From the NCBI RefSeq assembly GCF_003992615.1, contig NZ_RZMY01000006.1, positions 372,001-436,000 of the forward strand: 64,000 nucleotides of DNA, given 5' to 3'. The translations under genes were made by a program, and so were the position numbers. This stretch comes from Flagellimonas beolgyonensis. Lineage in GTDB: Bacteria > Bacteroidota > Bacteroidia > Flavobacteriales > Flavobacteriaceae. Positions 1-64,000 of the stretch are shown piece after piece. Numbering within the stretch: position 1 is the stretch's first letter; each line of letters opens with the position of its first letter. The notes under the pieces are model-generated. The model saw nothing but the letters and a program-made list of their open reading frames with translations. It did no database searches and was not told where the DNA came from.

Positions 1-433
1 TTAGGGCCAATGTATAGGTTTCTCCCTCCAAAGTGAAGGTGCCCTTGGCAATTCGATTGGCATACCTGCCCACCAATGCACCAAAAAATGGGTTGCCCTC
101 CACGTAGGATTCCAAATCTTCAAAACCAAGAACCACATCCTGGTATTGTCCATTCTTGTCGGGAGCGGTCCAACGAGTAATGATGCCGCCATAGGTAATC
201 ACGTCCACCTCCATGCCTTGGGCATTAATCAAGGTGAATTTTTCCACTATGGATCCATCGGGCATTTTCCCAAAAATGCTTTTGCTGAAAAAATTGCTGT
301 GTTGTTGGGTGTTTTCGGTTTCCATAAAAGATTCGGTCTCCCTTTTGTTTTGCTTACAAGCCAAAATTACCAGAGTCAGCAGCAAAACAAAGCAAAATAA
401 TTTTAGGTAAGAAATCCCATTGGGCTTTACCAT
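1..433 (-). CDS. galM: Aldose 1-epimerase (galactose mutarotase), 5' part
   Basis: The reverse strand reads open from an ATG at 433 to the window edge (144 codons), so the C-terminal part is missing. A short hydrophobic segment ends in LVILAC, a lipobox, so the protein is probably an exported lipoprotein. After it come TYGGIITRW, DVVLGFEDLESY and NPFFGALVGRYANRIAKG, which are the N-terminal landmarks of the galactose mutarotase family. The enzyme interconverts alpha and beta anomers of aldoses. A purine-rich GGAGAAGGG lies just before the ATG and supports this start. It is divergent from the HEPN-like gene, with about 130 bp between them. Family assignment is confident. Substrate preference cannot be seen. 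Confidence 0.85.
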   Translation of the reverse strand, partial: MVKPNGISYLKLFCFVLLLTLVILACKQNKRETESFMETENTQQHSNFFSKSIFGKMPDGSIVEKFTLINAQGMEVDVITYGGIITRWTAPDKNGQYQDVVLGFEDLESYVEGNPFFGALVGRYANRIAKGTFTLEGETYTLAL

Positions 434-562
434 TCCCTTCTCCACTTTGATTTTTAAATGCTTCCTGATAAATGTCATTAAATGAACATCTTAGTTTCAA
501 TAATTTTAAGAAAATTTCCTAACAATTCCATGGTTCCCAATTGTTAGACAAAATTTATTACA

Positions 563-934
563 ATGGACACCGATCAAATCAATACCAAGTTCGAGCAGGC
601 TGATCAATTTCTTGAGGCGGCCCAAAGTGAATTGAATCGACCAGCAGAAGATGTGGTACCATATATGGTATGCAGAAGTGCCCGAAAATCCATATCCCAT
701 TATTTAAAAGGGTTTCTATTAAAACACGGGAATAATTTCAACGAGGAAGATACCGTGGAAAACTTATTGGACAAATGCCGAACCATCAGCAGCACATTCC
801 ACAGTTTTGATTTGGGCCCCATCACATTTTCTAGGGACGATGAATACAGTGCAGAATACAGTCGTATGAAAAGCTGCATTGACCTGGCCTCCTATGCCAA
901 ACAACTGGCAGGAGTCCCAAACCAAAAATTTTGA
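563..934 (+). CDS. Small HEPN-domain-like protein
   Basis: A 123-residue, mostly helical protein without a signal peptide. Around residues 37-56 it carries a helix with R41-x4-H46 followed by YLKGFLLKHG, resembling the R-x(4-6)-H helix of HEPN domains. Those domains occur in toxin RNases and in helper proteins. No MNT nucleotidyltransferase partner is adjacent, so a toxin-antitoxin reading is not supported. The gene ends 42 bp before the pyruvate oxidoreductase gene on the same strand and may be cotranscribed with it. The HEPN assignment comes from motif shape only. Function unknown. Confidence 0.55.
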   Translation: MDTDQINTKFEQADQFLEAAQSELNRPAEDVVPYMVCRSARKSISHYLKGFLLKHGNNFNEEDTVENLLDKCRTISSTFHSFDLGPITFSRDDEYSAEYSRMKSCIDLASYAKQLAGVPNQKF

Positions 935-976
935 AAGCGTACCTCACTTATATACCACAACATTAATCCTCATATT

Positions 977-3900
977 ATGAGCCAGTCAGTCCTGCAGAAA
1001 ATTGGAATTCAAAAAGACGTAACAAAGAGCAAAGACAAAAAATCATCCAAATATAAATATCCCGGAAAACCGGTTGCGATGGACGGAAACACGGCCGCCA
1101 TTATGTGCGAACGTGAATCCACAGATGCGGCGGGGGCATTTCCCATTACCCCATCCACACAGATGGGTGAGTATTGGGCAGATGCGGCTGCCAAAGGCCA
1201 TTTGAACATTTCCGGAAAACCGCTGATTTTTATTGAACCCGAAGGGGAGCACGCCGCAGCAGCGGTCACGGCTGGTCTTTCCATGACAGGGTTGCGGGCT
1301 TCCAACTTCTCATCTGGGCAAGGTATTGCCTACATGCACGAATCCCTTTATGCCGCCGTGGGTAAACGCCTAACCTACGTCTTGAACATCGGAGCACGTG
1401 CCATGACCAAATCGACACTGAACGTACACGCGGGCCATGACGATTACCATGCCATTGATGACACCGGGTTTTTCCAAATGTTTGCAAAAAAGGCACAGCA
1501 TGTTGCCGACCTTAATATTATAGCACACCGCATTGCTGAACTGGCACTTACCCCCGGCATCATCGCGCAGGATGGGTTCTTGACCACACACTTGATCGAA
1601 TCCTTCCTTTTGCCCGAACGCGAATTGATCAAAGAATATTTGGGCAGACCGGACGATATCATCAAAACTCCTACTCCGGCCCAACGCATCATATACGGCG
1701 AGACACGTCGCCGAATTCCCGAATTGTGGGATGTGGACAACCCTGTGATGGCCGGCATTGTACAAAACCAGGATTCCTACATGCAGAGCGTTGCCGCCCA
1801 ACGTCCGTTCTTCTTCGATCACATCCAAGAGTTGACCGATCGCGCTTTTGATGAATATTTTGAGCTGACCGGAAGGAAATACCAACGAGTGATGACCTAT
1901 AAGGCCGATGACGCCGATTACCTGATTTTGGGTCAGGGAAGTTTGGTGCCCAGTGCCGAAGCCGTTGTTGACTATTTGCGTGAAACTCGCGGCATAAAAG
2001 TGGGTGTGGTGGACCTTGTCATGTTCCGCCCATTCCCATCCGATATGCTTGGTGAGATCTTGAAAGGCAAAAAAGCGGTCACCATTTTGGAACGTTTGGA
2101 CCAACCATTGGCCGTGGATTCTCCCATCACTCGAGAAGTCCGTTCTGTTTTGAACAAGTGTGTTGAAAATGGTAGGGACAAAAAAAATAAAGCCTATCCG
2201 GAATTGACCTCCTATTCCATTTCCGAAATGCCCGCCATTTATTCGGGATCCTTCGGAATGGGTAGCCGGGATTTGCAACCCGAGGGTATTATTGGGGCCA
2301 TAGAAAATATGTTGCCCGATGGCAAACACAAAAAACAGTTCTACCTCTCCATAGATTTTATTCGGGAAATCCCCCACTCCCCCAAACAAAAAGCCTATCA
2401 GGAGTCCATTCAAGAATCGTATCCCAAGGTAAAGGAATTGTCCGTCAGGGGTTCCGAAAACCCCAACCTGATGCCTAAAGATGCCATTACGGTCCGCTTC
2501 CACTCCATTGGCGGATGGGGCGCTATCACAACAGGTAAGAACCTTGCCATGACCTTGTATGAATTATTGGGCTATAACATTAAGGCCAACCCAAAATACG
2601 GTTCGGAGAAAAAAGGACAACCCACCACTTATTATTTGGCGGCTTCCGCTGAGCCCATTCGGATAAATTGCGAGTATTATTTTGTGGATGTAGTGCTTTC
2701 CCCCGACCCCAATGTATTTAAACACACCAATGCACTGGCCGGTTTGAAAAAGGGAGGAAACTTCATTATTCAAAGTGATAAACAAACACCTGACGAAGTT
2801 TGGGCCGATATTCCAGAACACTACCAAAAAATGATCATCAACAATGATATTCATGTGTTCTATATCGATGGCTTTAAAATTGCCCGTGAAGAGGCCACCG
2901 ACCCCGAATTGCAGTTACGTATGCAAGGCATTGCCTTCCAAGGGGCATTTTTCGCCGCCTCTCCTTTAATGGAAAAATCCGGTTTGTCCGATGAAAAATT
3001 ATTGAAGGCCATTGAAGACCAATTACAGCATAAGTTTGGATCGAAGGGCCAACGCGTGGTTGATGACAACATGCGCGTGGTCAAACGTGGCTTTGATGAA
3101 GTCCATGAAATTACCAACAAAGTTTTGGGTGCCGGACACAAGGCCAATGGCAGTGTAAAAGAAACCCTTCCCATTCCAAGGCTGATGAAAGAAATCCCAC
3201 AAAGTGAATCACAGCTCAGTGATATCCATCGTTTTTGGGAGCAGACCGGTAATTTCTACTTGCAAGGAATGGGCAACGACAACCTTACCGATCCATTTAT
3301 CGGTTTAAGTGTGATGCCCGCTGTAACCTCCGTGTTCCGAAACATGACCGGAATTCGGTTTGAACATCCCCAATGGATTCCAAACAATTGTACCGCGTGT
3401 GGAAATTGCTATACCATTTGTCCCGATACGGCCATTCCAGGATTGGTGAGTGAAGTATCCGATGTTTTCGACACCATCGTGAAACGTGTCAAAAACAACC
3501 ACGGTAAGGTGGAACATTTGCCCAAAGCAGTCCGTAAAATGGAAGGGCATGTTAGAAAATTGTTTGCTTCCTCCAAAAATGGAGCCACAGTAAATGACTT
3601 TATGCAACATGCCATAGATATGACCTTGGACGAACTGGGCAACAGCAAGGAAATGACCCAGGAATTTGATTGGTTCAAGGAAGAGTTGGGCGAATTCAAT
3701 TTTGCATTGACCCGGCCTTACTACGATCTGCACGAGAAAAAAGAAGCAAACAGTGGCGGATTATTCAGTATCACCATCAATCCGAACACTTGTAAGGGAT
3801 GTATGGAATGTGTAGACGTTTGTAACGATGATGCATTGATCAAAATACCACAGACCGAAGGATCTATTGCCAAACTGAACAAAGAATGGGATTTCTGGTT

Positions 3901-5941
3901 GGACTTGCCCAATACCCCACAAAAATTCAATCGCATCGATGACCTTGAAGAAAAAATAGGTCCGCTGGAAACCATCCTGTTGAACAAAGATGCCTACTTG
4001 AATTTTGCCAGTGGCGATGGTGCCTGTTTGGGTTGTTCCGAAAAATCCGTGGTGCATATTTTTACTGCTACCGTGGAATCCCTTATGCAACCACGCATAG
4101 AAAAACATATGGCCTACTTGGAAGAGTTGACCGACAAACTGGAAAAACACATCCAAGGAAAATTGATGGAGCGTGTGAACTTGGCCGATTCGGATACCAT
4201 GGCCAAAATCGTTTCCGAAATGCAAAATTCGGATTTGACCATGTCGGAAATCACCCGAAGACTGGAATCTGAACATGGAGGCGAACCCATTGATCAAGAA
4301 TGGTTGCGCAACGTGACCCAACTACTGGCTCAATTGAACAGATTGAAATGGAAATACACCAATGGCACCACCGGAAAGGGTCGTTCCAACATGGGTATTC
4401 TCAATTCAACAGGTTGTTCCTCTGTTTGGGGCAGTACCTGGCCGTTCAACCCCTATCCCTTCCCTTGGGCCAACCATTTGTTCCAAGATTCACCTTCCAT
4501 GGCGATGGGTGTATTTGAAGGACATATGGCCAAAATGGCCGATGGTTTTAGAACCATCCGTAAGGCGGAATTGGAACTGGCAGGCAAATACAATCCATCG
4601 GAACATGACGATTTCTTCACCTATTTTACTTGGAAACAATTTACGGATGAAGAATGGTTACTCTGTCCTCCCGTGGTAACCTTGGGCGGTGATGGTGCCA
4701 TGTACGATATCGGCTTCCAAAACCTATCCCGTATGATGGCTTCGGGCAAACCGATCAAAGTCATCATTTTGGATACCCAGGTGTATTCCAATACGGGTGG
4801 ACAAGCCTGTACATCCGGATTTATCGGTCAAGTTTCCGATATGGCCCAATACGGCAAGGTGTGGAAAGGCAAAAGCGAGCCTCGAAAAGAAATAGGTCTT
4901 ATTGCCATGGCACACCGAAACACCTATGTGATGCAGGCCACCTTGGCGAACACCAGCCAAATGATCGAAGGATTCATCGACGGATTGATGACCAAGCGAC
5001 CTGCATTGTTCAACCTATACACCACTTGTCAACCCGAACATGGTGTAGCTGACGATAAAGGGGCCAACCAAGCCAAATTGGCGGTCGAATCCAGGGCCTA
5101 TCCCCTTTTCAGATACAATCCCGACAATGGTATAAAAGCACGTGAAGCATTTGATCTATCAGGAAACCCTGCCATAGACCAAATCTGGCCCACTTATGAT
5201 TTGAAATATTTGGAGTACGGCCAGGAACGCACCATGCAATTGCCGATGACCTTTGCGGACTTTGCGTTGACAGAAGCACGATTCAGAAAACACTTCAGAA
5301 AAGTGCCTCGCAGCGCTTGGAATGATAATATGATGCCTTTGGTGGACTTTTTGGAGTTGGATGAAAACGGACGTGAAGGCAAGTTCCCCTACATCTGGGC
5401 TGTGGACAGAAGTCAGAAACTCAGCCGGGTTTTGGTGGCCAAACCCATAGTGGAATCCTGTGAGGAACGCAGGGATTTCTGGTTGATGCTGCGAGACATT
5501 GCAGGAGCCGAACCCGAAAAACAAGAAGAAGAAAACCTCGAAGAAAAAATACGGACCGAGGTGGTCAGTAATATCGCCCAAGGATTGATACAATTGGCAG
5601 GAGGCAATGGCAACGGCTTATTGAAAATGGCATTGTCCCAACCAGCCAAGACCGAAGACGTGGACGTTGCTGAAAAACCATCGAATGGGGAATATATGGC
5701 ACCGTGGTTGGAAACCGATGAATGCAGCTCTTGTGATGAGTGCATTAAACTCAACGCAAACATTTTTGCATACAACGAAAACAATAAGGCCTATATCAAA
5801 AATCCGAAGGCCGGACCTTATGAGGACTTGGTAAAAGCCGCGGAAAAATGTACAGCTGGGGTTATTCATCCAGGATTACCGGCCGAACGTTCTGCAAAAG
5901 ATATTGAGAAATGGATAAGTCGAGCTGAAAAGTATAATTGA
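977..5941 (+). CDS. nifJ: Pyruvate:ferredoxin (flavodoxin) oxidoreductase, extended single-chain form
   Basis: Thiamine-diphosphate enzyme oxidising pyruvate and CoA to acetyl-CoA and CO2 with reduction of ferredoxin. Domains in order: N-terminal pyruvate oxidoreductase core (from about residue 29, AAIMCERESTDAAGAFPITP); gamma domain starting near 505 (VRFHSIGGWGAITTGKN); two 4Fe-4S motifs (C805/808/811/815 and C939/942/945/949); TPP domain from about 1015 with C1017 and C1020, GDGAMYDIG near 1238 and SNTGGQ near 1268. Single-chain enzymes of this family are usually about 1170-1200 residues. This one has 1654, with helical insertions between the iron-sulfur motifs and early in the TPP domain, plus a C-terminal ferredoxin-like domain (C1583/1586/1589 and C1625). 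rnfC starts 15 bp downstream. Confidence 0.95.
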   Translation: MSQSVLQKIGIQKDVTKSKDKKSSKYKYPGKPVAMDGNTAAIMCERESTDAAGAFPITPSTQMGEYWADAAAKGHLNISGKPLIFIEPEGEHAAAAVTAGLSMTGLRASNFSSGQGIAYMHESLYAAVGKRLTYVLNIGARAMTKSTLNVHAGHDDYHAIDDTGFFQMFAKKAQHVADLNIIAHRIAELALTPGIIAQDGFLTTHLIESFLLPERELIKEYLGRPDDIIKTPTPAQRIIYGETRRRIPELWDVDNPVMAGIVQNQDSYMQSVAAQRPFFFDHIQELTDRAFDEYFELTGRKYQRVMTYKADDADYLILGQGSLVPSAEAVVDYLRETRGIKVGVVDLVMFRPFPSDMLGEILKGKKAVTILERLDQPLAVDSPITREVRSVLNKCVENGRDKKNKAYPELTSYSISEMPAIYSGSFGMGSRDLQPEGIIGAIENMLPDGKHKKQFYLSIDFIREIPHSPKQKAYQESIQESYPKVKELSVRGSENPNLMPKDAITVRFHSIGGWGAITTGKNLAMTLYELLGYNIKANPKYGSEKKGQPTTYYLAASAEPIRINCEYYFVDVVLSPDPNVFKHTNALAGLKKGGNFIIQSDKQTPDEVWADIPEHYQKMIINNDIHVFYIDGFKIAREEATDPELQLRMQGIAFQGAFFAASPLMEKSGLSDEKLLKAIEDQLQHKFGSKGQRVVDDNMRVVKRGFDEVHEITNKVLGAGHKANGSVKETLPIPRLMKEIPQSESQLSDIHRFWEQTGNFYLQGMGNDNLTDPFIGLSVMPAVTSVFRNMTGIRFEHPQWIPNNCTACGNCYTICPDTAIPGLVSEVSDVFDTIVKRVKNNHGKVEHLPKAVRKMEGHVRKLFASSKNGATVNDFMQHAIDMTLDELGNSKEMTQEFDWFKEELGEFNFALTRPYYDLHEKKEANSGGLFSITINPNTCKGCMECVDVCNDDALIKIPQTEGSIAKLNKEWDFWLDLPNTPQKFNRIDDLEEKIGPLETILLNKDAYLNFASGDGACLGCSEKSVVHIFTATVESLMQPRIEKHMAYLEELTDKLEKHIQGKLMERVNLADSDTMAKIVSEMQNSDLTMSEITRRLESEHGGEPIDQEWLRNVTQLLAQLNRLKWKYTNGTTGKGRSNMGILNSTGCSSVWGSTWPFNPYPFPWANHLFQDSPSMAMGVFEGHMAKMADGFRTIRKAELELAGKYNPSEHDDFFTYFTWKQFTDEEWLLCPPVVTLGGDGAMYDIGFQNLSRMMASGKPIKVIILDTQVYSNTGGQACTSGFIGQVSDMAQYGKVWKGKSEPRKEIGLIAMAHRNTYVMQATLANTSQMIEGFIDGLMTKRPALFNLYTTCQPEHGVADDKGANQAKLAVESRAYPLFRYNPDNGIKAREAFDLSGNPAIDQIWPTYDLKYLEYGQERTMQLPMTFADFALTEARFRKHFRKVPRSAWNDNMMPLVDFLELDENGREGKFPYIWAVDRSQKLSRVLVAKPIVESCEERRDFWLMLRDIAGAEPEKQEEENLEEKIRTEVVSNIAQGLIQLAGGNGNGLLKMALSQPAKTEDVDVAEKPSNGEYMAPWLETDECSSCDECIKLNANIFAYNENNKAYIKNPKAGPYEDLVKAAEKCTAGVIHPGLPAERSAKDIEKWISRAEKYN

Positions 5942-5956
5942 TATACCTATAGCATA

Positions 5957-7315
5957 ATGGCGCTTTTCAATCTTCATAAGAACACGTTCAAGCACGGAAT
6001 ACATCCTCCCGAAAGTAAGGACGAAACAAGTGGACTGCCCATAAGACAGTTTGCTTTTGCTCCAGTCATTATTTTACCGATGGCCCAGCATATTGGTGCT
6101 CCTTCGGAAATAGTGGTAAGGGAGGGTCAGGAAGTGCAGCGGGGCCAATTATTGGCCAAGGCCAATGGCTTTGTGTCAGTTCCCCTGCATGCCCCTGTTT
6201 CGGGAAAAGTGCGGAAAATTGCCAATGTTCCGACGATATCGGGTAAGATGTCAACCGGTATTTATCTGGAAGCTTTTCCTTTTTCAACCCAAGAAGTATT
6301 GGAAGGAAATCCGATAGATCCAGATACGGCCACACCCGAAGAAATTTTGCAAGGCATCCAGGATGCCGGAATTGTAGGGTTGGGTGGTGCCGCCTTTCCG
6401 ACCCATGTCAAATTGAAAATTCCGGAAGGGAAAACATGCGAAACCCTGATCATCAACGGTGTGGAATGTGAGCCCTATCTAACCACGGACCACCGGGTTA
6501 TGCTTGAGCAGGAAGCCGACATTTTTATGGGTATCAAATACTTGTTGAAAGTGACGGGAGCGGAAAGGGCTATTATCGGTATTGAGGCCAACAAGCAAGA
6601 TGCCGCCGATCATTTGACGAAACATCTCCCCAAGGATTTGCCCGTTACGGTGCAGGTGCTACCGGTAAAATATCCGCAAGGGGCCGAAAAAATGTTGATC
6701 ACCTCCATTCTGGGAACAGAAATCCCTTCGGGCAAACTGCCCATAGAAGTGGGAGCTGTGGTGGTCAATGTGGCCACCACGGCTGAAATAGGTCGATTGT
6801 TGCCCCATGGTCGCGGTATTCAGGAACGTGTGATTACCATTACTGGACCCGGGGTAAAAAAGAAGGGCAACTATCTGATTCCTGTAGGAACGCCTTTGCG
6901 ATTTGTTTTGGAACAAGTAGGTGTTGATGAGGAAATCAGTGAGGTGTATATGGGTGGCCCGATGATGGGGATGGCCGTTTCCAATTTGGACATTTCCATC
7001 GTGAAGGGTACCTCCGGTATTTTGGTATTCACCAAAAAAGAGGTCAACCGACCAACCACCATTTACCCCTGCATCAAATGTGGTGCTTGTGTAGATGCCT
7101 GTCCCATTTTATTGAATCCTTCAAAACTGGGGATTTTGGCAAAATTTGAGGCGTATGACGAAATGGTATCGGATTTTAACCTCATGGATTGCTTTGAATG
7201 TGGTTCCTGCACCTATGTCTGTCCGTCCCACATTCCATTGGTACAGTATTTCAGACAGGCAAAACGGATAGTTCGAAAACGGGAAGCCGAAAAAAAAGAG
7301 AAAGCCCATGCTTAA
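5957..7315 (+). CDS. rnfC: Rnf electron transport complex subunit C
   Basis: Peripheral subunit of the ion-translocating ferredoxin:NAD+ oxidoreductase, expected to bind NADH, FMN and two 4Fe-4S clusters. The 452-residue protein begins with the family's HPPESK segment, has the GLGGAAFPTHVKL glycine-rich part near residue 140, and carries two clusters near the C terminus: C372/375/378/382 (CIKCGACVDACP) and C412/415/418/422 (CFECGSCTYVCP). It starts 15 bp after nifJ and its 3' end overlaps rnfD by 8 bp. It lacks the long Ala/Lys-rich C-terminal tail of many gammaproteobacterial RnfC proteins. Confidence 0.95.
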   Translation: MALFNLHKNTFKHGIHPPESKDETSGLPIRQFAFAPVIILPMAQHIGAPSEIVVREGQEVQRGQLLAKANGFVSVPLHAPVSGKVRKIANVPTISGKMSTGIYLEAFPFSTQEVLEGNPIDPDTATPEEILQGIQDAGIVGLGGAAFPTHVKLKIPEGKTCETLIINGVECEPYLTTDHRVMLEQEADIFMGIKYLLKVTGAERAIIGIEANKQDAADHLTKHLPKDLPVTVQVLPVKYPQGAEKMLITSILGTEIPSGKLPIEVGAVVVNVATTAEIGRLLPHGRGIQERVITITGPGVKKKGNYLIPVGTPLRFVLEQVGVDEEISEVYMGGPMMGMAVSNLDISIVKGTSGILVFTKKEVNRPTTIYPCIKCGACVDACPILLNPSKLGILAKFEAYDEMVSDFNLMDCFECGSCTYVCPSHIPLVQYFRQAKRIVRKREAEKKEKAHA

Positions 7316-8327
7316 AAAAACCTTGGATATCAGCACATCGCCACACATCTTTAAAGGGCGAAGCACAAACCAAATCATGAAAAATGTGGTTTGGGCCTTG
7401 TTACCCGTAGTGTTTTTCTCTGTGTATTCCTTTGGAATAAACGCCTTGTTGGTCATTGCCACAGCAACGTTCGCCAGTGTTTTGACCGAACATGTGTTGT
7501 GCAAAATTTCCAAAAAAGAGACCACTGTTGGCGATTATTCAGCAGTTATCACCGGGATTTTATTGGGACTCACTTTGCCTCCAAGTTTTCCCTTGTGGAT
7601 GGCTTTTATTGGCGGTGTAATTGGCATAGCATTGGGTAAGTATATCTTCGGTGGATTGGGCTATAATGTGTTCAATCCGGCCTTGGTTGCTAGGGCTGTT
7701 TTGCAAGCTGCCTTTCCCGTGGCTATTACCACTTGGCATCCCGCCTTTCTGCCCGATCGATTTTCATCCGTTGCCAGTTCGATATTGACTTTACCCTTCA
7801 TGGAACCGAAATTTGATGCCATTTCCGGTGCAACCCCGTTAGCGGCCTTTAAGTTTGATGGCATCACTACTTCAACAGCAGAATTGGCCTTTGGCCAAAT
7901 CAGTGGCTCCGCTGGTGAAACCAGTGCAGTGATCATCATCTTGGGCGGTCTGTACCTGATTGCCAGAAACATGATGAACTGGCGGATTCCAGTAGCTGTA
8001 TTGACCAGCGCCTTTGTGTTGAGTGGCATCCTTTATCTGATCAACAGTGAAGTCTATCCCTCCCCTTGGTTCATGTTGTTTTCCGGGGGTCTGATGCTGG
8101 GGGCCGTCTTTATGGCAACTGATATGGTCTCGTCTCCAATTACGCCGATCGGTCTATGGATCTATGGTGGCATCATAGGCATTTTGACCATTGTAATCCG
8201 GGTTTGGGGCGGTTTATCGGAAGGGGTCATGTACTCCATCCTTTTGACAAATGCCATATCACCGCATATTGATTCGGTCATAAAAAATCGGGTTTATGGA
8301 ACCCAACAAAAAATGAAAGCCGCATGA
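7308..8327 (+). CDS. rnfD: Rnf electron transport complex subunit D
   Basis: Integral membrane subunit (339 residues, many hydrophobic helices) of the NqrB/RnfD family. It contains SGATPL at residues 173-178; by family knowledge the Thr of SGAT (T176) carries a phosphoester-linked FMN. Other landmarks are GLTLPPSFPLWMAFIGG and GGLGYNVFNPALVARA. It overlaps rnfC by 8 bp and rnfG by 4 bp, so translational coupling is likely. Confidence 0.95.
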   Translation: MLKKTLDISTSPHIFKGRSTNQIMKNVVWALLPVVFFSVYSFGINALLVIATATFASVLTEHVLCKISKKETTVGDYSAVITGILLGLTLPPSFPLWMAFIGGVIGIALGKYIFGGLGYNVFNPALVARAVLQAAFPVAITTWHPAFLPDRFSSVASSILTLPFMEPKFDAISGATPLAAFKFDGITTSTAELAFGQISGSAGETSAVIIILGGLYLIARNMMNWRIPVAVLTSAFVLSGILYLINSEVYPSPWFMLFSGGLMLGAVFMATDMVSSPITPIGLWIYGGIIGILTIVIRVWGGLSEGVMYSILLTNAISPHIDSVIKNRVYGTQQKMKAA

Positions 8328-9007
8328 GTGAAGCTTCCAACATAAAAATGCAAAACCCTGCGAACAGTAAAAAAATGCTGCTGGCCATGGTCGGGATTGG
8401 TGTCATCAGCGCTTTTCTAATCGTGATGTCATTTGAGTTGACGTTGCCCCGGGTAACGCGATTAAAAGCCGAGGCCTTGGAAAAAGCCATTTTTGAAGTA
8501 CTTCCAGGAACGGTCAACACCCAGGCTTTTGGTGTGGCTGCCGATGGAAAACTCTTCGAAATTCAAGAAGGTGACAAACCCGAAACCACCCTTTATGCTG
8601 GCCATGATTCCGATGGAAAATTGGTGGGATATGCCGTGGAAGCATCCGGTCAAGGTTATGCTGACCTCATCCGGGTTTTGTACGGATACGATCCTGCTAA
8701 ACAAACCATTATAGGATTTCAGGTGTTGGAAAGCAAGGAAACCCCAGGACTTGGTGATAAAATCGCAAAGGACGAACAGTTTCAAAACAATTTTAAGGCA
8801 TTGGACGTGCGTATTTCTAAAGACGGCCAGCTTCGGAACAAAATAATAACCGTGAAGCAAGGCCAAAAACAAAATGATTGGGAGATCGATGGCATAACAG
8901 GAGCCACCATTTCTTCCCGGGCTGTAGGGAATATCCTGGGCGAAAGCACATCAAATGTTGTTCCTGTGCTATACGAAAACTATAAAAAGGAAAGCAATGA
9001 GCAATGA
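8324..9007 (+). CDS. rnfG: Rnf electron transport complex subunit G
   Basis: FMN-binding subunit (227 residues) with one N-terminal membrane helix (about 18-36) and a periplasmic FMN-binding domain. ITGATISS at 191-198 contains the TGAT motif in which T195 is the expected flavinylation site. No ApbE flavin transferase gene is present in this window, so flavinylation must depend on a gene elsewhere. GYGYDP-like and ESKETPGLGDKI segments match the family. Overlaps rnfD by 4 bp and rnfE by 11 bp. Confidence 0.94.
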   Translation: MSEASNIKMQNPANSKKMLLAMVGIGVISAFLIVMSFELTLPRVTRLKAEALEKAIFEVLPGTVNTQAFGVAADGKLFEIQEGDKPETTLYAGHDSDGKLVGYAVEASGQGYADLIRVLYGYDPAKQTIIGFQVLESKETPGLGDKIAKDEQFQNNFKALDVRISKDGQLRNKIITVKQGQKQNDWEIDGITGATISSRAVGNILGESTSNVVPVLYENYKKESNEQ

Positions 9008-9617
9008 AAAACAAAAAGTGACCTCCACCGATGAGTTCATCAAAGGACTCTGGCGCGACAATCCTGTATTTGTACAGGTATTGGGCATGTGCCCAACCTT
9101 GGCGGTCACCAATACAGCCGAAAATGCCCTCGCCATGGGTTTGGCCACTGCTTTTGTTTTGTTGATGTCGAACATTTTGGTTTCCCTGTTACGAAATTTT
9201 GTGCCCAAACAAGTTCGGATCGCCTCCTACATACTCATCATTGCCACTTTTGTTACGGTAACCGATTATGCCATACAGGCCATCAGTGTGGAGCTGCACA
9301 AAAGCTTGGGTGCCTTTATTTCCCTTATCGTGGTCAACTGTTTGATTTTGAGCAGGGCCGAAGCATTTGCTTCGAAAAATTCAGTTGGCAGATCTATTTT
9401 GGATGCTTTGGGCATGGGTTTGGGGTTCACATTCGCACTTTTTTGTCTCGGGGCCGTCCGGGAAATACTCGGCAATGGCTCAATTTTCGACATGTCCATT
9501 TTCCCAGAAGGCTATCAAAGTTGGATAGTGATGATATTGCCCGCCGGTGGATTTTTCACCTTGGCAGCTTGGTTGTTGGTCATAAATAAGGTACAAACAA
9601 AAAAAGCCAAATCATGA
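8997..9617 (+). CDS. rnfE: Rnf electron transport complex subunit E
   Basis: Integral membrane subunit of the NqrD/RnfE family, 206 residues. The start chosen is the ATG at 8997 (MSNEKQKV), inside the last codons of rnfG; longer in-frame extensions would overlap rnfG further and add a non-family N terminus. LWRDNPVFVQVLGMCPTLAVTNTAENALAMG is the family's first-helix region and holds a conserved Cys; a second Cys-containing segment VVNCLILSRAEAFAS follows. RnfA and RnfE are homologous and insert in opposite orientation in the membrane. Overlaps rnfA by 4 bp. Confidence 0.94.
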   Translation: MSNEKQKVTSTDEFIKGLWRDNPVFVQVLGMCPTLAVTNTAENALAMGLATAFVLLMSNILVSLLRNFVPKQVRIASYILIIATFVTVTDYAIQAISVELHKSLGAFISLIVVNCLILSRAEAFASKNSVGRSILDALGMGLGFTFALFCLGAVREILGNGSIFDMSIFPEGYQSWIVMILPAGGFFTLAAWLLVINKVQTKKAKS

Positions 9618-10195
9618 ATACAGAATCCTTAGGAACCATATTTCTCAATGCTGCCTTGGTCAACAACTTTGTTCTGGCCTATTTCTTGGGCATTTGTCCA
9701 TTCTTGGGCGTATCGGGCAAAATGGAAACGGCCACCAAAATGGGTGGCGCCGTCATGTTCGTGATGTTGATCAGTTCCATGAGTGCTTATGGCATCCATG
9801 CATTTTTGGTTAGTATCAATGCACCGTTTCTCCAATTGATCAGTTACATCGTTGTGATTGCCTCCACGGTTCAATTGGTGGAAATGTTCATTAAGAAAAT
9901 AAGTCCGGCATTGTTCAAATCACTGGGCATATTTCTCCCATTGATCACCACCAACTGTGCCATACTTGCTGTGGCGTTGTTCCAAACGAGCAAGGGCTAC
10001 GGATTTTTACAGAGCGTGGTCTATTCCCTTGGTGCTGGCGCAGGATTTATGTTGGCCTTGGTATTGATCGCAGGCATACGGGAACAACTGAATTTTGCCG
10101 AAGTACCGAGTATTTCGAAAGGAACGGCATTGACCTTGTTCATCGCTGGCATATTATCACTTTGTTTCATGGGCTTTGCAGGTCTCGGCGCTTAA
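9614..10195 (+). CDS. rnfA: Rnf electron transport complex subunit A
   Basis: Integral membrane subunit of the NqrE/RnfA family, 193 residues with about six helices. NFVLAYFLGICPFLGVSGKMETATKMG and LITTNCAILAVALF carry the two conserved Cys of the family, which with those of RnfE are expected to hold a membrane iron-sulfur cluster. It is placed directly after rnfE with a 4 bp overlap and 11 bp before the small Cys-cluster protein. Confidence 0.95.
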   Translation: MNTESLGTIFLNAALVNNFVLAYFLGICPFLGVSGKMETATKMGGAVMFVMLISSMSAYGIHAFLVSINAPFLQLISYIVVIASTVQLVEMFIKKISPALFKSLGIFLPLITTNCAILAVALFQTSKGYGFLQSVVYSLGAGAGFMLALVLIAGIREQLNFAEVPSISKGTALTLFIAGILSLCFMGFAGLGA

Positions 10196-10206
10196 ATTAG
10201 ATACAG

Positions 10207-10416
10207 ATGATCAAATCACTTGTTATAGGAATTGGCTTAACGGTAACCATTGTACTGGTTTGGGCACTGGTGCAGACCTTGTGGAAAAAGACCTTCCGTG
10301 AAGAATATTTTGAAGACGATGTTTTGGCGGGCAGAAGGAGCTGTTCCAATTGTGGCTGCACAGGCATATGCGAACGAAAGGACAACGAACACACGGAGCC
10401 TGAAAAGGCGTATTAA
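10207..10416 (+). CDS. Small membrane Cys-cluster protein, NqrM-like
   Basis: A 69-residue protein with one N-terminal membrane helix (about 4-24), a charged linker, and a cysteine cluster C46-x2-C49-x-C51-x3-C55 near the C terminus. This layout resembles NqrM (DUF539), the small Cys-rich maturation protein of Na+-NQR thought to deliver iron to the NqrD/NqrE membrane cluster, which is homologous to RnfE/RnfA. It lies 11 bp after rnfA. The cysteine spacing is not the textbook NqrM pattern, so the assignment is inference from architecture and position. Confidence 0.7.
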   Translation: MIKSLVIGIGLTVTIVLVWALVQTLWKKTFREEYFEDDVLAGRRSCSNCGCTGICERKDNEHTEPEKAY

Positions 10417-10461
10417 AAAAGATGGGCAACTAAAAATATACCTAACACAATACATACTAAA

Positions 10462-11319
10462 ATGGCACATTTATCAGATTTTGATACCGAAAAAAGGTAT
10501 AAGGCGGTGGTTAAGAACACGGTGCGGTTAACGCCCTTGGACACCGATGAAGTGCGTGAGATCGTACTTGAAGTTAAAGACCCGAAATTCGACTGCGAAG
10601 TCGACCAAAGTTTCGGCGTATTGGTGAAATCCAATGGTGAATTTGGAAACGAGCTGCACCATAGGCTATACAGTGTGGCCGATTTACCCAAGCATGCCAA
10701 TGGCAACCCACAAATTACCATGCTCGTGAAACGCTGCTCCTATGTGGATGAATTCAGCGGTGAAGAATATGAAGGTGTCTCCTCGAACTATTTATGCGAC
10801 AGAAAAAAAGGGGATGAAATCACAGTTACCGGTCCGTTCCAATTGCCTTTTAGGGTACCAGAGGACAAAACCGCCAATTTGATTCTCATCGGCATGGGTA
10901 CGGGCATTGCCCCCTTCCGCGCTTTTATTAAACACATTTATAAAAATGTGAAGGACTGGAAAGGGCAAATCCGGCTATTTTATGGGGCACGCAGCGGTTT
11001 GGAATTGCTGTACCTCAACGACAAGGATGGTGACCTTACCAATTATTATGATGAGGCTACATTCCAAGCATTTCATGCATTGAGTCCACGTCCCCATTGG
11101 GCAGACCCCATTGAACTTGAAAAAGCACTGGAAGGACAAACCAAGGAATTGAAGAAATTGCTCAACCAGACCAATACCTATGTGTATGTTGCCGGATATG
11201 AAACCATTTTGGACAAACTCAATAAGGCCTTTGCCAACATTTTGGGTTCCGAAGAAAAATGGAGACTTCGCAAAGCGGAGTTGATTGCCGGAAGAAAATG
11301 GGCCGAAATTATTTTTTAA
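10462..11319 (+). CDS. Plant-type ferredoxin-NADP+ reductase
   Basis: A 285-residue FAD/NAD(P) oxidoreductase. The FAD-binding motif RLYS is at 68-71, and the nucleotide-binding GTGIAPFRAF at 146-155. Later come FYGARSGLELLY and YVYVAGYETI, as in plant-type FNR. Such enzymes move electrons between ferredoxin and NADP(H). No signal peptide or extra ferredoxin domain. Its location inside the Rnf gene set, between the NqrM-like gene and rnfB, suggests that it serves the same ferredoxin pool. Benzoyl-CoA epoxidase reductase-type proteins are a related alternative, but the context favours an FNR role. Confidence 0.85.
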   Translation: MAHLSDFDTEKRYKAVVKNTVRLTPLDTDEVREIVLEVKDPKFDCEVDQSFGVLVKSNGEFGNELHHRLYSVADLPKHANGNPQITMLVKRCSYVDEFSGEEYEGVSSNYLCDRKKGDEITVTGPFQLPFRVPEDKTANLILIGMGTGIAPFRAFIKHIYKNVKDWKGQIRLFYGARSGLELLYLNDKDGDLTNYYDEATFQAFHALSPRPHWADPIELEKALEGQTKELKKLLNQTNTYVYVAGYETILDKLNKAFANILGSEEKWRLRKAELIAGRKWAEIIF

Positions 11320-11374
11320 CCATTATTGCGCTAGGTTGAAAAGGAGAACTAAATGAATTTAAACAAGAATTGAT

Positions 11375-12241
11375 ATGTCCGTGATCATTGCAGTGGCCGC
11401 ACTCGGAGGGTTAACCCTATTGCTTGCAATAATGCTCATTGTTGCAAACAAGAAGCTCTTTGTCAATGAAGATCCCCGCATTGACACTGTTGAGGACATG
11501 CTGCCCCATGCCAATTGTGGTGCTTGTGGTTTTCCCGGTTGCCGGCCTTTCGCTGAAGCATTGGTTCACAACAAAGCACTGCCCGGAAAATGTACGGTGA
11601 GTTCAGATGAGGGTAGACTGGCCATTGCGAACTTTCTCGGTGTGGCTATGGGTGCCGAAGAAAAAAGGGTCGCACGTCTCGCTTGTGCCGGCGGAACGAA
11701 CGTGGCCATCAATCGTGCCCAGTATGTGGGCGTTAAAAGTTGCCAAGCTGCCGCCTTGGTTTCGGGTGGTGGCAAGGGTTGCTTTTGGGGTTGTTTGGGT
11801 CATGGGGATTGTGAAACGGTGTGTGATTTTGATGCCATTACCATGAACGAACATGGGTTACCCGTAGTTGATCCATCCAAATGTACCGCCTGTGGCGATT
11901 GCGTGGAAGTTTGCCCCAAAGACCTATTTTCACTTCAACCTATTAGCCGTCACCTTTGGGTGGCCTGTAAAAACCTCGAACACGGCGAGGCCATCCTCGA
12001 GGATTGTCAGGTGGGCTGTACGGCCTGCGGCAGATGTGCCATGGACGCACCTGGTGAATTGATTACCATGAAAAACAATCTCCCGGTTATCAATTATGCC
12101 GAAAACCATAATACCAAAGTGCCCATTCAGCGGTGTCCCACCGGTGCCATCGTTTGGTTGGAAGATAATGGAACGGTGACAAAAGGGGAAGCAAGTAAAA
12201 AAATCATTCGAAAAGGCAGCAGATCTATGGGAAATTCCTAA
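11375..12241 (+). CDS. rnfB: Rnf electron transport complex subunit B
   Basis: Iron-sulfur subunit (288 residues) that accepts electrons from ferredoxin. An N-terminal membrane helix (3-24) is followed by the RnfB Fe-S domain: C48/C51/C56 (CGACGFPGC) and C73. Further cysteines form CFWGCLGHGDCETVC, CTACGDCVEVCP and CTACGRCAMDAP. In the last motif the usual fourth Cys is absent; a later RCPTGAI may supply it. rnfB is last in the block, 55 bp after the reductase gene, and not at the beginning as in several known rnf operons. Confidence 0.94.
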   Translation: MSVIIAVAALGGLTLLLAIMLIVANKKLFVNEDPRIDTVEDMLPHANCGACGFPGCRPFAEALVHNKALPGKCTVSSDEGRLAIANFLGVAMGAEEKRVARLACAGGTNVAINRAQYVGVKSCQAAALVSGGGKGCFWGCLGHGDCETVCDFDAITMNEHGLPVVDPSKCTACGDCVEVCPKDLFSLQPISRHLWVACKNLEHGEAILEDCQVGCTACGRCAMDAPGELITMKNNLPVINYAENHNTKVPIQRCPTGAIVWLEDNGTVTKGEASKKIIRKGSRSMGNS

Positions 12242-12463
12242 TCATCAGAGAAGTTAATGGCGCACATCAGATTATTCAACGAGACAACTCTGGAAAGAGA
12301 CTATTCCTTTTTCCACCAAGTCTTTCCAAATTCTTTTCAAAAGCAATAACATTAACCTTTATATGGTTTTACTTTGTGACTTGGCAGGATTGGCCCGAGT
12401 TAGATTTCAAACTGTATTTGTTGTGAAAAATCCATATAGCAGTGCCATCACCAAAGTAAAAGC

Positions 12464-13450
12464 ATGAAGAGATCGATTAAAATCGACAGATTTGTTGTAG
12501 GCATTATCATAGCAATACTTTTGGCCTACTTTCTTCCAGGTCCTGCAAGCCGGAATAGTACGGTTCCGTTGGATACCATTTCCAAGGTGGGCATATCATT
12601 GATTTTCTTTTTTTATGGGCTAAAACTCAATCCGGAAAAAATACGACAAGGCTTAAAAAATTGGCGATTACACCTATTGGTGCAATCCATTGTCTTTATT
12701 TTTTTCCCTTTGCTTGTTCTTACCTTTTACCCACTTTTCAAGTCAGGGGCATATTTTGATATTTGGTTGGCGTTTTTATTTATGGCTTCCCTCCCATCAA
12801 CGGTATCCTCCTCCGTGGTGATGGTGTCCATTGCCAAAGGCAACATTCCGGCCGCCATTTTCAATGCGAGTATTTCGGGTTTGATCGGTATTCTGGTAAC
12901 ACCACTTTGGATGGGTATTTTTTTGGAACAGCAATCGGGCGATTTTAGTTTTTTGGAGGTATACACCAACTTAACCCTGCAAATTCTTTTTCCGGTTGCC
13001 GTTGGTCTTTTGCTGCATCGTTATTTGGGTGCCTTTGCGTCGCGCTACAGTACTTTTCTAACCACATTCGACAAACTGGTCATCTTGTTGATCATCTACA
13101 AAAGTTTTGTACACTCCTTTGAGGACGGTGTATTTGATTCGGTGGAGATACAGCAACTCATTTTGATCTATGCGGCGGTGCTACTGCTCTTCTTTTTGGT
13201 CTATTTCTCCATTGGCTGGTTGTCCAAAAAACTACAATTTTCTATTGAGGACACTATTACCGCCCAGTTTTGTGGCACCAAAAAATCCTTGGTGCATGGC
13301 ACAGTTTTCTCCAGCATCCTTTTCCCAGCCTCATTCTCTATCGGTATTATGCTATTGCCACTGATGCTGTTTCATGTCACGCAGCTGTTCATCATAAGTA
13401 TCATTGCTTCCAAATTGTCCAAACGTGATGGTATAGCTAAGACCATTTAA
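12464..13450 (+). CDS. Bile acid:sodium symporter family transporter (YfeH/SBF-like)
   Basis: A 328-residue integral membrane protein with about ten hydrophobic helices. GISLIFFFYGLKLN near residue 45, SLPSTVSSSVVMVSIAKGN near 110 and TAQFCGTKKSLVHG near 265 match the SBF-like/YfeH branch of the bile/arsenite/riboflavin transporter superfamily. The physiological substrate is unknown. It follows rnfB by 222 bp on the same strand and precedes the BlaI operators. Nothing nearby links it firmly to either block. Confidence 0.88.
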   Translation: MKRSIKIDRFVVGIIIAILLAYFLPGPASRNSTVPLDTISKVGISLIFFFYGLKLNPEKIRQGLKNWRLHLLVQSIVFIFFPLLVLTFYPLFKSGAYFDIWLAFLFMASLPSTVSSSVVMVSIAKGNIPAAIFNASISGLIGILVTPLWMGIFLEQQSGDFSFLEVYTNLTLQILFPVAVGLLLHRYLGAFASRYSTFLTTFDKLVILLIIYKSFVHSFEDGVFDSVEIQQLILIYAAVLLLFFLVYFSIGWLSKKLQFSIEDTITAQFCGTKKSLVHGTVFSSILFPASFSIGIMLLPLMLFHVTQLFIISIIASKLSKRDGIAKTI

Positions 13451-13476
13451 ACATCCTTTAAAAAAATGAAAATCGA

Positions 13477-13516
13477 TATATTACTATATTTATAGTTATA
13501 TTACTATATTTATAGT
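13477..13516 (+). promoter_or_regulatory. Two tandem BlaI/MecI-type operator dyads
   Basis: A 20 bp unit is repeated twice without any mismatch (13477-13496 and 13497-13516). Each unit contains the perfect dyad ACTATA-TT-TATAGT (13483-13496 and 13503-13516). Its shape (6 bp arms, 2 bp centre) matches the known BlaI/MecI operator form ACTACA-nn-TGTAGT. The two dyads are exactly 20 bp apart, about two helical turns, and lie 31 bp before the BlaI start codon. Autoregulation by the adjacent BlaI-family repressor is the natural reading. Confidence 0.75.
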
Positions 13517-13547
13517 CGTATTTAAAAATTTGAATTATATTTACCTC

Positions 13548-13931
13548 ATGAACGAACTGACAAAAGCTGAAGAACAGGTTATGCAATACATGTGGAAGCT
13601 GGAAAAAGCTTTCCTAAAAGATATTGTGGAACAATTTCCCGAACCGCGCCCTGCCTATACCACAATCTCAACAGTGGTGCGGGTTTTGGTGAAGAAAGGT
13701 TTTCTGAAATATGAAAGTTTTGGTAAAATAAGGCAATATGCCCCGGTGTTTTCAAAGGAACGTTATTTTAAGGGGCAATTGAACACGGTGGTCACCAATT
13801 TCTTTAACGGATCTAAGGTGAAATTCGTCAACTTTTTCACCGAGAATGAAGATCTTGACTTGAGCCAGTTGGAAGAAATCAAGTCATTGTTGGAACAGAA
13901 AATAGACAAACTGAAAAAGGATGGCCAGTAA
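13548..13931 (+). CDS. BlaI/MecI/CopY-family transcriptional repressor
   Basis: A 127-residue winged-helix repressor. ELTKAEEQVMQYMWKLEKAFLKDIVEQFP and AYTTISTVVRVLVKKGFLKYESFGKIRQYAPVFSKERY are the classic BlaI DNA-binding region, followed by a helical dimerisation tail. I use the ATG at 13548 (MNELTKAEEQ); an in-frame TTG at 13530 would only add six non-family residues. The 3' end overlaps the membrane peptidase gene by 11 bp, the usual BlaI/BlaR arrangement in which cleavage by the sensor relieves repression. Two operator-like dyads lie directly upstream. Confidence 0.93.
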   Translation: MNELTKAEEQVMQYMWKLEKAFLKDIVEQFPEPRPAYTTISTVVRVLVKKGFLKYESFGKIRQYAPVFSKERYFKGQLNTVVTNFFNGSKVKFVNFFTENEDLDLSQLEEIKSLLEQKIDKLKKDGQ

Positions 13932-15279
13932 TTTTCTATTATATCTACTACAGTCTTCTGTGGTTTTTACGCTATTATTCGGTATGTACCGAATCTTTGT
14001 GAGTGGGCTTACTTTCCATAAGGTCAATAGGGCCATTCTTTTGTCCCTACCTCTGTTGTCCCTACTGCTTCCTCTTATCGATATCACCGGACTGATCCAA
14101 CAAATCAATACCCAATCCTTGGTCTCACCATTGCCCCAATTGATGTTGGAACCAGAAGGGGCCCCATTTTTTGAAATTGTAACAAACCATGAAATTTCGG
14201 AAGCCGGGTCATGGCTGCACCACCTTGATTTTGTTCAATTGTTGCTTTCAATTTATCTAGCCGGGGTTGTATTCGTGTTGGTACGGTCGCTTGTAGCAAC
14301 AAAACAAATATTGGGAATAAAGCATAAGGCAAAGAAGCACCGTTATAATGGTCATGAGTTGTTATTGACCAATTTATCATCAACCTTTTCTTATTTCCAT
14401 TGGATTTTTGTTCCAGAAAGTGAAATTGAAAATATAAACCATATGGTGTTACAGCATGAGGTGGCCCACATCAAGCACCGGCATACCCTTGATCTTGTGT
14501 TCACCCAACTCTATACGGCAATGTTTTGGTTCAATCCCATAGCAGCTACGTATCGCAAGACCCTTAAGGCCTTACACGAATACCAAGCTGATGCACATGT
14601 GCTTAAAATGGAGATAAAAAAGTCCGATTACCTTGGTCTGATCCTAGATAACATCAACCGAGCAAAAGAATATCATTCCTTGAGTTATTTCAACAATTTA
14701 ATAATCAAAAAACGAATCGACATGATTACAAAGAACCAATCGAAAAAGCATTATTCATTGGCTTATGCCTTCCTACTATTTGGCGTAGTTGCCATTATCC
14801 TTGGCTTTAATGTTCCTGATGCCGCTCCACCACAACTGCCGAATGTCCAAAGCGGAACAGAAATGATCCAAGTTGAGCCGCCTTCCATATTTCCTTTGCA
14901 AAAATATGATCCCAATACTATTACGGGTGTTTTTGGGCAACAGGTAAGGCAACCGAAAACCAGTAAAATTATAGTACACCAAGGTGTTGACATCAGAGCG
15001 CCGAAGGGCACTCCTGTTCTGGCCACAGCCGACGGTACCATAGCCAAAGCAGAACTTGATGGAAATTGGGGAAATTTGGTCATCATCAATCATGCAGATG
15101 GTTTTCAAACTTGGTATGCCCATCTCGATGGTTTTGCGACTGAAGCCAATTTTTCTATCAAAAAAGGAGATGTAATTGGGTATGTTGGCACAACCGGCCT
15201 CTCTTCTGGTTACCATTTGCATTATGAGGTGCGGAAAAACCAACAACATCTGGATCCCTCTGATTTCTTTAAAAAGTAA
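13921..15279 (+). CDS. M56 (BlaR1-like) membrane metallopeptidase fused to an M23 peptidase domain
   Basis: A 452-residue sensor/protease. Helices near 5-23, 36-52 and 105-125 precede the cytoplasmic M56 zinc protease with H179-E-x2-H183 (HEVAHIKHRH) and a downstream EYQAD. A further membrane helix (about 279-297) leads to a C-terminal domain with H353-x3-D357, H401 and the HLH pair H432/H434, the zinc-binding pattern of M23/LytM endopeptidases. In place of the penicillin-binding sensor of BlaR1 there is thus a putative periplasmic peptidoglycan hydrolase domain. The partner is the overlapping BlaI repressor gene. Confidence 0.9.
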   Translation: MASNFLLYLLQSSVVFTLLFGMYRIFVSGLTFHKVNRAILLSLPLLSLLLPLIDITGLIQQINTQSLVSPLPQLMLEPEGAPFFEIVTNHEISEAGSWLHHLDFVQLLLSIYLAGVVFVLVRSLVATKQILGIKHKAKKHRYNGHELLLTNLSSTFSYFHWIFVPESEIENINHMVLQHEVAHIKHRHTLDLVFTQLYTAMFWFNPIAATYRKTLKALHEYQADAHVLKMEIKKSDYLGLILDNINRAKEYHSLSYFNNLIIKKRIDMITKNQSKKHYSLAYAFLLFGVVAIILGFNVPDAAPPQLPNVQSGTEMIQVEPPSIFPLQKYDPNTITGVFGQQVRQPKTSKIIVHQGVDIRAPKGTPVLATADGTIAKAELDGNWGNLVIINHADGFQTWYAHLDGFATEANFSIKKGDVIGYVGTTGLSSGYHLHYEVRKNQQHLDPSDFFKK

Positions 15280-15369
15280 GTTGACGGGGCTACCATAAGT
15301 TAAGTTTCCCAAAAATAGTAGTAACCTTCTTAAGCGGTTTTTGTGCCGCCAGGAATTCCTTTGCCCAAA

Positions 15370-17772
15370 ATGGAAAGACAATCTCCCCTCCCCTTTTTGA
15401 TTCATCTCCTATTTTTACTGACATCCTCAATGCTATGGGGCCAGCAAATTGAAGTAACCGGGCACATATTGGATACACAGGGCATATCGGTGCCATATGC
15501 CAGTGTAATTTTCAAGACCAAAACCGCTGATAGTACCATTGTAGGAGTTTTGGGAGGCGAAGATGGCAAGTTCAAAATATATTTGAATAAGGGGTTGTAT
15601 AACATGGAAGTTTCCGTAGTTGGCCTTAAATCCTATGCAAAAGAGGTCGATTTGACACAGACAGCCGCAAATACCGATCTTGGCCCCATAGTCATTTCAA
15701 CCGATATTGCCCTGGATGAAGTGATCGTGAAAGCTGATGGTCTTCAACGAATTGCACTGGACAAAAAGGTCTATAATGTTGCAAAAGACTTGCAAGTAAG
15801 TGGGGGGAGCTTGGTAGATGTGATGCAGAACCTTCCCTCGGTGCAAGTGGAGGTGGATGGGGCCGTGAGTATACGGGGCGATGGAAATGTTCAGATACTC
15901 ATTGATGGCCATGTGAGCGGACTTACAAGTACCGCGGCATTTTTACGCACAATCCCGACCGGCTCGATAGATAGGATTGAAGTGATCACCAACCCTTCTT
16001 CCAGGTATAATGCAAATGGCACAGGAGGCATCATTAATGTGGTGCTAAAAAAAGGGAAAAAGAAACAATTTACCGGAAGTGCCGAGGTTTTCTCCGGAAT
16101 CCGTATCAATTCGGGGTTGAATGTCAATCTGAATCAAGGTGGCGAAAAAACAAGTTGGTACTACAATGGTGGTTTCGGTTACTCGGAGCCCAGGGCATGG
16201 AGCGAGCTTGAAGTTGATAATTTTGTGGCATCCGCACCGGACTTCGAACAAACTTCCGAGCGTATTTTGGAGCAGTTTTATGTATTGAACAACCTAGGCG
16301 GAAAATGGCGCTTGAATGAAAAGCACACCTTTACGGTGGACCTCACATACCGCATTGCAGAATTGGACAATCGCAACGACATTCAATATACCGATTTGTC
16401 CAATGGAGCCATTACCGCAATTTCAACCCGAAATGGTGCAGAGGCATATCGGAATAACTTTGTTCAAATACGAGGGAATTATGAACTTCAGCTGAACAAC
16501 AAGGGTTCAGTAATCGATTTTGGTCTTAGTGAACAGTTGTCCAACGAGAAGGGTAGCTCTACCATTTTGGACAGCATCATCTTTCCCGATGCATCCATTC
16601 TGAACAAAGACCGTGTTCTTAATAATGTTGAGGAAAGAAGACATATATTTTCCCTGGATTGGATCCATCCATTCTCCAAAACTTCTCAATTGGAAATGGG
16701 GATGCGCAACGGAAATATAAAAATTGAAAATGATTTTGAAGTTTCCCGAAAGGACATGGATCGCATGTTTATCATTCCTGAGTTTACGGACAATACGGTT
16801 TATGAAGAAAACATATTGGCTTTCTACTCCCAGTACGCAAAACGTTTCGACAAACTTTCCTTTCAATTGGGACTGCGTTCGGAAACCACCAATATTGTCG
16901 TCGCCACCAGTGATTCCAACGAAAAAATCAGTTATACCGACCTGTTTCCATCTGGGTATTTGGATTTTGGTTTTAACGATAGGCACAGTGTGAGATTATC
17001 GATTTCCCGAAGAATAAGTCGTCCCAGTCAAAATACCTTAATACCCTTTTCATCTTTTGATGATTCGCGGAATATACGAGTGGGCAATCCAACGGTGAAT
17101 CCAACCTATGCCATTGTTTCGGAATTGGGGTACAATGGCAACTTTAGTGATTCATTTTCTGTTACACCGACTCTTTTTTACCGACATTCGGATGATATCC
17201 AGGATTATTTTATTGAAAAAGTGACCATTGACATAGACAGAGAACCCCACGAAGTATATAGGAGCACCAAGGTAAACATTGGAAAAAGTAAAACCTTGGG
17301 ACTGGAGTTGAGCGCTTCGCACAAACCATTGACTTGGTTCAATCTGTACACGGCATTTTCGGCATCCTATTTTGAACAGGTAGGGCAATATCAAGACAAA
17401 AACTTCAATAGTAAGGGGATTGCTTCAATAGGAAGACTCCATTTTAATTTCGATATTTCGGAATCCTTAAAATTGCAGTTACAACATCGTTTTAGGGGAG
17501 GTAATGAACGTGGGCAATTTAAACGAAAAGCCGTATATAGAATGGATGCTGCCCTAAGTAAGAAAATGTTCAACAACAAAGGATTGCTCACCATAAATGC
17601 GAAGGATGTTTTCAATACCTGGAAATTCAACATCACGACGAAGGGTAAAGATTTTCAGCAATCATTGATCACGCAGATCAGAACCCCACAATTGAATGTG
17701 GCCTTCAGCTATTTGTTCAATCAAAAGAAATACAAAGGAAAAAAAGGACAGCAATATGACAAATTGGATTAA
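15370..17772 (+). CDS. TonB-dependent receptor-like outer membrane protein (carboxypeptidase-regulatory + plug + barrel)
   Basis: An 800-residue outer membrane protein. The ATG at 15370 (MERQSPLP) gives a signal peptide ending near WGQQ; a GTG nine codons upstream is less likely. After it comes a carboxypeptidase-regulatory-like domain (VTGHILDTQGISVPYASV), then a plug (LVDVMQNLPSVQVEVDGAVSIRGDGNVQILIDG) and a beta-barrel with aromatic strand ends. It belongs to the non-SusC group of Bacteroidota receptors. It follows the M56/M23 gene by 90 bp and overlaps the deacetylase gene by 17 bp, so it is probably part of the BlaI-controlled operon. Ligand unknown. Confidence 0.88.
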   Translation: MERQSPLPFLIHLLFLLTSSMLWGQQIEVTGHILDTQGISVPYASVIFKTKTADSTIVGVLGGEDGKFKIYLNKGLYNMEVSVVGLKSYAKEVDLTQTAANTDLGPIVISTDIALDEVIVKADGLQRIALDKKVYNVAKDLQVSGGSLVDVMQNLPSVQVEVDGAVSIRGDGNVQILIDGHVSGLTSTAAFLRTIPTGSIDRIEVITNPSSRYNANGTGGIINVVLKKGKKKQFTGSAEVFSGIRINSGLNVNLNQGGEKTSWYYNGGFGYSEPRAWSELEVDNFVASAPDFEQTSERILEQFYVLNNLGGKWRLNEKHTFTVDLTYRIAELDNRNDIQYTDLSNGAITAISTRNGAEAYRNNFVQIRGNYELQLNNKGSVIDFGLSEQLSNEKGSSTILDSIIFPDASILNKDRVLNNVEERRHIFSLDWIHPFSKTSQLEMGMRNGNIKIENDFEVSRKDMDRMFIIPEFTDNTVYEENILAFYSQYAKRFDKLSFQLGLRSETTNIVVATSDSNEKISYTDLFPSGYLDFGFNDRHSVRLSISRRISRPSQNTLIPFSSFDDSRNIRVGNPTVNPTYAIVSELGYNGNFSDSFSVTPTLFYRHSDDIQDYFIEKVTIDIDREPHEVYRSTKVNIGKSKTLGLELSASHKPLTWFNLYTAFSASYFEQVGQYQDKNFNSKGIASIGRLHFNFDISESLKLQLQHRFRGGNERGQFKRKAVYRMDAALSKKMFNNKGLLTINAKDVFNTWKFNITTKGKDFQQSLITQIRTPQLNVAFSYLFNQKKYKGKKGQQYDKLD

Positions 17773-18679
17773 ACCCCTTCTCTTTCTAATTTTCATTTTC
17801 AGTATTACCCCTGAACTGATATATGCACAAACGCGGCCAACCATCAGTTTTACATTTGACGATGGTTCCCTGGCCCATAGGCCGGGCCATAAGTTCGAGG
17901 ATTGGAACGGGATGTTGTTACAAAAATTGGACAAGGCAAATATAACCGCCGCCCTTTTTGTTGCCGGCAATCGAAAAGACACGGATAGAGGACAGTATTT
18001 ATTGAAGACCTGGGACAATAACGGACACTTAATTGCCAACCATACCTGGAACCATCCCAACTACAACGACCCCAAGATGACCATTACCGGGTTCAAACAG
18101 GAAATCCTGCGTACCGATTCCTTGATCAACTCGTATATCAACTATAAAAAACTGTTCCGGTTTCCCTATTTGAAAGAAGGAAACTCGCCAGAAAAAGTTA
18201 CGGCCATGCGTCAATTTTTGGATTCCCTTTGTTATGGCATCGGCTACGTAACCATTGATGCATCTGACTGGTATATTGATAGTCGCCTTATCCAAAAATT
18301 AAAACAAGACAGCAACACGGATCTAGCCCCATACAGGGATTTCTATCTAGCCCACATTTGGGAACGCGCCCAGTTTTATGAAAATCTTTCCTATCAAATC
18401 AACGGGAGGCACATCAAACACAATCTCTTGTTGCACCATAATTTATTGTCGGCCCTTTTCATCGATGATTTGATTGATATGTTCAAACAAAAAGGTTGGA
18501 TGGTTATTTCCACAAAAGAAGCCTTTACGGACCCCATATATTCCAGCAAACCCAATTATGCGGGTGAGAGTTTAATTTATGCTTTGGCTAAAGATTCAGG
18601 GAAATATGATCGGTTGCTTCGCTATCCGGCTGAAGATTCCACATATGAAAAAGAAAAAATGGACAAGCTGGGTTTATAA
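17756..18679 (+). CDS. Secreted polysaccharide deacetylase (NodB domain)
   Basis: A 307-residue protein with a signal peptide (about 1-24, ending in IYAQ) and a NodB homology domain. Motif 1 is TFDDGS (D35, D36). Motif 2 is H96-x3-H100 (HTWNH). A motif-3-like RFPYLKEGN follows. The family removes N- or O-acetyl groups from chitin, peptidoglycan or other glycans. The start at 17756 lies inside the preceding receptor gene (17 bp overlap), pointing to translational coupling. With an upstream M23 domain in the same operon, peptidoglycan is a reasonable but unproven substrate. Confidence 0.87.
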   Translation: MTNWIKPLLFLIFIFSITPELIYAQTRPTISFTFDDGSLAHRPGHKFEDWNGMLLQKLDKANITAALFVAGNRKDTDRGQYLLKTWDNNGHLIANHTWNHPNYNDPKMTITGFKQEILRTDSLINSYINYKKLFRFPYLKEGNSPEKVTAMRQFLDSLCYGIGYVTIDASDWYIDSRLIQKLKQDSNTDLAPYRDFYLAHIWERAQFYENLSYQINGRHIKHNLLLHHNLLSALFIDDLIDMFKQKGWMVISTKEAFTDPIYSSKPNYAGESLIYALAKDSGKYDRLLRYPAEDSTYEKEKMDKLGL

Positions 18680-18778
18680 AACTGGAGTACGGGCATTTGG
18701 CGCCAGCTAAATTTCCGCGGTTTCCGCCCCACCTTTTTGTAAAAAAAGTAGTTTTAATCTTGGTATTATCCCAATTTA

Positions 18779-18846
18779 TGTGACCCAAATCACTTTTAAA
18801 ACGTGACTTGCGTCCTTCCCATTCCAACAACTTCCTCCAATCTTTG
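18779..18846 (+). promoter_or_regulatory. Crp-type tandem-box promoter, copy 1
   Basis: The dyad TGTGACCCAAATCACT (18779-18794) fits the Crp/Fnr form GTGA-N6-TCAC. A second degenerate box GTGA-N6-TCCT begins exactly 23 bp downstream (GTGA at 18803), and AATCTTTG (18839-18846) resembles the Bacteroidota -7 element TAnnTTTG. The same three elements at identical spacing recur at 22123 and 25162. If transcription starts about 6 bp after the -7 element, the second box is centred near -42, the class II activator position. The DJ-1/PfpI start codon follows 35 bp downstream. Confidence 0.75.
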
Positions 18847-18880
18847 TGTCTATATTTTTTAAACAAAAAGTATAGCACAC

Positions 18881-19639
18881 ATGAAAAATTTGACTACCGT
18901 TCTGGCATTATTGGTTTTCTGTATGGCCAAGGTTCCTGCACAAGAGAACATAAAAGTATTGATGGTCCTTACTTCACATGACGAACTTGGTACAACGGGC
19001 AAGAAAACAGGTTTTTGGATAGAAGAATTTGCCACTCCCTACTACTTCCTTAAAGACAAAGGGGTTGATATTACGATAGCTACCCCAAAAGGAGGCCAAG
19101 CGCCAATTGACCCAAAAAGTAACGATCCATCCTTCCAAACAGAATCTACCAAACGTTATTTCAAAGACAATGAAACTCAAAACAAGATAAAAAACACCTT
19201 GAAACTATCATCTGTGAAAGAAGAACAATATGATGCTGTATTTTACCCGGGTGGACACGGTCCACTCTGGGACCTGGCCAATGACAGGCACTCCATCGCC
19301 CTTTTGGAATCTTTCAATAAGAGTAAAAAGCCCATGGCGTTGATTTGTCACGCTCCAAGTGCCCTAAAATACGTAAAGGATGAAAATGGGAATCCCCTTG
19401 TTAAAGGAAAAAAAGTGGCGGGTTTCAGCAATTCGGAGGAAGAAGCCGTTAAGCTTACCAAGGTTATTCCCTTCTTGGTGGAAGACATGTTGACGGATAA
19501 CGGGGGCATCTACCAAAAGGGTCCGGACTGGTCTTCCTTTGTAGTAAAGGAAGGGAATCTGATCACGGGTCAAAATCCCCAATCATCCGAGGAAGCCGTA
19601 GCACTACTTTACAACATGGTCGTTGAAGCAAAACGCTGA
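18881..19639 (+). CDS. DJ-1/PfpI-family protein, exported
   Basis: A 252-residue protein with a signal peptide (about 1-20, ending in PAQ) and a type 1 glutamine amidotransferase-like fold of the Hsp31/DJ-1 branch. YPGGHGPLWDLA precedes the nucleophile elbow ICHAPS with C156. Related proteins act as glyoxalase III, chaperones or thiol-stress enzymes; which activity applies cannot be read from the sequence. It is the first gene behind the Crp-type promoter copy 1 and is followed 46 bp later by the nitronate monooxygenase gene. Confidence 0.85.
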   Translation: MKNLTTVLALLVFCMAKVPAQENIKVLMVLTSHDELGTTGKKTGFWIEEFATPYYFLKDKGVDITIATPKGGQAPIDPKSNDPSFQTESTKRYFKDNETQNKIKNTLKLSSVKEEQYDAVFYPGGHGPLWDLANDRHSIALLESFNKSKKPMALICHAPSALKYVKDENGNPLVKGKKVAGFSNSEEEAVKLTKVIPFLVEDMLTDNGGIYQKGPDWSSFVVKEGNLITGQNPQSSEEAVALLYNMVVEAKR

Positions 19640-19685
19640 TCAACTTTCTATCTAAAAAGCATCTTCTACCAAATACTCGACACAA

Positions 19686-20774
19686 ATGAATTGGAAAAAT
19701 GATTTGACCCGTACATTGAAAATCCACTACCCCATAATACAAGGGCCCTTTGGTGGTGGGTATTCATCCATAACATTGTCGGCCACGGTAACCAATTTAG
19801 GGGGCATGGGTTCTTTTGGGGCACACCATTTGAGCCATGATGAAATTTTAACCTTGAACAATCAGCTAAAGTCAAAATGCAAAGGAACCTACTCCATTAA
19901 TCTTTGGATTAAAAACGATAGTTATAACGATTTTTCCAATCAAGATTTTGAAAAGACAAAGGCAGTTTTCAAACCTTACTTTGATGAATTGAATATCCCC
20001 GTTCCAGAGAAACCTGTTTTGACCGAAGACCATTCTTATGGTCGCCAGTTGGAAGCGATTTTAAAAGCAAAACCTCCTGTTTTCAGTTTCGTATATGGTG
20101 TTCCTGACGAATCCGTGCTCAAGGAATGTAAAAAGCGTGGCATTTTAAGCTTGGGGACGGCCACCACTGTGGAAGAGGCAGTTTTGCTGGAGGATGCCAA
20201 GGTTGATGCCATAGTGGCCACGGGATTTGAGGCAGGAGGACACAGGGTCGCTTTTGCAGATGAACCTGAAAACAACTTGATCGGTGGTCTTTCGTTGATA
20301 CCCCGGGTGGTGGATGCCGTTAAAATCCCGGTTATTGCCGCCGGAGGGATTGCAGATGGAAGAGGAATTGCTGCTGCCTTGGTTCTTGGTGCAAAAGGGG
20401 CGCAAATCGGAACTGCATTTTTGGCCTGTGAGGAATCAAATGCTTCCCATGCACATAAAAATGTATTGTTTTCGCAAAAAGCGGAAAAAACCGTGCTGAC
20501 CAAATCTTTTACGGGTCGCCTGGCTAGGGGAACGGATAGTATAGTGGCGCAAGAAACATTGCAAGATGCATCGAGGATAGCACCCTATCCCATTCAAGGA
20601 TTATTCATGCGACCACTTCGCAACGCTGCACTTCAACAAAATAAGCTGGAATTAATTTCATTTTGGTGCGGCCAATCTGCTCCCCTGATCAAGAACAAAA
20701 CCGCCAAAGAACTTTTTACCACGCTAAAAATAGAAACTGAAAGTGTTTTTAATGAAATGGCCGATATCGCTTAG
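19686..20774 (+). CDS. Nitronate monooxygenase-like FMN enzyme
   Basis: A 362-residue cytosolic TIM-barrel flavoprotein of the nitronate monooxygenase/2-nitropropane dioxygenase family. YPIIQGPFGGGYSS forms the first phosphate/flavin loop. GFEAGGHRVAF near 180 carries the family His, and PVIAAGGIADGRGIAAALVLGAKGAQIGTAF is the FMN phosphate-binding region. Members detoxify nitronates such as 3-nitropropionate; some act as enoyl reductases. No signal peptide. It lies between the DJ-1 protein and an SDR on the same strand. Confidence 0.88.
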   Translation: MNWKNDLTRTLKIHYPIIQGPFGGGYSSITLSATVTNLGGMGSFGAHHLSHDEILTLNNQLKSKCKGTYSINLWIKNDSYNDFSNQDFEKTKAVFKPYFDELNIPVPEKPVLTEDHSYGRQLEAILKAKPPVFSFVYGVPDESVLKECKKRGILSLGTATTVEEAVLLEDAKVDAIVATGFEAGGHRVAFADEPENNLIGGLSLIPRVVDAVKIPVIAAGGIADGRGIAAALVLGAKGAQIGTAFLACEESNASHAHKNVLFSQKAEKTVLTKSFTGRLARGTDSIVAQETLQDASRIAPYPIQGLFMRPLRNAALQQNKLELISFWCGQSAPLIKNKTAKELFTTLKIETESVFNEMADIA

Positions 20775-20865
20775 GGTATCCAAAAACTCATGGTAATTCC
20801 CGTCATTTCAAACCCACTTTTAGTTCAAAAAAACAGCATAAAATAACAAACAATAGAAAAAGATA

Positions 20866-21612
20866 ATGGAAAACTTCAAGGACAAAGTGGCCATCGTTGT
20901 TGGTGGAACCAGTGGTATAGGAATGGCCACAAGTGAACAATTACTTTCAAAAGGTGCCATAGTCCACATTGTGGGCCGCAATACTGATAAGGTCCAAGAT
21001 CATCCAAATCTTATTAAACATCAATTTGATATCACTAACAGTGATCAATTGGATGGTCTGATAAAAAAGATAGGTTCATTGGACAAAATCGATTATTTGG
21101 TGAATGCTTCGGGCATATTTTTCCCAAAACCGTTCCTGGAACACACCAAGGAGGATTATAACTCGTATTTGAATCTGAACAAAGGATTCTTTTTTCTGAC
21201 CCAAGCAGTGGCTTCAAAAATGAAGGACAACAATGGTGGTTCAATCGTAAATGTCGGTTCTATGTGGGCTAAACAAGCGGTAAAGGCAACCCCTTCTTCG
21301 GCGTATTCCATGCAAAAAGCGGGATTGCACTCTTTGACCCAGCATTTGGCCATGGAATTGGCAGATCACGGCATAAGGGTGAACGCCATTTCCCCAGCAG
21401 TGGTAAAAACTCCGGTATATTATGCCGTGTTTGGCGGAAAGGACGAAGCGGAAAAGGCATTGGAAAACTTCAATGGCTTTCACCCCGTTGGAAGAAACGG
21501 TTCCCCCGAAGACATTGCAAACTGCATTCTGTTTTTATTGTCCGAACAAGCCTCATGGGTTACCGGTGCCGTATGGGATGTGGATGGAGGTGTCATGGCC
21601 GGAAGGAATTAG
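20866..21612 (+). CDS. Short-chain dehydrogenase/reductase (canonical)
   Basis: A 248-residue SDR with the complete catalytic set: cofactor motif GGTSGIG near 13-19, NAS at 80-82, S132, and Y147-x3-K151 (YSMQK). A C-terminal [10 protein letters not shown] is typical of classical SDRs. NADP(H)-type alcohol/ketone oxidoreduction is expected; the substrate is unknown. It is third in the run behind Crp-type promoter copy 1, 91 bp after the nitronate monooxygenase gene and 24 bp before the membrane protein gene. Confidence 0.9.
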
Positions 21613-21636
21613 CCAACCGTTAAAACTTTAAGGTAA

Positions 21637-22038
21637 ATGAAAAAAATCCTGATCACTTTCGGTATTGTACTTTTTGCCCTGGTTGTTCCCATTTTGGAAA
21701 TCAACTCATCCCATGTCTTTAATCCGGATTGGACACCCCATGCCAAAATACATGAGGTATGGCAACTGTTGACCAATTCAAGTATCGGAATACTGTGTTT
21801 ATGGCTTGTTTGGGTCAAAAATGACACCCGCTTCAGCTGCCTTTTAAGTTTGATCGTCATGGGTGGATTTCTCTTGGCCTTTGTACTGAAAGAAAGCTAT
21901 GGTGGTTCCATGAAATATTTGGATGGAAGTGAGAAAACCCTGATCGGCATTAACATTGGTATTTTAGGTTTCGGAGTTGCGTTTCTTCTTGTTCTTTGGG
22001 TGTTACTTACTGATGTCATGAACAAAAAAGACCAATAG
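21637..22038 (+). CDS. Four-helix membrane protein, unknown function
   Basis: A 133-residue hydrophobic protein with four predicted helices (about 4-20, 46-62, 68-86, 105-126). I do not recognise the family. Motifs visible are HVFNPDWTPHAKIHEVWQ after helix 1, and ESYGGSMKYLDGSE before helix 4. The first of these looks like an extracytoplasmic loop with two His and two Trp. It is 24 bp after the SDR gene and is probably the last gene of the first transcription unit of the island. Confidence 0.7.
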   Translation: MKKILITFGIVLFALVVPILEINSSHVFNPDWTPHAKIHEVWQLLTNSSIGILCLWLVWVKNDTRFSCLLSLIVMGGFLLAFVLKESYGGSMKYLDGSEKTLIGINIGILGFGVAFLLVLWVLLTDVMNKKDQ

Positions 22039-22122
22039 TTGAACAATACAAATCTCCTTCTTTACAGCAAAAACCAATTACCACGTTATGAAACATTTCC
22101 AAACAAATTTCAGCTGGAAAAG

Positions 22123-22190
22123 TGTGATGCAAATCACATTTATTTTGTGATCCATCTCCTTTCCCAGTGAAATATAGAAACGGAATTTTG
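22123..22190 (+). promoter_or_regulatory. Crp-type tandem-box promoter, copy 2
   Basis: A perfect dyad TGTGATGCAAATCACA (22123-22138) is followed by a degenerate box GTGA-N6-TCCT whose GTGA begins at 22147 (23 bp downstream of the first GTGA). GAATTTTG (22183-22190) matches the -7 element of Bacteroidota promoters in the last five positions. Spacing of all three elements is the same as in copies at 18779 and 25162. The tautomerase start codon lies 25 bp after the -7 element. Confidence 0.8.
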
Positions 22191-22214
22191 TGTAAAATCT
22201 AAAAATTAAAAATC

Positions 22215-22418
22215 ATGCCATACGTCAATATCAAGATTACCGACGAAAACGTGACAATAACCCAAAAAAAGGAATTAATCAAAGGGGTAACACAGTTACT
22301 TGTGGACATTTTGAACAAAAGACCCGAAACGACCCACGTGGTCATCGATGAAGTACCGATCGACAATTGGGGAGTACAGGGAGAGCTATATTCTGAAATC
22401 AAGCATAAGTACAATTGA
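22215..22418 (+). CDS. 4-oxalocrotonate tautomerase-like enzyme
   Basis: A 67-residue protein of the tautomerase superfamily. The N-terminal Pro directly after Met (MPYVNIKI) would be the catalytic base once Met is removed. THVVIDEVPIDNWGVQGEL matches the conserved second half. Members isomerise keto/enol forms, or in some branches dehalogenate. The protein normally forms hexamers. It is the first gene behind promoter copy 2 and 13 bp before the alpha/beta hydrolase gene. Confidence 0.9.
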   Translation: MPYVNIKITDENVTITQKKELIKGVTQLLVDILNKRPETTHVVIDEVPIDNWGVQGELYSEIKHKYN

Positions 22419-22431
22419 AAAGTTTTGAAAA

Positions 22432-23295
22432 ATGGTTCAGCAAATAGCATACAGAAGCAAGGTCATAGCGGGTATGAAAATCGCCTATCGGGAAGCAGGG
22501 AACCCTAACAATCCTGCCATTGTACTCTTACATGGTTTTCCGACCTCATCCCACATGTACAGAAAAGTGTTGGATGGACTTGCGGATGCCTATTATTTGA
22601 TCGCTCCGGATTATCCAGGCTTTGGTGAGAGTGATTTTCCCGATCCAAGTACTTTTACCTACTCCTTTGATAATTTGGCAAGGGTCACGGATGCCTTCAT
22701 CGAAAGTTTTGGCCTGGACAAATTTTCCATTATGATGCAGGATTACGGGGCCCCGATCGGTTTTAGGATTGCTACCGCCCACCCTGAAAAGATCAAAGCC
22801 ATTATTACACAGAACGGCAATGCCTACGAGGAAGGATTGGGAGAAGGATGGGCCGGAATCAGGGAACTTTGGGCCAACCAAAATGAAGAAACTGAAAATG
22901 CTCTATTGTCCTATTTTGGTGTTGAAGGGTTGAAATGGATCTATACCCATGGTACCCGGAATCCTGAACTGGTAAACCCCGATTGTTGGAACCTGGATCT
23001 ATTGAAGTTATCCAGGCCCCAAGCCCATAGGGCGCATTTGGATCTTTTCTATGATTATCGAAACAACCTGACTGCCTATCCCCAATGGCAGCAATATTTG
23101 AGGGAGTACCAGCCACCGGTGTTGGTGGTTTGGGGCAAAAATGATATGTTCTTCCCGGAATCGGGTGCACAAGCTTTCAAGAAAGACGTGAAGAACGTGG
23201 AGTGTCATATATATGACACAGGACATTTCGCCCTGGAGGAAGAGGGGTCGAGCATCATAGTGGACATTCGTAACTTCATGCATTCAGTGGCATAA
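22432..23295 (+). CDS. Alpha/beta hydrolase with Asp nucleophile (haloalkane dehalogenase/epoxide hydrolase-like)
   Basis: A 287-residue cytosolic hydrolase. HGFPTS at 34-39 forms the oxyanion region. The nucleophile elbow is Q103-D104-Y-G-A, an Asp and not Ser, as in haloalkane dehalogenases and epoxide hydrolases. The acid lies in VWGKNDMFFP and the base in DTGHFALEEE. The substrate class (halide, epoxide or fluoroacetate-type) cannot be decided from the sequence. It is adjacent to the tautomerase gene. A close paralogue with a signal peptide is encoded at 37414-38379. Confidence 0.88.
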   Translation: MVQQIAYRSKVIAGMKIAYREAGNPNNPAIVLLHGFPTSSHMYRKVLDGLADAYYLIAPDYPGFGESDFPDPSTFTYSFDNLARVTDAFIESFGLDKFSIMMQDYGAPIGFRIATAHPEKIKAIITQNGNAYEEGLGEGWAGIRELWANQNEETENALLSYFGVEGLKWIYTHGTRNPELVNPDCWNLDLLKLSRPQAHRAHLDLFYDYRNNLTAYPQWQQYLREYQPPVLVVWGKNDMFFPESGAQAFKKDVKNVECHIYDTGHFALEEEGSSIIVDIRNFMHSVA

Positions 23296-23417
23296 ATCGG
23301 TAACCGCATTGGCCCGCAACTTCGCCACACAGAAAAGGTAGGATTGTCACGGGTATCCGTATGGCTTTATCAGGGTTTGTGGCGACCCTCGTTAGTCCAC
23401 AAAGTAATGTTCAAAAA

Positions 23418-24224
23418 ATGGAAATATATATTGTAAATGCCTTTACCGACCTTGCCTTCAGTGGAAATCCGGCAGGTGTTTGTTTGGTCGAAAGGCCGTT
23501 GGGTGACTCGAATATGCTCTCGATTGCCGCGGAGTTGGGATTTTCCGAAACCGCATTCGTACATAAAAGGGACAGGACGGACCATTTTGCGATACGCTTT
23601 TTTTCTCCCAAAATGGAAATCCCATTATGTGGCCATGCCACCCTAGCGGCTGCAAAGGTACTTTTTGAAAAAAACACCCAAACCGACCATCTCCATTTGA
23701 TAAACATTGACCAGGTGGATTTGTTCATCCAATGGGCCAGTGACCAGATCCAAATGGAATTTCCGGTATACGGGACCGAACCTGAAAAGGCATCAAATTC
23801 CCTGCTCAATTCCCTTGGATTGAATCATACCATCAACGTACGATACAACAGGGAAATGAAGATTCTGATGATCCACATTGAAGATGTTGGTCAACTCAGG
23901 GCATTACAGCCGGATTTTACTGCTTTATATCAATCGCACGATTCCATCAACGGGGTCCTTGTAACCGCTCCATCAATGACAGCAGGGTTTGATTATGAAT
24001 ACCGCTATTTTTGGCCCTGGAGCGGTACTAATGAAGACCCGGTAACGGGTGCCGTTCAAACTTTCCTGGCCAACTATTGGAGTGAACGATTGGGAAAGAA
24101 AATCTTGAATTGTTTTCAATGCTCCAAAAGAACGGGAAAGATGAAATTGGAACTCATTGATGGCCACAGACTCATTATCGAGAGTACGGCCAAAATTATC
24201 CTCAAAGGCGAATTTTTCCTTTGA
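23418..24224 (+). CDS. PhzF-family isomerase/epimerase
   Basis: A 268-residue protein of the PhzF (diaminopimelate-epimerase-fold) family. I take ATG 23418 (MEIYIVNAF) as start because it begins at the conserved family N terminus; the longer frame from 23361 adds unrelated residues. FSGNPAGVCLV near 11-21, ETAFV with the catalytic Glu near 44, and CGHATLAAAKVL near 72 are family signatures, and GTNEDPVTGAVQTFLA near 210 is the second conserved half. The family includes many enzymes of unknown substrate; phenazine synthesis genes are absent here. Confidence 0.88.
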   Translation: MEIYIVNAFTDLAFSGNPAGVCLVERPLGDSNMLSIAAELGFSETAFVHKRDRTDHFAIRFFSPKMEIPLCGHATLAAAKVLFEKNTQTDHLHLINIDQVDLFIQWASDQIQMEFPVYGTEPEKASNSLLNSLGLNHTINVRYNREMKILMIHIEDVGQLRALQPDFTALYQSHDSINGVLVTAPSMTAGFDYEYRYFWPWSGTNEDPVTGAVQTFLANYWSERLGKKILNCFQCSKRTGKMKLELIDGHRLIIESTAKIILKGEFFL

Positions 24225-24573
24225 TAAGACTTGTTCCCGGACACATATAAATATCAATTGCCTACAACCAACTTTGGCAAGAAAGCTCCACGCGTACAAA
24301 AGCGATGCTACTTTGGGCAACATGGCAGCCTTCCCCCTTTTTTGATTCTTAAGCGTGAATGAGGAGCACTCTTTATACAGTTGCAATAAAACTGAATTGA
24401 GGGGCGAGAGGGCAATTGGACTTGTTAATTTTGAATTGACAAATCCATACTTACGACTTTTGGGATCCCATCTGCAGAATCAAACCGGTATCATCATCAA
24501 GGTTTGAAATCGCAACTTGGCCAACTCTTGTCTATATTTGTATGCAGGCTGTATTTCAATTTTTTGATATATA
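24225..24573 (+). other. Intergenic stretch before the Crp-family gene
   Basis: No coding sequence or hairpin terminator is convincing in these 349 bp. The only element noted is an exact TAnnTTTG match near the 3' end. No copy of the Crp-type tandem-box module was found here, so the regulator gene itself does not appear to share that promoter type. Confidence 0.5.
24533..24540 (+). promoter_or_regulatory. Candidate -7 element of the Crp-family gene
   Basis: TATATTTG is an exact match to the Bacteroidota -7 consensus TAnnTTTG and sits 33 bp before the start codon at 24574. No TTG at the usual 19-20 bp spacing upstream was found; one lies 13 bp upstream (24517-24519), so the promoter call is tentative. 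Confidence 0.4.
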
Positions 24574-25137
24574 ATGAAACACCCATTGAGGACACATATC
24601 GAGGAGATTGTTCCGCTCACAGATGAGGAATTTGACTTTGTGTTGAGCCATTTTGGGCATATCAAAAGACGTAAGCACCAATACATCGTCCAAGAAGGGG
24701 AATTTGTAGACAAGGAATACTGGGTCATAAAAGGTTGCTTAAAAAGTTATTTTTTAGATGAAACGGGAAAGGAGCATATCCTTCAATTTGGTCTGGAAAA
24801 TTGGTGGATCACCGATTATGAATCGTTTGTAAAAAAAACCAAATCCAAAACCTCAATAGATTGTTTGGAAGATTGTGAATTGCTCTATATCACATACGAA
24901 AATCGGGAAATACTGACCACCAAGATGCATAAAATGGAACGATTCTGGGCCAAAAAAAGCAAATTGGGCCGGATTGCACTTCAAAATAGGATATTGTCCC
25001 TTCTGAAAAATTCTGTGAAGGAACGTTATGATCTGTTTCTTGAACAGTACCCTCAACTCCTGCAACGTATCCCTAAAAGGCTCATTGCTTCCTATCTCGG
25101 TGTTTCTCGGGAAACACTCAGTCGACTACATAGCTAA
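24574..25137 (+). CDS. Crp/Fnr-family transcriptional regulator
   Basis: A 187-residue protein with an N-terminal cyclic-nucleotide-binding-like beta-barrel (HQYIVQEGEFVDKEYWVIKGCLKSYF) and a C-terminal HTH (IPKRLIASYLGVSRETLSRL). It lacks the FNR iron-sulfur cysteine cluster and has only scattered Cys. Its gene lies between units headed by three identical Crp-type promoter modules, which makes it the best candidate for their regulator. The signal it senses is unknown. Two other Crp-family genes lie at 40652 and 43649. Confidence 0.9.
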   Translation: MKHPLRTHIEEIVPLTDEEFDFVLSHFGHIKRRKHQYIVQEGEFVDKEYWVIKGCLKSYFLDETGKEHILQFGLENWWITDYESFVKKTKSKTSIDCLEDCELLYITYENREILTTKMHKMERFWAKKSKLGRIALQNRILSLLKNSVKERYDLFLEQYPQLLQRIPKRLIASYLGVSRETLSRLHS

Positions 25138-25161
25138 TACTCCTTTGTTCTATCGTTTCAA

Positions 25162-25229
25162 AGTGATGGAGGTCACATCGAATTTGTGATTTGCCTCCTT
25201 TTCATCTTATCGGTTGGATAAGAACTTTG
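25162..25229 (+). promoter_or_regulatory. Crp-type tandem-box promoter, copy 3
   Basis: Dyad AGTGATGGAGGTCACA (25162-25177), a second box GTGA-N6-TCCT with GTGA at 25186, and -7-like GAACTTTG at 25222-25229. From the first GTGA to the second is 23 bp and to the end of the -7 element is 66 bp, the same as in copies 1 and 2. The SDR start codon follows 24 bp later. The module lies just 24 bp after the stop codon of the Crp-family gene. Confidence 0.75.
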
Positions 25230-25252
25230 TCCCAAATTAAAAATGATATAAC

Positions 25253-26002
25253 ATGAAAAACAAAACGGTAATCATAACCGGTGCTTCGACCGGTATTGGC
25301 AAGGCCATTGCCCAACTGTTCATTGAGAAAGGTAACAATGTTGTGATGAACTCAGCGAACGAATCCAGATTAAGGGCCACCTACGAAGAATTCGGGGCTC
25401 CCGAAAATGCAGTAATGGTTCCTGGTGATGTGAGTGACAAAGAAGTTGGAGAAAAACTGGTTCAAGAAGCGATTTCCAATTTTGGCACATTGGATGTGTT
25501 GATCAACAATGCGGGGGTCTTTGCACCAAAGCCGTTCCTTGAAGTGGAGGAATCGGATATTGACAGGTACATGGACATCAATTTTAAGGGCACTTATTTT
25601 ACTTCCCAAGCAGCCATAAAACAAATGTTGAAACAAGGACACGGAGGAACAATCATCAACAACGGAACTGTACTTGTGGATCATGCCATAGCCGGTTTCC
25701 CATGCTCCGCCCCTTTGGCAAGTAAGGCTGCCATACATACCTTGACCCGGCACTTGGCCGCGGAATTTGGAAAGGACAACATTCGTGTGAACACCATTGC
25801 ACCCGGTATCATTAGAAGCCCCCTTCAAGGAAAAATAGGTGTTGAGGATGCCGATAGCTTGGCAGGATTGCATCTTTTGAACCGAATTGGCGAACCAGAG
25901 GAAATTGCGCACGCTGCATATTATCTGGCTTACGCCGATTTTGTTACCGGAGATACCTTGAATGTGGGTGGTGGACATTCTGTTGGACATGCCATAGGTT
26001 AG
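25253..26002 (+). CDS. SDR-family protein with altered catalytic residues
   Basis: A 249-residue classical-type SDR: cofactor motif GASTGIG at 10-16, NNAG at 85-88, C-terminal TGDTLNVGGGHSVG. The active site is unusual: in the position of the catalytic Tyr of YxxxK there is Pro (P154-L-A-S-K158), and the catalytic Ser position appears to be Thr (T139). The substituted codons read cleanly with no frameshift, and the rest of the fold is intact. It may be a non-catalytic or differently working SDR. It is the first gene behind promoter copy 3 and 11 bp before the NTF2-like gene. Confidence 0.85.
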   Translation: MKNKTVIITGASTGIGKAIAQLFIEKGNNVVMNSANESRLRATYEEFGAPENAVMVPGDVSDKEVGEKLVQEAISNFGTLDVLINNAGVFAPKPFLEVEESDIDRYMDINFKGTYFTSQAAIKQMLKQGHGGTIINNGTVLVDHAIAGFPCSAPLASKAAIHTLTRHLAAEFGKDNIRVNTIAPGIIRSPLQGKIGVEDADSLAGLHLLNRIGEPEEIAHAAYYLAYADFVTGDTLNVGGGHSVGHAIG

Positions 26003-26013
26003 TTTATAGCTTT

Positions 26014-26388
26014 ATGTTCGACAAAAGTGTAAGAAAGATAGAAGAGACCATCAGAATATATTTTGATGGGCTCTTCTTTGGAGATATCGACAAACTCAAA
26101 AAGGCTTTTGACGCAGAATGCGTCCTGTTTGGTGACATTAATGGGGAATCTTATCGGAAATCCTTGGAAGATTACCTTGCGGGCGTTAAAAACAGAAAAA
26201 GTCCAAGTGAGTTGAAAGAGACCTTTAAAATGGAGATTTTGGCCATTGAAGTATTGGGCCACGTGGCCATTGCCAAATTACATGTGCCCATGCTGGGTTA
26301 TAATTATTATGATTTTCTGTCATTGACAGAGATTGATGGGGAATGGAAAATTGTGAACAAACTTTTTGTACATGTGGGTAATGTATAG
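26014..26388 (+). CDS. NTF2-like (lumazine-binding/SnoaL-type) protein
   Basis: A 124-residue protein with the NTF2-like pattern: helical N terminus (KIEETIRIYFDGLFFGDIDKLKKAF), a central SYRKSLEDYLAGV segment and a C-terminal sheet ending in FLSLTEIDGEWKIVNKLFVH. These small cone-shaped folds bind or isomerise hydrophobic ligands; no enzyme activity can be assigned. It begins 11 bp after the SDR gene and is followed by a strong terminator, so the two form one transcription unit. Confidence 0.75.
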   Translation: MFDKSVRKIEETIRIYFDGLFFGDIDKLKKAFDAECVLFGDINGESYRKSLEDYLAGVKNRKSPSELKETFKMEILAIEVLGHVAIAKLHVPMLGYNYYDFLSLTEIDGEWKIVNKLFVHVGNV

Positions 26389-26435
26389 TATTGTGATTTA
26401 TGGTTGTTCATATCTAAATTAAATTCCCTTGATAG

Positions 26436-26473
26436 TATATCCATTTCCAACTTTGGAAATGGATATATTTTTT
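26436..26473 (+). terminator. Intrinsic terminator after the SDR/NTF2 unit
   Basis: A 13 bp perfect stem (26436-26448 with 26455-26467), 6 nt loop, followed by six T. It lies 48 bp after the NTF2-like gene and closes the detoxification island. Confidence 0.88.
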
Positions 26474-26534
26474 AAAGCTTATACCAATTAAAAACTTTTG
26501 TAAACGAAAGAATTTTACCAAATAGTTAAGTTTG

Positions 26535-27644
26535 ATGAAACTACGTACCATAACATTACCGCTATATTTCTTTATTCAAGTATTTGCTTCTTTCGGACAA
26601 GTAAAAGACCCCTCTCCCAATGGTCACGCCCTGAATTACAAAGTTGATTCAATCATTGTCCATACGATGGACAAATATCATATTCCGGGACTGTCCATTG
26701 GCCTGGTCAAAAATGATTCCCTACTATACGCAAAAGGTTACGGTGTTGGCAAACTCGATAGCAACATTCGCGTAAACGAGAATTCCATTTTCCACACGGC
26801 TTCCATCAGTAAGCTTTTCACAGCAACTGCAATTGCCCAGCTTGTTGAAAAAAATGCAATCTCCTTGCAAAGCAAGCTTGTAGACATTGTCCCGGGATTA
26901 AGGATCAAGGATGAACAAATAAGGAATATAACCATAGGTACCTTATTGAACCATACATCAGGACTACCTGACATTAAAAATTACCAATGGAAAAACCATC
27001 ATACTTCAGAGGAAAGCTTAGCCCTGTACGTGCAAGGATTAAACCTTAAGCTCCGCTCAGAACCTTATTCTGAATACCATTACAGCAATTTGGGTTACGA
27101 TCTCCTTGGGTATATTGTGGAAAAAGTCTCTGGAATCAATTTTGAGCAATATGTTAAAGAAAACATCCTGGATCCAAGTGGGATGTCCTATAGTGACTTT
27201 CGATATGACAAGATTCCCGACTCGTTAAGAACCTATCCCCATTCCAAATCAATAATCACGGGTAAACCATTTGTCAGAAAGGTGTATCCCTATACCAGGG
27301 AGCATGCCCCGAGCAGTACCTTGAACGCATCAAGCAAAGATCTGAGTCGTTGGATGCTTTGGTTTCTTGAAACCGTCAGCCCAAAAAAATCCAACTCCAT
27401 TTACCATAAGATGCTTGAACCTTCCTTCGACCAACAAATACATATAGGTCTAGGCTTTCAACGCTATGATTTTTTGGGACGCCTTGCAGTGGGGCACTAT
27501 GGTGGCGACAAGGGATTTAGAAGTTTCCTTATCATGTTTCCCAATGAAAACATCGGTCTAGTTTTGCTGGCCAACTGTGATTACAATGAAGATTTCAGAC
27601 AAGAGATCATAACCCAAATAGCAAAACTGATCCTGATCGACTGA
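26535..27644 (+). CDS. Serine hydrolase, beta-lactamase/class C-like, exported
   Basis: A 369-residue protein with a signal peptide (about 1-21, ending FGQ). S90-x2-K93 (SISK), Y183-S-N185 and a late HYGG form the three motifs of class C beta-lactamases and related D,D-peptidases/esterases. ATG 26535 is preferred to the in-frame TTG at 26532. In Bacteroidota such proteins are often periplasmic esterases or peptidases with unknown substrates; beta-lactam hydrolysis is not shown. It is isolated, with a terminator upstream and 228 bp before the response regulator. Confidence 0.85.
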   Translation: MKLRTITLPLYFFIQVFASFGQVKDPSPNGHALNYKVDSIIVHTMDKYHIPGLSIGLVKNDSLLYAKGYGVGKLDSNIRVNENSIFHTASISKLFTATAIAQLVEKNAISLQSKLVDIVPGLRIKDEQIRNITIGTLLNHTSGLPDIKNYQWKNHHTSEESLALYVQGLNLKLRSEPYSEYHYSNLGYDLLGYIVEKVSGINFEQYVKENILDPSGMSYSDFRYDKIPDSLRTYPHSKSIITGKPFVRKVYPYTREHAPSSTLNASSKDLSRWMLWFLETVSPKKSNSIYHKMLEPSFDQQIHIGLGFQRYDFLGRLAVGHYGGDKGFRSFLIMFPNENIGLVLLANCDYNEDFRQEIITQIAKLILID

Positions 27645-27872
27645 CTTCCCGGAATCGATTAAGCCATCAGCTTCAATGGATATTCTGGGGCCAAGGGTAC
27701 TGTCAATGGCAGGGATTACCGTTTGCCAGCCAAAACCAAGTGATCACCACGGCATTCTGTTAAAATGTAAAATTCCTGTAAAGATTATCCAATTGGGTGG
27801 ACTTACTGTAGGATTTGAAACATTTAGAACGTGGTTACCCTTCATCCGAACAAACCTTTTAATTCGCCTGTA

Positions 27873-28583
27873 ATGAAGAATGTATTGATCATTGAAGATG
27901 ATTTGGCAATCGTGCAACTATTAAAGATCCATCTCCAAGACTTGGATTGCAACGTGGTTTCGGAGCAAAATGGATCCAAGGGCCTCCAAAAGGCAATGGA
28001 ACTAAATCCAGACCTGATCATACTCGATATTATGATGCCTGAGATGGATGGAATAGAAGTTTGCAAACAACTGAGGGCCAACGAAATACATTCCCCCATT
28101 ATGATGTTAACCTCACGTTCCGAAGAAATCGATAAAGTTCTGGGACTGGAGGTAGGCGCAGACGATTACCTTACCAAACCTTTCAGTGTGCGTGAATTTA
28201 TCGCTCGTATTAAGGCCATTTTTAGGCGACAGCAAATGGACAAACTGGAGGATCCCACCGAAAATAGCAAAACGCTGCAATTTGATTCCTTGATCATAGA
28301 TATTGAAATGCGGAAAGTGCTCTTGGAAGGTCGGCGCGTTGATCTTTCGCCCAAGGAATTTGAATTATTGGTCTTGTTGTCCTCCAACCCGGGTAAAAGT
28401 TATGATCGCTCAAAATTGTTGAACATGATTTGGGGTTATGATTTTCATGGATACGAACATACGGTGAATTCCCATATTAATCGCCTTCGTTCCAAAATTG
28501 AACCGGATATGGGAAAGCCAAAATTCATTTTAACCACTTGGGGAGTTGGGTATAAGTTCAACGAAGAATTGGTCCAATCCTGA
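27873..28583 (+). CDS. OmpR-family response regulator
   Basis: A 236-residue two-domain regulator. The receiver begins MKNVLIIEDDLAIV, has the phospho-acceptor Asp in LIILDIMMPEMDG, and the conserved TKPFSVRE Lys. The C-terminal winged helix (VDLSPKEFELLVLLSSNPGKSYDRSKLLNMIWGYDFHGYEHTVNSHINRLRSKIE) is of the OmpR/PhoB type. ATG 27873 is the family start; the frame extends upstream without support. The histidine kinase gene follows after 10 bp. Confidence 0.94.
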   Translation: MKNVLIIEDDLAIVQLLKIHLQDLDCNVVSEQNGSKGLQKAMELNPDLIILDIMMPEMDGIEVCKQLRANEIHSPIMMLTSRSEEIDKVLGLEVGADDYLTKPFSVREFIARIKAIFRRQQMDKLEDPTENSKTLQFDSLIIDIEMRKVLLEGRRVDLSPKEFELLVLLSSNPGKSYDRSKLLNMIWGYDFHGYEHTVNSHINRLRSKIEPDMGKPKFILTTWGVGYKFNEELVQS

Positions 28584-28593
28584 ACCTTTGTAT

Positions 28594-30087
28594 ATGAGAA
28601 GCGATGTTCTTACCACAAAATTTGTTGTAAAACTGATCCTATCCTTTTTTACCATTATTTTGATGGCGGGAATTGGTTATACCGTTACTTCAATCTATTT
28701 TTCAAATCAGTACTACTACCAAACCACGCAGCGGTTGAACGCCAGTCTTGCCCAAGATCTGATAACGGAAAAATTCAACAACAACCAACCTTTCGATTCG
28801 ACCGGAGCTGTTAATAAGGCGCTATTCGGTGATATTATGCACAATATGATGGCCGTTAACAGGGCCATTGAGGTGTACTTGCTGGACTCCGAAGGGCATG
28901 TGCAGTATTCTGTGGTACTGGATCATAATATGCCGAATACAGACCAAATACAAGTGGATTTGGAACCCATTCATACATTTATCCGTAACGATGGAAAAAA
29001 ATATGTTTTGGGCGATGATCCAAAAAATTTAGGGAGGCAGACCATTTTCTCCGCAGCCAAATTCCATAAAAATGGACACGAAGGCTATATCTACATTTTA
29101 CTGGCCGGAAACGATTATTGGGCCATTCGAAACGACCTATACAACGGTTACCTGGTCCATATCGGCCTTGGAGGATCCTTGCTAACTCTTTTCTTTGCCA
29201 CGCTTCTGGGGGTTTTGGCCATTTGGTATCTTACCCGAAGCCTCCGTGAAATCATTTTTGCCGCAAGGCGGTTTAAAGAAGGTGACTTGACATATCGCAT
29301 CCAGAATGCGGATAAAACGGACTTGGCCAATGTAGCAACAACCTATAACAATATGGCCGATACCATCCTTGCAGATATAGAAAAAATAAAATCGGTGGAG
29401 CAATTAAGGCAAGAATTGATAGCCAATATTTCCCATGACCTCCGTACTCCCCTTGCCATTATACAAGGGTATATTGAAACTTTGCATATGAAGGGGAATA
29501 CCCTGTCCGAGGAAGAGCAACAAAATTATATTAAGATCATATCCTCCGGTAGCGAGCGTCTTTCCAAATTGATCGCTCAGTTATTCGAGTATTCCAAATT
29601 GGAATCCAATCAGATCCAGCCTGAAAAAGAACCATTTCTGCTCAGCGAGCTAGCCAATGATATACACAGGGAATATTCCCTTTTGGCCGAGGAAAAGAAT
29701 ATCAATTTTAAAATAAATATCCCGGATAAGGTGCCATTGGTCTTTGCAGATATTTCTTTAGTGGAACGGGCCATACAAAACTTGATGGACAACGCCATCA
29801 AGTTCACCCCCAACAATGGTGAAATTGAAGTTAAGGTCGAGACAACAAACAACCATGTTAGGGTAATTATCCAAGATTCGGGCCCAGGGATCGATAAGAT
29901 AAACCAGCCTTTGATATTTGAGCGTTACCGACAGACCAAAACAGGCAAAGAGCATGAAGGTTCAGGTTTGGGACTGGCCATTGTAAAAAAAATAATGGAT
30001 ATACATGATAGTGCCATTACGGTGATCAGCAATCCCAACGAAGGAACGGCATTCAGTTTTGCCTTGCCCATTTATGGACAACCCTAA
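28594..30087 (+). CDS. Membrane sensor histidine kinase (EnvZ/PhoR type)
   Basis: A 497-residue kinase: membrane helix about 11-33, a periplasmic sensor of about 150 residues, second helix about 190-212, HAMP domain (TRSLREIIFAARRFKEGDLTYRI), HisKA with phospho-acceptor His in ANISHDLRTPLA, and HATPase (NLMDNAIKFTP, DSGPGID, GSGLGLAIVKKI). ATG 28594 was chosen because it starts just before helix 1. It pairs with the response regulator 10 bp upstream. The signal is unknown, and no target gene can be named from this window. Confidence 0.94.
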   Translation: MRSDVLTTKFVVKLILSFFTIILMAGIGYTVTSIYFSNQYYYQTTQRLNASLAQDLITEKFNNNQPFDSTGAVNKALFGDIMHNMMAVNRAIEVYLLDSEGHVQYSVVLDHNMPNTDQIQVDLEPIHTFIRNDGKKYVLGDDPKNLGRQTIFSAAKFHKNGHEGYIYILLAGNDYWAIRNDLYNGYLVHIGLGGSLLTLFFATLLGVLAIWYLTRSLREIIFAARRFKEGDLTYRIQNADKTDLANVATTYNNMADTILADIEKIKSVEQLRQELIANISHDLRTPLAIIQGYIETLHMKGNTLSEEEQQNYIKIISSGSERLSKLIAQLFEYSKLESNQIQPEKEPFLLSELANDIHREYSLLAEEKNINFKINIPDKVPLVFADISLVERAIQNLMDNAIKFTPNNGEIEVKVETTNNHVRVIIQDSGPGIDKINQPLIFERYRQTKTGKEHEGSGLGLAIVKKIMDIHDSAITVISNPNEGTAFSFALPIYGQP

Positions 30088-30204
30088 CAAATTATCGCTC
30101 AAATATCTAGCTGTGCACTCTGTTCAGAATTCCAAGTATGTATGCAATGCTGGCTTCTGGCAAAAAATGGGTTTGTTCCAACTTCCTGTATTCCGTACTG
30201 GGCA

Positions 30205-30756
30205 TTACCTAAGATCGGAAAGCTTATTCTCCTTGCGAAAACTATCGAAATCAAACCACTCCTTAATTTTTGTTCCATTCCTATATTTTTCAGCAGAGGT
30301 GATCTCTTCATGGTCATATTTTAAACAATAACCATTCTTTTGACCATTTTTGAGTTGACATTTATGATCGATCTGACCATTTACGTCATAAAACAGCCAC
30401 CAAAGATTCATCTTTCCATCTATAAAATGGCCTTCCTTTTCCAAAATACCATTGGAGGTATAGAAATACCAGTACCCACGCTTTAAATTGTTATTGAAGT
30501 GTCCCATTTGCATCACCTCTCCATTCTCATAATAAAACTTCCAATAATCTTGTTTCCCTTGGACATCTAGCCATCCTTCCGATTTAAGCGTGCCGTTCCC
30601 ATAATAGTTCCTTACATACTCCTTTGATACATCTGATATATGAATTGTGGAAATTGAACTTCCCAAAAAAAGTAAAAGCAATAATTGCACTGTCTTCAAA
30701 CTTGATTTTTTTAAAAGGAGTATTGGAAAAGGACACCTATTGGGTGCACTTTCCAT
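30205..30756 (-). CDS. MORN_2-type repeat protein
   Basis: A 183-residue protein on the minus strand with an N-terminal hydrophobic segment (about 20-40) and four or so repeats of the form YYxNGxLKSEGxxxxGKxxGYWxFY. This is the toxin-antitoxin-style MORN_2 repeat common in Bacteroidota. Such repeats have no assigned biochemical function. It converges on the histidine kinase gene with 117 bp between. The first 18 residues may be an artefact of a long start; a later Met is not available. Confidence 0.7.
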   Translation of the reverse strand: MESAPNRCPFPILLLKKSSLKTVQLLLLLFLGSSISTIHISDVSKEYVRNYYGNGTLKSEGWLDVQGKQDYWKFYYENGEVMQMGHFNNNLKRGYWYFYTSNGILEKEGHFIDGKMNLWWLFYDVNGQIDHKCQLKNGQKNGYCLKYDHEEITSAEKYRNGTKIKEWFDFDSFRKENKLSDLR

Positions 30757-31021
30757 TTCCTTTGTTTTTAGTTTCCACGAAGTAACGGGTTAATTATCAC
30801 GGAATCCTCACCATAAAGTTTAAAATGGCTACGCCGTTGCCAATAGTGGCCATGTACTTTCCGAAAATCTTCAATGCCCTATAATTTGAAGGTTTTGTGA
30901 CTTTTTTGAAACATATTACCATTTCATTTGTAATCACTTATCAAAACAAAGCGACCTATAACCAAAACAGCAATGAAAGTTTAGAAGGATAATGAAAACA
31001 CGCATAACAAAAACAAATTAC

Positions 31022-31744
31022 ATGAGAACCAACAAACCAATAATTCTTCTTTTCCTACTGTTGATTTCAACATTGGGGAAGGCACAGGATACTTCCCAAT
31101 TCTTTAAAAAGGCCGATACTTTTTTTGGTCAATATGTACAGGATGGTAAGGTAGCGTACCAGAAGATCAAAAAGCATCCCGATTCAATGACCGATTTGTT
31201 GGAGATAGCACGAGAAGTATCGGTTAGCACAAAAAATCCAAAAACCTACCAGGCCTTCTGGATCAACGCCTATAATTTACTGGTGATTAAAAGTGTTGTG
31301 GAGGCGTACCCTATCAACTCCCCGTTGGATGTCCCGGGCTTTTTTGATGCCAAGACCCACTTTGTTGGTGGAAGGAACCTTACTTTGAACGATATTGAAA
31401 ACAAACTTTTACGGGCGACATTTCCTAACGAACCTCGTTTTCATTTTGCCCTGGTCTGTGCCGGAAAGGGTTGTCCCCCTATTATAAACAAGGCTTATTT
31501 GCCTGAGACACTGGATAGCCAATTACAGCAACAAACAGCGTATTCCCTAAACAATCCACAGTTTATAAGGCTCCAGGATGGTAATGTGGGACTATCCCAA
31601 ATTTTTGAATGGTACGAGGGTGATTTTAAAAAAAATGGCAAAGGTTTTCTGGATTTCATCAATCCGTATAGAAAAAAGAAAATACCATCAGACACACCTA
31701 TCACTTTCTATCCTTACGATTGGTCGTTGAACGCATTGCCTTGA
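31022..31744 (+). CDS. DUF547 domain protein, exported
   Basis: A 240-residue protein with a signal peptide (MRTNKPIILLFLLLISTLGKAQ). FWINAYNLLVIKSVVEAYPINSPLDVPGFFD and ALVCAGKGCPPIINKAYLPETLD are the DUF547 hallmarks (a conserved Cys-Gly-x-Gly-Cys is visible). The function of this family is not known. ATG 31022 gives a compact signal peptide; an in-frame ATG at 30992 would add ten residues. A terminator follows. Confidence 0.85.
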   Translation: MRTNKPIILLFLLLISTLGKAQDTSQFFKKADTFFGQYVQDGKVAYQKIKKHPDSMTDLLEIAREVSVSTKNPKTYQAFWINAYNLLVIKSVVEAYPINSPLDVPGFFDAKTHFVGGRNLTLNDIENKLLRATFPNEPRFHFALVCAGKGCPPIINKAYLPETLDSQLQQQTAYSLNNPQFIRLQDGNVGLSQIFEWYEGDFKKNGKGFLDFINPYRKKKIPSDTPITFYPYDWSLNALP

Positions 31745-31807
31745 AACCTGCCCAAGAAATCTACAACGAACCCAACGATTCGATTTAAAAATCATCCTAA
31801 AACCATT

Positions 31808-31844
31808 AAATGGCTGCAATTCTTCTCGAACTGCAGCCATTTTA
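31808..31844 (+). terminator. Intrinsic terminator after the DUF547 gene
   Basis: Perfect stem AAATGGCTGCA / TGCAGCCATTT (31808-31818 with 31832-31842), 13 nt loop, T-rich tail. It lies 63 bp after the DUF547 stop codon. Confidence 0.8.
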
Positions 31845-31947
31845 TGTGATTCACACTTTGCGTAGTGTTCCCTTTCATTGAAGTTTAGTCGTTCACCCAG
31901 AAATTCTTTTGTTACATAACCGTGAAATTTTTGTGATAGGTTACCTG

Positions 31948-31955
31948 TAGGTTTG
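31948..31955 (+). promoter_or_regulatory. Candidate -7 element before the DM13 gene
   Basis: TAGGTTTG matches TAnnTTTG exactly, 79 bp before the DM13 start codon and after the preceding terminator. A TTG lies 14 bp upstream (31931-31933), shorter than the usual 19-20 bp spacing, so the call is tentative. Confidence 0.35.
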
Positions 31956-32034
31956 ATCTCGAAATAAAACAGGGATCAAAATGATCCAACTGATTTTTCA
32001 AAATCTAAATCCTAACTATTTAAAAATTAAATTG

Positions 32035-32496
32035 ATGAAAAGAAAATTTGCAATGTTATCGGGTATTTTGTCAGTATTTGCCTTTGTATTGGTAAGCTGT
32101 TCAGATGACGACGGTGAAACAATCACTATTGACACTTCCGTACCCGTCGGCACGTTTCAGGTGAGTCGTGAGGGATCATTGGTGGCCGAAAGCGGAACGC
32201 CAACCCAAGGAACCGTACAACTGGGTGTTGATTCACAAGGAACCAACTTTTTGCGCTTTGCCGAAAACTTTACCACTGAGTTGGGCACAGGTACAGTAGC
32301 CATTTATTTCTCCACCTCGGATACCTACACTGCAGATCCTGCCAATGGAAATCCTGACCTGAGATTGATCGGTAACGTGGAAAACAATGGTGAAATGTTC
32401 ATCCGGTTGAATGGAGCACCGGAAGCAAAATTTACGCACGTTATTTTATGGTGCGCCACGGCTAACATTCCGTTTGGTAACGCCGAACTCCAATAA
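32035..32496 (+). CDS. DM13-domain lipoprotein
   Basis: A 153-residue lipoprotein: signal peptide with lipobox VLVSC22 then an acidic SDDDGE tail. The remaining domain (LRFAENFTTELGTGTVAIYFSTSD ... LIGNVENNGEMFIRLNGA ... FTHVILWCATANIPFGNAEL) fits the DM13 domain, for which a redox/electron-transfer role with a conserved Cys has been proposed. ATG 32035 is chosen because it directly precedes a good lipoprotein signal; the frame extends 18 codons upstream. A hairpin terminator follows within 20 bp. Confidence 0.75.
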   Translation: MKRKFAMLSGILSVFAFVLVSCSDDDGETITIDTSVPVGTFQVSREGSLVAESGTPTQGTVQLGVDSQGTNFLRFAENFTTELGTGTVAIYFSTSDTYTADPANGNPDLRLIGNVENNGEMFIRLNGAPEAKFTHVILWCATANIPFGNAELQ

Positions 32497-32512
32497 AGTA
32501 AAAAATTTTAAT

Positions 32513-32576
32513 GCCTTCACAAACATGGCCCGAGAGCAATCTCAAACATTTGGCCATGTTTCTGGAGGCTTTTTTT
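32513..32576 (+). terminator. Long-stem terminator between the DM13 and barrel-protein genes
   Basis: An 18 bp stem (32513-32530 with 32552-32569) with one G-T wobble and one C-C mismatch, 21 nt loop, then a run of seven T. The stem ends 29 bp before the next start codon at 32598, so this terminator could attenuate, not fully separate, transcription into the next gene. Confidence 0.8.
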
Positions 32577-32597
32577 AATTCCAAAAACAGGACTCTA

Positions 32598-33455
32598 ATG
32601 AAAAAATACTGGTATGCCATCGTAGTGTTGGTAAGCATTATTCCCCAGCTCCAAGCGCAAAGCGGATGGACACGGAAAGCAAAAAGTTTTTATGTACAAA
32701 GTTCCATATCCCATTACTCTTCCAGAGACTACTATTCGACCGAAGGGACCTTGTTCAACAGTGGGAGCCGGTTCAACAGCAGCGCCCTTATTTTGTATGG
32801 TGAATATGGGATAACAAACCGCCTAACCGCTCTAGTGGATTTGCCTGCACTTATCTTGAACAGTTTCAATTCCACAGAAACCGTAGCGGGTGTTGGTAGC
32901 TTAAAAGCAGGTCTAAAATATAAATTGTTCAATGAGCTGCCCATTGCCATACAGGCCGATTTCGAAATACCGACAGATGATGGGACCAATTTTGCAAGAT
33001 CAAAGCAGCCCAACGCTTTGGGCACTTTTGACCGTATCAATTTACCCACTTCGGATGGTGAGTTCAATGTTTGGACCACGCTTGTGGGCTCCCATTCCTT
33101 TGGGCAGGGCAAAACGTATGCAAGTCTTTACACCGGAATCAATTTTAGGACCGAATCCTTTAGTAACCAGTTTCAAGCTGGTGGAGAAATCGGGCATCTT
33201 TTCTTTGAAAAACTTTATTTGATCGGAAAGCTCCGAATACTGGAAAAACTTTCATCAGGGGAAGGTAACCAAGGGGGATCGTTTCTTTACGGGGAGGGTA
33301 CTACCTTTACGTCTTACGGATTCAATGCCATCTACAAAACAGGCAAGCACATGAGCTTGATCGCTGCCTATTCCGATTATGCCGGGTTCATCGTAGAACG
33401 GAGAAATGTATATGATGGTCCAACTTTTTCCTTGGGTATTTCCTTTGAATATTGA
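32598..33455 (+). CDS. Outer-membrane beta-barrel-like protein, unknown function
   Basis: A 285-residue exported protein (signal peptide ending LQAQ) with alternating hydrophobic/polar strands and a C-terminal aromatic residue (GISFEY), typical of an outer-membrane barrel. VDLPALILNS and GLKYKLFNELPIAIQADFEIPT resemble the transporter-like or phenol-degradation MetA-pathway-type barrels of Bacteroidota. No specific family is claimed. ATG 32598 gives the signal peptide. Its position after the DM13 lipoprotein on the same strand suggests a functional link. Confidence 0.7.
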   Translation: MKKYWYAIVVLVSIIPQLQAQSGWTRKAKSFYVQSSISHYSSRDYYSTEGTLFNSGSRFNSSALILYGEYGITNRLTALVDLPALILNSFNSTETVAGVGSLKAGLKYKLFNELPIAIQADFEIPTDDGTNFARSKQPNALGTFDRINLPTSDGEFNVWTTLVGSHSFGQGKTYASLYTGINFRTESFSNQFQAGGEIGHLFFEKLYLIGKLRILEKLSSGEGNQGGSFLYGEGTTFTSYGFNAIYKTGKHMSLIAAYSDYAGFIVERRNVYDGPTFSLGISFEY

Positions 33456-33795
33456 TCTTTTCGAAGACAAGCTATCAATTTAGACCAATCCATACCTAGG
33501 TAAGGAAAGAATATGTAAGGGGAAATAATGACCAACTACCCTTTAAACCTCCAAGGAGCCCAGAGTTCTTTTGGAGGTTTTTAGTTTTTAAAAATCCTCT
33601 AGACGAACAACAACAGGTGAATTGGACGCCACAGGAGCGCTATAAAACCAATGCCCGAATCGTTTAATTGGGAACAAACGTATGTTGAAAAAGTTCGAAT
33701 GTTCTGTAATTATACCCCTCATTTTTCAACTAACACTATAGACAGGGTACCCTCTAAAACGCAATCTTTTCTTGACCAAGTCGAAAACAAACAAA
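33456..33795 (+). other. Intergenic stretch before the sigma-factor gene
   Basis: No gene is supported in these 340 bp. A terminator for the barrel-protein gene lies at 33545-33588. The rest is AT-rich, and no clear promoter pair was found. Confidence 0.5.
33545..33588 (+). terminator. Intrinsic terminator after the barrel-protein gene
   Basis: Stem AAACCTCCAA / TTGGAGGTTT (33545-33554 with 33571-33580), 16 nt loop, followed by a T-rich tail TTAGTTTTT. Confidence 0.8.
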
Positions 33796-34275
33796 ATGGA
33801 ATTCATGAATCGTGTGAATGAGTCCCAAGGAATCATCCACAAGGTTTGTCGGTTGTATTGTGATGACGAAATCCACAGACAAGACCTGTTTCAGGAAATT
33901 ATGCTGCAATTATGGAGGTCTTACCCCTCCTTTAAGGGAAAATCCAAATTTTCCTCATGGATGTACCGGGTGGCCTTAAACATTGCCATCCAAGATTTTC
34001 AAAAGGAGAAAAAACGAAAATATTTTTTCTTGCAAGCGTACGAATTCAAAGAACCACAACCATCCAATAACAAGGAATTTGACAATGAAATGGTACAACG
34101 ATTACACCAGGCCATTGCAAAACTCGACAAGGTGGAAAAAGCCATAATGCTGCTCCACTTGGATGAACTACCCAATGAGGAAATCGCAAAAATAGTGGGA
34201 ATCACGCAGAACCACGTTCGCGTAAAAATGACAAGGATACGAAAGAAAATTGCTAAGACTTTTAAAAATGAGTAA
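33796..34275 (+). CDS. ECF-type RNA polymerase sigma factor
   Basis: A 159-residue sigma-70-family protein. Region 2 is visible as HRQDLFQEIMLQLWRSYPSFKGKSKFSSWMYRVALNIAIQDF, and region 4 as KVEKAIMLLHLDELPNEEIAKIVGITQNHVRVKMTRIRKKI. ATG 33796 (MEFMNRV) is preferred to an in-frame TTG at 33772. Its last codons overlap the start of the membrane protein gene by 8 bp, an arrangement often seen for ECF sigma factors with a membrane anti-sigma partner. Confidence 0.92.
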   Translation: MEFMNRVNESQGIIHKVCRLYCDDEIHRQDLFQEIMLQLWRSYPSFKGKSKFSSWMYRVALNIAIQDFQKEKKRKYFFLQAYEFKEPQPSNNKEFDNEMVQRLHQAIAKLDKVEKAIMLLHLDELPNEEIAKIVGITQNHVRVKMTRIRKKIAKTFKNE

Positions 34276-34933
34276 TATGGAAATGACAACCTTAAAATTG
34301 GCATGGAGTATTTATCAAAAGGATATTTACGAACACGATACGGTACCAAAGGACAAGTTATTTAATCTGATACACGGGAAGTCAAAATCGGAAATTTCCA
34401 AAATCAAGAACGGTCTCATAATCAAGTTTTCAGTTGGGGCACTCTCCCTTTGTGCCTCAATCATTCTGTTGCTCATTGCTATATACAATCCAGTTAACAA
34501 TCCCCTGCATCCCATTTTTTCCATTCAAGAATCCATCATTCTTTTTGGGCTACTAGTACTATTGATCTTGGCCATGCTCTATTTCAATGTTCTGGCATTT
34601 TCAAGAATTGCAGCTTTAGAGCAATCTTCGGAAAGTTTGGCGCAAAATCTTAAAACGTTTATTGCTGCAATGAACAAAGCACTCCGGTTCAACCTGCTCT
34701 CTGATACGCTGGCAACGCCTTTAATCGGCACATGGGTTTATTATGGTTTTGCTTTTAGGAATTACGATTTAGGGATAAATATGAAAACCATATCATTGTT
34801 TTTTCTGCCGATAGGAATTGGTATGGTGTCCTATTTTATAAACAAGCTGATTCATCGTCTGAAATTTGGACCCTATTTGGACCGATTGAACCAATATGCG
34901 GAGACCTTAAAAAAAAATAGTCCAAAAGTGTAA
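34268..34933 (+). CDS. Membrane protein coupled to ECF sigma factor, possible anti-sigma factor
   Basis: A 221-residue protein with about 55 cytoplasmic N-terminal residues and four predicted helices (about 59-78, 88-108, 145-162, 170-188), then a cytoplasmic tail. I recognise no anti-sigma signature. Overlap with the sigma gene (ATG 34268 inside its last codons) makes a regulatory partnership plausible by position alone. An ATG at 34277 is an equally possible start. Confidence 0.65.
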   Translation: MSNMEMTTLKLAWSIYQKDIYEHDTVPKDKLFNLIHGKSKSEISKIKNGLIIKFSVGALSLCASIILLLIAIYNPVNNPLHPIFSIQESIILFGLLVLLILAMLYFNVLAFSRIAALEQSSESLAQNLKTFIAAMNKALRFNLLSDTLATPLIGTWVYYGFAFRNYDLGINMKTISLFFLPIGIGMVSYFINKLIHRLKFGPYLDRLNQYAETLKKNSPKV

Positions 34934-34977
34934 TTCTTGACTACCAAAACAAACTTACTGGGTAAAACCAATAAATA

Positions 34978-36276
34978 ATGGAAAAAAATAAAACAAGTAA
35001 ATGGTTAAAAGGAATTGGTGCCGTATTGATTTTGGCCGGAATCGGGAGTTTACCCCTGGACAACGGAACATGGCTCCATGATATGTTGCAAATTGGCTTT
35101 GTGGTGGGGTGTATCCTTTATCTTTCCGATTCCAAACCTAAAAAATCGAAACTATTTCTCGGACTTGGAATGCTTTTGGTCGTATTTTTCATCGCATCCA
35201 ATATAAACGCACAAGACTACAAGCCTCAGGTACGGGCTTTTGAGAACAGTTTTCACCAAAAAAGTCTTACTTCAGTACAACCTTTTTTAAGTGATTCGTT
35301 GCGTTTTGCCCCGCTTCCACCCAAAAACACCCTGCCCATCCTGACCAATATAGTAACCAAGCTGCCAAAACTCAATAGTTTGGAAATCATTGCATCCGAA
35401 AAAGGAAAAACTAAATTGAGGTATGATTTTGAACAATTGGGCGTAAGTGAATCCAATATCCATTTAGATGCGGACGGCAAAATTTGGAAAATTGATTTTG
35501 TGGACAACTTGGTCAAACAACAACTGGAACAGCAAAAAAAGATGCAATCCAGCGTAAAGGTACCGGACCCTGGCAAGGTTACTTTTTCCTATAATAAGGA
35601 GACGGTCACCTTTAAGGCCAATGATGGACTAATGGTTACTGGCAATCTTTATCACATCGGATCTGAAAAGCCAGTGATTCTGTTATGCCACCAAGCAGGT
35701 TACAACAAATTTGAATATGCGGATATTGCCCCACGCCTCAACAAAATGGGATATAATGCAATGGCATTGGACCAACGATCGGGCGGAAGCTTTGCAGGTA
35801 AAATGAATGAGACACATGAATTGGCAAAGAATGAAAATAAGACCAAGGTAGGCTTTACCGATGCCCTTCAGGATATTGAAGCGGCAATCGATTATCTTTC
35901 CAAAAAGTACGGGCAGAAAATCATTCTTTGGGGCAGTTCCTATTCAGCTGGGCTGGTCCTTCATATTGCTTCCCATAACAACAAGGTAAAGGGAGTGATA
36001 GCCTTCAGTCCTGGAGATTATTTTGGCGATAAATTGCCTTCATTGAGAACTGTTTTTCCTAAAATTAAACAGCCTTTTTTGGTTACCTCATCGAAAGAGG
36101 AGTCCACAGACTTGAAAGAATTGTTGGAAAAAAGTCAAACGAACGATGATCAAATGCAATACATACCGGAATCTGAGGGTTTTCATGGATCTAGGGCCGT
36201 TTGGATCGGTCAAAAAGGGGCCGATGAATATTGGAATGCTCTATCTAACTTCCTCGGAAAATTGAACGAAATTTGA
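34978..36276 (+). CDS. Membrane-anchored alpha/beta hydrolase with N-terminal DUF3887-like domain
   Basis: A 432-residue protein. Two or three N-terminal helices (about 10-75) come first, then a small alpha+beta region (about 80-180) resembling DUF3887, then an alpha/beta hydrolase from about 195. CHQAGYNKFEYADIAPRL precedes the elbow GSSYSAG with S323 as nucleophile; a late GFHGSRAVW supplies the His. The substrate is unknown. It follows the sigma/membrane pair by 44 bp on the same strand and may belong to that unit. Confidence 0.78.
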   Translation: MEKNKTSKWLKGIGAVLILAGIGSLPLDNGTWLHDMLQIGFVVGCILYLSDSKPKKSKLFLGLGMLLVVFFIASNINAQDYKPQVRAFENSFHQKSLTSVQPFLSDSLRFAPLPPKNTLPILTNIVTKLPKLNSLEIIASEKGKTKLRYDFEQLGVSESNIHLDADGKIWKIDFVDNLVKQQLEQQKKMQSSVKVPDPGKVTFSYNKETVTFKANDGLMVTGNLYHIGSEKPVILLCHQAGYNKFEYADIAPRLNKMGYNAMALDQRSGGSFAGKMNETHELAKNENKTKVGFTDALQDIEAAIDYLSKKYGQKIILWGSSYSAGLVLHIASHNNKVKGVIAFSPGDYFGDKLPSLRTVFPKIKQPFLVTSSKEESTDLKELLEKSQTNDDQMQYIPESEGFHGSRAVWIGQKGADEYWNALSNFLGKLNEI

Positions 36277-36380
36277 TGGTGTTACGTGGCATTCGTCATC
36301 AATTTTTCCAAGTGATTTTTAGTAATGCCAATTCCTATCCAACGACCTAGGGTTAATGATTATTTTGAACGACCTGTTCC

Positions 36381-36830
36381 ATGCCAATCCGATTTAGAAC
36401 CAGTAAACCTGCGGATTATACGAATATCTGTAAACTTATGATACAGCTATATTCGGAAGACCCAGGACCCAAGGCCATGAGCATGCAAAAGGCCATGGCC
36501 ACCCTTATGCACCTTTCCCAAAAACCCGATCTGGGCAAAGTGGTTGTGATGGAAGAAGGTATCGAAATTATCGGGTATGCGATATTGGTCAACTTTTGGA
36601 GCAATGAATATGGTGGTGTTGTGATACATATTGACGAGCTTTACGTAACTGAACCCTATCGTTCTAAAGGAATAGGGACAGGGTTTGTTCAATATGTTAT
36701 CGCAACAAAAATGGAAGAAGTGGTCTGCTTACAACTTGAAGTTACCCCGGACAACCAAAGGGCCAAAAAACTATATCAAAGATTGGGGTTTAAAAAGAAA
36801 AGTAATTTGGCCTATGAATTGGAACTTTAA
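36381..36830 (+). CDS. GNAT-family N-acetyltransferase
   Basis: A 149-residue single-domain GNAT protein. IDELYVTEPYRSKGIGTGFVQYV carries the acetyl-CoA loop (Q/RxxGxG/A form RSKGIG), and LEVTPDNQRAKKLYQRLGFKKK is the C-terminal motif. Substrate unknown. It converges on the TetR gene with 43 bp between, and no strong terminator separates them. Confidence 0.9.
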   Translation: MPIRFRTSKPADYTNICKLMIQLYSEDPGPKAMSMQKAMATLMHLSQKPDLGKVVVMEEGIEIIGYAILVNFWSNEYGGVVIHIDELYVTEPYRSKGIGTGFVQYVIATKMEEVVCLQLEVTPDNQRAKKLYQRLGFKKKSNLAYELEL

Positions 36831-36873
36831 AACCGATGGTGGGCAGATCGGTCATCAGCCTCCCCAATGTGTT

Positions 36874-37407
36874 TTATCGTTCCAATAATTTTTGGGCATA
36901 TTTTTTTAACCGATATATAGGATCTTGACTTCTGTACAGCTTACTTTCAATAATGGCATTTTCAAATAGCGAATATATAACATAAGCCAACTCCTTATCA
37001 TTAAGTTCGTATTCGAAAAAAAGCAGCAGCCCACTCTTATGGCTTTGGATCAGGTCGTAGATCTGCTTCTTTTCGGGACTTGTTTCGGACAGCATATTTA
37101 GAAAACTACAACCCTTGAAATCATCCGCTAAATTACGATCGATCAAAAAGTCAAATGCAGCCAAGACCTTGTTCGTTTTGTTCTTCAAAAATTCATAAAA
37201 AGCTTCGTTCCAAATGCGGTTGCGTTGTTCCAAGTAGGCGACGCATAATTCTTCCTTGGACTTAAAATGATAGTATAAACTGGCCTTTGCAATTTTGGCC
37301 TCATTTATGATCTGATTGATACCCGTTTCGTTGAATCCTTGTTCCTGGAACAATCTATCCGCCGTCAAAAGTATCCTATCCCTAACTTCCTGTTTTTGAT
37401 GTGCCAT
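36874..37407 (-). CDS. TetR-family transcriptional regulator
   Basis: A 177-residue regulator with an N-terminal HTH (RILLTADRLFQEQGFNETGINQIINEAKIAKASLYYHFKSKEELC) and a helical ligand-binding domain. It lies 6 bp after the hydrolase gene on the minus strand, so both are probably cotranscribed. A perfect TetR-type dyad lies upstream of that hydrolase gene and is the likely operator. The effector is unknown, but the hydrolase suggests a small-molecule substrate or product. Confidence 0.92.
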   Translation of the reverse strand: MAHQKQEVRDRILLTADRLFQEQGFNETGINQIINEAKIAKASLYYHFKSKEELCVAYLEQRNRIWNEAFYEFLKNKTNKVLAAFDFLIDRNLADDFKGCSFLNMLSETSPEKKQIYDLIQSHKSGLLLFFEYELNDKELAYVIYSLFENAIIESKLYRSQDPIYRLKKYAQKLLER

Positions 37408-37413
37408 AACTAG

Positions 37414-38379
37414 TTACAATTTGGCCATAAATGAACGTATTTTCTCGATAATGGCTTCCCCTTCTTCCTCAAGGGCAAAATGCCCGGTATCATACACATT
37501 GTAATCAACATCTCTTAAGTCTTTGGTATAGGCCTTCGCCCCGGATTCTGGAAAAAATTCATCATTCTTTCCCCACACAATTAACATTGGGGGTTGATAC
37601 TTTCTAAGGTATTCTTGCCACTGGGGATACAGTTTTACATTATTTTGGTAATCATAAAACAAATCCAGATTCATTTCATGTGCACCTGGACGAGACAGTC
37701 TTAAAAAATCCAGTTGCCATGTATCGGGGTTGATGTTTTCCGGGTTTCTGGTGCCGTGGGTATATTGCCATTTTAAGCCTTCCAAGGAAAACGCAGCCAA
37801 AAGGGCCGCCCTATTTTCTGGGCTGTTTTTGGCCCAGAGTTTTCGAATACCTTGCCAAGCCTTGCCCAATCCAACTTCGTAGGCATTTCCGTTCTGATTG
37901 ATGATACCCTTTACCTTTCCCGGATCAGCCGTGACAATCCTAAATCCTATGGGCGCGCCATAGTCTTGGATCATCAACACGTACTCTTGCAAATCAAAGC
38001 ATTTGACAAACTTACCCATGATTGTTGCTATATTGTCGAAAGTATACAAGAAGGTATCCTGTGAGGGAAAATCACTTTCCCCAAATCCTGGATAATCAGG
38101 AGCAATCAAATAGAAGTCATCCGCAAGTTCATCTAGCAGCTTTCGATACATGTGGGACGAGGTTGGAAAACCATGCAAGAGAATAATGGCTGGATTTTTA
38201 GGGTTCCCTGCCTCTCGGTAAAAAATATTGATTCCATTGATTCTTTTCTTTTTGTACTTGGTTGGTTCGCCCATATTTACGGTTTTATTATTGTTGGTAT
38301 ATGCACTTTGGCCTTGCCATGACACCATTAGGCCAATGGTTAGAAAAAATATGTTATTAAGTATTAATCGTCTTAGCAT
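37414..38379 (-). CDS. Exported alpha/beta hydrolase with Asp nucleophile
   Basis: A 321-residue protein with an N-terminal signal/anchor segment (about 1-26). From residue 45 it aligns along its full length with the hydrolase at 22432, sharing HGFPTSSHMYRK, the elbow MIQDYGAPIGFRI, EGLKW, YTHGTRNPE, VWGKND and DTGHFALEEEG. Nucleophile Asp indicates a haloalkane dehalogenase/epoxide hydrolase type mechanism. The difference is localisation: this copy is probably periplasmic, the other cytosolic. It is controlled with the downstream TetR gene. Confidence 0.88.
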   Translation of the reverse strand: MLRRLILNNIFFLTIGLMVSWQGQSAYTNNNKTVNMGEPTKYKKKRINGINIFYREAGNPKNPAIILLHGFPTSSHMYRKLLDELADDFYLIAPDYPGFGESDFPSQDTFLYTFDNIATIMGKFVKCFDLQEYVLMIQDYGAPIGFRIVTADPGKVKGIINQNGNAYEVGLGKAWQGIRKLWAKNSPENRAALLAAFSLEGLKWQYTHGTRNPENINPDTWQLDFLRLSRPGAHEMNLDLFYDYQNNVKLYPQWQEYLRKYQPPMLIVWGKNDEFFPESGAKAYTKDLRDVDYNVYDTGHFALEEEGEAIIEKIRSFMAKL

Positions 38380-38503
38380 CTGTTTAGAATTTTAATTGAT
38401 TAGATCTGTGAGTCACAAATTTTTGGGCTGTATTGGACTATTATTATGCCCCCAGATTCCAGATGGCCATTTCGCTAAATCATCAAGCACCAGAATCTTG
38501 GTC

Positions 38504-38539
38504 CAAAGAAAATTGATCTTATTTATTCAGACAAGTCTG
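38504..38539 (-). promoter_or_regulatory. Candidate promoter with TetR-type operator
   Basis: On the minus strand, the perfect 12 bp dyad CAGACTTGTCTG (38539-38528) has its central TTG placed 20 bp upstream of TTTCTTTG (38511-38504). That pair resembles the Bacteroidota -33 TTG and -7 TAnnTTTG elements, although the first two -7 bases differ from consensus. The dyad has the AGAC-nn-GTCT core of many TetR operators. Binding would cover the -33 element. It lies about 150 bp before the hydrolase start at 38379. Confidence 0.5.
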
Positions 38540-38645
38540 TATGTATTATTTAACTTTTATTTGTGTTTTTGAATGAACATTAAAAAAAGGGGGGGGCAAA
38601 GACAATTTGTAGACAGTAGTCTTCTTAGGAAGAAAGGCGATATCT

Positions 38646-39458
38646 TTACTTCCCTGCCAAGAATGCCAAGGATTTTTCAACAAAATCAGATTTGTTTTCT
38701 CCGGTATGGGCACTATGCCCCACATGGGGCAATATCCATATATCACATTGGGGAAGGTATGCTTTGAGTCTTGCCACTTCTTGTAAATCCACTCCCGGAT
38801 CGTTATCACCCGATACGATCAACACCCGTGCCCGAATGTGTTGCAGTTGTTCATCGGTAAGATAGACGGTATAGTTTTGGAACTGTTCCAAAACCAATTT
38901 CACTTGTTCCTCATTGGATTGGGAATCCACCAGCCAAGGGAATTTATCCCTATTCGCATAGGTAAAAGTCTTTTTGAGTTCCGGAAAATCATTAATATCC
39001 CAAGACCCTGTGGAACCAACGCTGACCATCGAATCGACCATTTTCGGATTGATCAAGGCCAATTGGAAAAGTATATCGGCGCCAAAGCTAAATCCAATGG
39101 CCTTAACGTTGGATAGTCCTAATTGAACCAACACTTGGTTTACATCTGCGGCCATATCTCGGAAGGACAAATCTTCCATAAACCTACTCGACTTCCCATG
39201 TCCCGGCAAATCAATCAGGTACACCCTATAGTCCTTTTCAAAACTGGCTACATAAGATTTCCACGATTGGGAAGACAGACCATAGCCATGCAAAAACACC
39301 AAGGGCTCCCCCGATCCATAGGTCTCGTAATAAATGCTTTTGCCATTAACATTTATTGAACCGGAATTCAATGGCTCCTGCGCATGTACAAACGAATTGA
39401 CCAAAATAAAAAACAATATAATTACCGATCTTTTCCTTGTTAAATGGACCGTGGACAT
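38646..39458 (-). CDS. Exported alpha/beta hydrolase (Ser nucleophile)
   Basis: A 270-residue protein with a signal peptide (about 1-26, ending HAQ). HGYGLSSQSWK gives the oxyanion loop. DLPGHGKSS is conserved. The elbow is GFSFGA with Ser nucleophile, VSGDNDPG gives the acid and HVGHSAHTGE the His. Serine hydrolases of this sort include esterases and lactonases; the substrate is not evident. It is not closely similar to the Asp-nucleophile pair at 22432 and 37414. Confidence 0.85.
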   Translation of the reverse strand: MSTVHLTRKRSVIILFFILVNSFVHAQEPLNSGSINVNGKSIYYETYGSGEPLVFLHGYGLSSQSWKSYVASFEKDYRVYLIDLPGHGKSSRFMEDLSFRDMAADVNQVLVQLGLSNVKAIGFSFGADILFQLALINPKMVDSMVSVGSTGSWDINDFPELKKTFTYANRDKFPWLVDSQSNEEQVKLVLEQFQNYTVYLTDEQLQHIRARVLIVSGDNDPGVDLQEVARLKAYLPQCDIWILPHVGHSAHTGENKSDFVEKSLAFLAGK

Positions 39459-39522
39459 ACAATTTCCATTTTAAAGATACCCATACTTGTTTAAGTCGGC
39501 AGCGCAAAAGAATACTAACAAG

Positions 39523-39570
39523 AATAAAAGGAGTGAAGATCGATTGCCCCTTGAACAATGGATCTTCACT
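39523..39570 (-). terminator. Intrinsic terminator after the cyclase-family gene
   Basis: Perfect 10 bp inverted repeat AGTGAAGATC / GATCTTCACT (39532-39541 with 39561-39570), 19 nt loop. On the minus strand it is followed by CCTTTTATTCTT, a T-rich tail. It sits 22 bp past the stop codon of the cyclase gene at 39593. Confidence 0.65.
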
Positions 39571-39592
39571 ACCATGACTAAATTTACATATG

Positions 39593-40579
39593 TCATTCGG
39601 CCCTTCTATTGAAAGGCAATGCGATTGGCCTCATTGGTGAACCACTTGCACCTCGCAATTTTATGGAAGATGCTACAAATGCAAATTCATAAATGCCGTC
39701 CAAAGCAATTTCCTCCAAGTTCAATTGTTCCATGAACATAACCCCTTTTTCGGCAAGTAAGTAACAATGTACAGGCACCCAGTTCCCTGGTTGAACCGAA
39801 GGGAAAGCTTCAAGACCTAAATTATCCGCTCCCAAGATCATGATATGTTGATCCTCTACCAACCATTTTACGGCATCAAGGCTAACTCCCGGATACTGAT
39901 CTAAATATTTCTTCGCATCATTGTAATGGGAGGCTTGACCGGTACGAATCAAAACCACATCCCCTTTTTTCAAGGTCACTTTTTGTTTTTTTAGAGCCCC
40001 CTTTAGATCTTCCTTGCTTATCCTATAGTTTTTATCCAACACCGACTTGTTCTTATACCCGGCCACATCGATCAATACGCCCCGTGCAATAATAGGTGGT
40101 ATGGTTTCGGCTCCGGCCTTTTTCCAACCCTTGTCTCCCAAATATTGCTCTGCGGAGAAACCGTTATAAATTTGGCCGTTGAGCCCGAAATGGTTCAAGG
40201 CATCAATGTGTGTGCCAGAATGGGTCAGCATGGAAATGGCATCCGATGTATAACTCACCTTTTTATTCATGGCATCTCCTTGATAATTGGGATTGTCCAC
40301 CAAGGTGCCATGGGGTGTATGGGTATTCCAAAATTGATACTCAGGGTCGCCCAAATAATTGAAACCAGGCATTCCAACAAAGTATTCCACCCCCAAATCA
40401 TAGGTTTTTCCCGTACCAACAGATTTTAATGCTTGCAACTTGGATGCATCTGTCATCATGTTCAAAGTCCCAATCTGGTCATTGCTCCCCCACGGACTCT
40501 TCCCAACTTTTTCTTGTCCCACGGACAAATTGGCGGATAAAGCCGCGATTGCTGTAAAAGTCAAAATTTTTCTTCTCAT
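39593..40579 (-). CDS. Cyclase-family (kynurenine formamidase-like) metal hydrolase, exported
   Basis: A 328-residue protein with a signal peptide (about 1-21). The metal-binding motif of the family, H-x-G-T-H-x-D-x3-H, is present as HSGTHIDALNHF near residue 118. LKKGDVVLIRTGQ and WVPVHCYLLAEKGV match the conserved C-terminal part. Relatives hydrolyse N-formylkynurenine or isatin, or act on polyketides. Periplasmic location argues against a role in tryptophan catabolism. The Crp gene upstream is transcribed in the same direction. Confidence 0.85.
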   Translation of the reverse strand: MRRKILTFTAIAALSANLSVGQEKVGKSPWGSNDQIGTLNMMTDASKLQALKSVGTGKTYDLGVEYFVGMPGFNYLGDPEYQFWNTHTPHGTLVDNPNYQGDAMNKKVSYTSDAISMLTHSGTHIDALNHFGLNGQIYNGFSAEQYLGDKGWKKAGAETIPPIIARGVLIDVAGYKNKSVLDKNYRISKEDLKGALKKQKVTLKKGDVVLIRTGQASHYNDAKKYLDQYPGVSLDAVKWLVEDQHIMILGADNLGLEAFPSVQPGNWVPVHCYLLAEKGVMFMEQLNLEEIALDGIYEFAFVASSIKLRGASGSPMRPIALPFNRRAE

Positions 40580-40651
40580 GATTTATATTTTCGATTTGAA
40601 CGGCAAATTTTGCTCCGCCAAAACCGAAAAAAAAGAAGATATCTTAAAAAA

Positions 40652-41233
40652 CTAATTTGACCTTCGAATGTAGCTGAGGAACTCTTTGGTCATACCCAAA
40701 TAAGAAGCGATCATGTATTGCGGTACACGTTGCTCCAAATTCTTGAAACGTTTACGAAATTCTTCATAACGTTCCTTGGCCCCCATACTTAAATTTAGGT
40801 GGTGACGCTCCTGTAATTCACTGTGTGCATTTTGAAACTTTATTCTAAAGAAACGTTCCAATGGAGGTATCTCATCAAATAACCTTTCCAATTTATCCTT
40901 ATGGATCTGGAGCACCACAGATGGTTCTATTGCTTGTATAAACTGTTCGGATGGTTTTTCCCCGATATATCCTTGAAGGTCACTGACACAAGTACCTTTG
41001 ATACCGAACTGCATGATTACCTCACGATCACTCACAAGCCTGTAAACCCTAACACATCCTTCAACCACAAAGTAAAGGGAATCTGCCTTGGAACCCGGTT
41101 GAAGCAAATATTCCTTTTTTTTGAGAAAATTTACCTTAAATGCTTTCCTGATCCGAAGAAGTTGTTCTGTAGAAAAATCGGTATAGTCAGTGAGTACTTT
41201 CTGAACAGGAGAAAAAAGATCCGATGGTACCAT
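40652..41233 (-). CDS. Crp/Fnr-family transcriptional regulator
   Basis: A 193-residue regulator with an N-terminal cNMP-binding-like domain (EYLLQPGSKADSLYFVVEGCVRVYRLV) and C-terminal HTH (VPQYMIASYLGMTKEFLSYI). No FNR cysteine cluster. It lies 72 bp upstream of the cyclase gene on the same strand and may control it. I found no GTGA-N6-TCAC dyad in this neighbourhood, so its operator is probably different from the 18-25 kb module. Confidence 0.9.
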   Translation of the reverse strand: MVPSDLFSPVQKVLTDYTDFSTEQLLRIRKAFKVNFLKKKEYLLQPGSKADSLYFVVEGCVRVYRLVSDREVIMQFGIKGTCVSDLQGYIGEKPSEQFIQAIEPSVVLQIHKDKLERLFDEIPPLERFFRIKFQNAHSELQERHHLNLSMGAKERYEEFRKRFKNLEQRVPQYMIASYLGMTKEFLSYIRRSN

Positions 41234-41500
41234 GATACATTGTTTTTAAACCTTCAATTCTGCTTGGGGGCCGGTAAATAAAGACGCTATGCTATCAGCA
41301 GTGATTTTACAGCCATTTTAAAAATGTAAACTGCAGATATCAATAGGCAAACCAATATTTCAATATGGTTATTTCATTAGTGTTGTGAGCTCTCATTTTG
41401 CCTTAAAACACAATTTTATGCCCATTGCCCTACTTTAATTATTCGATTGTGGCACCTAAAGTAGTGAGAAATGAATTACTGGGAGAAAATAGAACCTTTT

Positions 41501-42673
41501 TCAACAAATCTCCTCCTTTTCAAGAACCATTTCCAAATAGACTTTTGGGGTTACCCCTTTCCTTTTTTTGAATGCCTTGTAAAATGATACCTTATTATTG
41601 AAACCCGAGTCGTAAACAAGGTCGATGATTTTTAGTTTTGAAGGGCCTGGATTCCGATTGGCCTGTTGTTTCATCACTTTTGTGGCATAAGTTATCCGAT
41701 GATCATTGATAAGTTCATAAAAACTTTTGCCAAATTTCTGGTTGATCACCTGTGACACAGCATACCGATTTGTATCCACCAGTTCGGAAACCTTCTCCAA
41801 CGAAATTGAATGATCCAAGAACACCTGTTCTCTCTTCAATAAGTCCAACAAATTTGCACCTATAACATTGACCATATCCTGAGTCAATGGGGAGTGCTTA
41901 TATTTTGTTTCTTCTTTGGTATCACCGGAATAAGAATCTTGATTGCCAAATGGATATTGATGTATGAAAATAATTAGAAAGACACATCCCATAACCAATA
42001 AAACCAAAACATAGATCAATAACTGATTCATATTTCCACTATCGACCAAAAGTGACCTTGCCGACAAAATAATGGTAATGCAAACCATAAAAAAGGAAAG
42101 CCCACCCAAGGATATCGATTGCAAAAAGTCCAATCCTTTTTTGCCTCTTAATATGGTTCTACCGGTAAACAGCACATAGAGAAATGTATAAATCCCCTTT
42201 AATTCCAAACTGTTCACCAAGTCAAATAAAAGAATCCTTCCACTTTCATTTTGGGTATGGTAATTACCAAAAAATATAATTCCGAGAAACAGCACTATAA
42301 AAGGTGTGTAATGGAAGTAGTGTATAAAGGTCCTGTTAGACAGTTTACCCAGTGCACTCTGAACATACAAGTAATAACTTGGAGCCCAAATAAAAAATAG
42401 CACCTTGGAAAACAACACCATGGGATGATAATCCAACGGAGTTGTCCATAATAAGTAAATCTCGAAAAGTGAAACAGACAATCCCAATAGAAAAAAACCA
42501 AGAAAACCAATGGGCCGTTTATACCCTTTATCCTTGATCAATAGATAAAAGGAATACAAAACACCTAACAATCCAGTACATCCAATGATCAAGTTATTAA
42601 TAGAAAACCGGATAGCCATGTTGGTCCCAAGATCTAATACATCTTGATTTGCAATCACCATGAAACAGTTCAT
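41501..42673 (-). CDS. 7TM-AraC-type transcriptional regulator
   Basis: A 390-residue protein with about seven membrane helices in residues 25-240 and a cytoplasmic AraC/XylS DNA-binding domain (about 280-385). The latter is visible as SLEKVSELVDTNRYAVSQVINQKFGKSFYELINDHRI and KIIDLVYDSGFNNKVSFYKAFKKRKGVTPKVY. Such membrane AraC proteins are widespread in Bacteroidota. A second ATG at 42619 (MAIRFSINN) is a possible start just before helix 1. Target genes are unknown. Confidence 0.9.
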   Translation of the reverse strand: MNCFMVIANQDVLDLGTNMAIRFSINNLIIGCTGLLGVLYSFYLLIKDKGYKRPIGFLGFFLLGLSVSLFEIYLLWTTPLDYHPMVLFSKVLFFIWAPSYYLYVQSALGKLSNRTFIHYFHYTPFIVLFLGIIFFGNYHTQNESGRILLFDLVNSLELKGIYTFLYVLFTGRTILRGKKGLDFLQSISLGGLSFFMVCITIILSARSLLVDSGNMNQLLIYVLVLLVMGCVFLIIFIHQYPFGNQDSYSGDTKEETKYKHSPLTQDMVNVIGANLLDLLKREQVFLDHSISLEKVSELVDTNRYAVSQVINQKFGKSFYELINDHRITYATKVMKQQANRNPGPSKLKIIDLVYDSGFNNKVSFYKAFKKRKGVTPKVYLEMVLEKEEIC

Positions 42674-42967
42674 TTTTATAATTGCTATACTTAGTTAGTG
42701 TAAGGTGGAGCATTACCAAGCAAGCGGCCACCACACATCACTTGCGATTACTTATTCTTCCCATGCCCTTTTGGGCAGAAGAATTGAAATTGGAAATTTT
42801 AAATCGAAAAAGCTGTAACTTTAGTTTTGTCCAATTAGGACATGAACCGACCAAATTTAGATTTAAGGAAAATGGGGTCCACAATAAAGGGTGACGGCCC
42901 GAAGAAATCACGACTTCGAACCGTCAAGGCCACACCATCTATCAAAATTAAAGCTTGACCATTTCCC

Positions 42968-43564
42968 TTAGCTCTTGATCAACTCCACACGGCATTCGAT
43001 CCGAACCTCTCTTCCAATGGACAAACCTCCGGCCTCCAATAAGGAATTATACTTCAACCCAAAATCATAGCGATCCAACTCACCCCAAATTTTAAGTCCG
43101 GCTCGGGTACCTCCCCACGGATCTTTCACTATGCCCCCAAATTTGGCATTCAAGGTAATCTGTTTGGTAACCCCATGCATTTGAAGTGTACCGATCAATT
43201 TATAGGTTTTCTTATCGGATATGTCAAAACCATCCGCACTAAATGTTATTTTGGGAAACTCTTCCACATTAAAAAAATCAGAGCTCCTTAAATGTTCATC
43301 TCTTTTGGGATCATGGGTGTCTATGCTGTTTGCCTGTATCACCAAGTCGATCTTGGCATCAGAGAAGTCCTGTTTATTTGCAACAACCTGCAGTGTATAG
43401 TCTTTAAATGCCCCTACCGTTTCAGAAACCACCAAATGGTCAATAGAGAATCCTATGGTGGAATGTGATGGATCAACTTTCCAAACCGTGTTTTGACCAA
43501 ATCCAATTGCTGCTACCTGTAGCATGAGGAACAGTCCCCATCCTTTAAGTGCGTTTTTTTTCAT
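42968..43564 (-). CDS. YceI-family (polyisoprenoid-binding-like) periplasmic protein
   Basis: A 198-residue protein with a signal peptide (about 1-23) and the YceI lipocalin-like fold: VWKVDPSHSTIGFSIDHLVVSETVGAFKDY, HLRSSDFFNVEEFPKITFSA and LKIWGELDRYDFGLKYN are family landmarks. Relatives bind long isoprenoid chains; in many bacteria they are induced by stress or redox change. A Crp-family gene lies 84 bp upstream on the same strand and may regulate it. Confidence 0.9.
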   Translation of the reverse strand: MKKNALKGWGLFLMLQVAAIGFGQNTVWKVDPSHSTIGFSIDHLVVSETVGAFKDYTLQVVANKQDFSDAKIDLVIQANSIDTHDPKRDEHLRSSDFFNVEEFPKITFSADGFDISDKKTYKLIGTLQMHGVTKQITLNAKFGGIVKDPWGGTRAGLKIWGELDRYDFGLKYNSLLEAGGLSIGREVRIECRVELIKS

Positions 43565-43648
43565 CTTTAGTAATTTTTTTATAATTCGCTAAAGACAAAA
43601 TTGTTCCAAACTGCTTAATGGAAAAACAACCTAGTTTAAAAAATAAGA

Positions 43649-44248
43649 TTAATCTAGATTAACATGGTGTACGTGTTCATTTCTGAGTTCGCTTCTGATT
43701 TTACTAAGAAACTCTTTGGTAATACCAAGGTAGGAAGCGATCATATATTGGGGCACCAACTGTTCAATTTCAGGATATTTGGCCAAGAATTCCAAATATC
43801 TTTCACGTGCGGTCTTAGAGAAATTGGCAATGACCCTTTTTTCTGAAGCAACAAATGCCTTTTGAACAATCAATCTGAAAAAACGTTCCAACTGGGGAAT
43901 TTTTTGGTACAACAGTTCCAGCCCTTCATGTGTAAACTGGATCACTTCGGTATCATCAAGACATTGTACATGGTACGATGCAGGTGTCCTTGTTGTAAAA
44001 CTGCCCATATCCCCTGTCCACCAATTCCGTATGGCAAACATTACCACATGTTCATTGCCATACTTGTCCAAATAAAATGTGCGCGTACACCCATTCAAAA
44101 CAAAGTTTTCATAATTGCACACATCACCCTGCTGTACAATATATTGACCCTTTAAATAGGTACGCTTGGAAGTGTGGGACAACAAAAGCCATTTATCTTC
44201 CAAAGACAATTCCACGTACTGTTCAATGTATCTATATAGTTGTTCCAT
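43649..44248 (-). CDS. Crp/Fnr-family transcriptional regulator
   Basis: A 199-residue regulator. ATG 44248 (MEQLYRYIEQYV) was chosen as the family start; the frame extends nine codons further. cNMP-binding-like domain TYLKGQYIVQQGDVCNYENFVLNGCTRTFYL and HTH VPQYMIASYLGITKEFLSKIRSEL are clear. Its C-terminal part is very similar in wording to the Crp protein encoded at 40652 (VPQYMIASYLG-TKEFLS), suggesting paralogues. It precedes the YceI gene on the same strand. Confidence 0.9.
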   Translation of the reverse strand: MEQLYRYIEQYVELSLEDKWLLLSHTSKRTYLKGQYIVQQGDVCNYENFVLNGCTRTFYLDKYGNEHVVMFAIRNWWTGDMGSFTTRTPASYHVQCLDDTEVIQFTHEGLELLYQKIPQLERFFRLIVQKAFVASEKRVIANFSKTARERYLEFLAKYPEIEQLVPQYMIASYLGITKEFLSKIRSELRNEHVHHVNLD

Positions 44249-44859
44249 AGTTCTTTTTTTGGTTCCCTGCTTCAAGAAACGAATAAAGGAATAGTGTTCA
44301 AATCTGTGTTGAGCATCCTTTTTTATAGGATGGTTTTCGCTAAAATATTAGTAGGTATTTTCGTGGACAACTTTCAAATTGAGGATGGAAATTGTTCTAC
44401 AGACAATGGTTGACCAAACGACAAAACCCAAGAAGACACACCTTGACAGCTCATTATTTGTCGCGTACTTTCCAACATCTATGGTAAATCAAAATCATAA
44501 AAAAACGTGAACAAACCACCCTTACGCACATTATGATCCAAACGGGCCCGACACAAAAGTGAACACACAATCAAATGAATATCAGCACGTAAGAAGACTC
44601 AGTTTATTTAAGGAGCAATACTAAAATTTTTCAAAGTAAAGGTTAATTTTTATCAGACATCGTTTGCTTAGACAAACATTTACTCTAAAATAATTCCGCA
44701 CTCCTACTTTGCGTCCCAATCTTGGAAAAGGGTCATTAAATTATAACTGTACTACTTTTTTTAATTAGCACTAAAAATTTCTCGTTTTGAACTAGTACTA
44801 ACAACATTTTACAATGGCCCTTGCCAAGTTCACTTTAATACAAATTAAAACGAACTACT
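44249..44859 (+). other. Intergenic stretch between divergent Crp and SusC genes
   Basis: These 611 bp hold no supported gene. The region is AT-rich and must contain promoters for both flanking genes, but no TTG/TAnnTTTG pair with standard spacing was found. A TACTTTG at 44705-44711 is close to the -7 consensus but not exact. Confidence 0.5.
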
Positions 44860-47800
44860 TTGAAAAAAACGCTATTTATTTTGATTTTCGGGCTTTGGGC
44901 TTCATTGAATGCCCAGCAAAAGACCGTTTCAGGGGTGGTAACGGACGAATTCGGCGTGCCACTTCCCGGTGTTAATGTTATTGTACAGGGAACCCAAAGT
45001 GGAACCCAAACCGATTTTGATGGAAACTATCAAATAACCGCCCAGGAGGGCCAAGTACTAATGTTTTCCTATTTGGGATTAAAGAATGTCCTAAGAACAA
45101 TTGGTGCTCCCAACCGAATCGATGTTCAAATGTTCGAGGATGCACAGGCTTTGGATGAGATTGTGGTCACCGCCCTTGGTATTTCTCGGGAGAAAAAATC
45201 CCTCGGGTATGCCACGCAGGTGGTTGGTGGGGACGATGTTTCCCAAAGTAGGCAGTCCAATGCCCTTAGTGCCCTAAGCGGCCGCGTTGCTGGAGCCCAG
45301 ATTACGACACCTAGTGGAAATTTGGGAGGATCCACCCGCATATTGTTGAGAGGTGCTGGATCGATAACCCAAAATAACAAGCCCCTCATTGTGGTTGATG
45401 GGCTTCCCTTGGATAACAGTAACTACAACACCACGGCAACACAAACCGGAAGTGGAGGTTATGACTTTGGCGATACCGGTTTCGATATCAATCCGGACGA
45501 CATTGAGAGCATGAACATCTTGAAAGGAGGTGCCGCCGCTGCATTGTATGGCGCACGGGCCAACAATGGAGCCATTATCATCACCACAAAGTCTGGAAAA
45601 AACGGAAAATCCGAGATTGTGATCAATTCCGGTGTCAGCTTTGATGATGTAAACATTTTCCCAAAAGTGCAGAAACTGTACGGAGGGGGTGCCGGAAACC
45701 CAAATACAATAGGTCAGTCCGATTTCAGACAAGCAACCATAAACGGTGTCACGTATGATATTGTGGACTATGCCACCGATGAAAGCTGGGGACCCCGTTT
45801 CGATCCCAATCGTTTGGTGTTGCATTGGGATGCCTTTGACCCGGAATTTGCCGATGATTATTTGACCCCTAGACCATGGGTTTATCCCAAAGCGGACAAA
45901 GAAGATTTTTTCAATACCGGTGTAAGCGTCAACAATGGTGTAGCCTTCTCTTATGGAAACGAGAAAGCAAAAACCCGATTTTCAGTGAACAACACTCAGT
46001 CAAAAGGTATTGTTCCCAATAGTGAACTGGACAAAACTACTTTGAACTTTAACGGTTCCATCAAACCTTCGGAAAAACTGGAAATCAGTTCCAGTGCCAA
46101 TTTTACCGTTACCGATGGTTTTAACAGGCCAGCTGTGGGTTATTCATCCAATAGTGTAGCACTTCAATTTTTACAATTTGGTCAAACCCAACTGGATGTG
46201 GACCGATTAAAGAATTATGTCCTCTCCGATGGTACCCAACGAACTTGGAACCGAACAGCCTATGATAATCCCACTCCTCGTTTTACCGATAACCCTTATT
46301 GGGTATTGAACAATAATATTGCCAAGGACCGCAGAACCCGATTTTATGGAAACATTGGGTTAAAATACAACCTTAGGGATGATTTGTACTTCACAGCAAA
46401 GGTTTATGGGGATTCTTACGACTCCCGCATAAGTACACAAATAGCCGAAGGTTCGCAATCCCAGTCTGGCTACGGGGAAGCCAATCGTGATTTTTTGGAA
46501 TTGAACTATGAATTCATTTTAAATTACAGCAATACCTTTTTTGGCAACAAGCTTTCTTTGGATACTTTTATTGGTGCCAACAGAAGGGATAACCGGTTCA
46601 ATAGTCTCTTAGGTAATACCAATGGGGGCTTGGCCGTTCCCAACATCTATAATCTGGAAAATTCCAACGGAAATGCCACCATACAGGATTACGATGAGCG
46701 CAAACGGGTCAACTCAGTTTTTGGTTCGGTATCGTTCGGCTATAATAGCTTTGCCTATTTAACGGTTACCGGTAGAAATGATTGGTCCTCTACCCTGCCA
46801 GAGGATAACAACTCCTACTTTTATCCATCAATAAATGGTAGTATCGTATTTTCCCAATTACTAAATCTGGATTGGCTGTCCCTTGGTAAAATCCGTGGAG
46901 GTTATGCCCAAGTAGGAAGTGACGCGGATCCTTATCAACTGGCAAATGTATACTCAAGCCGTCAGCCATTCTTGGGCACCATTCGTTACAGCCAACCTGA
47001 CAGCAATCTGAATCCGAATTTGAAACCTGAGGAAAAAACCACATGGGAAGTCGGATTGGAAATGGCACTGTTGAACAACCGCATTTCTTTCGATTTCACT
47101 TATTATAACGAAACTACGGAGGATTTGATCACCCCGGTCCAAGTGGATGCCAGTACCGGATACCGCTCCACCGTTTCCAATGCGGGAAAACTTGAGAATA
47201 AGGGTATTGAAGCACTGGTAAACATCACTCCTATCCAATCGGATAATTTTGATTGGAATTTTACTTGGAACTTTTCGAGGAACAGAAACAAGCTATTGGA
47301 ATTGCTGCCCGGGGTGGAAACCCTTCAACTTGCATCACTGCCATTTCAGGGGATAACACTAAATGCCGTTGTGGGTGAACCTTATGGCGTTCTTCGGGGA
47401 ACGGATTTTATTTACGATGACAATGGTAGAAGGGTTGTCGGGAGCAACGGCCGATACCTACAAACCAATACCGTCCAAAATCTTGGATCTATCTTGCCTG
47501 ATTATAACATGGGCTTCAGAAACTCATTTCGCTACAAGAATTTTGATCTAAGTGTTCTGATCGATGTCCAAAAAGGTGGTAAATATCGTTCGTTGACCAA
47601 CGTATTTGGCCATTATTCTGGTATCTTGGAAGATACAGCGGCCAACAATATACGAGAAGAAGGAATTGTTATTGATGCTGTTCAAGGAGATGTGGTCTTT
47701 AATGATGATGGTTCCTATACCGTATCAAATACCTCTGAGAACACCCAGGTTATATCCGCACAACAATGGGGGCAAGATCATTTTTTTGGACCTGCAGCAC

Positions 47801-48060
47801 AAAACGTATTTGATGCCGACTATTTTAAACTTCGTGAGGTAACCTTGGGCTATACATTGCCAAAAAAATGGACTGAACCAATTGGAGCGAATTCGTTAAG
47901 ATTAACCGCATTTGGAAGAAACCTATTCATCTGGGGGTTGGACAATGACAATTTTGATCCAGAGGTAGCCTCAGGTGGAAGTGGAAACATTCAAGGAACC
48001 GAAGGGGGATCATTGCCATCCACTAGAACCTATGGTCTGAACTTACAACTTAAATTTTAA
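44860..48060 (+). CDS. SusC/RagA-family TonB-linked outer membrane protein (first pair)
   Basis: A 1066-residue outer membrane importer. Signal peptide (about 1-18, LNAQQ), carboxypeptidase-regulatory-like domain (VSGVVTDEFGVPLPGVNVIVQGT), TonB-box-like DEIVVTALG near 103, plug with SGRVAGAQI, RGAGSI and PLIVVDGLPLDN, and a 22-strand-type barrel ending in an aromatic residue (LNLQLKF). The start codon is TTG at 44860; no ATG exists near the signal peptide. The SusD gene follows 9 bp downstream. Ligand unknown: no polysaccharide-degrading enzyme lies on this strand nearby. Confidence 0.95.
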   Translation: MKKTLFILIFGLWASLNAQQKTVSGVVTDEFGVPLPGVNVIVQGTQSGTQTDFDGNYQITAQEGQVLMFSYLGLKNVLRTIGAPNRIDVQMFEDAQALDEIVVTALGISREKKSLGYATQVVGGDDVSQSRQSNALSALSGRVAGAQITTPSGNLGGSTRILLRGAGSITQNNKPLIVVDGLPLDNSNYNTTATQTGSGGYDFGDTGFDINPDDIESMNILKGGAAAALYGARANNGAIIITTKSGKNGKSEIVINSGVSFDDVNIFPKVQKLYGGGAGNPNTIGQSDFRQATINGVTYDIVDYATDESWGPRFDPNRLVLHWDAFDPEFADDYLTPRPWVYPKADKEDFFNTGVSVNNGVAFSYGNEKAKTRFSVNNTQSKGIVPNSELDKTTLNFNGSIKPSEKLEISSSANFTVTDGFNRPAVGYSSNSVALQFLQFGQTQLDVDRLKNYVLSDGTQRTWNRTAYDNPTPRFTDNPYWVLNNNIAKDRRTRFYGNIGLKYNLRDDLYFTAKVYGDSYDSRISTQIAEGSQSQSGYGEANRDFLELNYEFILNYSNTFFGNKLSLDTFIGANRRDNRFNSLLGNTNGGLAVPNIYNLENSNGNATIQDYDERKRVNSVFGSVSFGYNSFAYLTVTGRNDWSSTLPEDNNSYFYPSINGSIVFSQLLNLDWLSLGKIRGGYAQVGSDADPYQLANVYSSRQPFLGTIRYSQPDSNLNPNLKPEEKTTWEVGLEMALLNNRISFDFTYYNETTEDLITPVQVDASTGYRSTVSNAGKLENKGIEALVNITPIQSDNFDWNFTWNFSRNRNKLLELLPGVETLQLASLPFQGITLNAVVGEPYGVLRGTDFIYDDNGRRVVGSNGRYLQTNTVQNLGSILPDYNMGFRNSFRYKNFDLSVLIDVQKGGKYRSLTNVFGHYSGILEDTAANNIREEGIVIDAVQGDVVFNDDGSYTVSNTSENTQVISAQQWGQDHFFGPAAQNVFDADYFKLREVTLGYTLPKKWTEPIGANSLRLTAFGRNLFIWGLDNDNFDPEVASGGSGNIQGTEGGSLPSTRTYGLNLQLKF

Positions 48061-48069
48061 ACAACTATA

Positions 48070-49656
48070 ATGAAAAATATCATTAAAACCCATATTCTAA
48101 TGGGAATGACATTTGTTGCGATGCTCATATCCTCTTGCGACAATGATTCCCTGGACGAGATCAACATCAATCCCAACGATCCGGAGATTGTGCCTACCAA
48201 CACTATTTTCAACAGTGCAACCAAAGAGTTCATGGATTTTAGCCGAAGTGCCTTTAATTCCGGTCGTTTAACTTTAAATTGGGTGGAATATTGGGGACAA
48301 AACAGTTATGCCGATGAGGACAGATACCTTTATCGGGAAACTTCTTCTGAATCCATTTACACCAATAGTTATAGGGTTGCTACCGACCTTAAAAGCATCA
48401 TCGAATTAAACCTTGACGAGGAAACAAGGGAATTGGCAGCAGCAGTCGGTGATAATGACAACCAAATTGCCGCCGCACGGATCATGTTGTCCTATTTATT
48501 TCATCAACTGACCAATACCTTTGGAGATGTGCCCTATTACTCTTTTGGTTCGGATGATGAGGATTTTCAAGCCCTTCAAATCGACAATGTCCTATCCCCT
48601 GTTTTGGCAGACCAAGAAAAGATTTATAGGGATATCCTGAATGAACTACGACAAGCGGCGGATATGTTGGACGAATCCAAACCAGTATTCACTTCTGGGG
48701 ACAATATTTACAATGGCGATGCCTCCAAATGGAAGAAATTTGCCAACTCATTGATCTTAAGGGTTGCCACGTACCTCATGGAAGTAGACCCATCCACCGC
48801 GTCCAGTGCCATTGATACTGCTTTGGCGGATGGCGTCTTTACTTCCAATGATGACAATGCCGTTCAACAGTACGAGACAGCCGATGTAAATGCAGCTCCT
48901 TGGTGGAATGCCTTTATTGGTAGAACGGATTTTGCTGTAGCTGCACCATTTATTGATATTTTGAAAGGAAACGCTGGGACTTTCCCTATGGATCCTAGGC
49001 TGTTTGAAATGGCCGCGCCTATTGGAGCATCCATTGAAAGTATACAGGAAAATTCTTATGGTCGAAGTGAAAACCCGGATGATTATATTGGAGTACCTTA
49101 TGCTTATCAAAATGTAAACTCCCTTCCATTCACCACTTATTCGTTTGCCAGCAGCAAGGTCATTCGACCCGATTTCGGTGAAGTTTTAATGGAATATGCG
49201 GAGGTTGCCTTCCTAATCTCCGAATACCAAGGCTTTTCACAGGAAGCATACGAAGCCGGTGTACGGGCATCAATGGAAAAATGGGGGGCACCGCAAAATC
49301 TTGTTGACAACTATATGGCGAACCTACCGCCCGCATCGGAAGCCAATGTGCTCACCCAAAAATACATAGCGCTATATATGCAGTCCCACCAAGCATGGGC
49401 CGAATACAGAAGAACCGGTTTCCCCGATTTTCTGTTTTTACCGAACCAGACCTATACCTTGCCGAGTATCCAAGCTGGATTTGCAGGAGAAAGTAGCTAT
49501 ACGTTCATTGCTGGGGTCGACATTGATGATCTACCCAAAAGATTGAGGTACCCAGTGTCCCTTCAAACCTTGAACAGTGCCAATAGAGCCGCGGCTGTTT
49601 CAAAATTGAGCAATGGCGATACCTTGGACAGTCCATTGTTCTGGGATTTGGATTGA
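48070..49656 (+). CDS. SusD/RagB-family outer membrane lipoprotein (first pair)
   Basis: A 528-residue surface lipoprotein: signal peptide with lipobox MLISSC, then LDEININPNDPE, the SusD-like N terminus. SYLFHQLTNTFGDVPYYSF and WKKFANSLILRVATYLMEVDP match the TPR-rich SusD core; QSHQAWAEYRRTGFPDF is the conserved C-terminal helix region. It forms the lid of the SusC channel encoded 9 bp upstream. Members like this, without glycosidase neighbours, are assigned to the SusD/RagB-like (SusD_2-type) group in general. A terminator follows. Confidence 0.93.
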   Translation: MKNIIKTHILMGMTFVAMLISSCDNDSLDEININPNDPEIVPTNTIFNSATKEFMDFSRSAFNSGRLTLNWVEYWGQNSYADEDRYLYRETSSESIYTNSYRVATDLKSIIELNLDEETRELAAAVGDNDNQIAAARIMLSYLFHQLTNTFGDVPYYSFGSDDEDFQALQIDNVLSPVLADQEKIYRDILNELRQAADMLDESKPVFTSGDNIYNGDASKWKKFANSLILRVATYLMEVDPSTASSAIDTALADGVFTSNDDNAVQQYETADVNAAPWWNAFIGRTDFAVAAPFIDILKGNAGTFPMDPRLFEMAAPIGASIESIQENSYGRSENPDDYIGVPYAYQNVNSLPFTTYSFASSKVIRPDFGEVLMEYAEVAFLISEYQGFSQEAYEAGVRASMEKWGAPQNLVDNYMANLPPASEANVLTQKYIALYMQSHQAWAEYRRTGFPDFLFLPNQTYTLPSIQAGFAGESSYTFIAGVDIDDLPKRLRYPVSLQTLNSANRAAAVSKLSNGDTLDSPLFWDLD

Positions 49657-49689
49657 TACGTTTTCAAAAACTAAATAACCATGTTTTGC

Positions 49690-49723
49690 AAAGGCCGATG
49701 GGGAGCAATTTCCATCGGCCTTT
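49690..49723 (+). terminator. Intrinsic terminator after first SusC/SusD pair
   Basis: Stem AAAGGCCGATGG / CCATCGGCCTTT (49690-49701 with 49712-49723), 10 nt loop, then TCTATTC. It lies 33 bp after the SusD stop codon and separates this pair from the DUF2064 gene. Confidence 0.85.
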
Positions 49724-49913
49724 CTATTCGGCATCCATACTGACCAATTACAGGAACTCAACTTCAATAATGCCCAGGAAACTGTTCAAAAATCCCTAAA
49801 ATAAAATGAATATTGGTGGATGAATATGGTGGACTTTCTTTACCTAATTGATGCCATTTCATGTAAGTTTTTACCGTTTTCCTGACTTATTGTATGTGAT
49901 GCAACCAGGTAAC

Positions 49914-50597
49914 ATGACTTTTAGAGACACGGCCATATTGATTTTTGCAAATTCTGCAGAAGAAGAAATTAGCAGGAAGAAATCAATACACGAGTCCAAA
50001 CTTTTCGAAGAACTTACCTCGCACACTTTGCGTACGGTAAAAAAAACCGGGCTTCCTTTTTATCACTTTTCAGAAAAAGAGCAACAGGGAGCTAGTTTCG
50101 GAGAACGTTTTGCCAATGCCATCCAATCTATTTACGATAAAGGTTTTGACAATGTCATAGCCATTGGAAACGACAGCCCCCAGTTAAAATCATCCCATTT
50201 ACTGGAAGTTTACAGACAGCTGCAAAAAGGGAAAATCGTTTTGGGTCCCAGCTCTGATGGCGGGTTCTACGTAATGGGATTGCACCGCTCCAAATTCAGC
50301 GCCGAGCTTTTTATAAGACTTCCCTGGCAACAGTTTGGCCTGTTCCGTAAAATTCTTGGGGTATTGCACAATCTGGGTTCCAGTATTCATTTACTCCCTT
50401 GGCTACATGACATCGATTCGGTAGAAGACATTAATCAGCTACTGGAACATCACAAAGAAATTCCTTTTGCCATTGTAAGGATATTGAATCGACTTAGAGT
50501 GGGAAAACGCAGGTTGAGCCTAAAAAAGGTTGTTTTTAGATCACAATCCTTTCCTGCATTCCACTACAACAAAGGTTCGCCGTTTCTAAACCTTTAA
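49914..50597 (+). CDS. DUF2064/TIGR04282-family glycosyltransferase-like protein
   Basis: A 227-residue cytosolic protein with the GT-A-like pattern of DUF2064: LIFANSAEEE, GASFGERFANAIQSIYDKGFDNVIAIGNDSPQL and LGPSSDGGFYVMGL, ending in LHDIDSVEDINQLL. The basic KTRL-type motif of classical members is absent near the N terminus. The family name has been linked by annotators to arsenosugar synthesis, but no ArsM/ArsS-like gene is here. ATG 49914 (MTFRDTAILIF) is used; 49899 and 49851 are in-frame alternatives. It lies 59 bp before the second SusC gene. Confidence 0.8.
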   Translation: MTFRDTAILIFANSAEEEISRKKSIHESKLFEELTSHTLRTVKKTGLPFYHFSEKEQQGASFGERFANAIQSIYDKGFDNVIAIGNDSPQLKSSHLLEVYRQLQKGKIVLGPSSDGGFYVMGLHRSKFSAELFIRLPWQQFGLFRKILGVLHNLGSSIHLLPWLHDIDSVEDINQLLEHHKEIPFAIVRILNRLRVGKRRLSLKKVVFRSQSFPAFHYNKGSPFLNL

Positions 50598-50656
50598 CCA
50601 GATTTTAGAAACCAACGGGAAAGATCTCCCATCATAACAATCATTACAATAACTGA

Positions 50657-53600
50657 ATGAAAAAAATTGCATTCGCCATTGCGTTGCTGGCTACAGCATA
50701 CGTACATGCGCAAAAAACCGTTGTCGGGACGGTGACAGATGTCAACAAAAACCCGATTCCCTATGTTAACATTACCGTTTTAGATACAGAAATAGGGGCA
50801 ATAACAAACGAATCGGGAAACTATAGTATCACCCTATCAAATGATGGGGGAATGCTGCAATTTTCCTCTTTGGGCTACCAAACCCAAGTCATAACCATTG
50901 GAAATAGAACAACAATCGATGTACAAATGATCGAAGATTCGGAAGAATTGGATGAAGTTGTACTGACTGCATTGGGCTTGAAACGCGAAACCAAAGAGCT
51001 CGGATATGTGGTACAAAGTATTGATGCCCAGGAAATCACGGAAGTCAAATCTGTGAATTTCTTGGACAACTTGGCCGGCAAATTGGCCGGGGTTACCATT
51101 AGCCAAGGTCCCACTGGGGTGGGATCCACTTCTCGCATAAGCATTAGGGGCGAAGCTTCCTTTTCCAATAATAATCCATTGTTCGTAGTGGATGGAGTCC
51201 CCATAAACAACAACTCGGTTTTCAATTTCACCAACGAAGCTGCGGCCGGATTTCAGGAGGTGGATTTTGGAAACGGGGCCATGGAAGTAAACCCTGATGA
51301 CATAGCCGAAGTTTCAGTACTAAAAGGTCCAAGTGCGGCGGCACTCTACGGAACAAGGGCCTCCAACGGGGTCATTGTCATTGAAACAAAAAGTGGAAAA
51401 AACACAAAAGGGTTGGGCATAAGTTACAATACCAGTTTTTTTGTGGATTCGGCCTTTAAATTGCCCGATTTCCAGAATGAATACGGTCAAGGTCAATCCG
51501 GAGCTTTTGAATATGTGGATGGTCTTGGCGGCGGAGTCAGTGACAACATCACCTATAGTTGGGGACCACGATTGGATGTCGGGAACCTCATCCCCCAGTT
51601 TGATAGTCCTGTGACCTTGGCAGATGGCACCGTGGTAAGAGGGGGCGATACCTCACTATATAATGGGCTTCCCATTGAACCAACCGAGTTTAGATCACAC
51701 CCCGACAACCTTAAGGATTTTTATAAAACCGGAACCACTTTCATCAATAATCTGGCCATCTCCTCCGGGTTCAATAAAGGAAATCTCAGACTTTCCTTCA
51801 CCGATTTGCGAAGTGAGTCGATCATCCCAGGGGTTAATCTAGACCGACAGACCATTGCTACGCGGTTAACATTTGAACCGGTAGATCGGTTGCGCATCAA
51901 TTCGTCCATTAGTTATGTAAATTCCAATAGTGACAACAGACCCTCCAACGGGTATGGTTCTGAAAATGTGAACTATTCTTTGGTGGCCTGGGGCCCTCGC
52001 TCACTCAATATTGACAGTCTGAGGGATTATTGGCAACCGGGGTTGGAAGGACTACAACAGTATTCCTTCAATTACACCTTCTTTGACAATCCTTTCTTTA
52101 TCCTGTATGAAAACAGAAACTCCTTTAACCGTGATAGGGTATTTGGAAATGTCTCTGCTTCCTATGACATTTCCGACCACCTTTCCGCAACGCTCAGAAC
52201 AGGAATGGATTATTCCAACGAGCTCCGGCAATTTAGGCGTTCCTTCAGTTCCAACAGATTTGCGAACGGGGCCTATGCCGAACATGACGTATTTTATCGG
52301 GAAATCAATACCGACTTTTTACTCAACTATAAAAACACCTTTGGGAACATAAATGTCGATGTTTCCCTTGGCGGAAATCGTTTGGATCAAAAAGCGATTA
52401 CCTCACAATCCCAGACCACCAGTTTGGCACAACCGGGAATTTTTAGATTGTCCAATGCGGCCTCCCCTATTGAGGTGTTTGAGTTTGAGTCCAACAAACG
52501 CATCAATAGCTTTTATGGATTGGCCAAATTTGGCTACAAGGATTTTCTATTCTTGGACATTACCGGACGGAATGATTGGTCCAGTGCCTTGGCCACACCC
52601 TTTTCTGTGGATAATGCCTCCTTCTTTTATCCATCCGTTTCTTCAAGTTTCATCCTGTCCAATGTCATGGATTTACCCAAGGCCATTTCTTTTGCAAAAC
52701 TTCGGGCCAGTTGGGCGCAAGTGGGAAATGATACCGATCCATACCAAACCTCGGGGGCTTTTGTGGCTCGTACCCCTTATAATGGACAACCCACATTTAG
52801 TGAGCAGGAGATAATTGCCAACCCAAACCTGAAACCCGAACAAACCTCTTCTTTTGAAGTGGGGGCAGACGTCCGTTTTTTTGGCGATCGTCTCAATTTT
52901 GATGTTTCCTATTACAATGCTGTTACAAAAGATCAAATCATTTCACTCCCGATAGGTATATCATCCGGATATACCCAACAGGTTGTAAATGGCGGTAAAG
53001 TCAGGTCCAAAGGAGTGGAAATCATTGCAGGTATTACACCCTTCAGCAATGAAAACTTTAGTTGGAACAGTACATTCAATTTTAGCAGGAACCGGGCTAC
53101 CGTAGAGGATTTGCCCCAAGAGGCAGGACGCTTGACATTGGCTTTCTCAAGAATTTATGACAGCCAAAATCAAACCGTTTTCATACAGGTGGAAGAAGGA
53201 GGCCGAATTGGGGATTTGTATGGCACGGGTTACCTCAAAAATGAAAATGGCGATTTTATCCTAACGGAGGAAGGCCGGTTCATCCCGGACAACAACCTCA
53301 AAAAACTGGGCAACTATAACCCAGACTTTATTTTAGGGTTCAACAACCAATTCCGATACAAAAATTGGGACTTGGGCTTTCTATTGGATTGGCGACAAGG
53401 CGGTATCATCGTTTCCCGGACCAGGTCCTTGGGTAATGTGGGAGGGCAATTGGCAGAAACGGCCTTTCGTCCAGTAGAAGGGATTGTACCCCAAGGGGTG
53501 GTCAATGTGGGAACAGAATCCAGCCCGGTTTATGAGGCTAATACCGTTGCAGTTTCTGCAGAAAGCTATTACCGCCAATATTATGACCGCAACCATGAAG

Positions 53601-53860
53601 AGAACAATATCTATGATGCTTCATTTCTAAAATTGAGACAATTGTCGGTTGGTTATACGTTCGATCGTTTCCCTTTGTTGGGGTCAAGCGCAAGTTTGAG
53701 ACTGTCCCTCATCGGAAGAAACCTATTTGCCATTACCGAAAACCCGCATTTTGATCCAGAGCAGTTTGCCGTTCAAGGCAACACTTTTGTTGGAGGGGTC
53801 GAAGACCTGTCCTACGCAACTTCCCGTAGTATTGGAATTAAAGCAGGGTTTAATTTTTAA
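50657..53860 (+). CDS. SusC/RagA-family TonB-linked outer membrane protein (second pair)
   Basis: A 1067-residue paralogue of the SusC protein encoded at 44860: signal peptide ending VHAQ, regulatory domain VVGTVTDVNKNPIPYVNITVLDT, TonB-box-like DEVVLTALGL near 97, plug with LAGKLAGVTI, RGEASFSNNNPLFVVDGVPINN and SAAALYGTRASNGVIVIETKSG, then barrel ending IGIKAGFNF. The two SusC proteins share order and length but differ across the extracellular loops, so they probably bind different ligands. SusD follows 10 bp downstream. Confidence 0.95.
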   Translation: MKKIAFAIALLATAYVHAQKTVVGTVTDVNKNPIPYVNITVLDTEIGAITNESGNYSITLSNDGGMLQFSSLGYQTQVITIGNRTTIDVQMIEDSEELDEVVLTALGLKRETKELGYVVQSIDAQEITEVKSVNFLDNLAGKLAGVTISQGPTGVGSTSRISIRGEASFSNNNPLFVVDGVPINNNSVFNFTNEAAAGFQEVDFGNGAMEVNPDDIAEVSVLKGPSAAALYGTRASNGVIVIETKSGKNTKGLGISYNTSFFVDSAFKLPDFQNEYGQGQSGAFEYVDGLGGGVSDNITYSWGPRLDVGNLIPQFDSPVTLADGTVVRGGDTSLYNGLPIEPTEFRSHPDNLKDFYKTGTTFINNLAISSGFNKGNLRLSFTDLRSESIIPGVNLDRQTIATRLTFEPVDRLRINSSISYVNSNSDNRPSNGYGSENVNYSLVAWGPRSLNIDSLRDYWQPGLEGLQQYSFNYTFFDNPFFILYENRNSFNRDRVFGNVSASYDISDHLSATLRTGMDYSNELRQFRRSFSSNRFANGAYAEHDVFYREINTDFLLNYKNTFGNINVDVSLGGNRLDQKAITSQSQTTSLAQPGIFRLSNAASPIEVFEFESNKRINSFYGLAKFGYKDFLFLDITGRNDWSSALATPFSVDNASFFYPSVSSSFILSNVMDLPKAISFAKLRASWAQVGNDTDPYQTSGAFVARTPYNGQPTFSEQEIIANPNLKPEQTSSFEVGADVRFFGDRLNFDVSYYNAVTKDQIISLPIGISSGYTQQVVNGGKVRSKGVEIIAGITPFSNENFSWNSTFNFSRNRATVEDLPQEAGRLTLAFSRIYDSQNQTVFIQVEEGGRIGDLYGTGYLKNENGDFILTEEGRFIPDNNLKKLGNYNPDFILGFNNQFRYKNWDLGFLLDWRQGGIIVSRTRSLGNVGGQLAETAFRPVEGIVPQGVVNVGTESSPVYEANTVAVSAESYYRQYYDRNHEENNIYDASFLKLRQLSVGYTFDRFPLLGSSASLRLSLIGRNLFAITENPHFDPEQFAVQGNTFVGGVEDLSYATSRSIGIKAGFNF

Positions 53861-53870
53861 AGTGAAAAAG

Positions 53871-55307
53871 ATGAAAAACATTTATATAGTACTGATCACG
53901 GTATTGCTGGTTTCTTGCACAAAAGACTTTGAAGAAATCAACACCAATCCCAACCAACCCTTATCCGTGCAACCCAGCCTGCTGCTACGTCAGGTAATTT
54001 ATGATTATGGAGAGCAAATGTCTTACGAAGGATTCACCGCGGGCAACCTGTTGGGACAGTATACCACGGCCCTCGATTTTAATCTTTTTGATCGGCATGA
54101 TCTGAAGTCGCCCCAATTGGGCGGAAATCCATGGCCCATTTTTTATCAAAACCTAAGGGACAATGAAACCATTTTACAGCTTTCCCTACAGAATGAAACC
54201 CTTTCGGTTTATGAAGGTCCTGCCAGAATCATGAAAGCGTACATGGCAGCAGCCTTGACGGACTTGTTCGGTGATGTCCCCTATTTTGAAGCTTTTCAGG
54301 GGAAAAATGGCACGGTTACCCCAAAATATGACGATCAAGAACTGATATATACGGGTGAAGAGGGAATCCTGGATAACTTGGACAAGGGCATTGCTGCATT
54401 GGAAAACTATACAGGAAGTATTGCTTTGGAGGGTGATATTCTTTTTAGCGGAGATTTACAAGGTTGGATTCGTTTTGCCAACTCACTAAAGATAAAAGCA
54501 CTGCTCCGAATTTCCAATAAATTGGATGTTTCAACCAAATTGCAGACCATTTATGATTCCGGGAAGTATATCCAAGGGAATTCAGAAAATGCCATTTTCA
54601 ATTTTACCGATGGGGAGCCCAATAACTTCCGATTGGCCAGACTAAGGATCGGGGACTTTAATAATTTTGTGCTGTCCGAAACCATGGAAGAGCAATTAAA
54701 AAACCTGAACGATCCAAGAATTTCCGTTCTTTTTCGACCATTTTCCAATAGTGATTCTGGGGAATTCAACGGATTGCTGAACGGTATCGATGCATCCCAG
54801 ACCACAGTGGCATTGGCAGATTATTCATTGGCCGGAACCATTTTCAGGGAAAACACAGGTGATCTGGATGCTAATTTTATGACGAGCTGGGAAGCGCATT
54901 TTTTGCTGGCGGAAGCCGCGGAACGTGGATTGATAACCGCAAGCGCGCAGCAGCTTTATGAAACCGGGGTTGCCCAAGCCTTTGAATATTGGCAAGTGGA
55001 ACTCCCTACCGATTATTTGACTGTCAGCGCACCTTATGGTTCGGGGGGAGATGCATCCATTGAACAAATAATCACCCAAAAATGGATTGCGAACATGATC
55101 AATGGATATGAAGGTTGGATCGAATATCGCCGTACAGGTTTTCCCCAACTCAAAACACTCTCTGCCAGTTTGAACAACGATTTGATACCTGTCCGTATGC
55201 CCTACCCTGCGGAGGAAGAGGCACTCAACAGTGTCAATTATCAGGATGCCGCTTCACGGACCGATGGCAACAGCATCAATATCCCTGTTTGGTGGGATGA
55301 AAATTGA
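53871..55307 (+). CDS. SusD/RagB-family outer membrane lipoprotein (second pair)
   Basis: A 478-residue lipoprotein. ATG 53871 (MKNIYIVLITVLLVSC) gives a lipobox; the frame upstream runs into SusC. FEEINTNPNQPLSVQPSLLLRQV, AALTDLFGDVPYFEAFQG, WIRFANSLKIKALLRISNKLD and GYEGWIEYRRTGFPQL are SusD-family landmarks. It partners the SusC encoded 10 bp upstream. Its stop codon overlaps a TTG that could be an alternative start of the symporter gene, suggesting that transcription continues. Confidence 0.93.
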   Translation: MKNIYIVLITVLLVSCTKDFEEINTNPNQPLSVQPSLLLRQVIYDYGEQMSYEGFTAGNLLGQYTTALDFNLFDRHDLKSPQLGGNPWPIFYQNLRDNETILQLSLQNETLSVYEGPARIMKAYMAAALTDLFGDVPYFEAFQGKNGTVTPKYDDQELIYTGEEGILDNLDKGIAALENYTGSIALEGDILFSGDLQGWIRFANSLKIKALLRISNKLDVSTKLQTIYDSGKYIQGNSENAIFNFTDGEPNNFRLARLRIGDFNNFVLSETMEEQLKNLNDPRISVLFRPFSNSDSGEFNGLLNGIDASQTTVALADYSLAGTIFRENTGDLDANFMTSWEAHFLLAEAAERGLITASAQQLYETGVAQAFEYWQVELPTDYLTVSAPYGSGGDASIEQIITQKWIANMINGYEGWIEYRRTGFPQLKTLSASLNNDLIPVRMPYPAEEEALNSVNYQDAASRTDGNSINIPVWWDEN

Positions 55308-55318
55308 AATCACTACTC

Positions 55319-56659
55319 ATGATTGATGTACTATTTTGGCAATGGACCTTGGTAATCATATCCAGTATGGCGCTGTTTTTTGTTTCGCCCATGGCCAAAA
55401 ACACGGATCAATTTTTTAATGCCGTAAACCACAGGAAGACCCCGAACAGCCTTATGCTGATGGGGTCTTTGGTTATTTCATGGATCTTTGCCAAAAGCAT
55501 CACGAATGCGGCTAATTTAGGGTTGGAGTTTGGTTTGGTGGGAGGTATGGCCTATGCCGCCTACTACCTTTCATTTGCCGTAGCCGGAATTATTATCTAT
55601 CGAATGCGAAAATTGGGGGGCTTTACCAGCATCCATCATTTTCTGACCTCTCGGTTCGGGAAAGGGGCAGTTGCCCTATTTTCCGTTTTGATCACTATTC
55701 GCCTGTTCAACGAAATCTGGAGTAACACCATGGTCATCGGTTCCTATTTTGGAAATACGGGATCCACTTCTTATTACTTGTCCATCATGGTCTTTACCGT
55801 GCTCACCCTCGCCTATGCGCTGAAAGGTGGCCTTAGTAGTTCCATATTTACAGATGGTGTTCAAATGGTGTTGTTCACCGTCTTGTTGATCATCATATTG
55901 TGGAATGTTTTTAGTGCGGACATTTCATTTTCCGCCCAGACCGTTCTTAATTCGGGAGCATGGTCTTTTGATACGGGACTGAATTTGTTGCTTGCTGCCG
56001 TTCTTCAATCCTTCAGTTATCCTTTTCATGACCCTGTGCTCACGGACCGGGGCTTTTTGAGTTCTCCAAAGGTTACCCTGAAAAGTTTTCTTTGGGCAAG
56101 TATAGTTGGGGGGTTGTGTATTGTACTGTTCAGCATTATAGGTATTTATGCCCAACATAGTGGACTTACAGGCCAAGCAGCGGTCGCGGTTGGAAAATCG
56201 TTTGGTATTTTTACATTGTTGATCATCAACTTGATCATGATCACTTCCGCTGCTTCCACCTTGGACTCCACATTTTCCTCTTTTTCCAAGTTATTGGCAG
56301 TGGACCTGAATCTGGGAAACAGTATTTCCTTCGGTAGGTTGGCCATGATCGTGATCGCTATTCTGGGAACCATTCCTGTTTTTTTAAATGCTGAAATTCT
56401 ATCAGCTACTACAATAAGCGGCACCATGGTGATAGGTTTAACCCCAATTTTTATGTTTTGGAAGCAACAACCGCCAAAAATGAGCTTTTATCTCAGCGTC
56501 ATTAGTGGAATTCTCTTTGGTATCGTGTTGGTTTTTGATGTATTTCCAGAAAGTTTGATCTTTTCCTCGGGAAAATATGCAGATTTGTTGTGGGTGAATT
56601 TTTGGGGAATATTGAGTTGTACAATTATGTATTTGTTACCACTATGGATAAAAAAATAG
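55319..56659 (+). CDS. Sodium:solute symporter family transporter
   Basis: A 446-residue inner membrane transporter with about 13 helices. FFNAVNHRKTPNSLMLMGSLVISWIFAKSI, GGLSSSIFTDGVQMVLF and ITSAASTLDSTFSSFSKLLAVDL are SSS-family (SLC5-like) landmarks, the last resembling the Na2-site helix. It begins 11 bp after the SusD gene, so it may carry the imported compound across the inner membrane. A TTG at 55304 overlapping the SusD stop is an alternative start. It overlaps the phosphoesterase gene by 16 bp. Confidence 0.88.
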   Translation: MIDVLFWQWTLVIISSMALFFVSPMAKNTDQFFNAVNHRKTPNSLMLMGSLVISWIFAKSITNAANLGLEFGLVGGMAYAAYYLSFAVAGIIIYRMRKLGGFTSIHHFLTSRFGKGAVALFSVLITIRLFNEIWSNTMVIGSYFGNTGSTSYYLSIMVFTVLTLAYALKGGLSSSIFTDGVQMVLFTVLLIIILWNVFSADISFSAQTVLNSGAWSFDTGLNLLLAAVLQSFSYPFHDPVLTDRGFLSSPKVTLKSFLWASIVGGLCIVLFSIIGIYAQHSGLTGQAAVAVGKSFGIFTLLIINLIMITSAASTLDSTFSSFSKLLAVDLNLGNSISFGRLAMIVIAILGTIPVFLNAEILSATTISGTMVIGLTPIFMFWKQQPPKMSFYLSVISGILFGIVLVFDVFPESLIFSSGKYADLLWVNFWGILSCTIMYLLPLWIKK

Positions 56660-57495
56660 CGCATTTGGGCAAAAAAACGGGAAAAATGCTTCTTTTCGGG
56701 GGTGTTTACAGCAATCTGCAAGCGTTGGAAACCTTGATTTCGATTGCGGAGCGTGAAAAAATAGACCCTTCAAACTGTATCTGCACTGGCGACATTGTTG
56801 GGTATTGTGCACAACCGGAAGAAACCATCCAAAGGTTCAAGAAATGGGGAGCCAATAGCATAGCAGGTAACGTGGAGTTCCAATTGGCCCACGACAAAGA
56901 AGACTGCGGATGTGATTTTGAAACCGGAGGGCGTTGCGATATTTTTTCAAAAATGTGGTATCCCTATGCCAAAAACCAATTATCCACCAATTCAATGGAA
57001 TGGATTGCCGAACTTCCTGATTATTTGACATTTACCTATGGAGAAAAGACAATTATGGTAGTCCATGGCTCCTATGGAAACATTTCCAAATATATCTTCA
57101 AGTCCACTCCATTGGCCAAAAAAGAATCACAGTTTAAGGATACGGCGAGTGATATCATTATTGCCGGACATTGCGGTTTGCCCTTTAGTAATATATCACA
57201 AAATGGTGTTTGGTTGAATCCAGGAGTAATCGGTATGCCTGCCAACGACGGCACCCCTAGGGTTTGGTACATGATCCTTGACGATAGCAATGGGTGTTTG
57301 GAATATACACACCATCATTTTCAATATGATTATAGGACAACCCAACAGTTGATGTTGGACAACGGGTTGCCAAAAAGTTATGCCGAAACTTTGTCCACCG
57401 GTATTTGGGATAACATGGAAATTCTCCCGGAAACCGAGAAGAAACAAAAAGGTTTGGCCATAGATTTTGGAGATAAGGAATTTTTACTTTCCTAA
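56644..57495 (+). CDS. Metallophosphoesterase-family protein with atypical metal motifs
   Basis: A 283-residue protein with a calcineurin-like layout but changed ligands. Motif I reads FGGVYSNLQAL (19-24 GGVYSN in place of the usual D-x-H-x-N). Motif II GD is kept (49-50), motif III is GNVE (75-78, usually GNHD/E), and later HGSYGN and GHCGLPF occupy motifs IV and V. A Cys set C88/C90/C98 follows motif III. This looks like a consistent subfamily variant and not random decay. ATG 56644 overlaps the symporter gene by 16 bp. Enzyme activity is uncertain. Confidence 0.75.
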   Translation: MDKKIAHLGKKTGKMLLFGGVYSNLQALETLISIAEREKIDPSNCICTGDIVGYCAQPEETIQRFKKWGANSIAGNVEFQLAHDKEDCGCDFETGGRCDIFSKMWYPYAKNQLSTNSMEWIAELPDYLTFTYGEKTIMVVHGSYGNISKYIFKSTPLAKKESQFKDTASDIIIAGHCGLPFSNISQNGVWLNPGVIGMPANDGTPRVWYMILDDSNGCLEYTHHHFQYDYRTTQQLMLDNGLPKSYAETLSTGIWDNMEILPETEKKQKGLAIDFGDKEFLLS

Positions 57496-57504
57496 CTTGA
57501 AAGT

Positions 57505-58896
57505 TCACTTTTCAATTTTCGTGGCAAATCCTGCTGCAATGATATTTTGGGCAGGTTTATTTTGCGGGGTAAAATCGTGATTCTTTTCAAAAATTCCATT
57601 GGACGCTTTTGCTTGCCATTTCCAAATGTGGACCCCATAAAACCAATCCTCCTTCCAGATGGTATTAAAAAATGCCCTGTATGCAATGGCTTGGGTCTTA
57701 AAGGAAACTTTGGTGAACAATCGATCATAGATCGTGACCCATCTCCAGGGTCTGGCAGCAGCATCTTCGGTACTTTTATATCCCAGTTCCGTGAAAATCA
57801 CCGGTTTGTCGAATTTTTGGGATACCGTTTTTATATTCTTCGAGTACTTTTTCCAACTATTTTCCATATCCTTTAAGTTGGTTTTTCCATTTCCAACCAA
57901 AGGGAAATAAGCCTGAATTCCGATGAAATCCAAATCCTCCCAAAAGGATATGATATCATATTCTTGGTCCCAGTTGGCCGCATAGGTCAATTGCCCGGAA
58001 TACACCGTTCTGATTTTGGCGATCAACTGTTTCCAAAAGTCAGGTTTTTGGGTAGAGAGACGGGCTAATTCGGTTCCGACACATAACAACTCAACTCCAT
58101 TTTGCTCCGCTATTTTGGCAAAATGCAACAAGTGTTCTTGGTAATTGGCCGACCATGATTTCCACACATTATCATTTTTTGGAAAGATGTCCGATCTCCA
58201 TTTGCCATCCCCTTCGGATAACCAGATATGGGGTTTTAAAAAAACGCTAAGTCCACGATTATGGGCCAACGTGATTTTTTCTATAAGTATGGAATCCTTA
58301 TTCCGTTGCCTTGGATCCAATGATAAGTTGTTCAAACTACCCTCAACATGGTTTTGTCCGATAAAGGGGGCTAGGGTAATCCATTCAATATTGTTTTGGA
58401 TCAAAGGTCGTAAGGTTAGGTCATCGATCTTACCAAAAACATGGATACCACGTTGTTTATAATCGTTTTCATAGGCACTGCTGGCACATTCCGAAATGTT
58501 TTCCACTGTATGGTTCCAAGTGTACTCATAATCCTCTCCGTTCACATAGGATTGGGACAAGTTGAAAAGAACCATCAAAACCACTACTGGTGCGATAACC
58601 AACCCTGTGAAACGATAGACCAACCTTACAATTCCTCCATTTTTGTACACGTTGACAAAGTATGCAATAGCCTCCACCATGCCCATTAGCAGCATGATAA
58701 ACACCCAAAACTGCCAAGCCCTGATCAACGCTGACAAGATATTCCAAATGGTATTCTTGAACTGATCCCAGGAAATTTCTTCAGACAAGAATAGGGTCGC
58801 TAAAACCAGTAAACAACCAAAAACAAAAGAGAACAATAGCCTCCATAAGAATCGCTTAAGTTTATATTTGGTTGGACTTAACATTGTACGAATCAA
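57505..58896 (-). CDS. Membrane-anchored GH113-like glycoside hydrolase
   Basis: A 463-residue protein with three N-terminal helices (about 15-35, 55-75, 95-115) and a (beta/alpha)8 domain from about 140. The acid/base Glu would be E276 in VGTELARL, and the nucleophile E370 in FTELGYKS. WITLAPFIGQ and GVHIWKWQAK also fit GH113, a family known for beta-mannanase activity. With a membrane anchor it probably acts at the inner membrane periplasmic face. It converges on the phosphoesterase gene with 9 bp between and is not part of the SusC/D operon. Confidence 0.82.
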   Translation of the reverse strand: MIRTMLSPTKYKLKRFLWRLLFSFVFGCLLVLATLFLSEEISWDQFKNTIWNILSALIRAWQFWVFIMLLMGMVEAIAYFVNVYKNGGIVRLVYRFTGLVIAPVVVLMVLFNLSQSYVNGEDYEYTWNHTVENISECASSAYENDYKQRGIHVFGKIDDLTLRPLIQNNIEWITLAPFIGQNHVEGSLNNLSLDPRQRNKDSILIEKITLAHNRGLSVFLKPHIWLSEGDGKWRSDIFPKNDNVWKSWSANYQEHLLHFAKIAEQNGVELLCVGTELARLSTQKPDFWKQLIAKIRTVYSGQLTYAANWDQEYDIISFWEDLDFIGIQAYFPLVGNGKTNLKDMENSWKKYSKNIKTVSQKFDKPVIFTELGYKSTEDAAARPWRWVTIYDRLFTKVSFKTQAIAYRAFFNTIWKEDWFYGVHIWKWQAKASNGIFEKNHDFTPQNKPAQNIIAAGFATKIEK

Positions 58897-58974
58897 ACTA
58901 TGTTCAAACGGGTTGTTACATCTAATGCATTGAAGTATGGACAGCCATCTTGTTGGAACTACAAAAATTAAATT

Positions 58975-58998
58975 AAGCCCAGTTTAAAACTGGGCTTT
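58975..58998 (-). terminator. Intrinsic terminator after the DUF2911 gene
   Basis: Near-perfect palindrome AAGCCCAGTTT / AAAACTGGGCTT just past the DUF2911 stop codon on the minus strand, followed by an AT-rich stretch (AATTTAATTTTT read on the minus strand). Confidence 0.75.
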
Positions 58999-59010
58999 GT
59001 TGTGTTGTTC

Positions 59011-60120
59011 TTAGTTGGCACCCAAATCTTCTTCCAGCTTGGTTATGCTTTTCTTTATGGCATTCTTAACAAATTCATTGGGCGCTTTGTCTTTGGCTAT
59101 TTTCAAGTGCTTAAGTGCACTTTTATAGTTTCCAACGCCAGAGTACCCACTGGCCAAACCATAATCTACTGGCCAAACCCCTTTGTGCTTTTTGGCATTC
59201 CATTTAAAAATCTCCAGAGCCTCCTCATGCTTGTTTTGGGCTGTCAAGCGCCTACCGTAATTGTGCACTTGCATTACGGTTCCCAATGGTATTGCTTCCT
59301 CCATCAGTTCTTTCGACTCCTTTAATTTTCCTTGCTTCTCCAATATCTGCGATTTGATCTGTAAATTATTGAAGTTTCTCTCGCTAAAAAAGCGTCCCTC
59401 TATGGCTATGTTGACCCAATCCAGGGCCTCCTCGAGGTCTCCCCCATTGTTTAGGGCGAAATTGGCGGCCTGTTCCCAACTCTGTCTACTAAAACCGACC
59501 ACATCCTCCAATTGATGGCGGATTTCGGTCAGAACAATTTGGGTGCTATTCACCCCTATTTTAAAAGGAACCTGTTTTTCGGCCCAGTTCAACGATGCAA
59601 CAACCGAATCTGCCGCGACATTTTCAAATGTGTAGGCAAGCTGTTCAACATGTGGTATTTTTTTGGTCTCAACATCGACCCGTAAGGCATCTTCTGTAGG
59701 ATCATAGGCATAGCTTCCCCAAGACCAGTAATTATTGGAAAAAATGATGGTCGCTGTGTTATTTTCATGAATTACCATATGAAGACCATACTTACCTGCA
59801 GGCAGGGGCTTACCCTCGATCATAATATCATGTGTGGTGGTAAAAACAGTATTTTCATTGGCGCCTGCTCTCCAAGGAGACTCCGGAGCAGTTCCTCCAA
59901 GATTGTTCATTCCGTAAGGAACCAAAGTGCCCCAAACTTCCCTTCCATTTACACTGGGTCTTGAATATGAAATTGTGATATCGGTGATGCCGACACGTTG
60001 GATAACCGTTGCAGCTTGACTGCCTCGGGGCAAAAAATTAAGTTGGGCGGTGACGGTATTGCTTACCGCGAACAGCAAAATAAAAATTGAAGTGAGATTA
60101 ATCGAAAATAATTTTTTCAT
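59011..60120 (-). CDS. DUF2911 protein with TPR-like C-terminal half, exported
   Basis: A 369-residue protein with a signal peptide (about 1-25, ending TAQ). Residues 30-190 fit DUF2911: ITDITISYSRPSVNGREVWGTLVPYG, WRAGANENTVFTTTHDIMIEGKPLPAGKYGLHM and TIIFSNNYWSWGSYAYDP. The rest is helical with TPR-like repeats. Function unknown; the protein is periplasmic and common in Bacteroidota. It is monocistronic, with a terminator 12 bp after the stop codon. Confidence 0.85.
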   Translation of the reverse strand: MKKLFSINLTSIFILLFAVSNTVTAQLNFLPRGSQAATVIQRVGITDITISYSRPSVNGREVWGTLVPYGMNNLGGTAPESPWRAGANENTVFTTTHDIMIEGKPLPAGKYGLHMVIHENNTATIIFSNNYWSWGSYAYDPTEDALRVDVETKKIPHVEQLAYTFENVAADSVVASLNWAEKQVPFKIGVNSTQIVLTEIRHQLEDVVGFSRQSWEQAANFALNNGGDLEEALDWVNIAIEGRFFSERNFNNLQIKSQILEKQGKLKESKELMEEAIPLGTVMQVHNYGRRLTAQNKHEEALEIFKWNAKKHKGVWPVDYGLASGYSGVGNYKSALKHLKIAKDKAPNEFVKNAIKKSITKLEEDLGAN

Positions 60121-60757
60121 AGATTGTTATTTATGGGTTAATTAGTAAGGACATTAATTATGAGCTACTGAAATTCAAAGGCCAAATTTTGGATTGAAAT
60201 CCCAATGAACGTTGTCTCATTGGAGATTATGTGATTGAGATTACCCTGAGAACCTTGCCCAATCTTTAAGGTCCGATTATGAGGTAATGGTCGTAAGGCA
60301 AACAAATTTCTTAATGAAAAAATCAATTTTTTTTTGCAATCAGCAATTGATCAGCCGATAAACGGGGTACTATCAATATAATGGAAAGTTGAAGGCATTG
60401 GGATGGTTTCACTACGAAACTAAAACAGTGTTCCAGATATAACCTGTATTACAAAATTGCCCAAAACGCGATTTTGTGCAGAATTTGTACTTAAAAAAGA
60501 GTTGCAATTGTAAAAGTGCAACTCTTTAATTTTCAAGTCAGGGTGGCAGACCAATCCCTTATAACATAAATAGTGGATTTTTAGTATTTTACATTTTTGA
60601 TTTGGACCAGTTAACCCAACCCTGTACCGTGTTCAAATCGGCACATTCAGAGGCAAAACTTATGGGAGTTTAACACCCCTAATTAAGACATTTATTAGAC
60701 AAGCAACGATTTGATTTTCAATGTATCTTATAGATATTAAATCAATTCCTTTTCTTC
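60121..60757 (+). other. 637 bp divergent intergenic region
   Basis: No coding sequence is supported. It contains a strong orphan hairpin at 60495-60528. The rest is AT-rich. It must hold promoters for the DUF2911 gene (minus) and the small lipoprotein gene (plus), but none was identified with confidence. Confidence 0.5.
60495..60528. terminator. Orphan hairpin in the intergenic region
   Basis: Stem AAAGAGTTGCA / TGCAACTCTTT (60496-60506 with 60517-60527), about 10 nt loop. The minus strand shows six T after the stem; the plus strand has TTTAATTTTC. No annotated gene ends nearby, so it may close an unannotated transcript (small RNA or leader). Confidence 0.55.
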
Positions 60758-61192
60758 ATGAAAAAGTTAGCCTTACTTGTTCTATTGTCTTCTTTAATCA
60801 TCAATCAATCTTGTGATAGTTCAGATGAAGGTATGGACAATCAAGGTAACCTACTTTTTGAGCTTCAATACATAAATACGGGTTTATCGGGGAAAATTAT
60901 CGAAAAGAAGAATTTAGAATTTAATGAATTCATTGAATTTTCATCCGACAATCAATTTGTCAAAAGAAGGGTGTACCCAGACAGTACCAGTATTGCCAAA
61001 GGCAATTACCTTTTGACCCAATCAAAAGACTCGAAGTACTATGAACTTGAATATGAAAAAGATAGCTATTTAATTCAAAATTGTACAGGTTCCCTCAAGG
61101 AGCATTTTTCCATTTTGAACAACAACGAAATATTCAATGGGAGCTACCTCCTATGTGATGGCCCTGGTTTTGGATACAAATTGATCGACTAA
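60758..61192 (+). CDS. Small lipoprotein, unknown function
   Basis: A 144-residue lipoprotein: signal peptide with lipobox INQSC then DSSDEGMDNQG. The remainder is beta-rich (FIEFSSDNQFVKRRVYPDSTSIAKGNYLLTQSKDSKYYELEY) and resembles small lipocalin-like Bacteroidota lipoproteins, without a family I can name. Two Cys near the C terminus (NCTGSL and LLCDGPG) may pair. It is isolated on both sides. Confidence 0.75.
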   Translation: MKKLALLVLLSSLIINQSCDSSDEGMDNQGNLLFELQYINTGLSGKIIEKKNLEFNEFIEFSSDNQFVKRRVYPDSTSIAKGNYLLTQSKDSKYYELEYEKDSYLIQNCTGSLKEHFSILNNNEIFNGSYLLCDGPGFGYKLID

Positions 61193-61469
61193 TATCAAAC
61201 TGACTTCGGAAAGTATACTTTTAAAATTGTTTAAGAGTATTTCGAACGCACTCATTAAAAACAAAAATTAATTGTTCAACATTCTGAACTGTAAATTCAT
61301 ATAGCCCCAATTTAGGAAAGGCTATAAACTTTCCCAAATATCGGGTTGCATACAGTTATGGATAGGTAAAAGTCTACTACTATGTATTTTATACAGGTTT
61401 TTTTGTAAGTATTTTCGTAAATTGTGGGATTAAAGGTTGCCCCAATTGGATTAAATCTACTTTTTTGAT

Positions 61470-62576
61470 ATGCTTTCAGAGAATTCAGACAAAATACAAT
61501 TGTTCAAGTATCTCGAAGGAATTTTCACTGAATTGGAACAGCAAAAGATTGCTTTGGACAAATCTGCGATCGTGGCCTTTACCGATATCAAGGGGAACAT
61601 TACTTATGTCAACGACAAGTTCTGCGAAATATCACAATATTCAAGGGAAGAACTTTTGGGTCAAAACCATCGTATTATCAACTCTGGTTACCACGAGCCC
61701 AAGTTTTTCCGTAATCTTTGGAAGACGATAGCCCGTGGAAATATTTGGAGCGACGATATCAGGAACCGGGCCAAAGATGGATCCTATTACTGGGTCGCCA
61801 CAACGATTGTTCCCTATCTCGATGCTTCGGGCAAACCCTACCAATACGTCTCCATTCGGTTTGACATTACCAAACAAAAGAATCAAGAACTGGAGTTGGT
61901 GCGCAGAAGCAAACAATTGGAGGATTTCTGTTTTATCGTATCCCACAATCTACGGGCACCCCTATCCAATTTACTGTTATTGACCTCAATGATTCAGGAG
62001 AGTGATGATTCCGAAGAGCAGAAAGAGTTGATAGGAAGACTGGTGAAACCGGTCCACCTTTTAAATGAAACCTTCAATGAACTTGTGGAATCCCTGCAAA
62101 TTAGGCAGGATACTGATATAGAGAAGGTGAACCTTAGTTTCAAGGACTGTTTGGAAAATGCCATGGAAGCTTTGAACGTCGCAGTGCTCTATCCAGACAT
62201 TGAGGTTCACCATGATTTTAATGAGGTGCCGGACTTAAAGTACCCCAAGAAATACCTTGACAGCATTTTTCAAAACCTGCTCAGCAACGCCATAAAATAT
62301 CAGTCTCCAAAGAGAAAATTACAGATACGGATAAAAAGCTACCTAAGGGAAGGGAGTACCTGGCTAGAGTTTGCCGATAATGGACTTGGAATCAATATGA
62401 AGGTCCAAGGCCATAAATTGTTCGGTCTTCGAAAGACATTTCACGATAATCCTGATGCCAAGGGATTTGGGCTCTTCATTACCAAATCCCAAATTGAAGC
62501 CGTTGGCGGTATGATATATGCGGAGAGCACACAAGGAAGGGGGACCACTTTTTTTATAAAATTTAATGCCAAATGA
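61470..62576 (+). CDS. Cytosolic PAS-domain histidine kinase
   Basis: A 368-residue kinase without membrane helices. A PAS domain covers about 25-140 (IVAFTDIKGNITYVNDKFCEISQYSREELLGQNHRIINSGYH ... RAKDGSYYWVATTIVPY). The phospho-acceptor His is in FCFIVSHNLRAPLSNLL, and the ATPase domain has NLLSNAIKYQSP, FADNGLGI and GFGLFITKSQIE. It pairs with the response regulator gene starting within or just after its stop codon. The PAS ligand and the target are unknown. Confidence 0.93.
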   Translation: MLSENSDKIQLFKYLEGIFTELEQQKIALDKSAIVAFTDIKGNITYVNDKFCEISQYSREELLGQNHRIINSGYHEPKFFRNLWKTIARGNIWSDDIRNRAKDGSYYWVATTIVPYLDASGKPYQYVSIRFDITKQKNQELELVRRSKQLEDFCFIVSHNLRAPLSNLLLLTSMIQESDDSEEQKELIGRLVKPVHLLNETFNELVESLQIRQDTDIEKVNLSFKDCLENAMEALNVAVLYPDIEVHHDFNEVPDLKYPKKYLDSIFQNLLSNAIKYQSPKRKLQIRIKSYLREGSTWLEFADNGLGINMKVQGHKLFGLRKTFHDNPDAKGFGLFITKSQIEAVGGMIYAESTQGRGTTFFIKFNAK

Positions 62577-62580
62577 CCCT

Positions 62581-62988
62581 ATGAAAACAATAGATACACT
62601 TTACTTGATAGATGACGACGATACCTATCAATTTATAGTCCAAAGGACCTTGAACAGTTTGAACCTGGTCAATTCCATAAAGCTTTTTTCCAATGGAAAG
62701 GCAGCCATTGATTTTTTGGAGGCGACACTCCATGATATTGAACAGATTCCCGATGTGATTCTGTTGGATCTGACCATGCCCATAATGGATGGTTGGCAAT
62801 TCTTGGAGCAGTATTTGCGCTTTAGACCAAGAATTGGCAAAAAGGTGGTGATCTTTGTGGTGTCCTCATCAATCGACCCTCGGGATATGCAGCGTGCAAA
62901 ATCAATCAGTGAGGTTACGGATTATATCATCAAACCATTGACCAAATCCAAACTGATCTCCATGCTCCACGAAAGTCTTGAGTCCTAA
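62581..62988 (+). CDS. Single-domain response regulator
   Basis: A 135-residue receiver without an output domain. TLYLIDDDDTYQFIVQRTL has the acidic pocket, DVILLDLTMPIMDGWQFL the phospho-acceptor Asp, and DYIIKPLTKSKL the Lys. It probably relays phosphate from the adjacent PAS kinase to another protein. ATG 62581 (MKTIDTLYL) is the family-like start; an in-frame ATG at 62566 would overlap the kinase gene by 11 bp. Confidence 0.92.
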   Translation: MKTIDTLYLIDDDDTYQFIVQRTLNSLNLVNSIKLFSNGKAAIDFLEATLHDIEQIPDVILLDLTMPIMDGWQFLEQYLRFRPRIGKKVVIFVVSSSIDPRDMQRAKSISEVTDYIIKPLTKSKLISMLHESLES

Positions 62989-63862
62989 ATGCTATTAAAA
63001 AATTCTGTGAAATTGTGGTTATTGAGTAACTAAAGAAATGTGAATTAAAATGGCTGACGAAAAATAATTATGACTGAACCATCCTTATGACTATAGGTCA
63101 TTGTAAATCAGAAACAAGCACTGAAATTTAAGAACCTGCACGCCTAATTGCACACCTATTATTTGGTTTTAAATGAAATCAAATAAGTGTACAAAAAACA
63201 AAAAACCCTTGTAAATAGAATTGCTGACCGATTTGCGACCAATAAGTAATTAATCTTTGAGCAAAAAGCTTTATCTGAAGTCTAAAACCAATTATTTGAA
63301 AGCAAAAAGGCAAGGATACGACTTTCGTTGATCAGAACCTTTTTGCGTCTTGAATACATTGCAACATATAAAAATGATATGCCACTAAAAAAGGGAGTGG
63401 GACAGCAATGATACCAAAGGACTTTAATTTTGCATCTTCAAAGCCTTGGAAACTTTCTTAAATATTCGATCTCGAATTTTCAGATTTGGCAATATACCAA
63501 TCCTAACTCGGAGTTATTTTCCAAGTATCATCAAATTGCTGTTTGTCCGTTATGTTCCAATGCGCAATTGTGAGTATAAACAAGTTGGAATTTCTTGGGA
63601 CGTTGTGATTTCATCTGTCGTACAACCGAATAAAAGGAACTTAAAACCAACAACCACTATGAATAGGTTGCGTTTGGACCTTGTCTGTATAACAATGTCT
63701 TCACAACAACTAAAATTTAATGATAACTACCCTTTTAAGTTTACAGATCAGTGTCAATAGTTTTCATAAACCTAGGTTGGGTAGTTCGGTTGTGGGAAGA
63801 TTTAAATCATTTTTATGTCGTTGAAATTACAGCCCTCCACTTTTGAAAATCCCGGAACCCAT
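62989..63862 (+). other. AT-rich stretch with no supported gene
   Basis: About 870 bp without a convincing gene, hairpin terminator, repeat or RNA gene. A 104-codon frame at 63446-63760 has no plausible protein character and was not accepted. Confidence 0.5.
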
Positions 63863-64000
63863 TTAGATTATGGGGTTATAATTGATTTCATTTTGATTGC
63901 TGTTGAAATTGAGGACTTGGGGTATCCACAAGGAAATATTTGATTGCAGTTCTTGGGCAAGTCCAGTGATAGTGTAACCCTTTATGGACAGCTCTAAATG
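63863..64000 (-). CDS. Possible 3' end of a gene leaving the right edge
   Basis: The minus strand is open for 45 codons from the window edge to a stop at 63863-63865 and reads LSIKGYTITGLAQELQ, then a hydrophobic/aromatic SLWIPQVLNF. The wording is protein-like, but the stretch is too short to assign a family or prove coding. Confidence 0.22.
   Translation of the reverse strand, partial: HLELSIKGYTITGLAQELQSNISLWIPQVLNFNSNQNEINYNPII

Follow-up and report, generated by a model that had tools for sequence, protein, structure and literature searches.

A predicted tandem Crp-type operator and a short Crp regulator that appear to travel together in Bacteroidota

The closest described counterparts of the system presented here are the promoters of E. 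coli CRP. The class II promoters combine the CRP fold and a helix of the form R-E-x-x-x-R with an operator of the type TGTGA-N6-TCACA centred at -41.5, the class II activator position, and the present locus is similar in these four respects. The R, E and R of this helix (CRP positions 180, 181 and 185) are the residues in contact with GTGA, while E72, R82 and S83 contact cAMP. The TTG at -33 is an element of Bacteroidota sigmaA promoters. The flavobacterial sigmaA box TAnnTTTG has been placed at -12 to -5 in PMC9723704, and those promoters are similar to the ones presented here in having A-n-n-TTTG at the matching place and a short leader.

The window analysed here is a stretch of 64,000 nucleotides from Flagellimonas beolgyonensis. 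It contains the gene of a short Crp-type regulator and three modules of the formula GTGA-N6-TCAC-N9-GTGA-N6-TCCT-N26-TTTG (Table 1). Comparison of the sequences across Bacteroidota suggests that this regulator and the DNA site assigned to it pass from genome to genome as a pair and control a set of detoxification-like enzymes.

Table 1. Coordinates of the features in the window
Feature	Position	Strand	Details
Module 1	18780..18846	+	box 1 18780-18793; box 2 18803-18816 (right half TCCT); ANNTTTG 18840-18846; predicted +1 near 18851
DJ-1/PfpI family protein	18881..19639	+	first gene of unit 1
Nitronate monooxygenase family protein	19686..20774	+	unit 1
SDR oxidoreductase	20866..21612	+	unit 1
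Membrane-type protein	21637..22038	+	unit 1; no Pfam or NCBIfam match
Module 2	22124..22190	+	box 1 22124-22137; box 2 22147-22160; -7 element ends at 22190; predicted +1 22195
Tautomerase family protein	22215..22418	+	first gene of unit 2
Alpha/beta hydrolase	22432..23295	+	unit 2
PhzF family protein	23418..24224	+	unit 2
Crp-subfamily regulator (24574 protein)	24574..25137	+	187 aa; recognition helix RETLSR, residues 179-184
Module 3	25163..25229	+	box 1 25163-25176; box 2 25186-25199; -7 element ends at 25229; predicted +1 25234
SDR oxidoreductase	25253..26002	+	first gene of unit 3
NTF2-like protein	26014..26388	+	unit 3; Pfam Lumazine_bd_2

Layout and position of the modules

The initial annotation described three promoters with one tandem-box layout. 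The layout is present in all three copies, but the starts had been given one base too low, and the true first G of each module is the one in Table 1. As had been proposed, the two GTGA of a module start 23 bp apart, box 2 has TCCT as its right half, and the distance from the first G of the module to the G of ANNTTTG is 66 bp, in three of three cases. The sequence between the elements is indeed variable: with the 20 fixed bases excluded, the copies agree pairwise at just 16, 18 and 22 of the 47 remaining positions, and thus they are not recent DNA duplicates. Counted from the regulator gene, module 1 lies 5.7 kb and module 2 lies 2.4 kb upstream. Module 3 starts 25 bp past the stop of this gene, and it is this placement behind the regulator gene that is conserved elsewhere. 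The units behind the modules are of the kinds that had been assigned to them: DJ-1/nitronate monooxygenase/SDR/membrane-type for module 1, tautomerase/alpha-beta hydrolase/PhzF for module 2, and SDR/NTF2-like for module 3.

The dyad GTGA-N6-TCAC by itself is weak evidence, since three occur in the window against 0.66 expected and three or more are found in 5 of 100 shuffles. The 20-base pattern with up to three mismatches has three matches in the window, all of them exact, while the shuffle mean is 0.01 and none of 100 shuffles gave three. In the whole genome (18 contigs), GTGA-N6-TCAC-N9-GTGA occurs exactly three times, always in this cluster, and the reversed control gave none. When three mismatches were allowed in this genome, further sites stayed at the background level (16 against 15 in the control), and the single-box class II pattern gave 3 matches against 2 in the control. 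By this pattern, therefore, the regulon in its own genome consists of the three promoters.

The box position given in PMC9723704 puts +1 at module position 72. This position is a purine in 95% of 83 non-redundant sites (110 sites reduced at 80% identity), while module 1 has T there. The centre of the proximal box, proposed earlier to be near -42, becomes -41.5 and that of the distal box -64.5, predicted values that follow from this published -7 position. Judged by its distance to TTTG and by the same published position, the proximal box is at a class II-type position, a predicted dimer site near -41.5. Within TAnnTTTG, the 83 sites have A in 99% and TTTG in 98-100%, values partly owed to the pattern that was searched for, but the first T in only 16%; in 82% C or G stands in its place. 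The normal -33 TTG is replaced, as had been noted: there is no TTG at module positions 38-40 in any of the three window modules, and a weak T/T/G preference is found at this place across the 83 sites. In the same sites, the sequence from the end of box 2 up to the -7 element shows no conservation.

Box 2 had been regarded as degenerate. It does carry TCCT, but mere degeneracy does not describe it, as TCCT is conserved, also in a search leaving the right half of box 2 free. The loci of the module scan were chosen for both TCCT and N26, so that these two features need separate unbiased searches; one search left TTTG free, one the right half of box 2, and one asked only for TC. In the last of these, where only TC at the start was required, the proximal right half-site of 36 tandem arrays was TCCT in 30 and TCAC in 1. 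In four single-box promoters it is TCAC. With TTTG left free, TTTG was found exactly 26 nt past TCCT in 26 of 27 family sites and 27 nt past it in the other one. Arrays with one, two or three boxes occur, with a spacer to TTTG of 26 or 27; the value is 27 in 8 of the 36 protein-chosen arrays, which would shift the centre to -42.5.

The regulator and its subfamily

The 24574 protein contains a cNMP-binding beta-roll domain (PF00027, E 2.3e-09, above the cut-off). Its AF2 model (pLDDT 95) has the CRP/FNR fold and matches CRP and FNR structures; CRP structures such as 1cgp and 2cgp were recovered by the sequence and fold searches. By the domain match and the predicted model, it is a regulator of the CRP/FNR superfamily. 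The Pfam scan gave no match to a helix-turn-helix. The phmmer alignment with CRP reaches residue 185, and the model contains helices 168-175 and 179-185; on these two grounds the protein is assigned a Crp-type C-terminal helix-turn-helix. This motif is short because the chain terminates just past the recognition helix.

The aligned recognition helices are SRETVGRI in CRP and SRETLSRL in the 24574 protein, and the three GTGA-contacting residues are all present in RETLSR. The six RETLSR residues are invariant in 66 proteins, a set picked by that very motif. R179 and T181, which belong to the label by definition, do not vary among 103 RETLSR proteins (33 come from loci chosen by protein and 70 from loci chosen by module) and are found at 7% each in 40 others. 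Cys97 occurs in 97% of the RETLSR clade and in 33% of 40 other relatives. The classical cAMP contacts were not found in the 24574 protein, where phmmer aligns E72, R82 and S83 with D81, S91 and K92. It is unlikely from this alignment that the RETLSR subfamily uses cAMP, and its signal is probably another one.

The RETLSR proteins form one clade with an SH-aLRT of 100, even with the helix columns left out of the tree (56 RETLSR and 40 other proteins after reduction). Helix and box are therefore one shared inheritance, and the counts given below are not independent events. Bacteroidota are rich in short Crp-like proteins, and this genome alone encodes ten with an E value of 0.001 or lower. A conserved autoregulatory box upstream of the regulator gene was not found: a match with one mismatch occurs in 3 of 33 RETLSR genes, each time at a different place.

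Occurrence of module and regulator across Bacteroidota

A module scan of 84,980 GTDB species genomes gave at least 118 stretches, and the neighbourhoods were counted in 80 listed loci, whose sites were chosen for TCCT and N26. By title, 79 of these 80 loci are from Bacteroidota, of at least five NCBI classes. Flavobacterium johnsoniae is one of the species that carry the module (L061). A RETLSR gene is located within 300 bp upstream of 66 of the 82 modules in the listed loci (median 4 bp), on the same strand for 64 of the 66. In loci chosen by protein, exact GTGA-N6-TCAC is present within 260 bp downstream of 27 of 33 RETLSR genes and of 0 of 34 relatives whose recognition helix differs; the 33 include the window's own gene, and genes with a match ending before residue 183 or less than 100 bases from the locus end were dropped. 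Among 100 genomes of the family, the exact tandem module is found in 11 of 18 with an orthologue of at least 48% identity, one of which (G051) has a broken reading frame, and in 0 of 82 without (Fisher test, relatedness ignored). The enrichment beside orthologues of the regulator that the annotation had proposed as a check is thus seen in all three counts. The three promoters do share one layout, but it is not local, as several Bacteroidota classes have conserved the unit.

Fifteen neighbourhoods of orthologues with 66-82% identity were compared, ten from the own genus (of 11 other genomes with such an orthologue) and five from other genera (of seven unbroken orthologues at 75-81%). Crp, module, tautomerase and NTF2-like gene are present in all 15 and the SDR in 14; the module is exact in ten and has one or two mismatches in five. 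The first gene after the module, surveyed for 78 of the 82 modules in the loci from the DNA scan, is DJ-1/ThiJ in 22-23 cases, tautomerase in 21, SDR in 6, cyclase in 5, DoxX in 4 and MFS in 3, with others in the rest.

The pairing has exceptions. The exact box within 260 bp is missing in 6 of the 33 protein-chosen RETLSR genes, and three genes (L199, L203 and L205) have no box with up to one mismatch in this range. In two of the 27 (L197 and L204) the exact box is found only at about +245 bp, not at its usual place; the counts of upstream boxes and tandem arrays did not reach so far, and there both were scored as having no box. A box with one mismatch lies behind 1 of the 34 non-RETLSR relatives (L211). 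Among the listed modules, 16 of 82 have no RETLSR gene within 300 bp: seven have one 0.96-2.2 kb away, and nine have none in the locus, two of them near the locus end. In L130, a Crp relative with the helix TVHLSR is located 77 bp from the module on the opposite strand, and in L137 and L100 a shortened match (166 and 133 residues) stands beside it.

Proposed mechanism and comparison with known systems

It is probable that a RETLSR subfamily of Crp, for which cAMP is an unlikely ligand, turns on operons of the SDR/tautomerase/DJ-1 type by binding cooperatively to a tandem site in the class II position. Computation has established how the module is laid out and conserved, that it is tied to this clade of regulators, what the recognition helix is, and where the boxes lie with respect to the -7 element. 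The three modules would be operator-promoters of the 24574 protein. One dimer would bind the full distal site (TGTGAYnTAnRTCAC type, centre -64.5), and a second one the weakened proximal site (GTGA-N6-TCCT, centre -41.5), aided by the first dimer, which it would touch at a spacing of 23 bp. At the class II position, where the -33 element would be, the proximal dimer may bring in the sigmaA polymerase of Bacteroidota at promoters in which the first T of the -7 consensus is mostly missing, and so turn on the SDR, tautomerase, DJ-1, nitronate monooxygenase and NTF2-like genes. We infer binding, cooperativity, activation rather than repression, and the detoxification-type role.

A site at -41.5 could also repress, with two dimers blocking the polymerase until an inducer frees them. 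Many detoxification operons are under repressors, and box 2 overlaps the -33 region. However, the first T of TAnnTTTG is mostly missing and the three window modules have no -33 TTG, which is how a promoter that depends on an activator should look; a spacing to the -7 box that hardly varies (26 or 27 nt) suits contact with the polymerase better than a block, and -41.5 is the class II position. Repression is therefore considered unlikely. It is also rather doubtful, although worth mentioning, that TCCT is a compound element read jointly by the downstream subunit of Crp and by region 4 of the unusual sigmaA of Bacteroidota (or by some other polymerase part) in place of the -33 element, with the abutting upstream dimer conferring cooperativity and Cys97 acting as an electrophile or redox sensor.

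The modules might be bound by a different member of the Crp family, for instance the full-length Crp that has the helix AREVVSR and is encoded elsewhere in this genome (G000 contig C2, L231), the 24574 protein being merely a neighbour. That helix fits the R-E-x-x-S-R expected for GTGA and is also CRP-like, and the protein has a complete C-terminal helix-turn-helix above the PF13545 cut-off. However, the modules adjoin the RETLSR gene, and close orthologues (at least 73%) of the full-length protein were found in 5 of the 99 other genomes searched (G071, G025, G010, G042 and G051). None of the five has the exact tandem module, and the module of G051, with a single change, stands beside the broken RETLSR orthologue; the ten other genomes of that set with exact modules have only relatives of it at 30-40%, compared by identity alone. 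This makes the full-length protein a very unlikely binder. Even more improbable is that the recurrence reflects nothing but shared ancestry of one gene cluster, the DNA being kept for another reason, for example as the terminator behind the regulator's coding sequence. The RETLSR proteins do form a single clade, and the site is at the 3' end of the regulator gene in most listed loci, but the module is kept while the first downstream genes of the 78 surveyed modules vary widely, and the stretch from box 2 to the -7 element is unconserved. Moreover, the distant modules, two in the window and the seven in the listed loci, are not at that 3' end but kilobases or nearly so from the gene.

The regulator, its recognition helix, the operator and its place in the promoter occur jointly in several Bacteroidota classes, so that a function could be assigned to a large family. 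The tandem layout with its conserved TCCT offers a clean test case for an activator working with an atypical Bacteroidota sigma factor, and the link of helix and operator may help to predict the sites of other short-Crp clades, among them those with the helices KEFLSK and PESLSR. No described operator for the RETLSR clade was found in the literature searched. Riemerella crpR1 was considered and set aside by its published description (PMC13277301).

The nearest solved relative, by sequence (E 1.7e-34) and also by fold, is 3dn7, a cyclic nucleotide binding regulatory protein of Cytophaga hutchinsonii. It has the same short Crp architecture, but its helix TPEYLSEI lacks both arginines, and therefore it is not a RETLSR protein. 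Unlike the flavobacterial sigmaA promoters described in PMC9723704, the present sites mostly depart from the consensus at the first T, as given above for the 83 sites, and the three in the window have no -33 TTG. The E. coli class III promoters with two CRP dimers are similar in having one dimer at -41.5 and one upstream; their upstream dimer occupies a class I position at a distance of tens of bp, whereas here it would be abutting (23 bp). Compared with the E. coli class II promoters, the present ones have an additional dimer site, placed exactly 23 bp further upstream, and a TCCT half-site next to the promoter. In contrast to E. coli CRP itself, the regulator has no classical cAMP contacts by alignment, its chain ends after the recognition helix, and it is associated with a Bacteroidota -7 box.

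Predicted operator-promoter modules of the window

Each module consists of a distal box 1, a proximal box 2 and a -7 element, with positions counted from the first G of the first GTGA. All three modules described in the initial annotation were found, although each start had been placed one base too low; the corrected positions are listed in the table. The common pattern of the copies is GTGA-N6-TCAC-N9-GTGA-N6-TCCT-N26-TTTG. The claim of identical spacing holds. With up to three mismatches allowed, the full pattern returns just these three copies, all with 0 mismatches, versus a mean of 0.01 matches in the shuffled window. The GTGA-N6-TCAC dyad by itself is weak evidence (3 seen versus 0.66 expected in the window). 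Beyond the fixed bases the copies agree at 16 to 22 of 47 positions. An exact scan of the own genome (3.77 Mb, 18 contigs) found no GTGA-N6-TCAC-N9-GTGA outside the cluster, and the extra matches to a relaxed pattern are at background level.

Modules and Crp-type genes of the window
Feature	Position	Strand	Recognition helix	Basis
Module copy	18780 (start)	+		pattern match in window
Module copy	22124 (start)	+		pattern match in window
Module copy	25163 (start)	+		pattern match in window
Crp-subfamily regulator gene 24574	24574-25137	+	RETLSR (residues 179-184)	
Short Crp-like paralogue	40667-41125	-	KEFLSY	
Short Crp-like paralogue	43691-44239	-	KEFLSK	

The promoter geometry is nearly constant. 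With TTTG left free, the TCCT-to-TTTG spacer was measured in 27 family sites, three of them the window's own: all but one have 26 nt, and the other has 27; in 36 arrays from loci picked by protein similarity it is 26 nt in 28 and 27 nt in 8. The consensus of 83 non-redundant sites is TGTGAYnTAnRTCAC for the operator, which is of the classical CRP type, and (C/G)AnYTTTG for the -7 region, with a purine at position 72 in 95%. The sigmaA box TAnnTTTG of F. psychrophilum lies at -12 to -5 according to PMC9723704, which makes position 72 the predicted +1. The centres of boxes 1 and 2 would then fall at -64.5 and -41.5, or one more for the 27-nt spacer. From TTTG to the start codon, the window modules have 34, 24 and 23 nt, and 60 of 78 loci elsewhere have 20-31 nt. 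At one locus (L045, genome G016) an inverted repeat of ACCTCCTTAGCAA and its complement, which takes in the TCCT half-site, occupies the spacer from box 2 to the -7 element; TTTG is there 27 nt away, not 26.

Distribution of the module and putatively controlled genes

A scan of the GTDB species genomes with the 20-base module gave at least 118 matching stretches, and 80 loci (L061-L140) were analysed. By the NCBI ranks of the record titles, 79 of these 80 listed loci belong to Bacteroidota, the classes being Flavobacteriia (41), Cytophagia (18), Sphingobacteriia (9), Chitinophagia (8) and others. The sole other title is a Thalassovita (Alphaproteobacteria) metagenome bin, L071; since it carries a Crp gene with 56% identity to that of the window, the contig is probably misplaced or misbinned Bacteroidota DNA.

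Of the 82 modules in the listed loci, 78 were scanned for the gene directly behind them. These genes encode mainly DJ-1/ThiJ (22 to 23), tautomerase (21) and SDR (6) proteins, followed by cyclase (5), DoxX (4), MFS (3), DUF1349 (3), aldo/keto reductase (2), YceI (2) and others. Fifteen neighbourhoods of 66-82% orthologues were compared, ten from the own genus and five from other genera. Crp, module, tautomerase and NTF2-like gene occur in all fifteen, SDR in 14 and nitronate monooxygenase in two. In Xanthovirga (L108) tautomerase, SDR, DJ-1, NTF2 and nitronate monooxygenase stand in series behind a single module, while in the window these families are spread over three units with one module each. 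This difference fits the division of one ancestral operon into parts, each with the control element. The encoded enzymes may serve to process carbonyl, quinone or nitro compounds.

Association with the RETLSR regulator

An enrichment of the module beside orthologues of gene 24574 was found from both sides. Among the listed loci, 66 of 82 modules have a Crp gene with the RETLSR helix no more than 300 bp ahead of the first GTGA (median distance 4 bp; 64 pairs on the same strand, 2 divergent), and in 5 modules the regulator stop codon is the TGA of the first GTGA. Such a gene lies 0.96 to 2.2 kb away in 7 of the 82, and 9 have none in the locus, 2 of these near a locus end. In the Pedobacter loci L076 and L091 the module is located between an opposite-strand Crp gene and a DUF1349-type gene, so that it could also control the regulator gene.

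At the loci picked by protein similarity, up to 260 bp downstream of each gene was read. An exact GTGA-N6-TCAC follows 27 of 33 RETLSR genes (24574 included) versus 0 of 34 with another helix, and a box with at most one mismatch follows 30 of 33 versus 1 of 34. In L197 and L204, two of the 27, the exact box is about 245 bp behind the gene rather than adjoining the stop codon. Within the family, 18 of 100 genomes have an orthologue of at least 48% identity, and the exact tandem module occurs in 11 of these 18 versus 0 of the 82 others. An orthologue in L022 (genome G051) has its frame broken by stops; it is still followed by a tandem module, whose box 2 has GTGG. In a tree built with the helix columns omitted, all 56 RETLSR proteins fall on one side of one branch, which argues that the association is a single old inheritance, long kept, rather than many independent gains.

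A full-length Crp of the own genome with the helix AREVVSR was considered as the binder and is an unlikely one; among the 99 other genomes searched, its close orthologues do not track the module. The nine other short Crp relatives of this genome have helices that differ from RETLSR, and no GTGA box was found within 260 bp downstream of the two window paralogues.

The product of 24574 has 187 residues, with a cNMP-type domain (PF00027) and a short HTH whose chain stops after the recognition helix. Its AF2 model (pLDDT 95) resembles 3dn7, FNR and CRP. R179 and T181, both part of the motif definition, are present in 100% of 103 RETLSR proteins versus 7% each of 40 others. Cys97, outside the definition, is present in 97% versus 33%, and Lys168 in 100%.

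Tandem boxes and comparison with CRP

The number of boxes that the scan registered at 45 protein-chosen RETLSR loci is two in 32, three in 4, one in 4 and none in 5. When no sequence was demanded for the right half of box 2, the 27 family sites showed TCCT in 26, TCAT in 1 and TCAC in none; the 36 protein-chosen arrays carry TCCT as proximal right half-site in 30 cases, TCAT in 3, TCTT in 2 and TCAC in 1, whereas all four single boxes have TCAC (Fisher 5.5e-5 for TCAC versus any other half-site, relatedness ignored). Four loci (L012, L013, L015, L016) have three boxes behind the Crp gene with a 23-bp period, and TCCT solely in the box adjoining the promoter. In L243 and L244, which carry 66-68% orthologues within the own genus, the half-site reads TCAT rather than TCCT, and behind the operon lies a gene for a nitronate monooxygenase. 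With TCCT in most tandem arrays and TCAC in the single boxes, the proximal site was probably weakened by selection, and its occupancy would then depend on the upstream dimer. TCCT might also contact the polymerase directly.

The three modules were correctly recognized, and the scope is larger than the local regulon first described. Judged from sequence comparison, a regulator clade of Bacteroidota probably has a near-fixed tandem class II operator-promoter, with the RETLSR protein as candidate activator. The 27-nt spacers in 8 of 36 arrays and the two distant boxes among the 27 exact ones lower this confidence slightly. No published description of the operator or the regulator clade was among the literature matches listed, in which subscription papers are thinly covered.

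In the phmmer alignment GVSRETLSRL of 24574 is opposite GCSRETVGRI of E. coli CRP, and the Arg, Glu and Arg with which CRP contacts GTGA are all present. E72, R82 and S83, the cAMP contacts of CRP, are opposite D81, S91 and K92, which makes cAMP an unlikely ligand. The proposed tandem operator-promoter would be a variant on CRP-type activation and no new kind of system.
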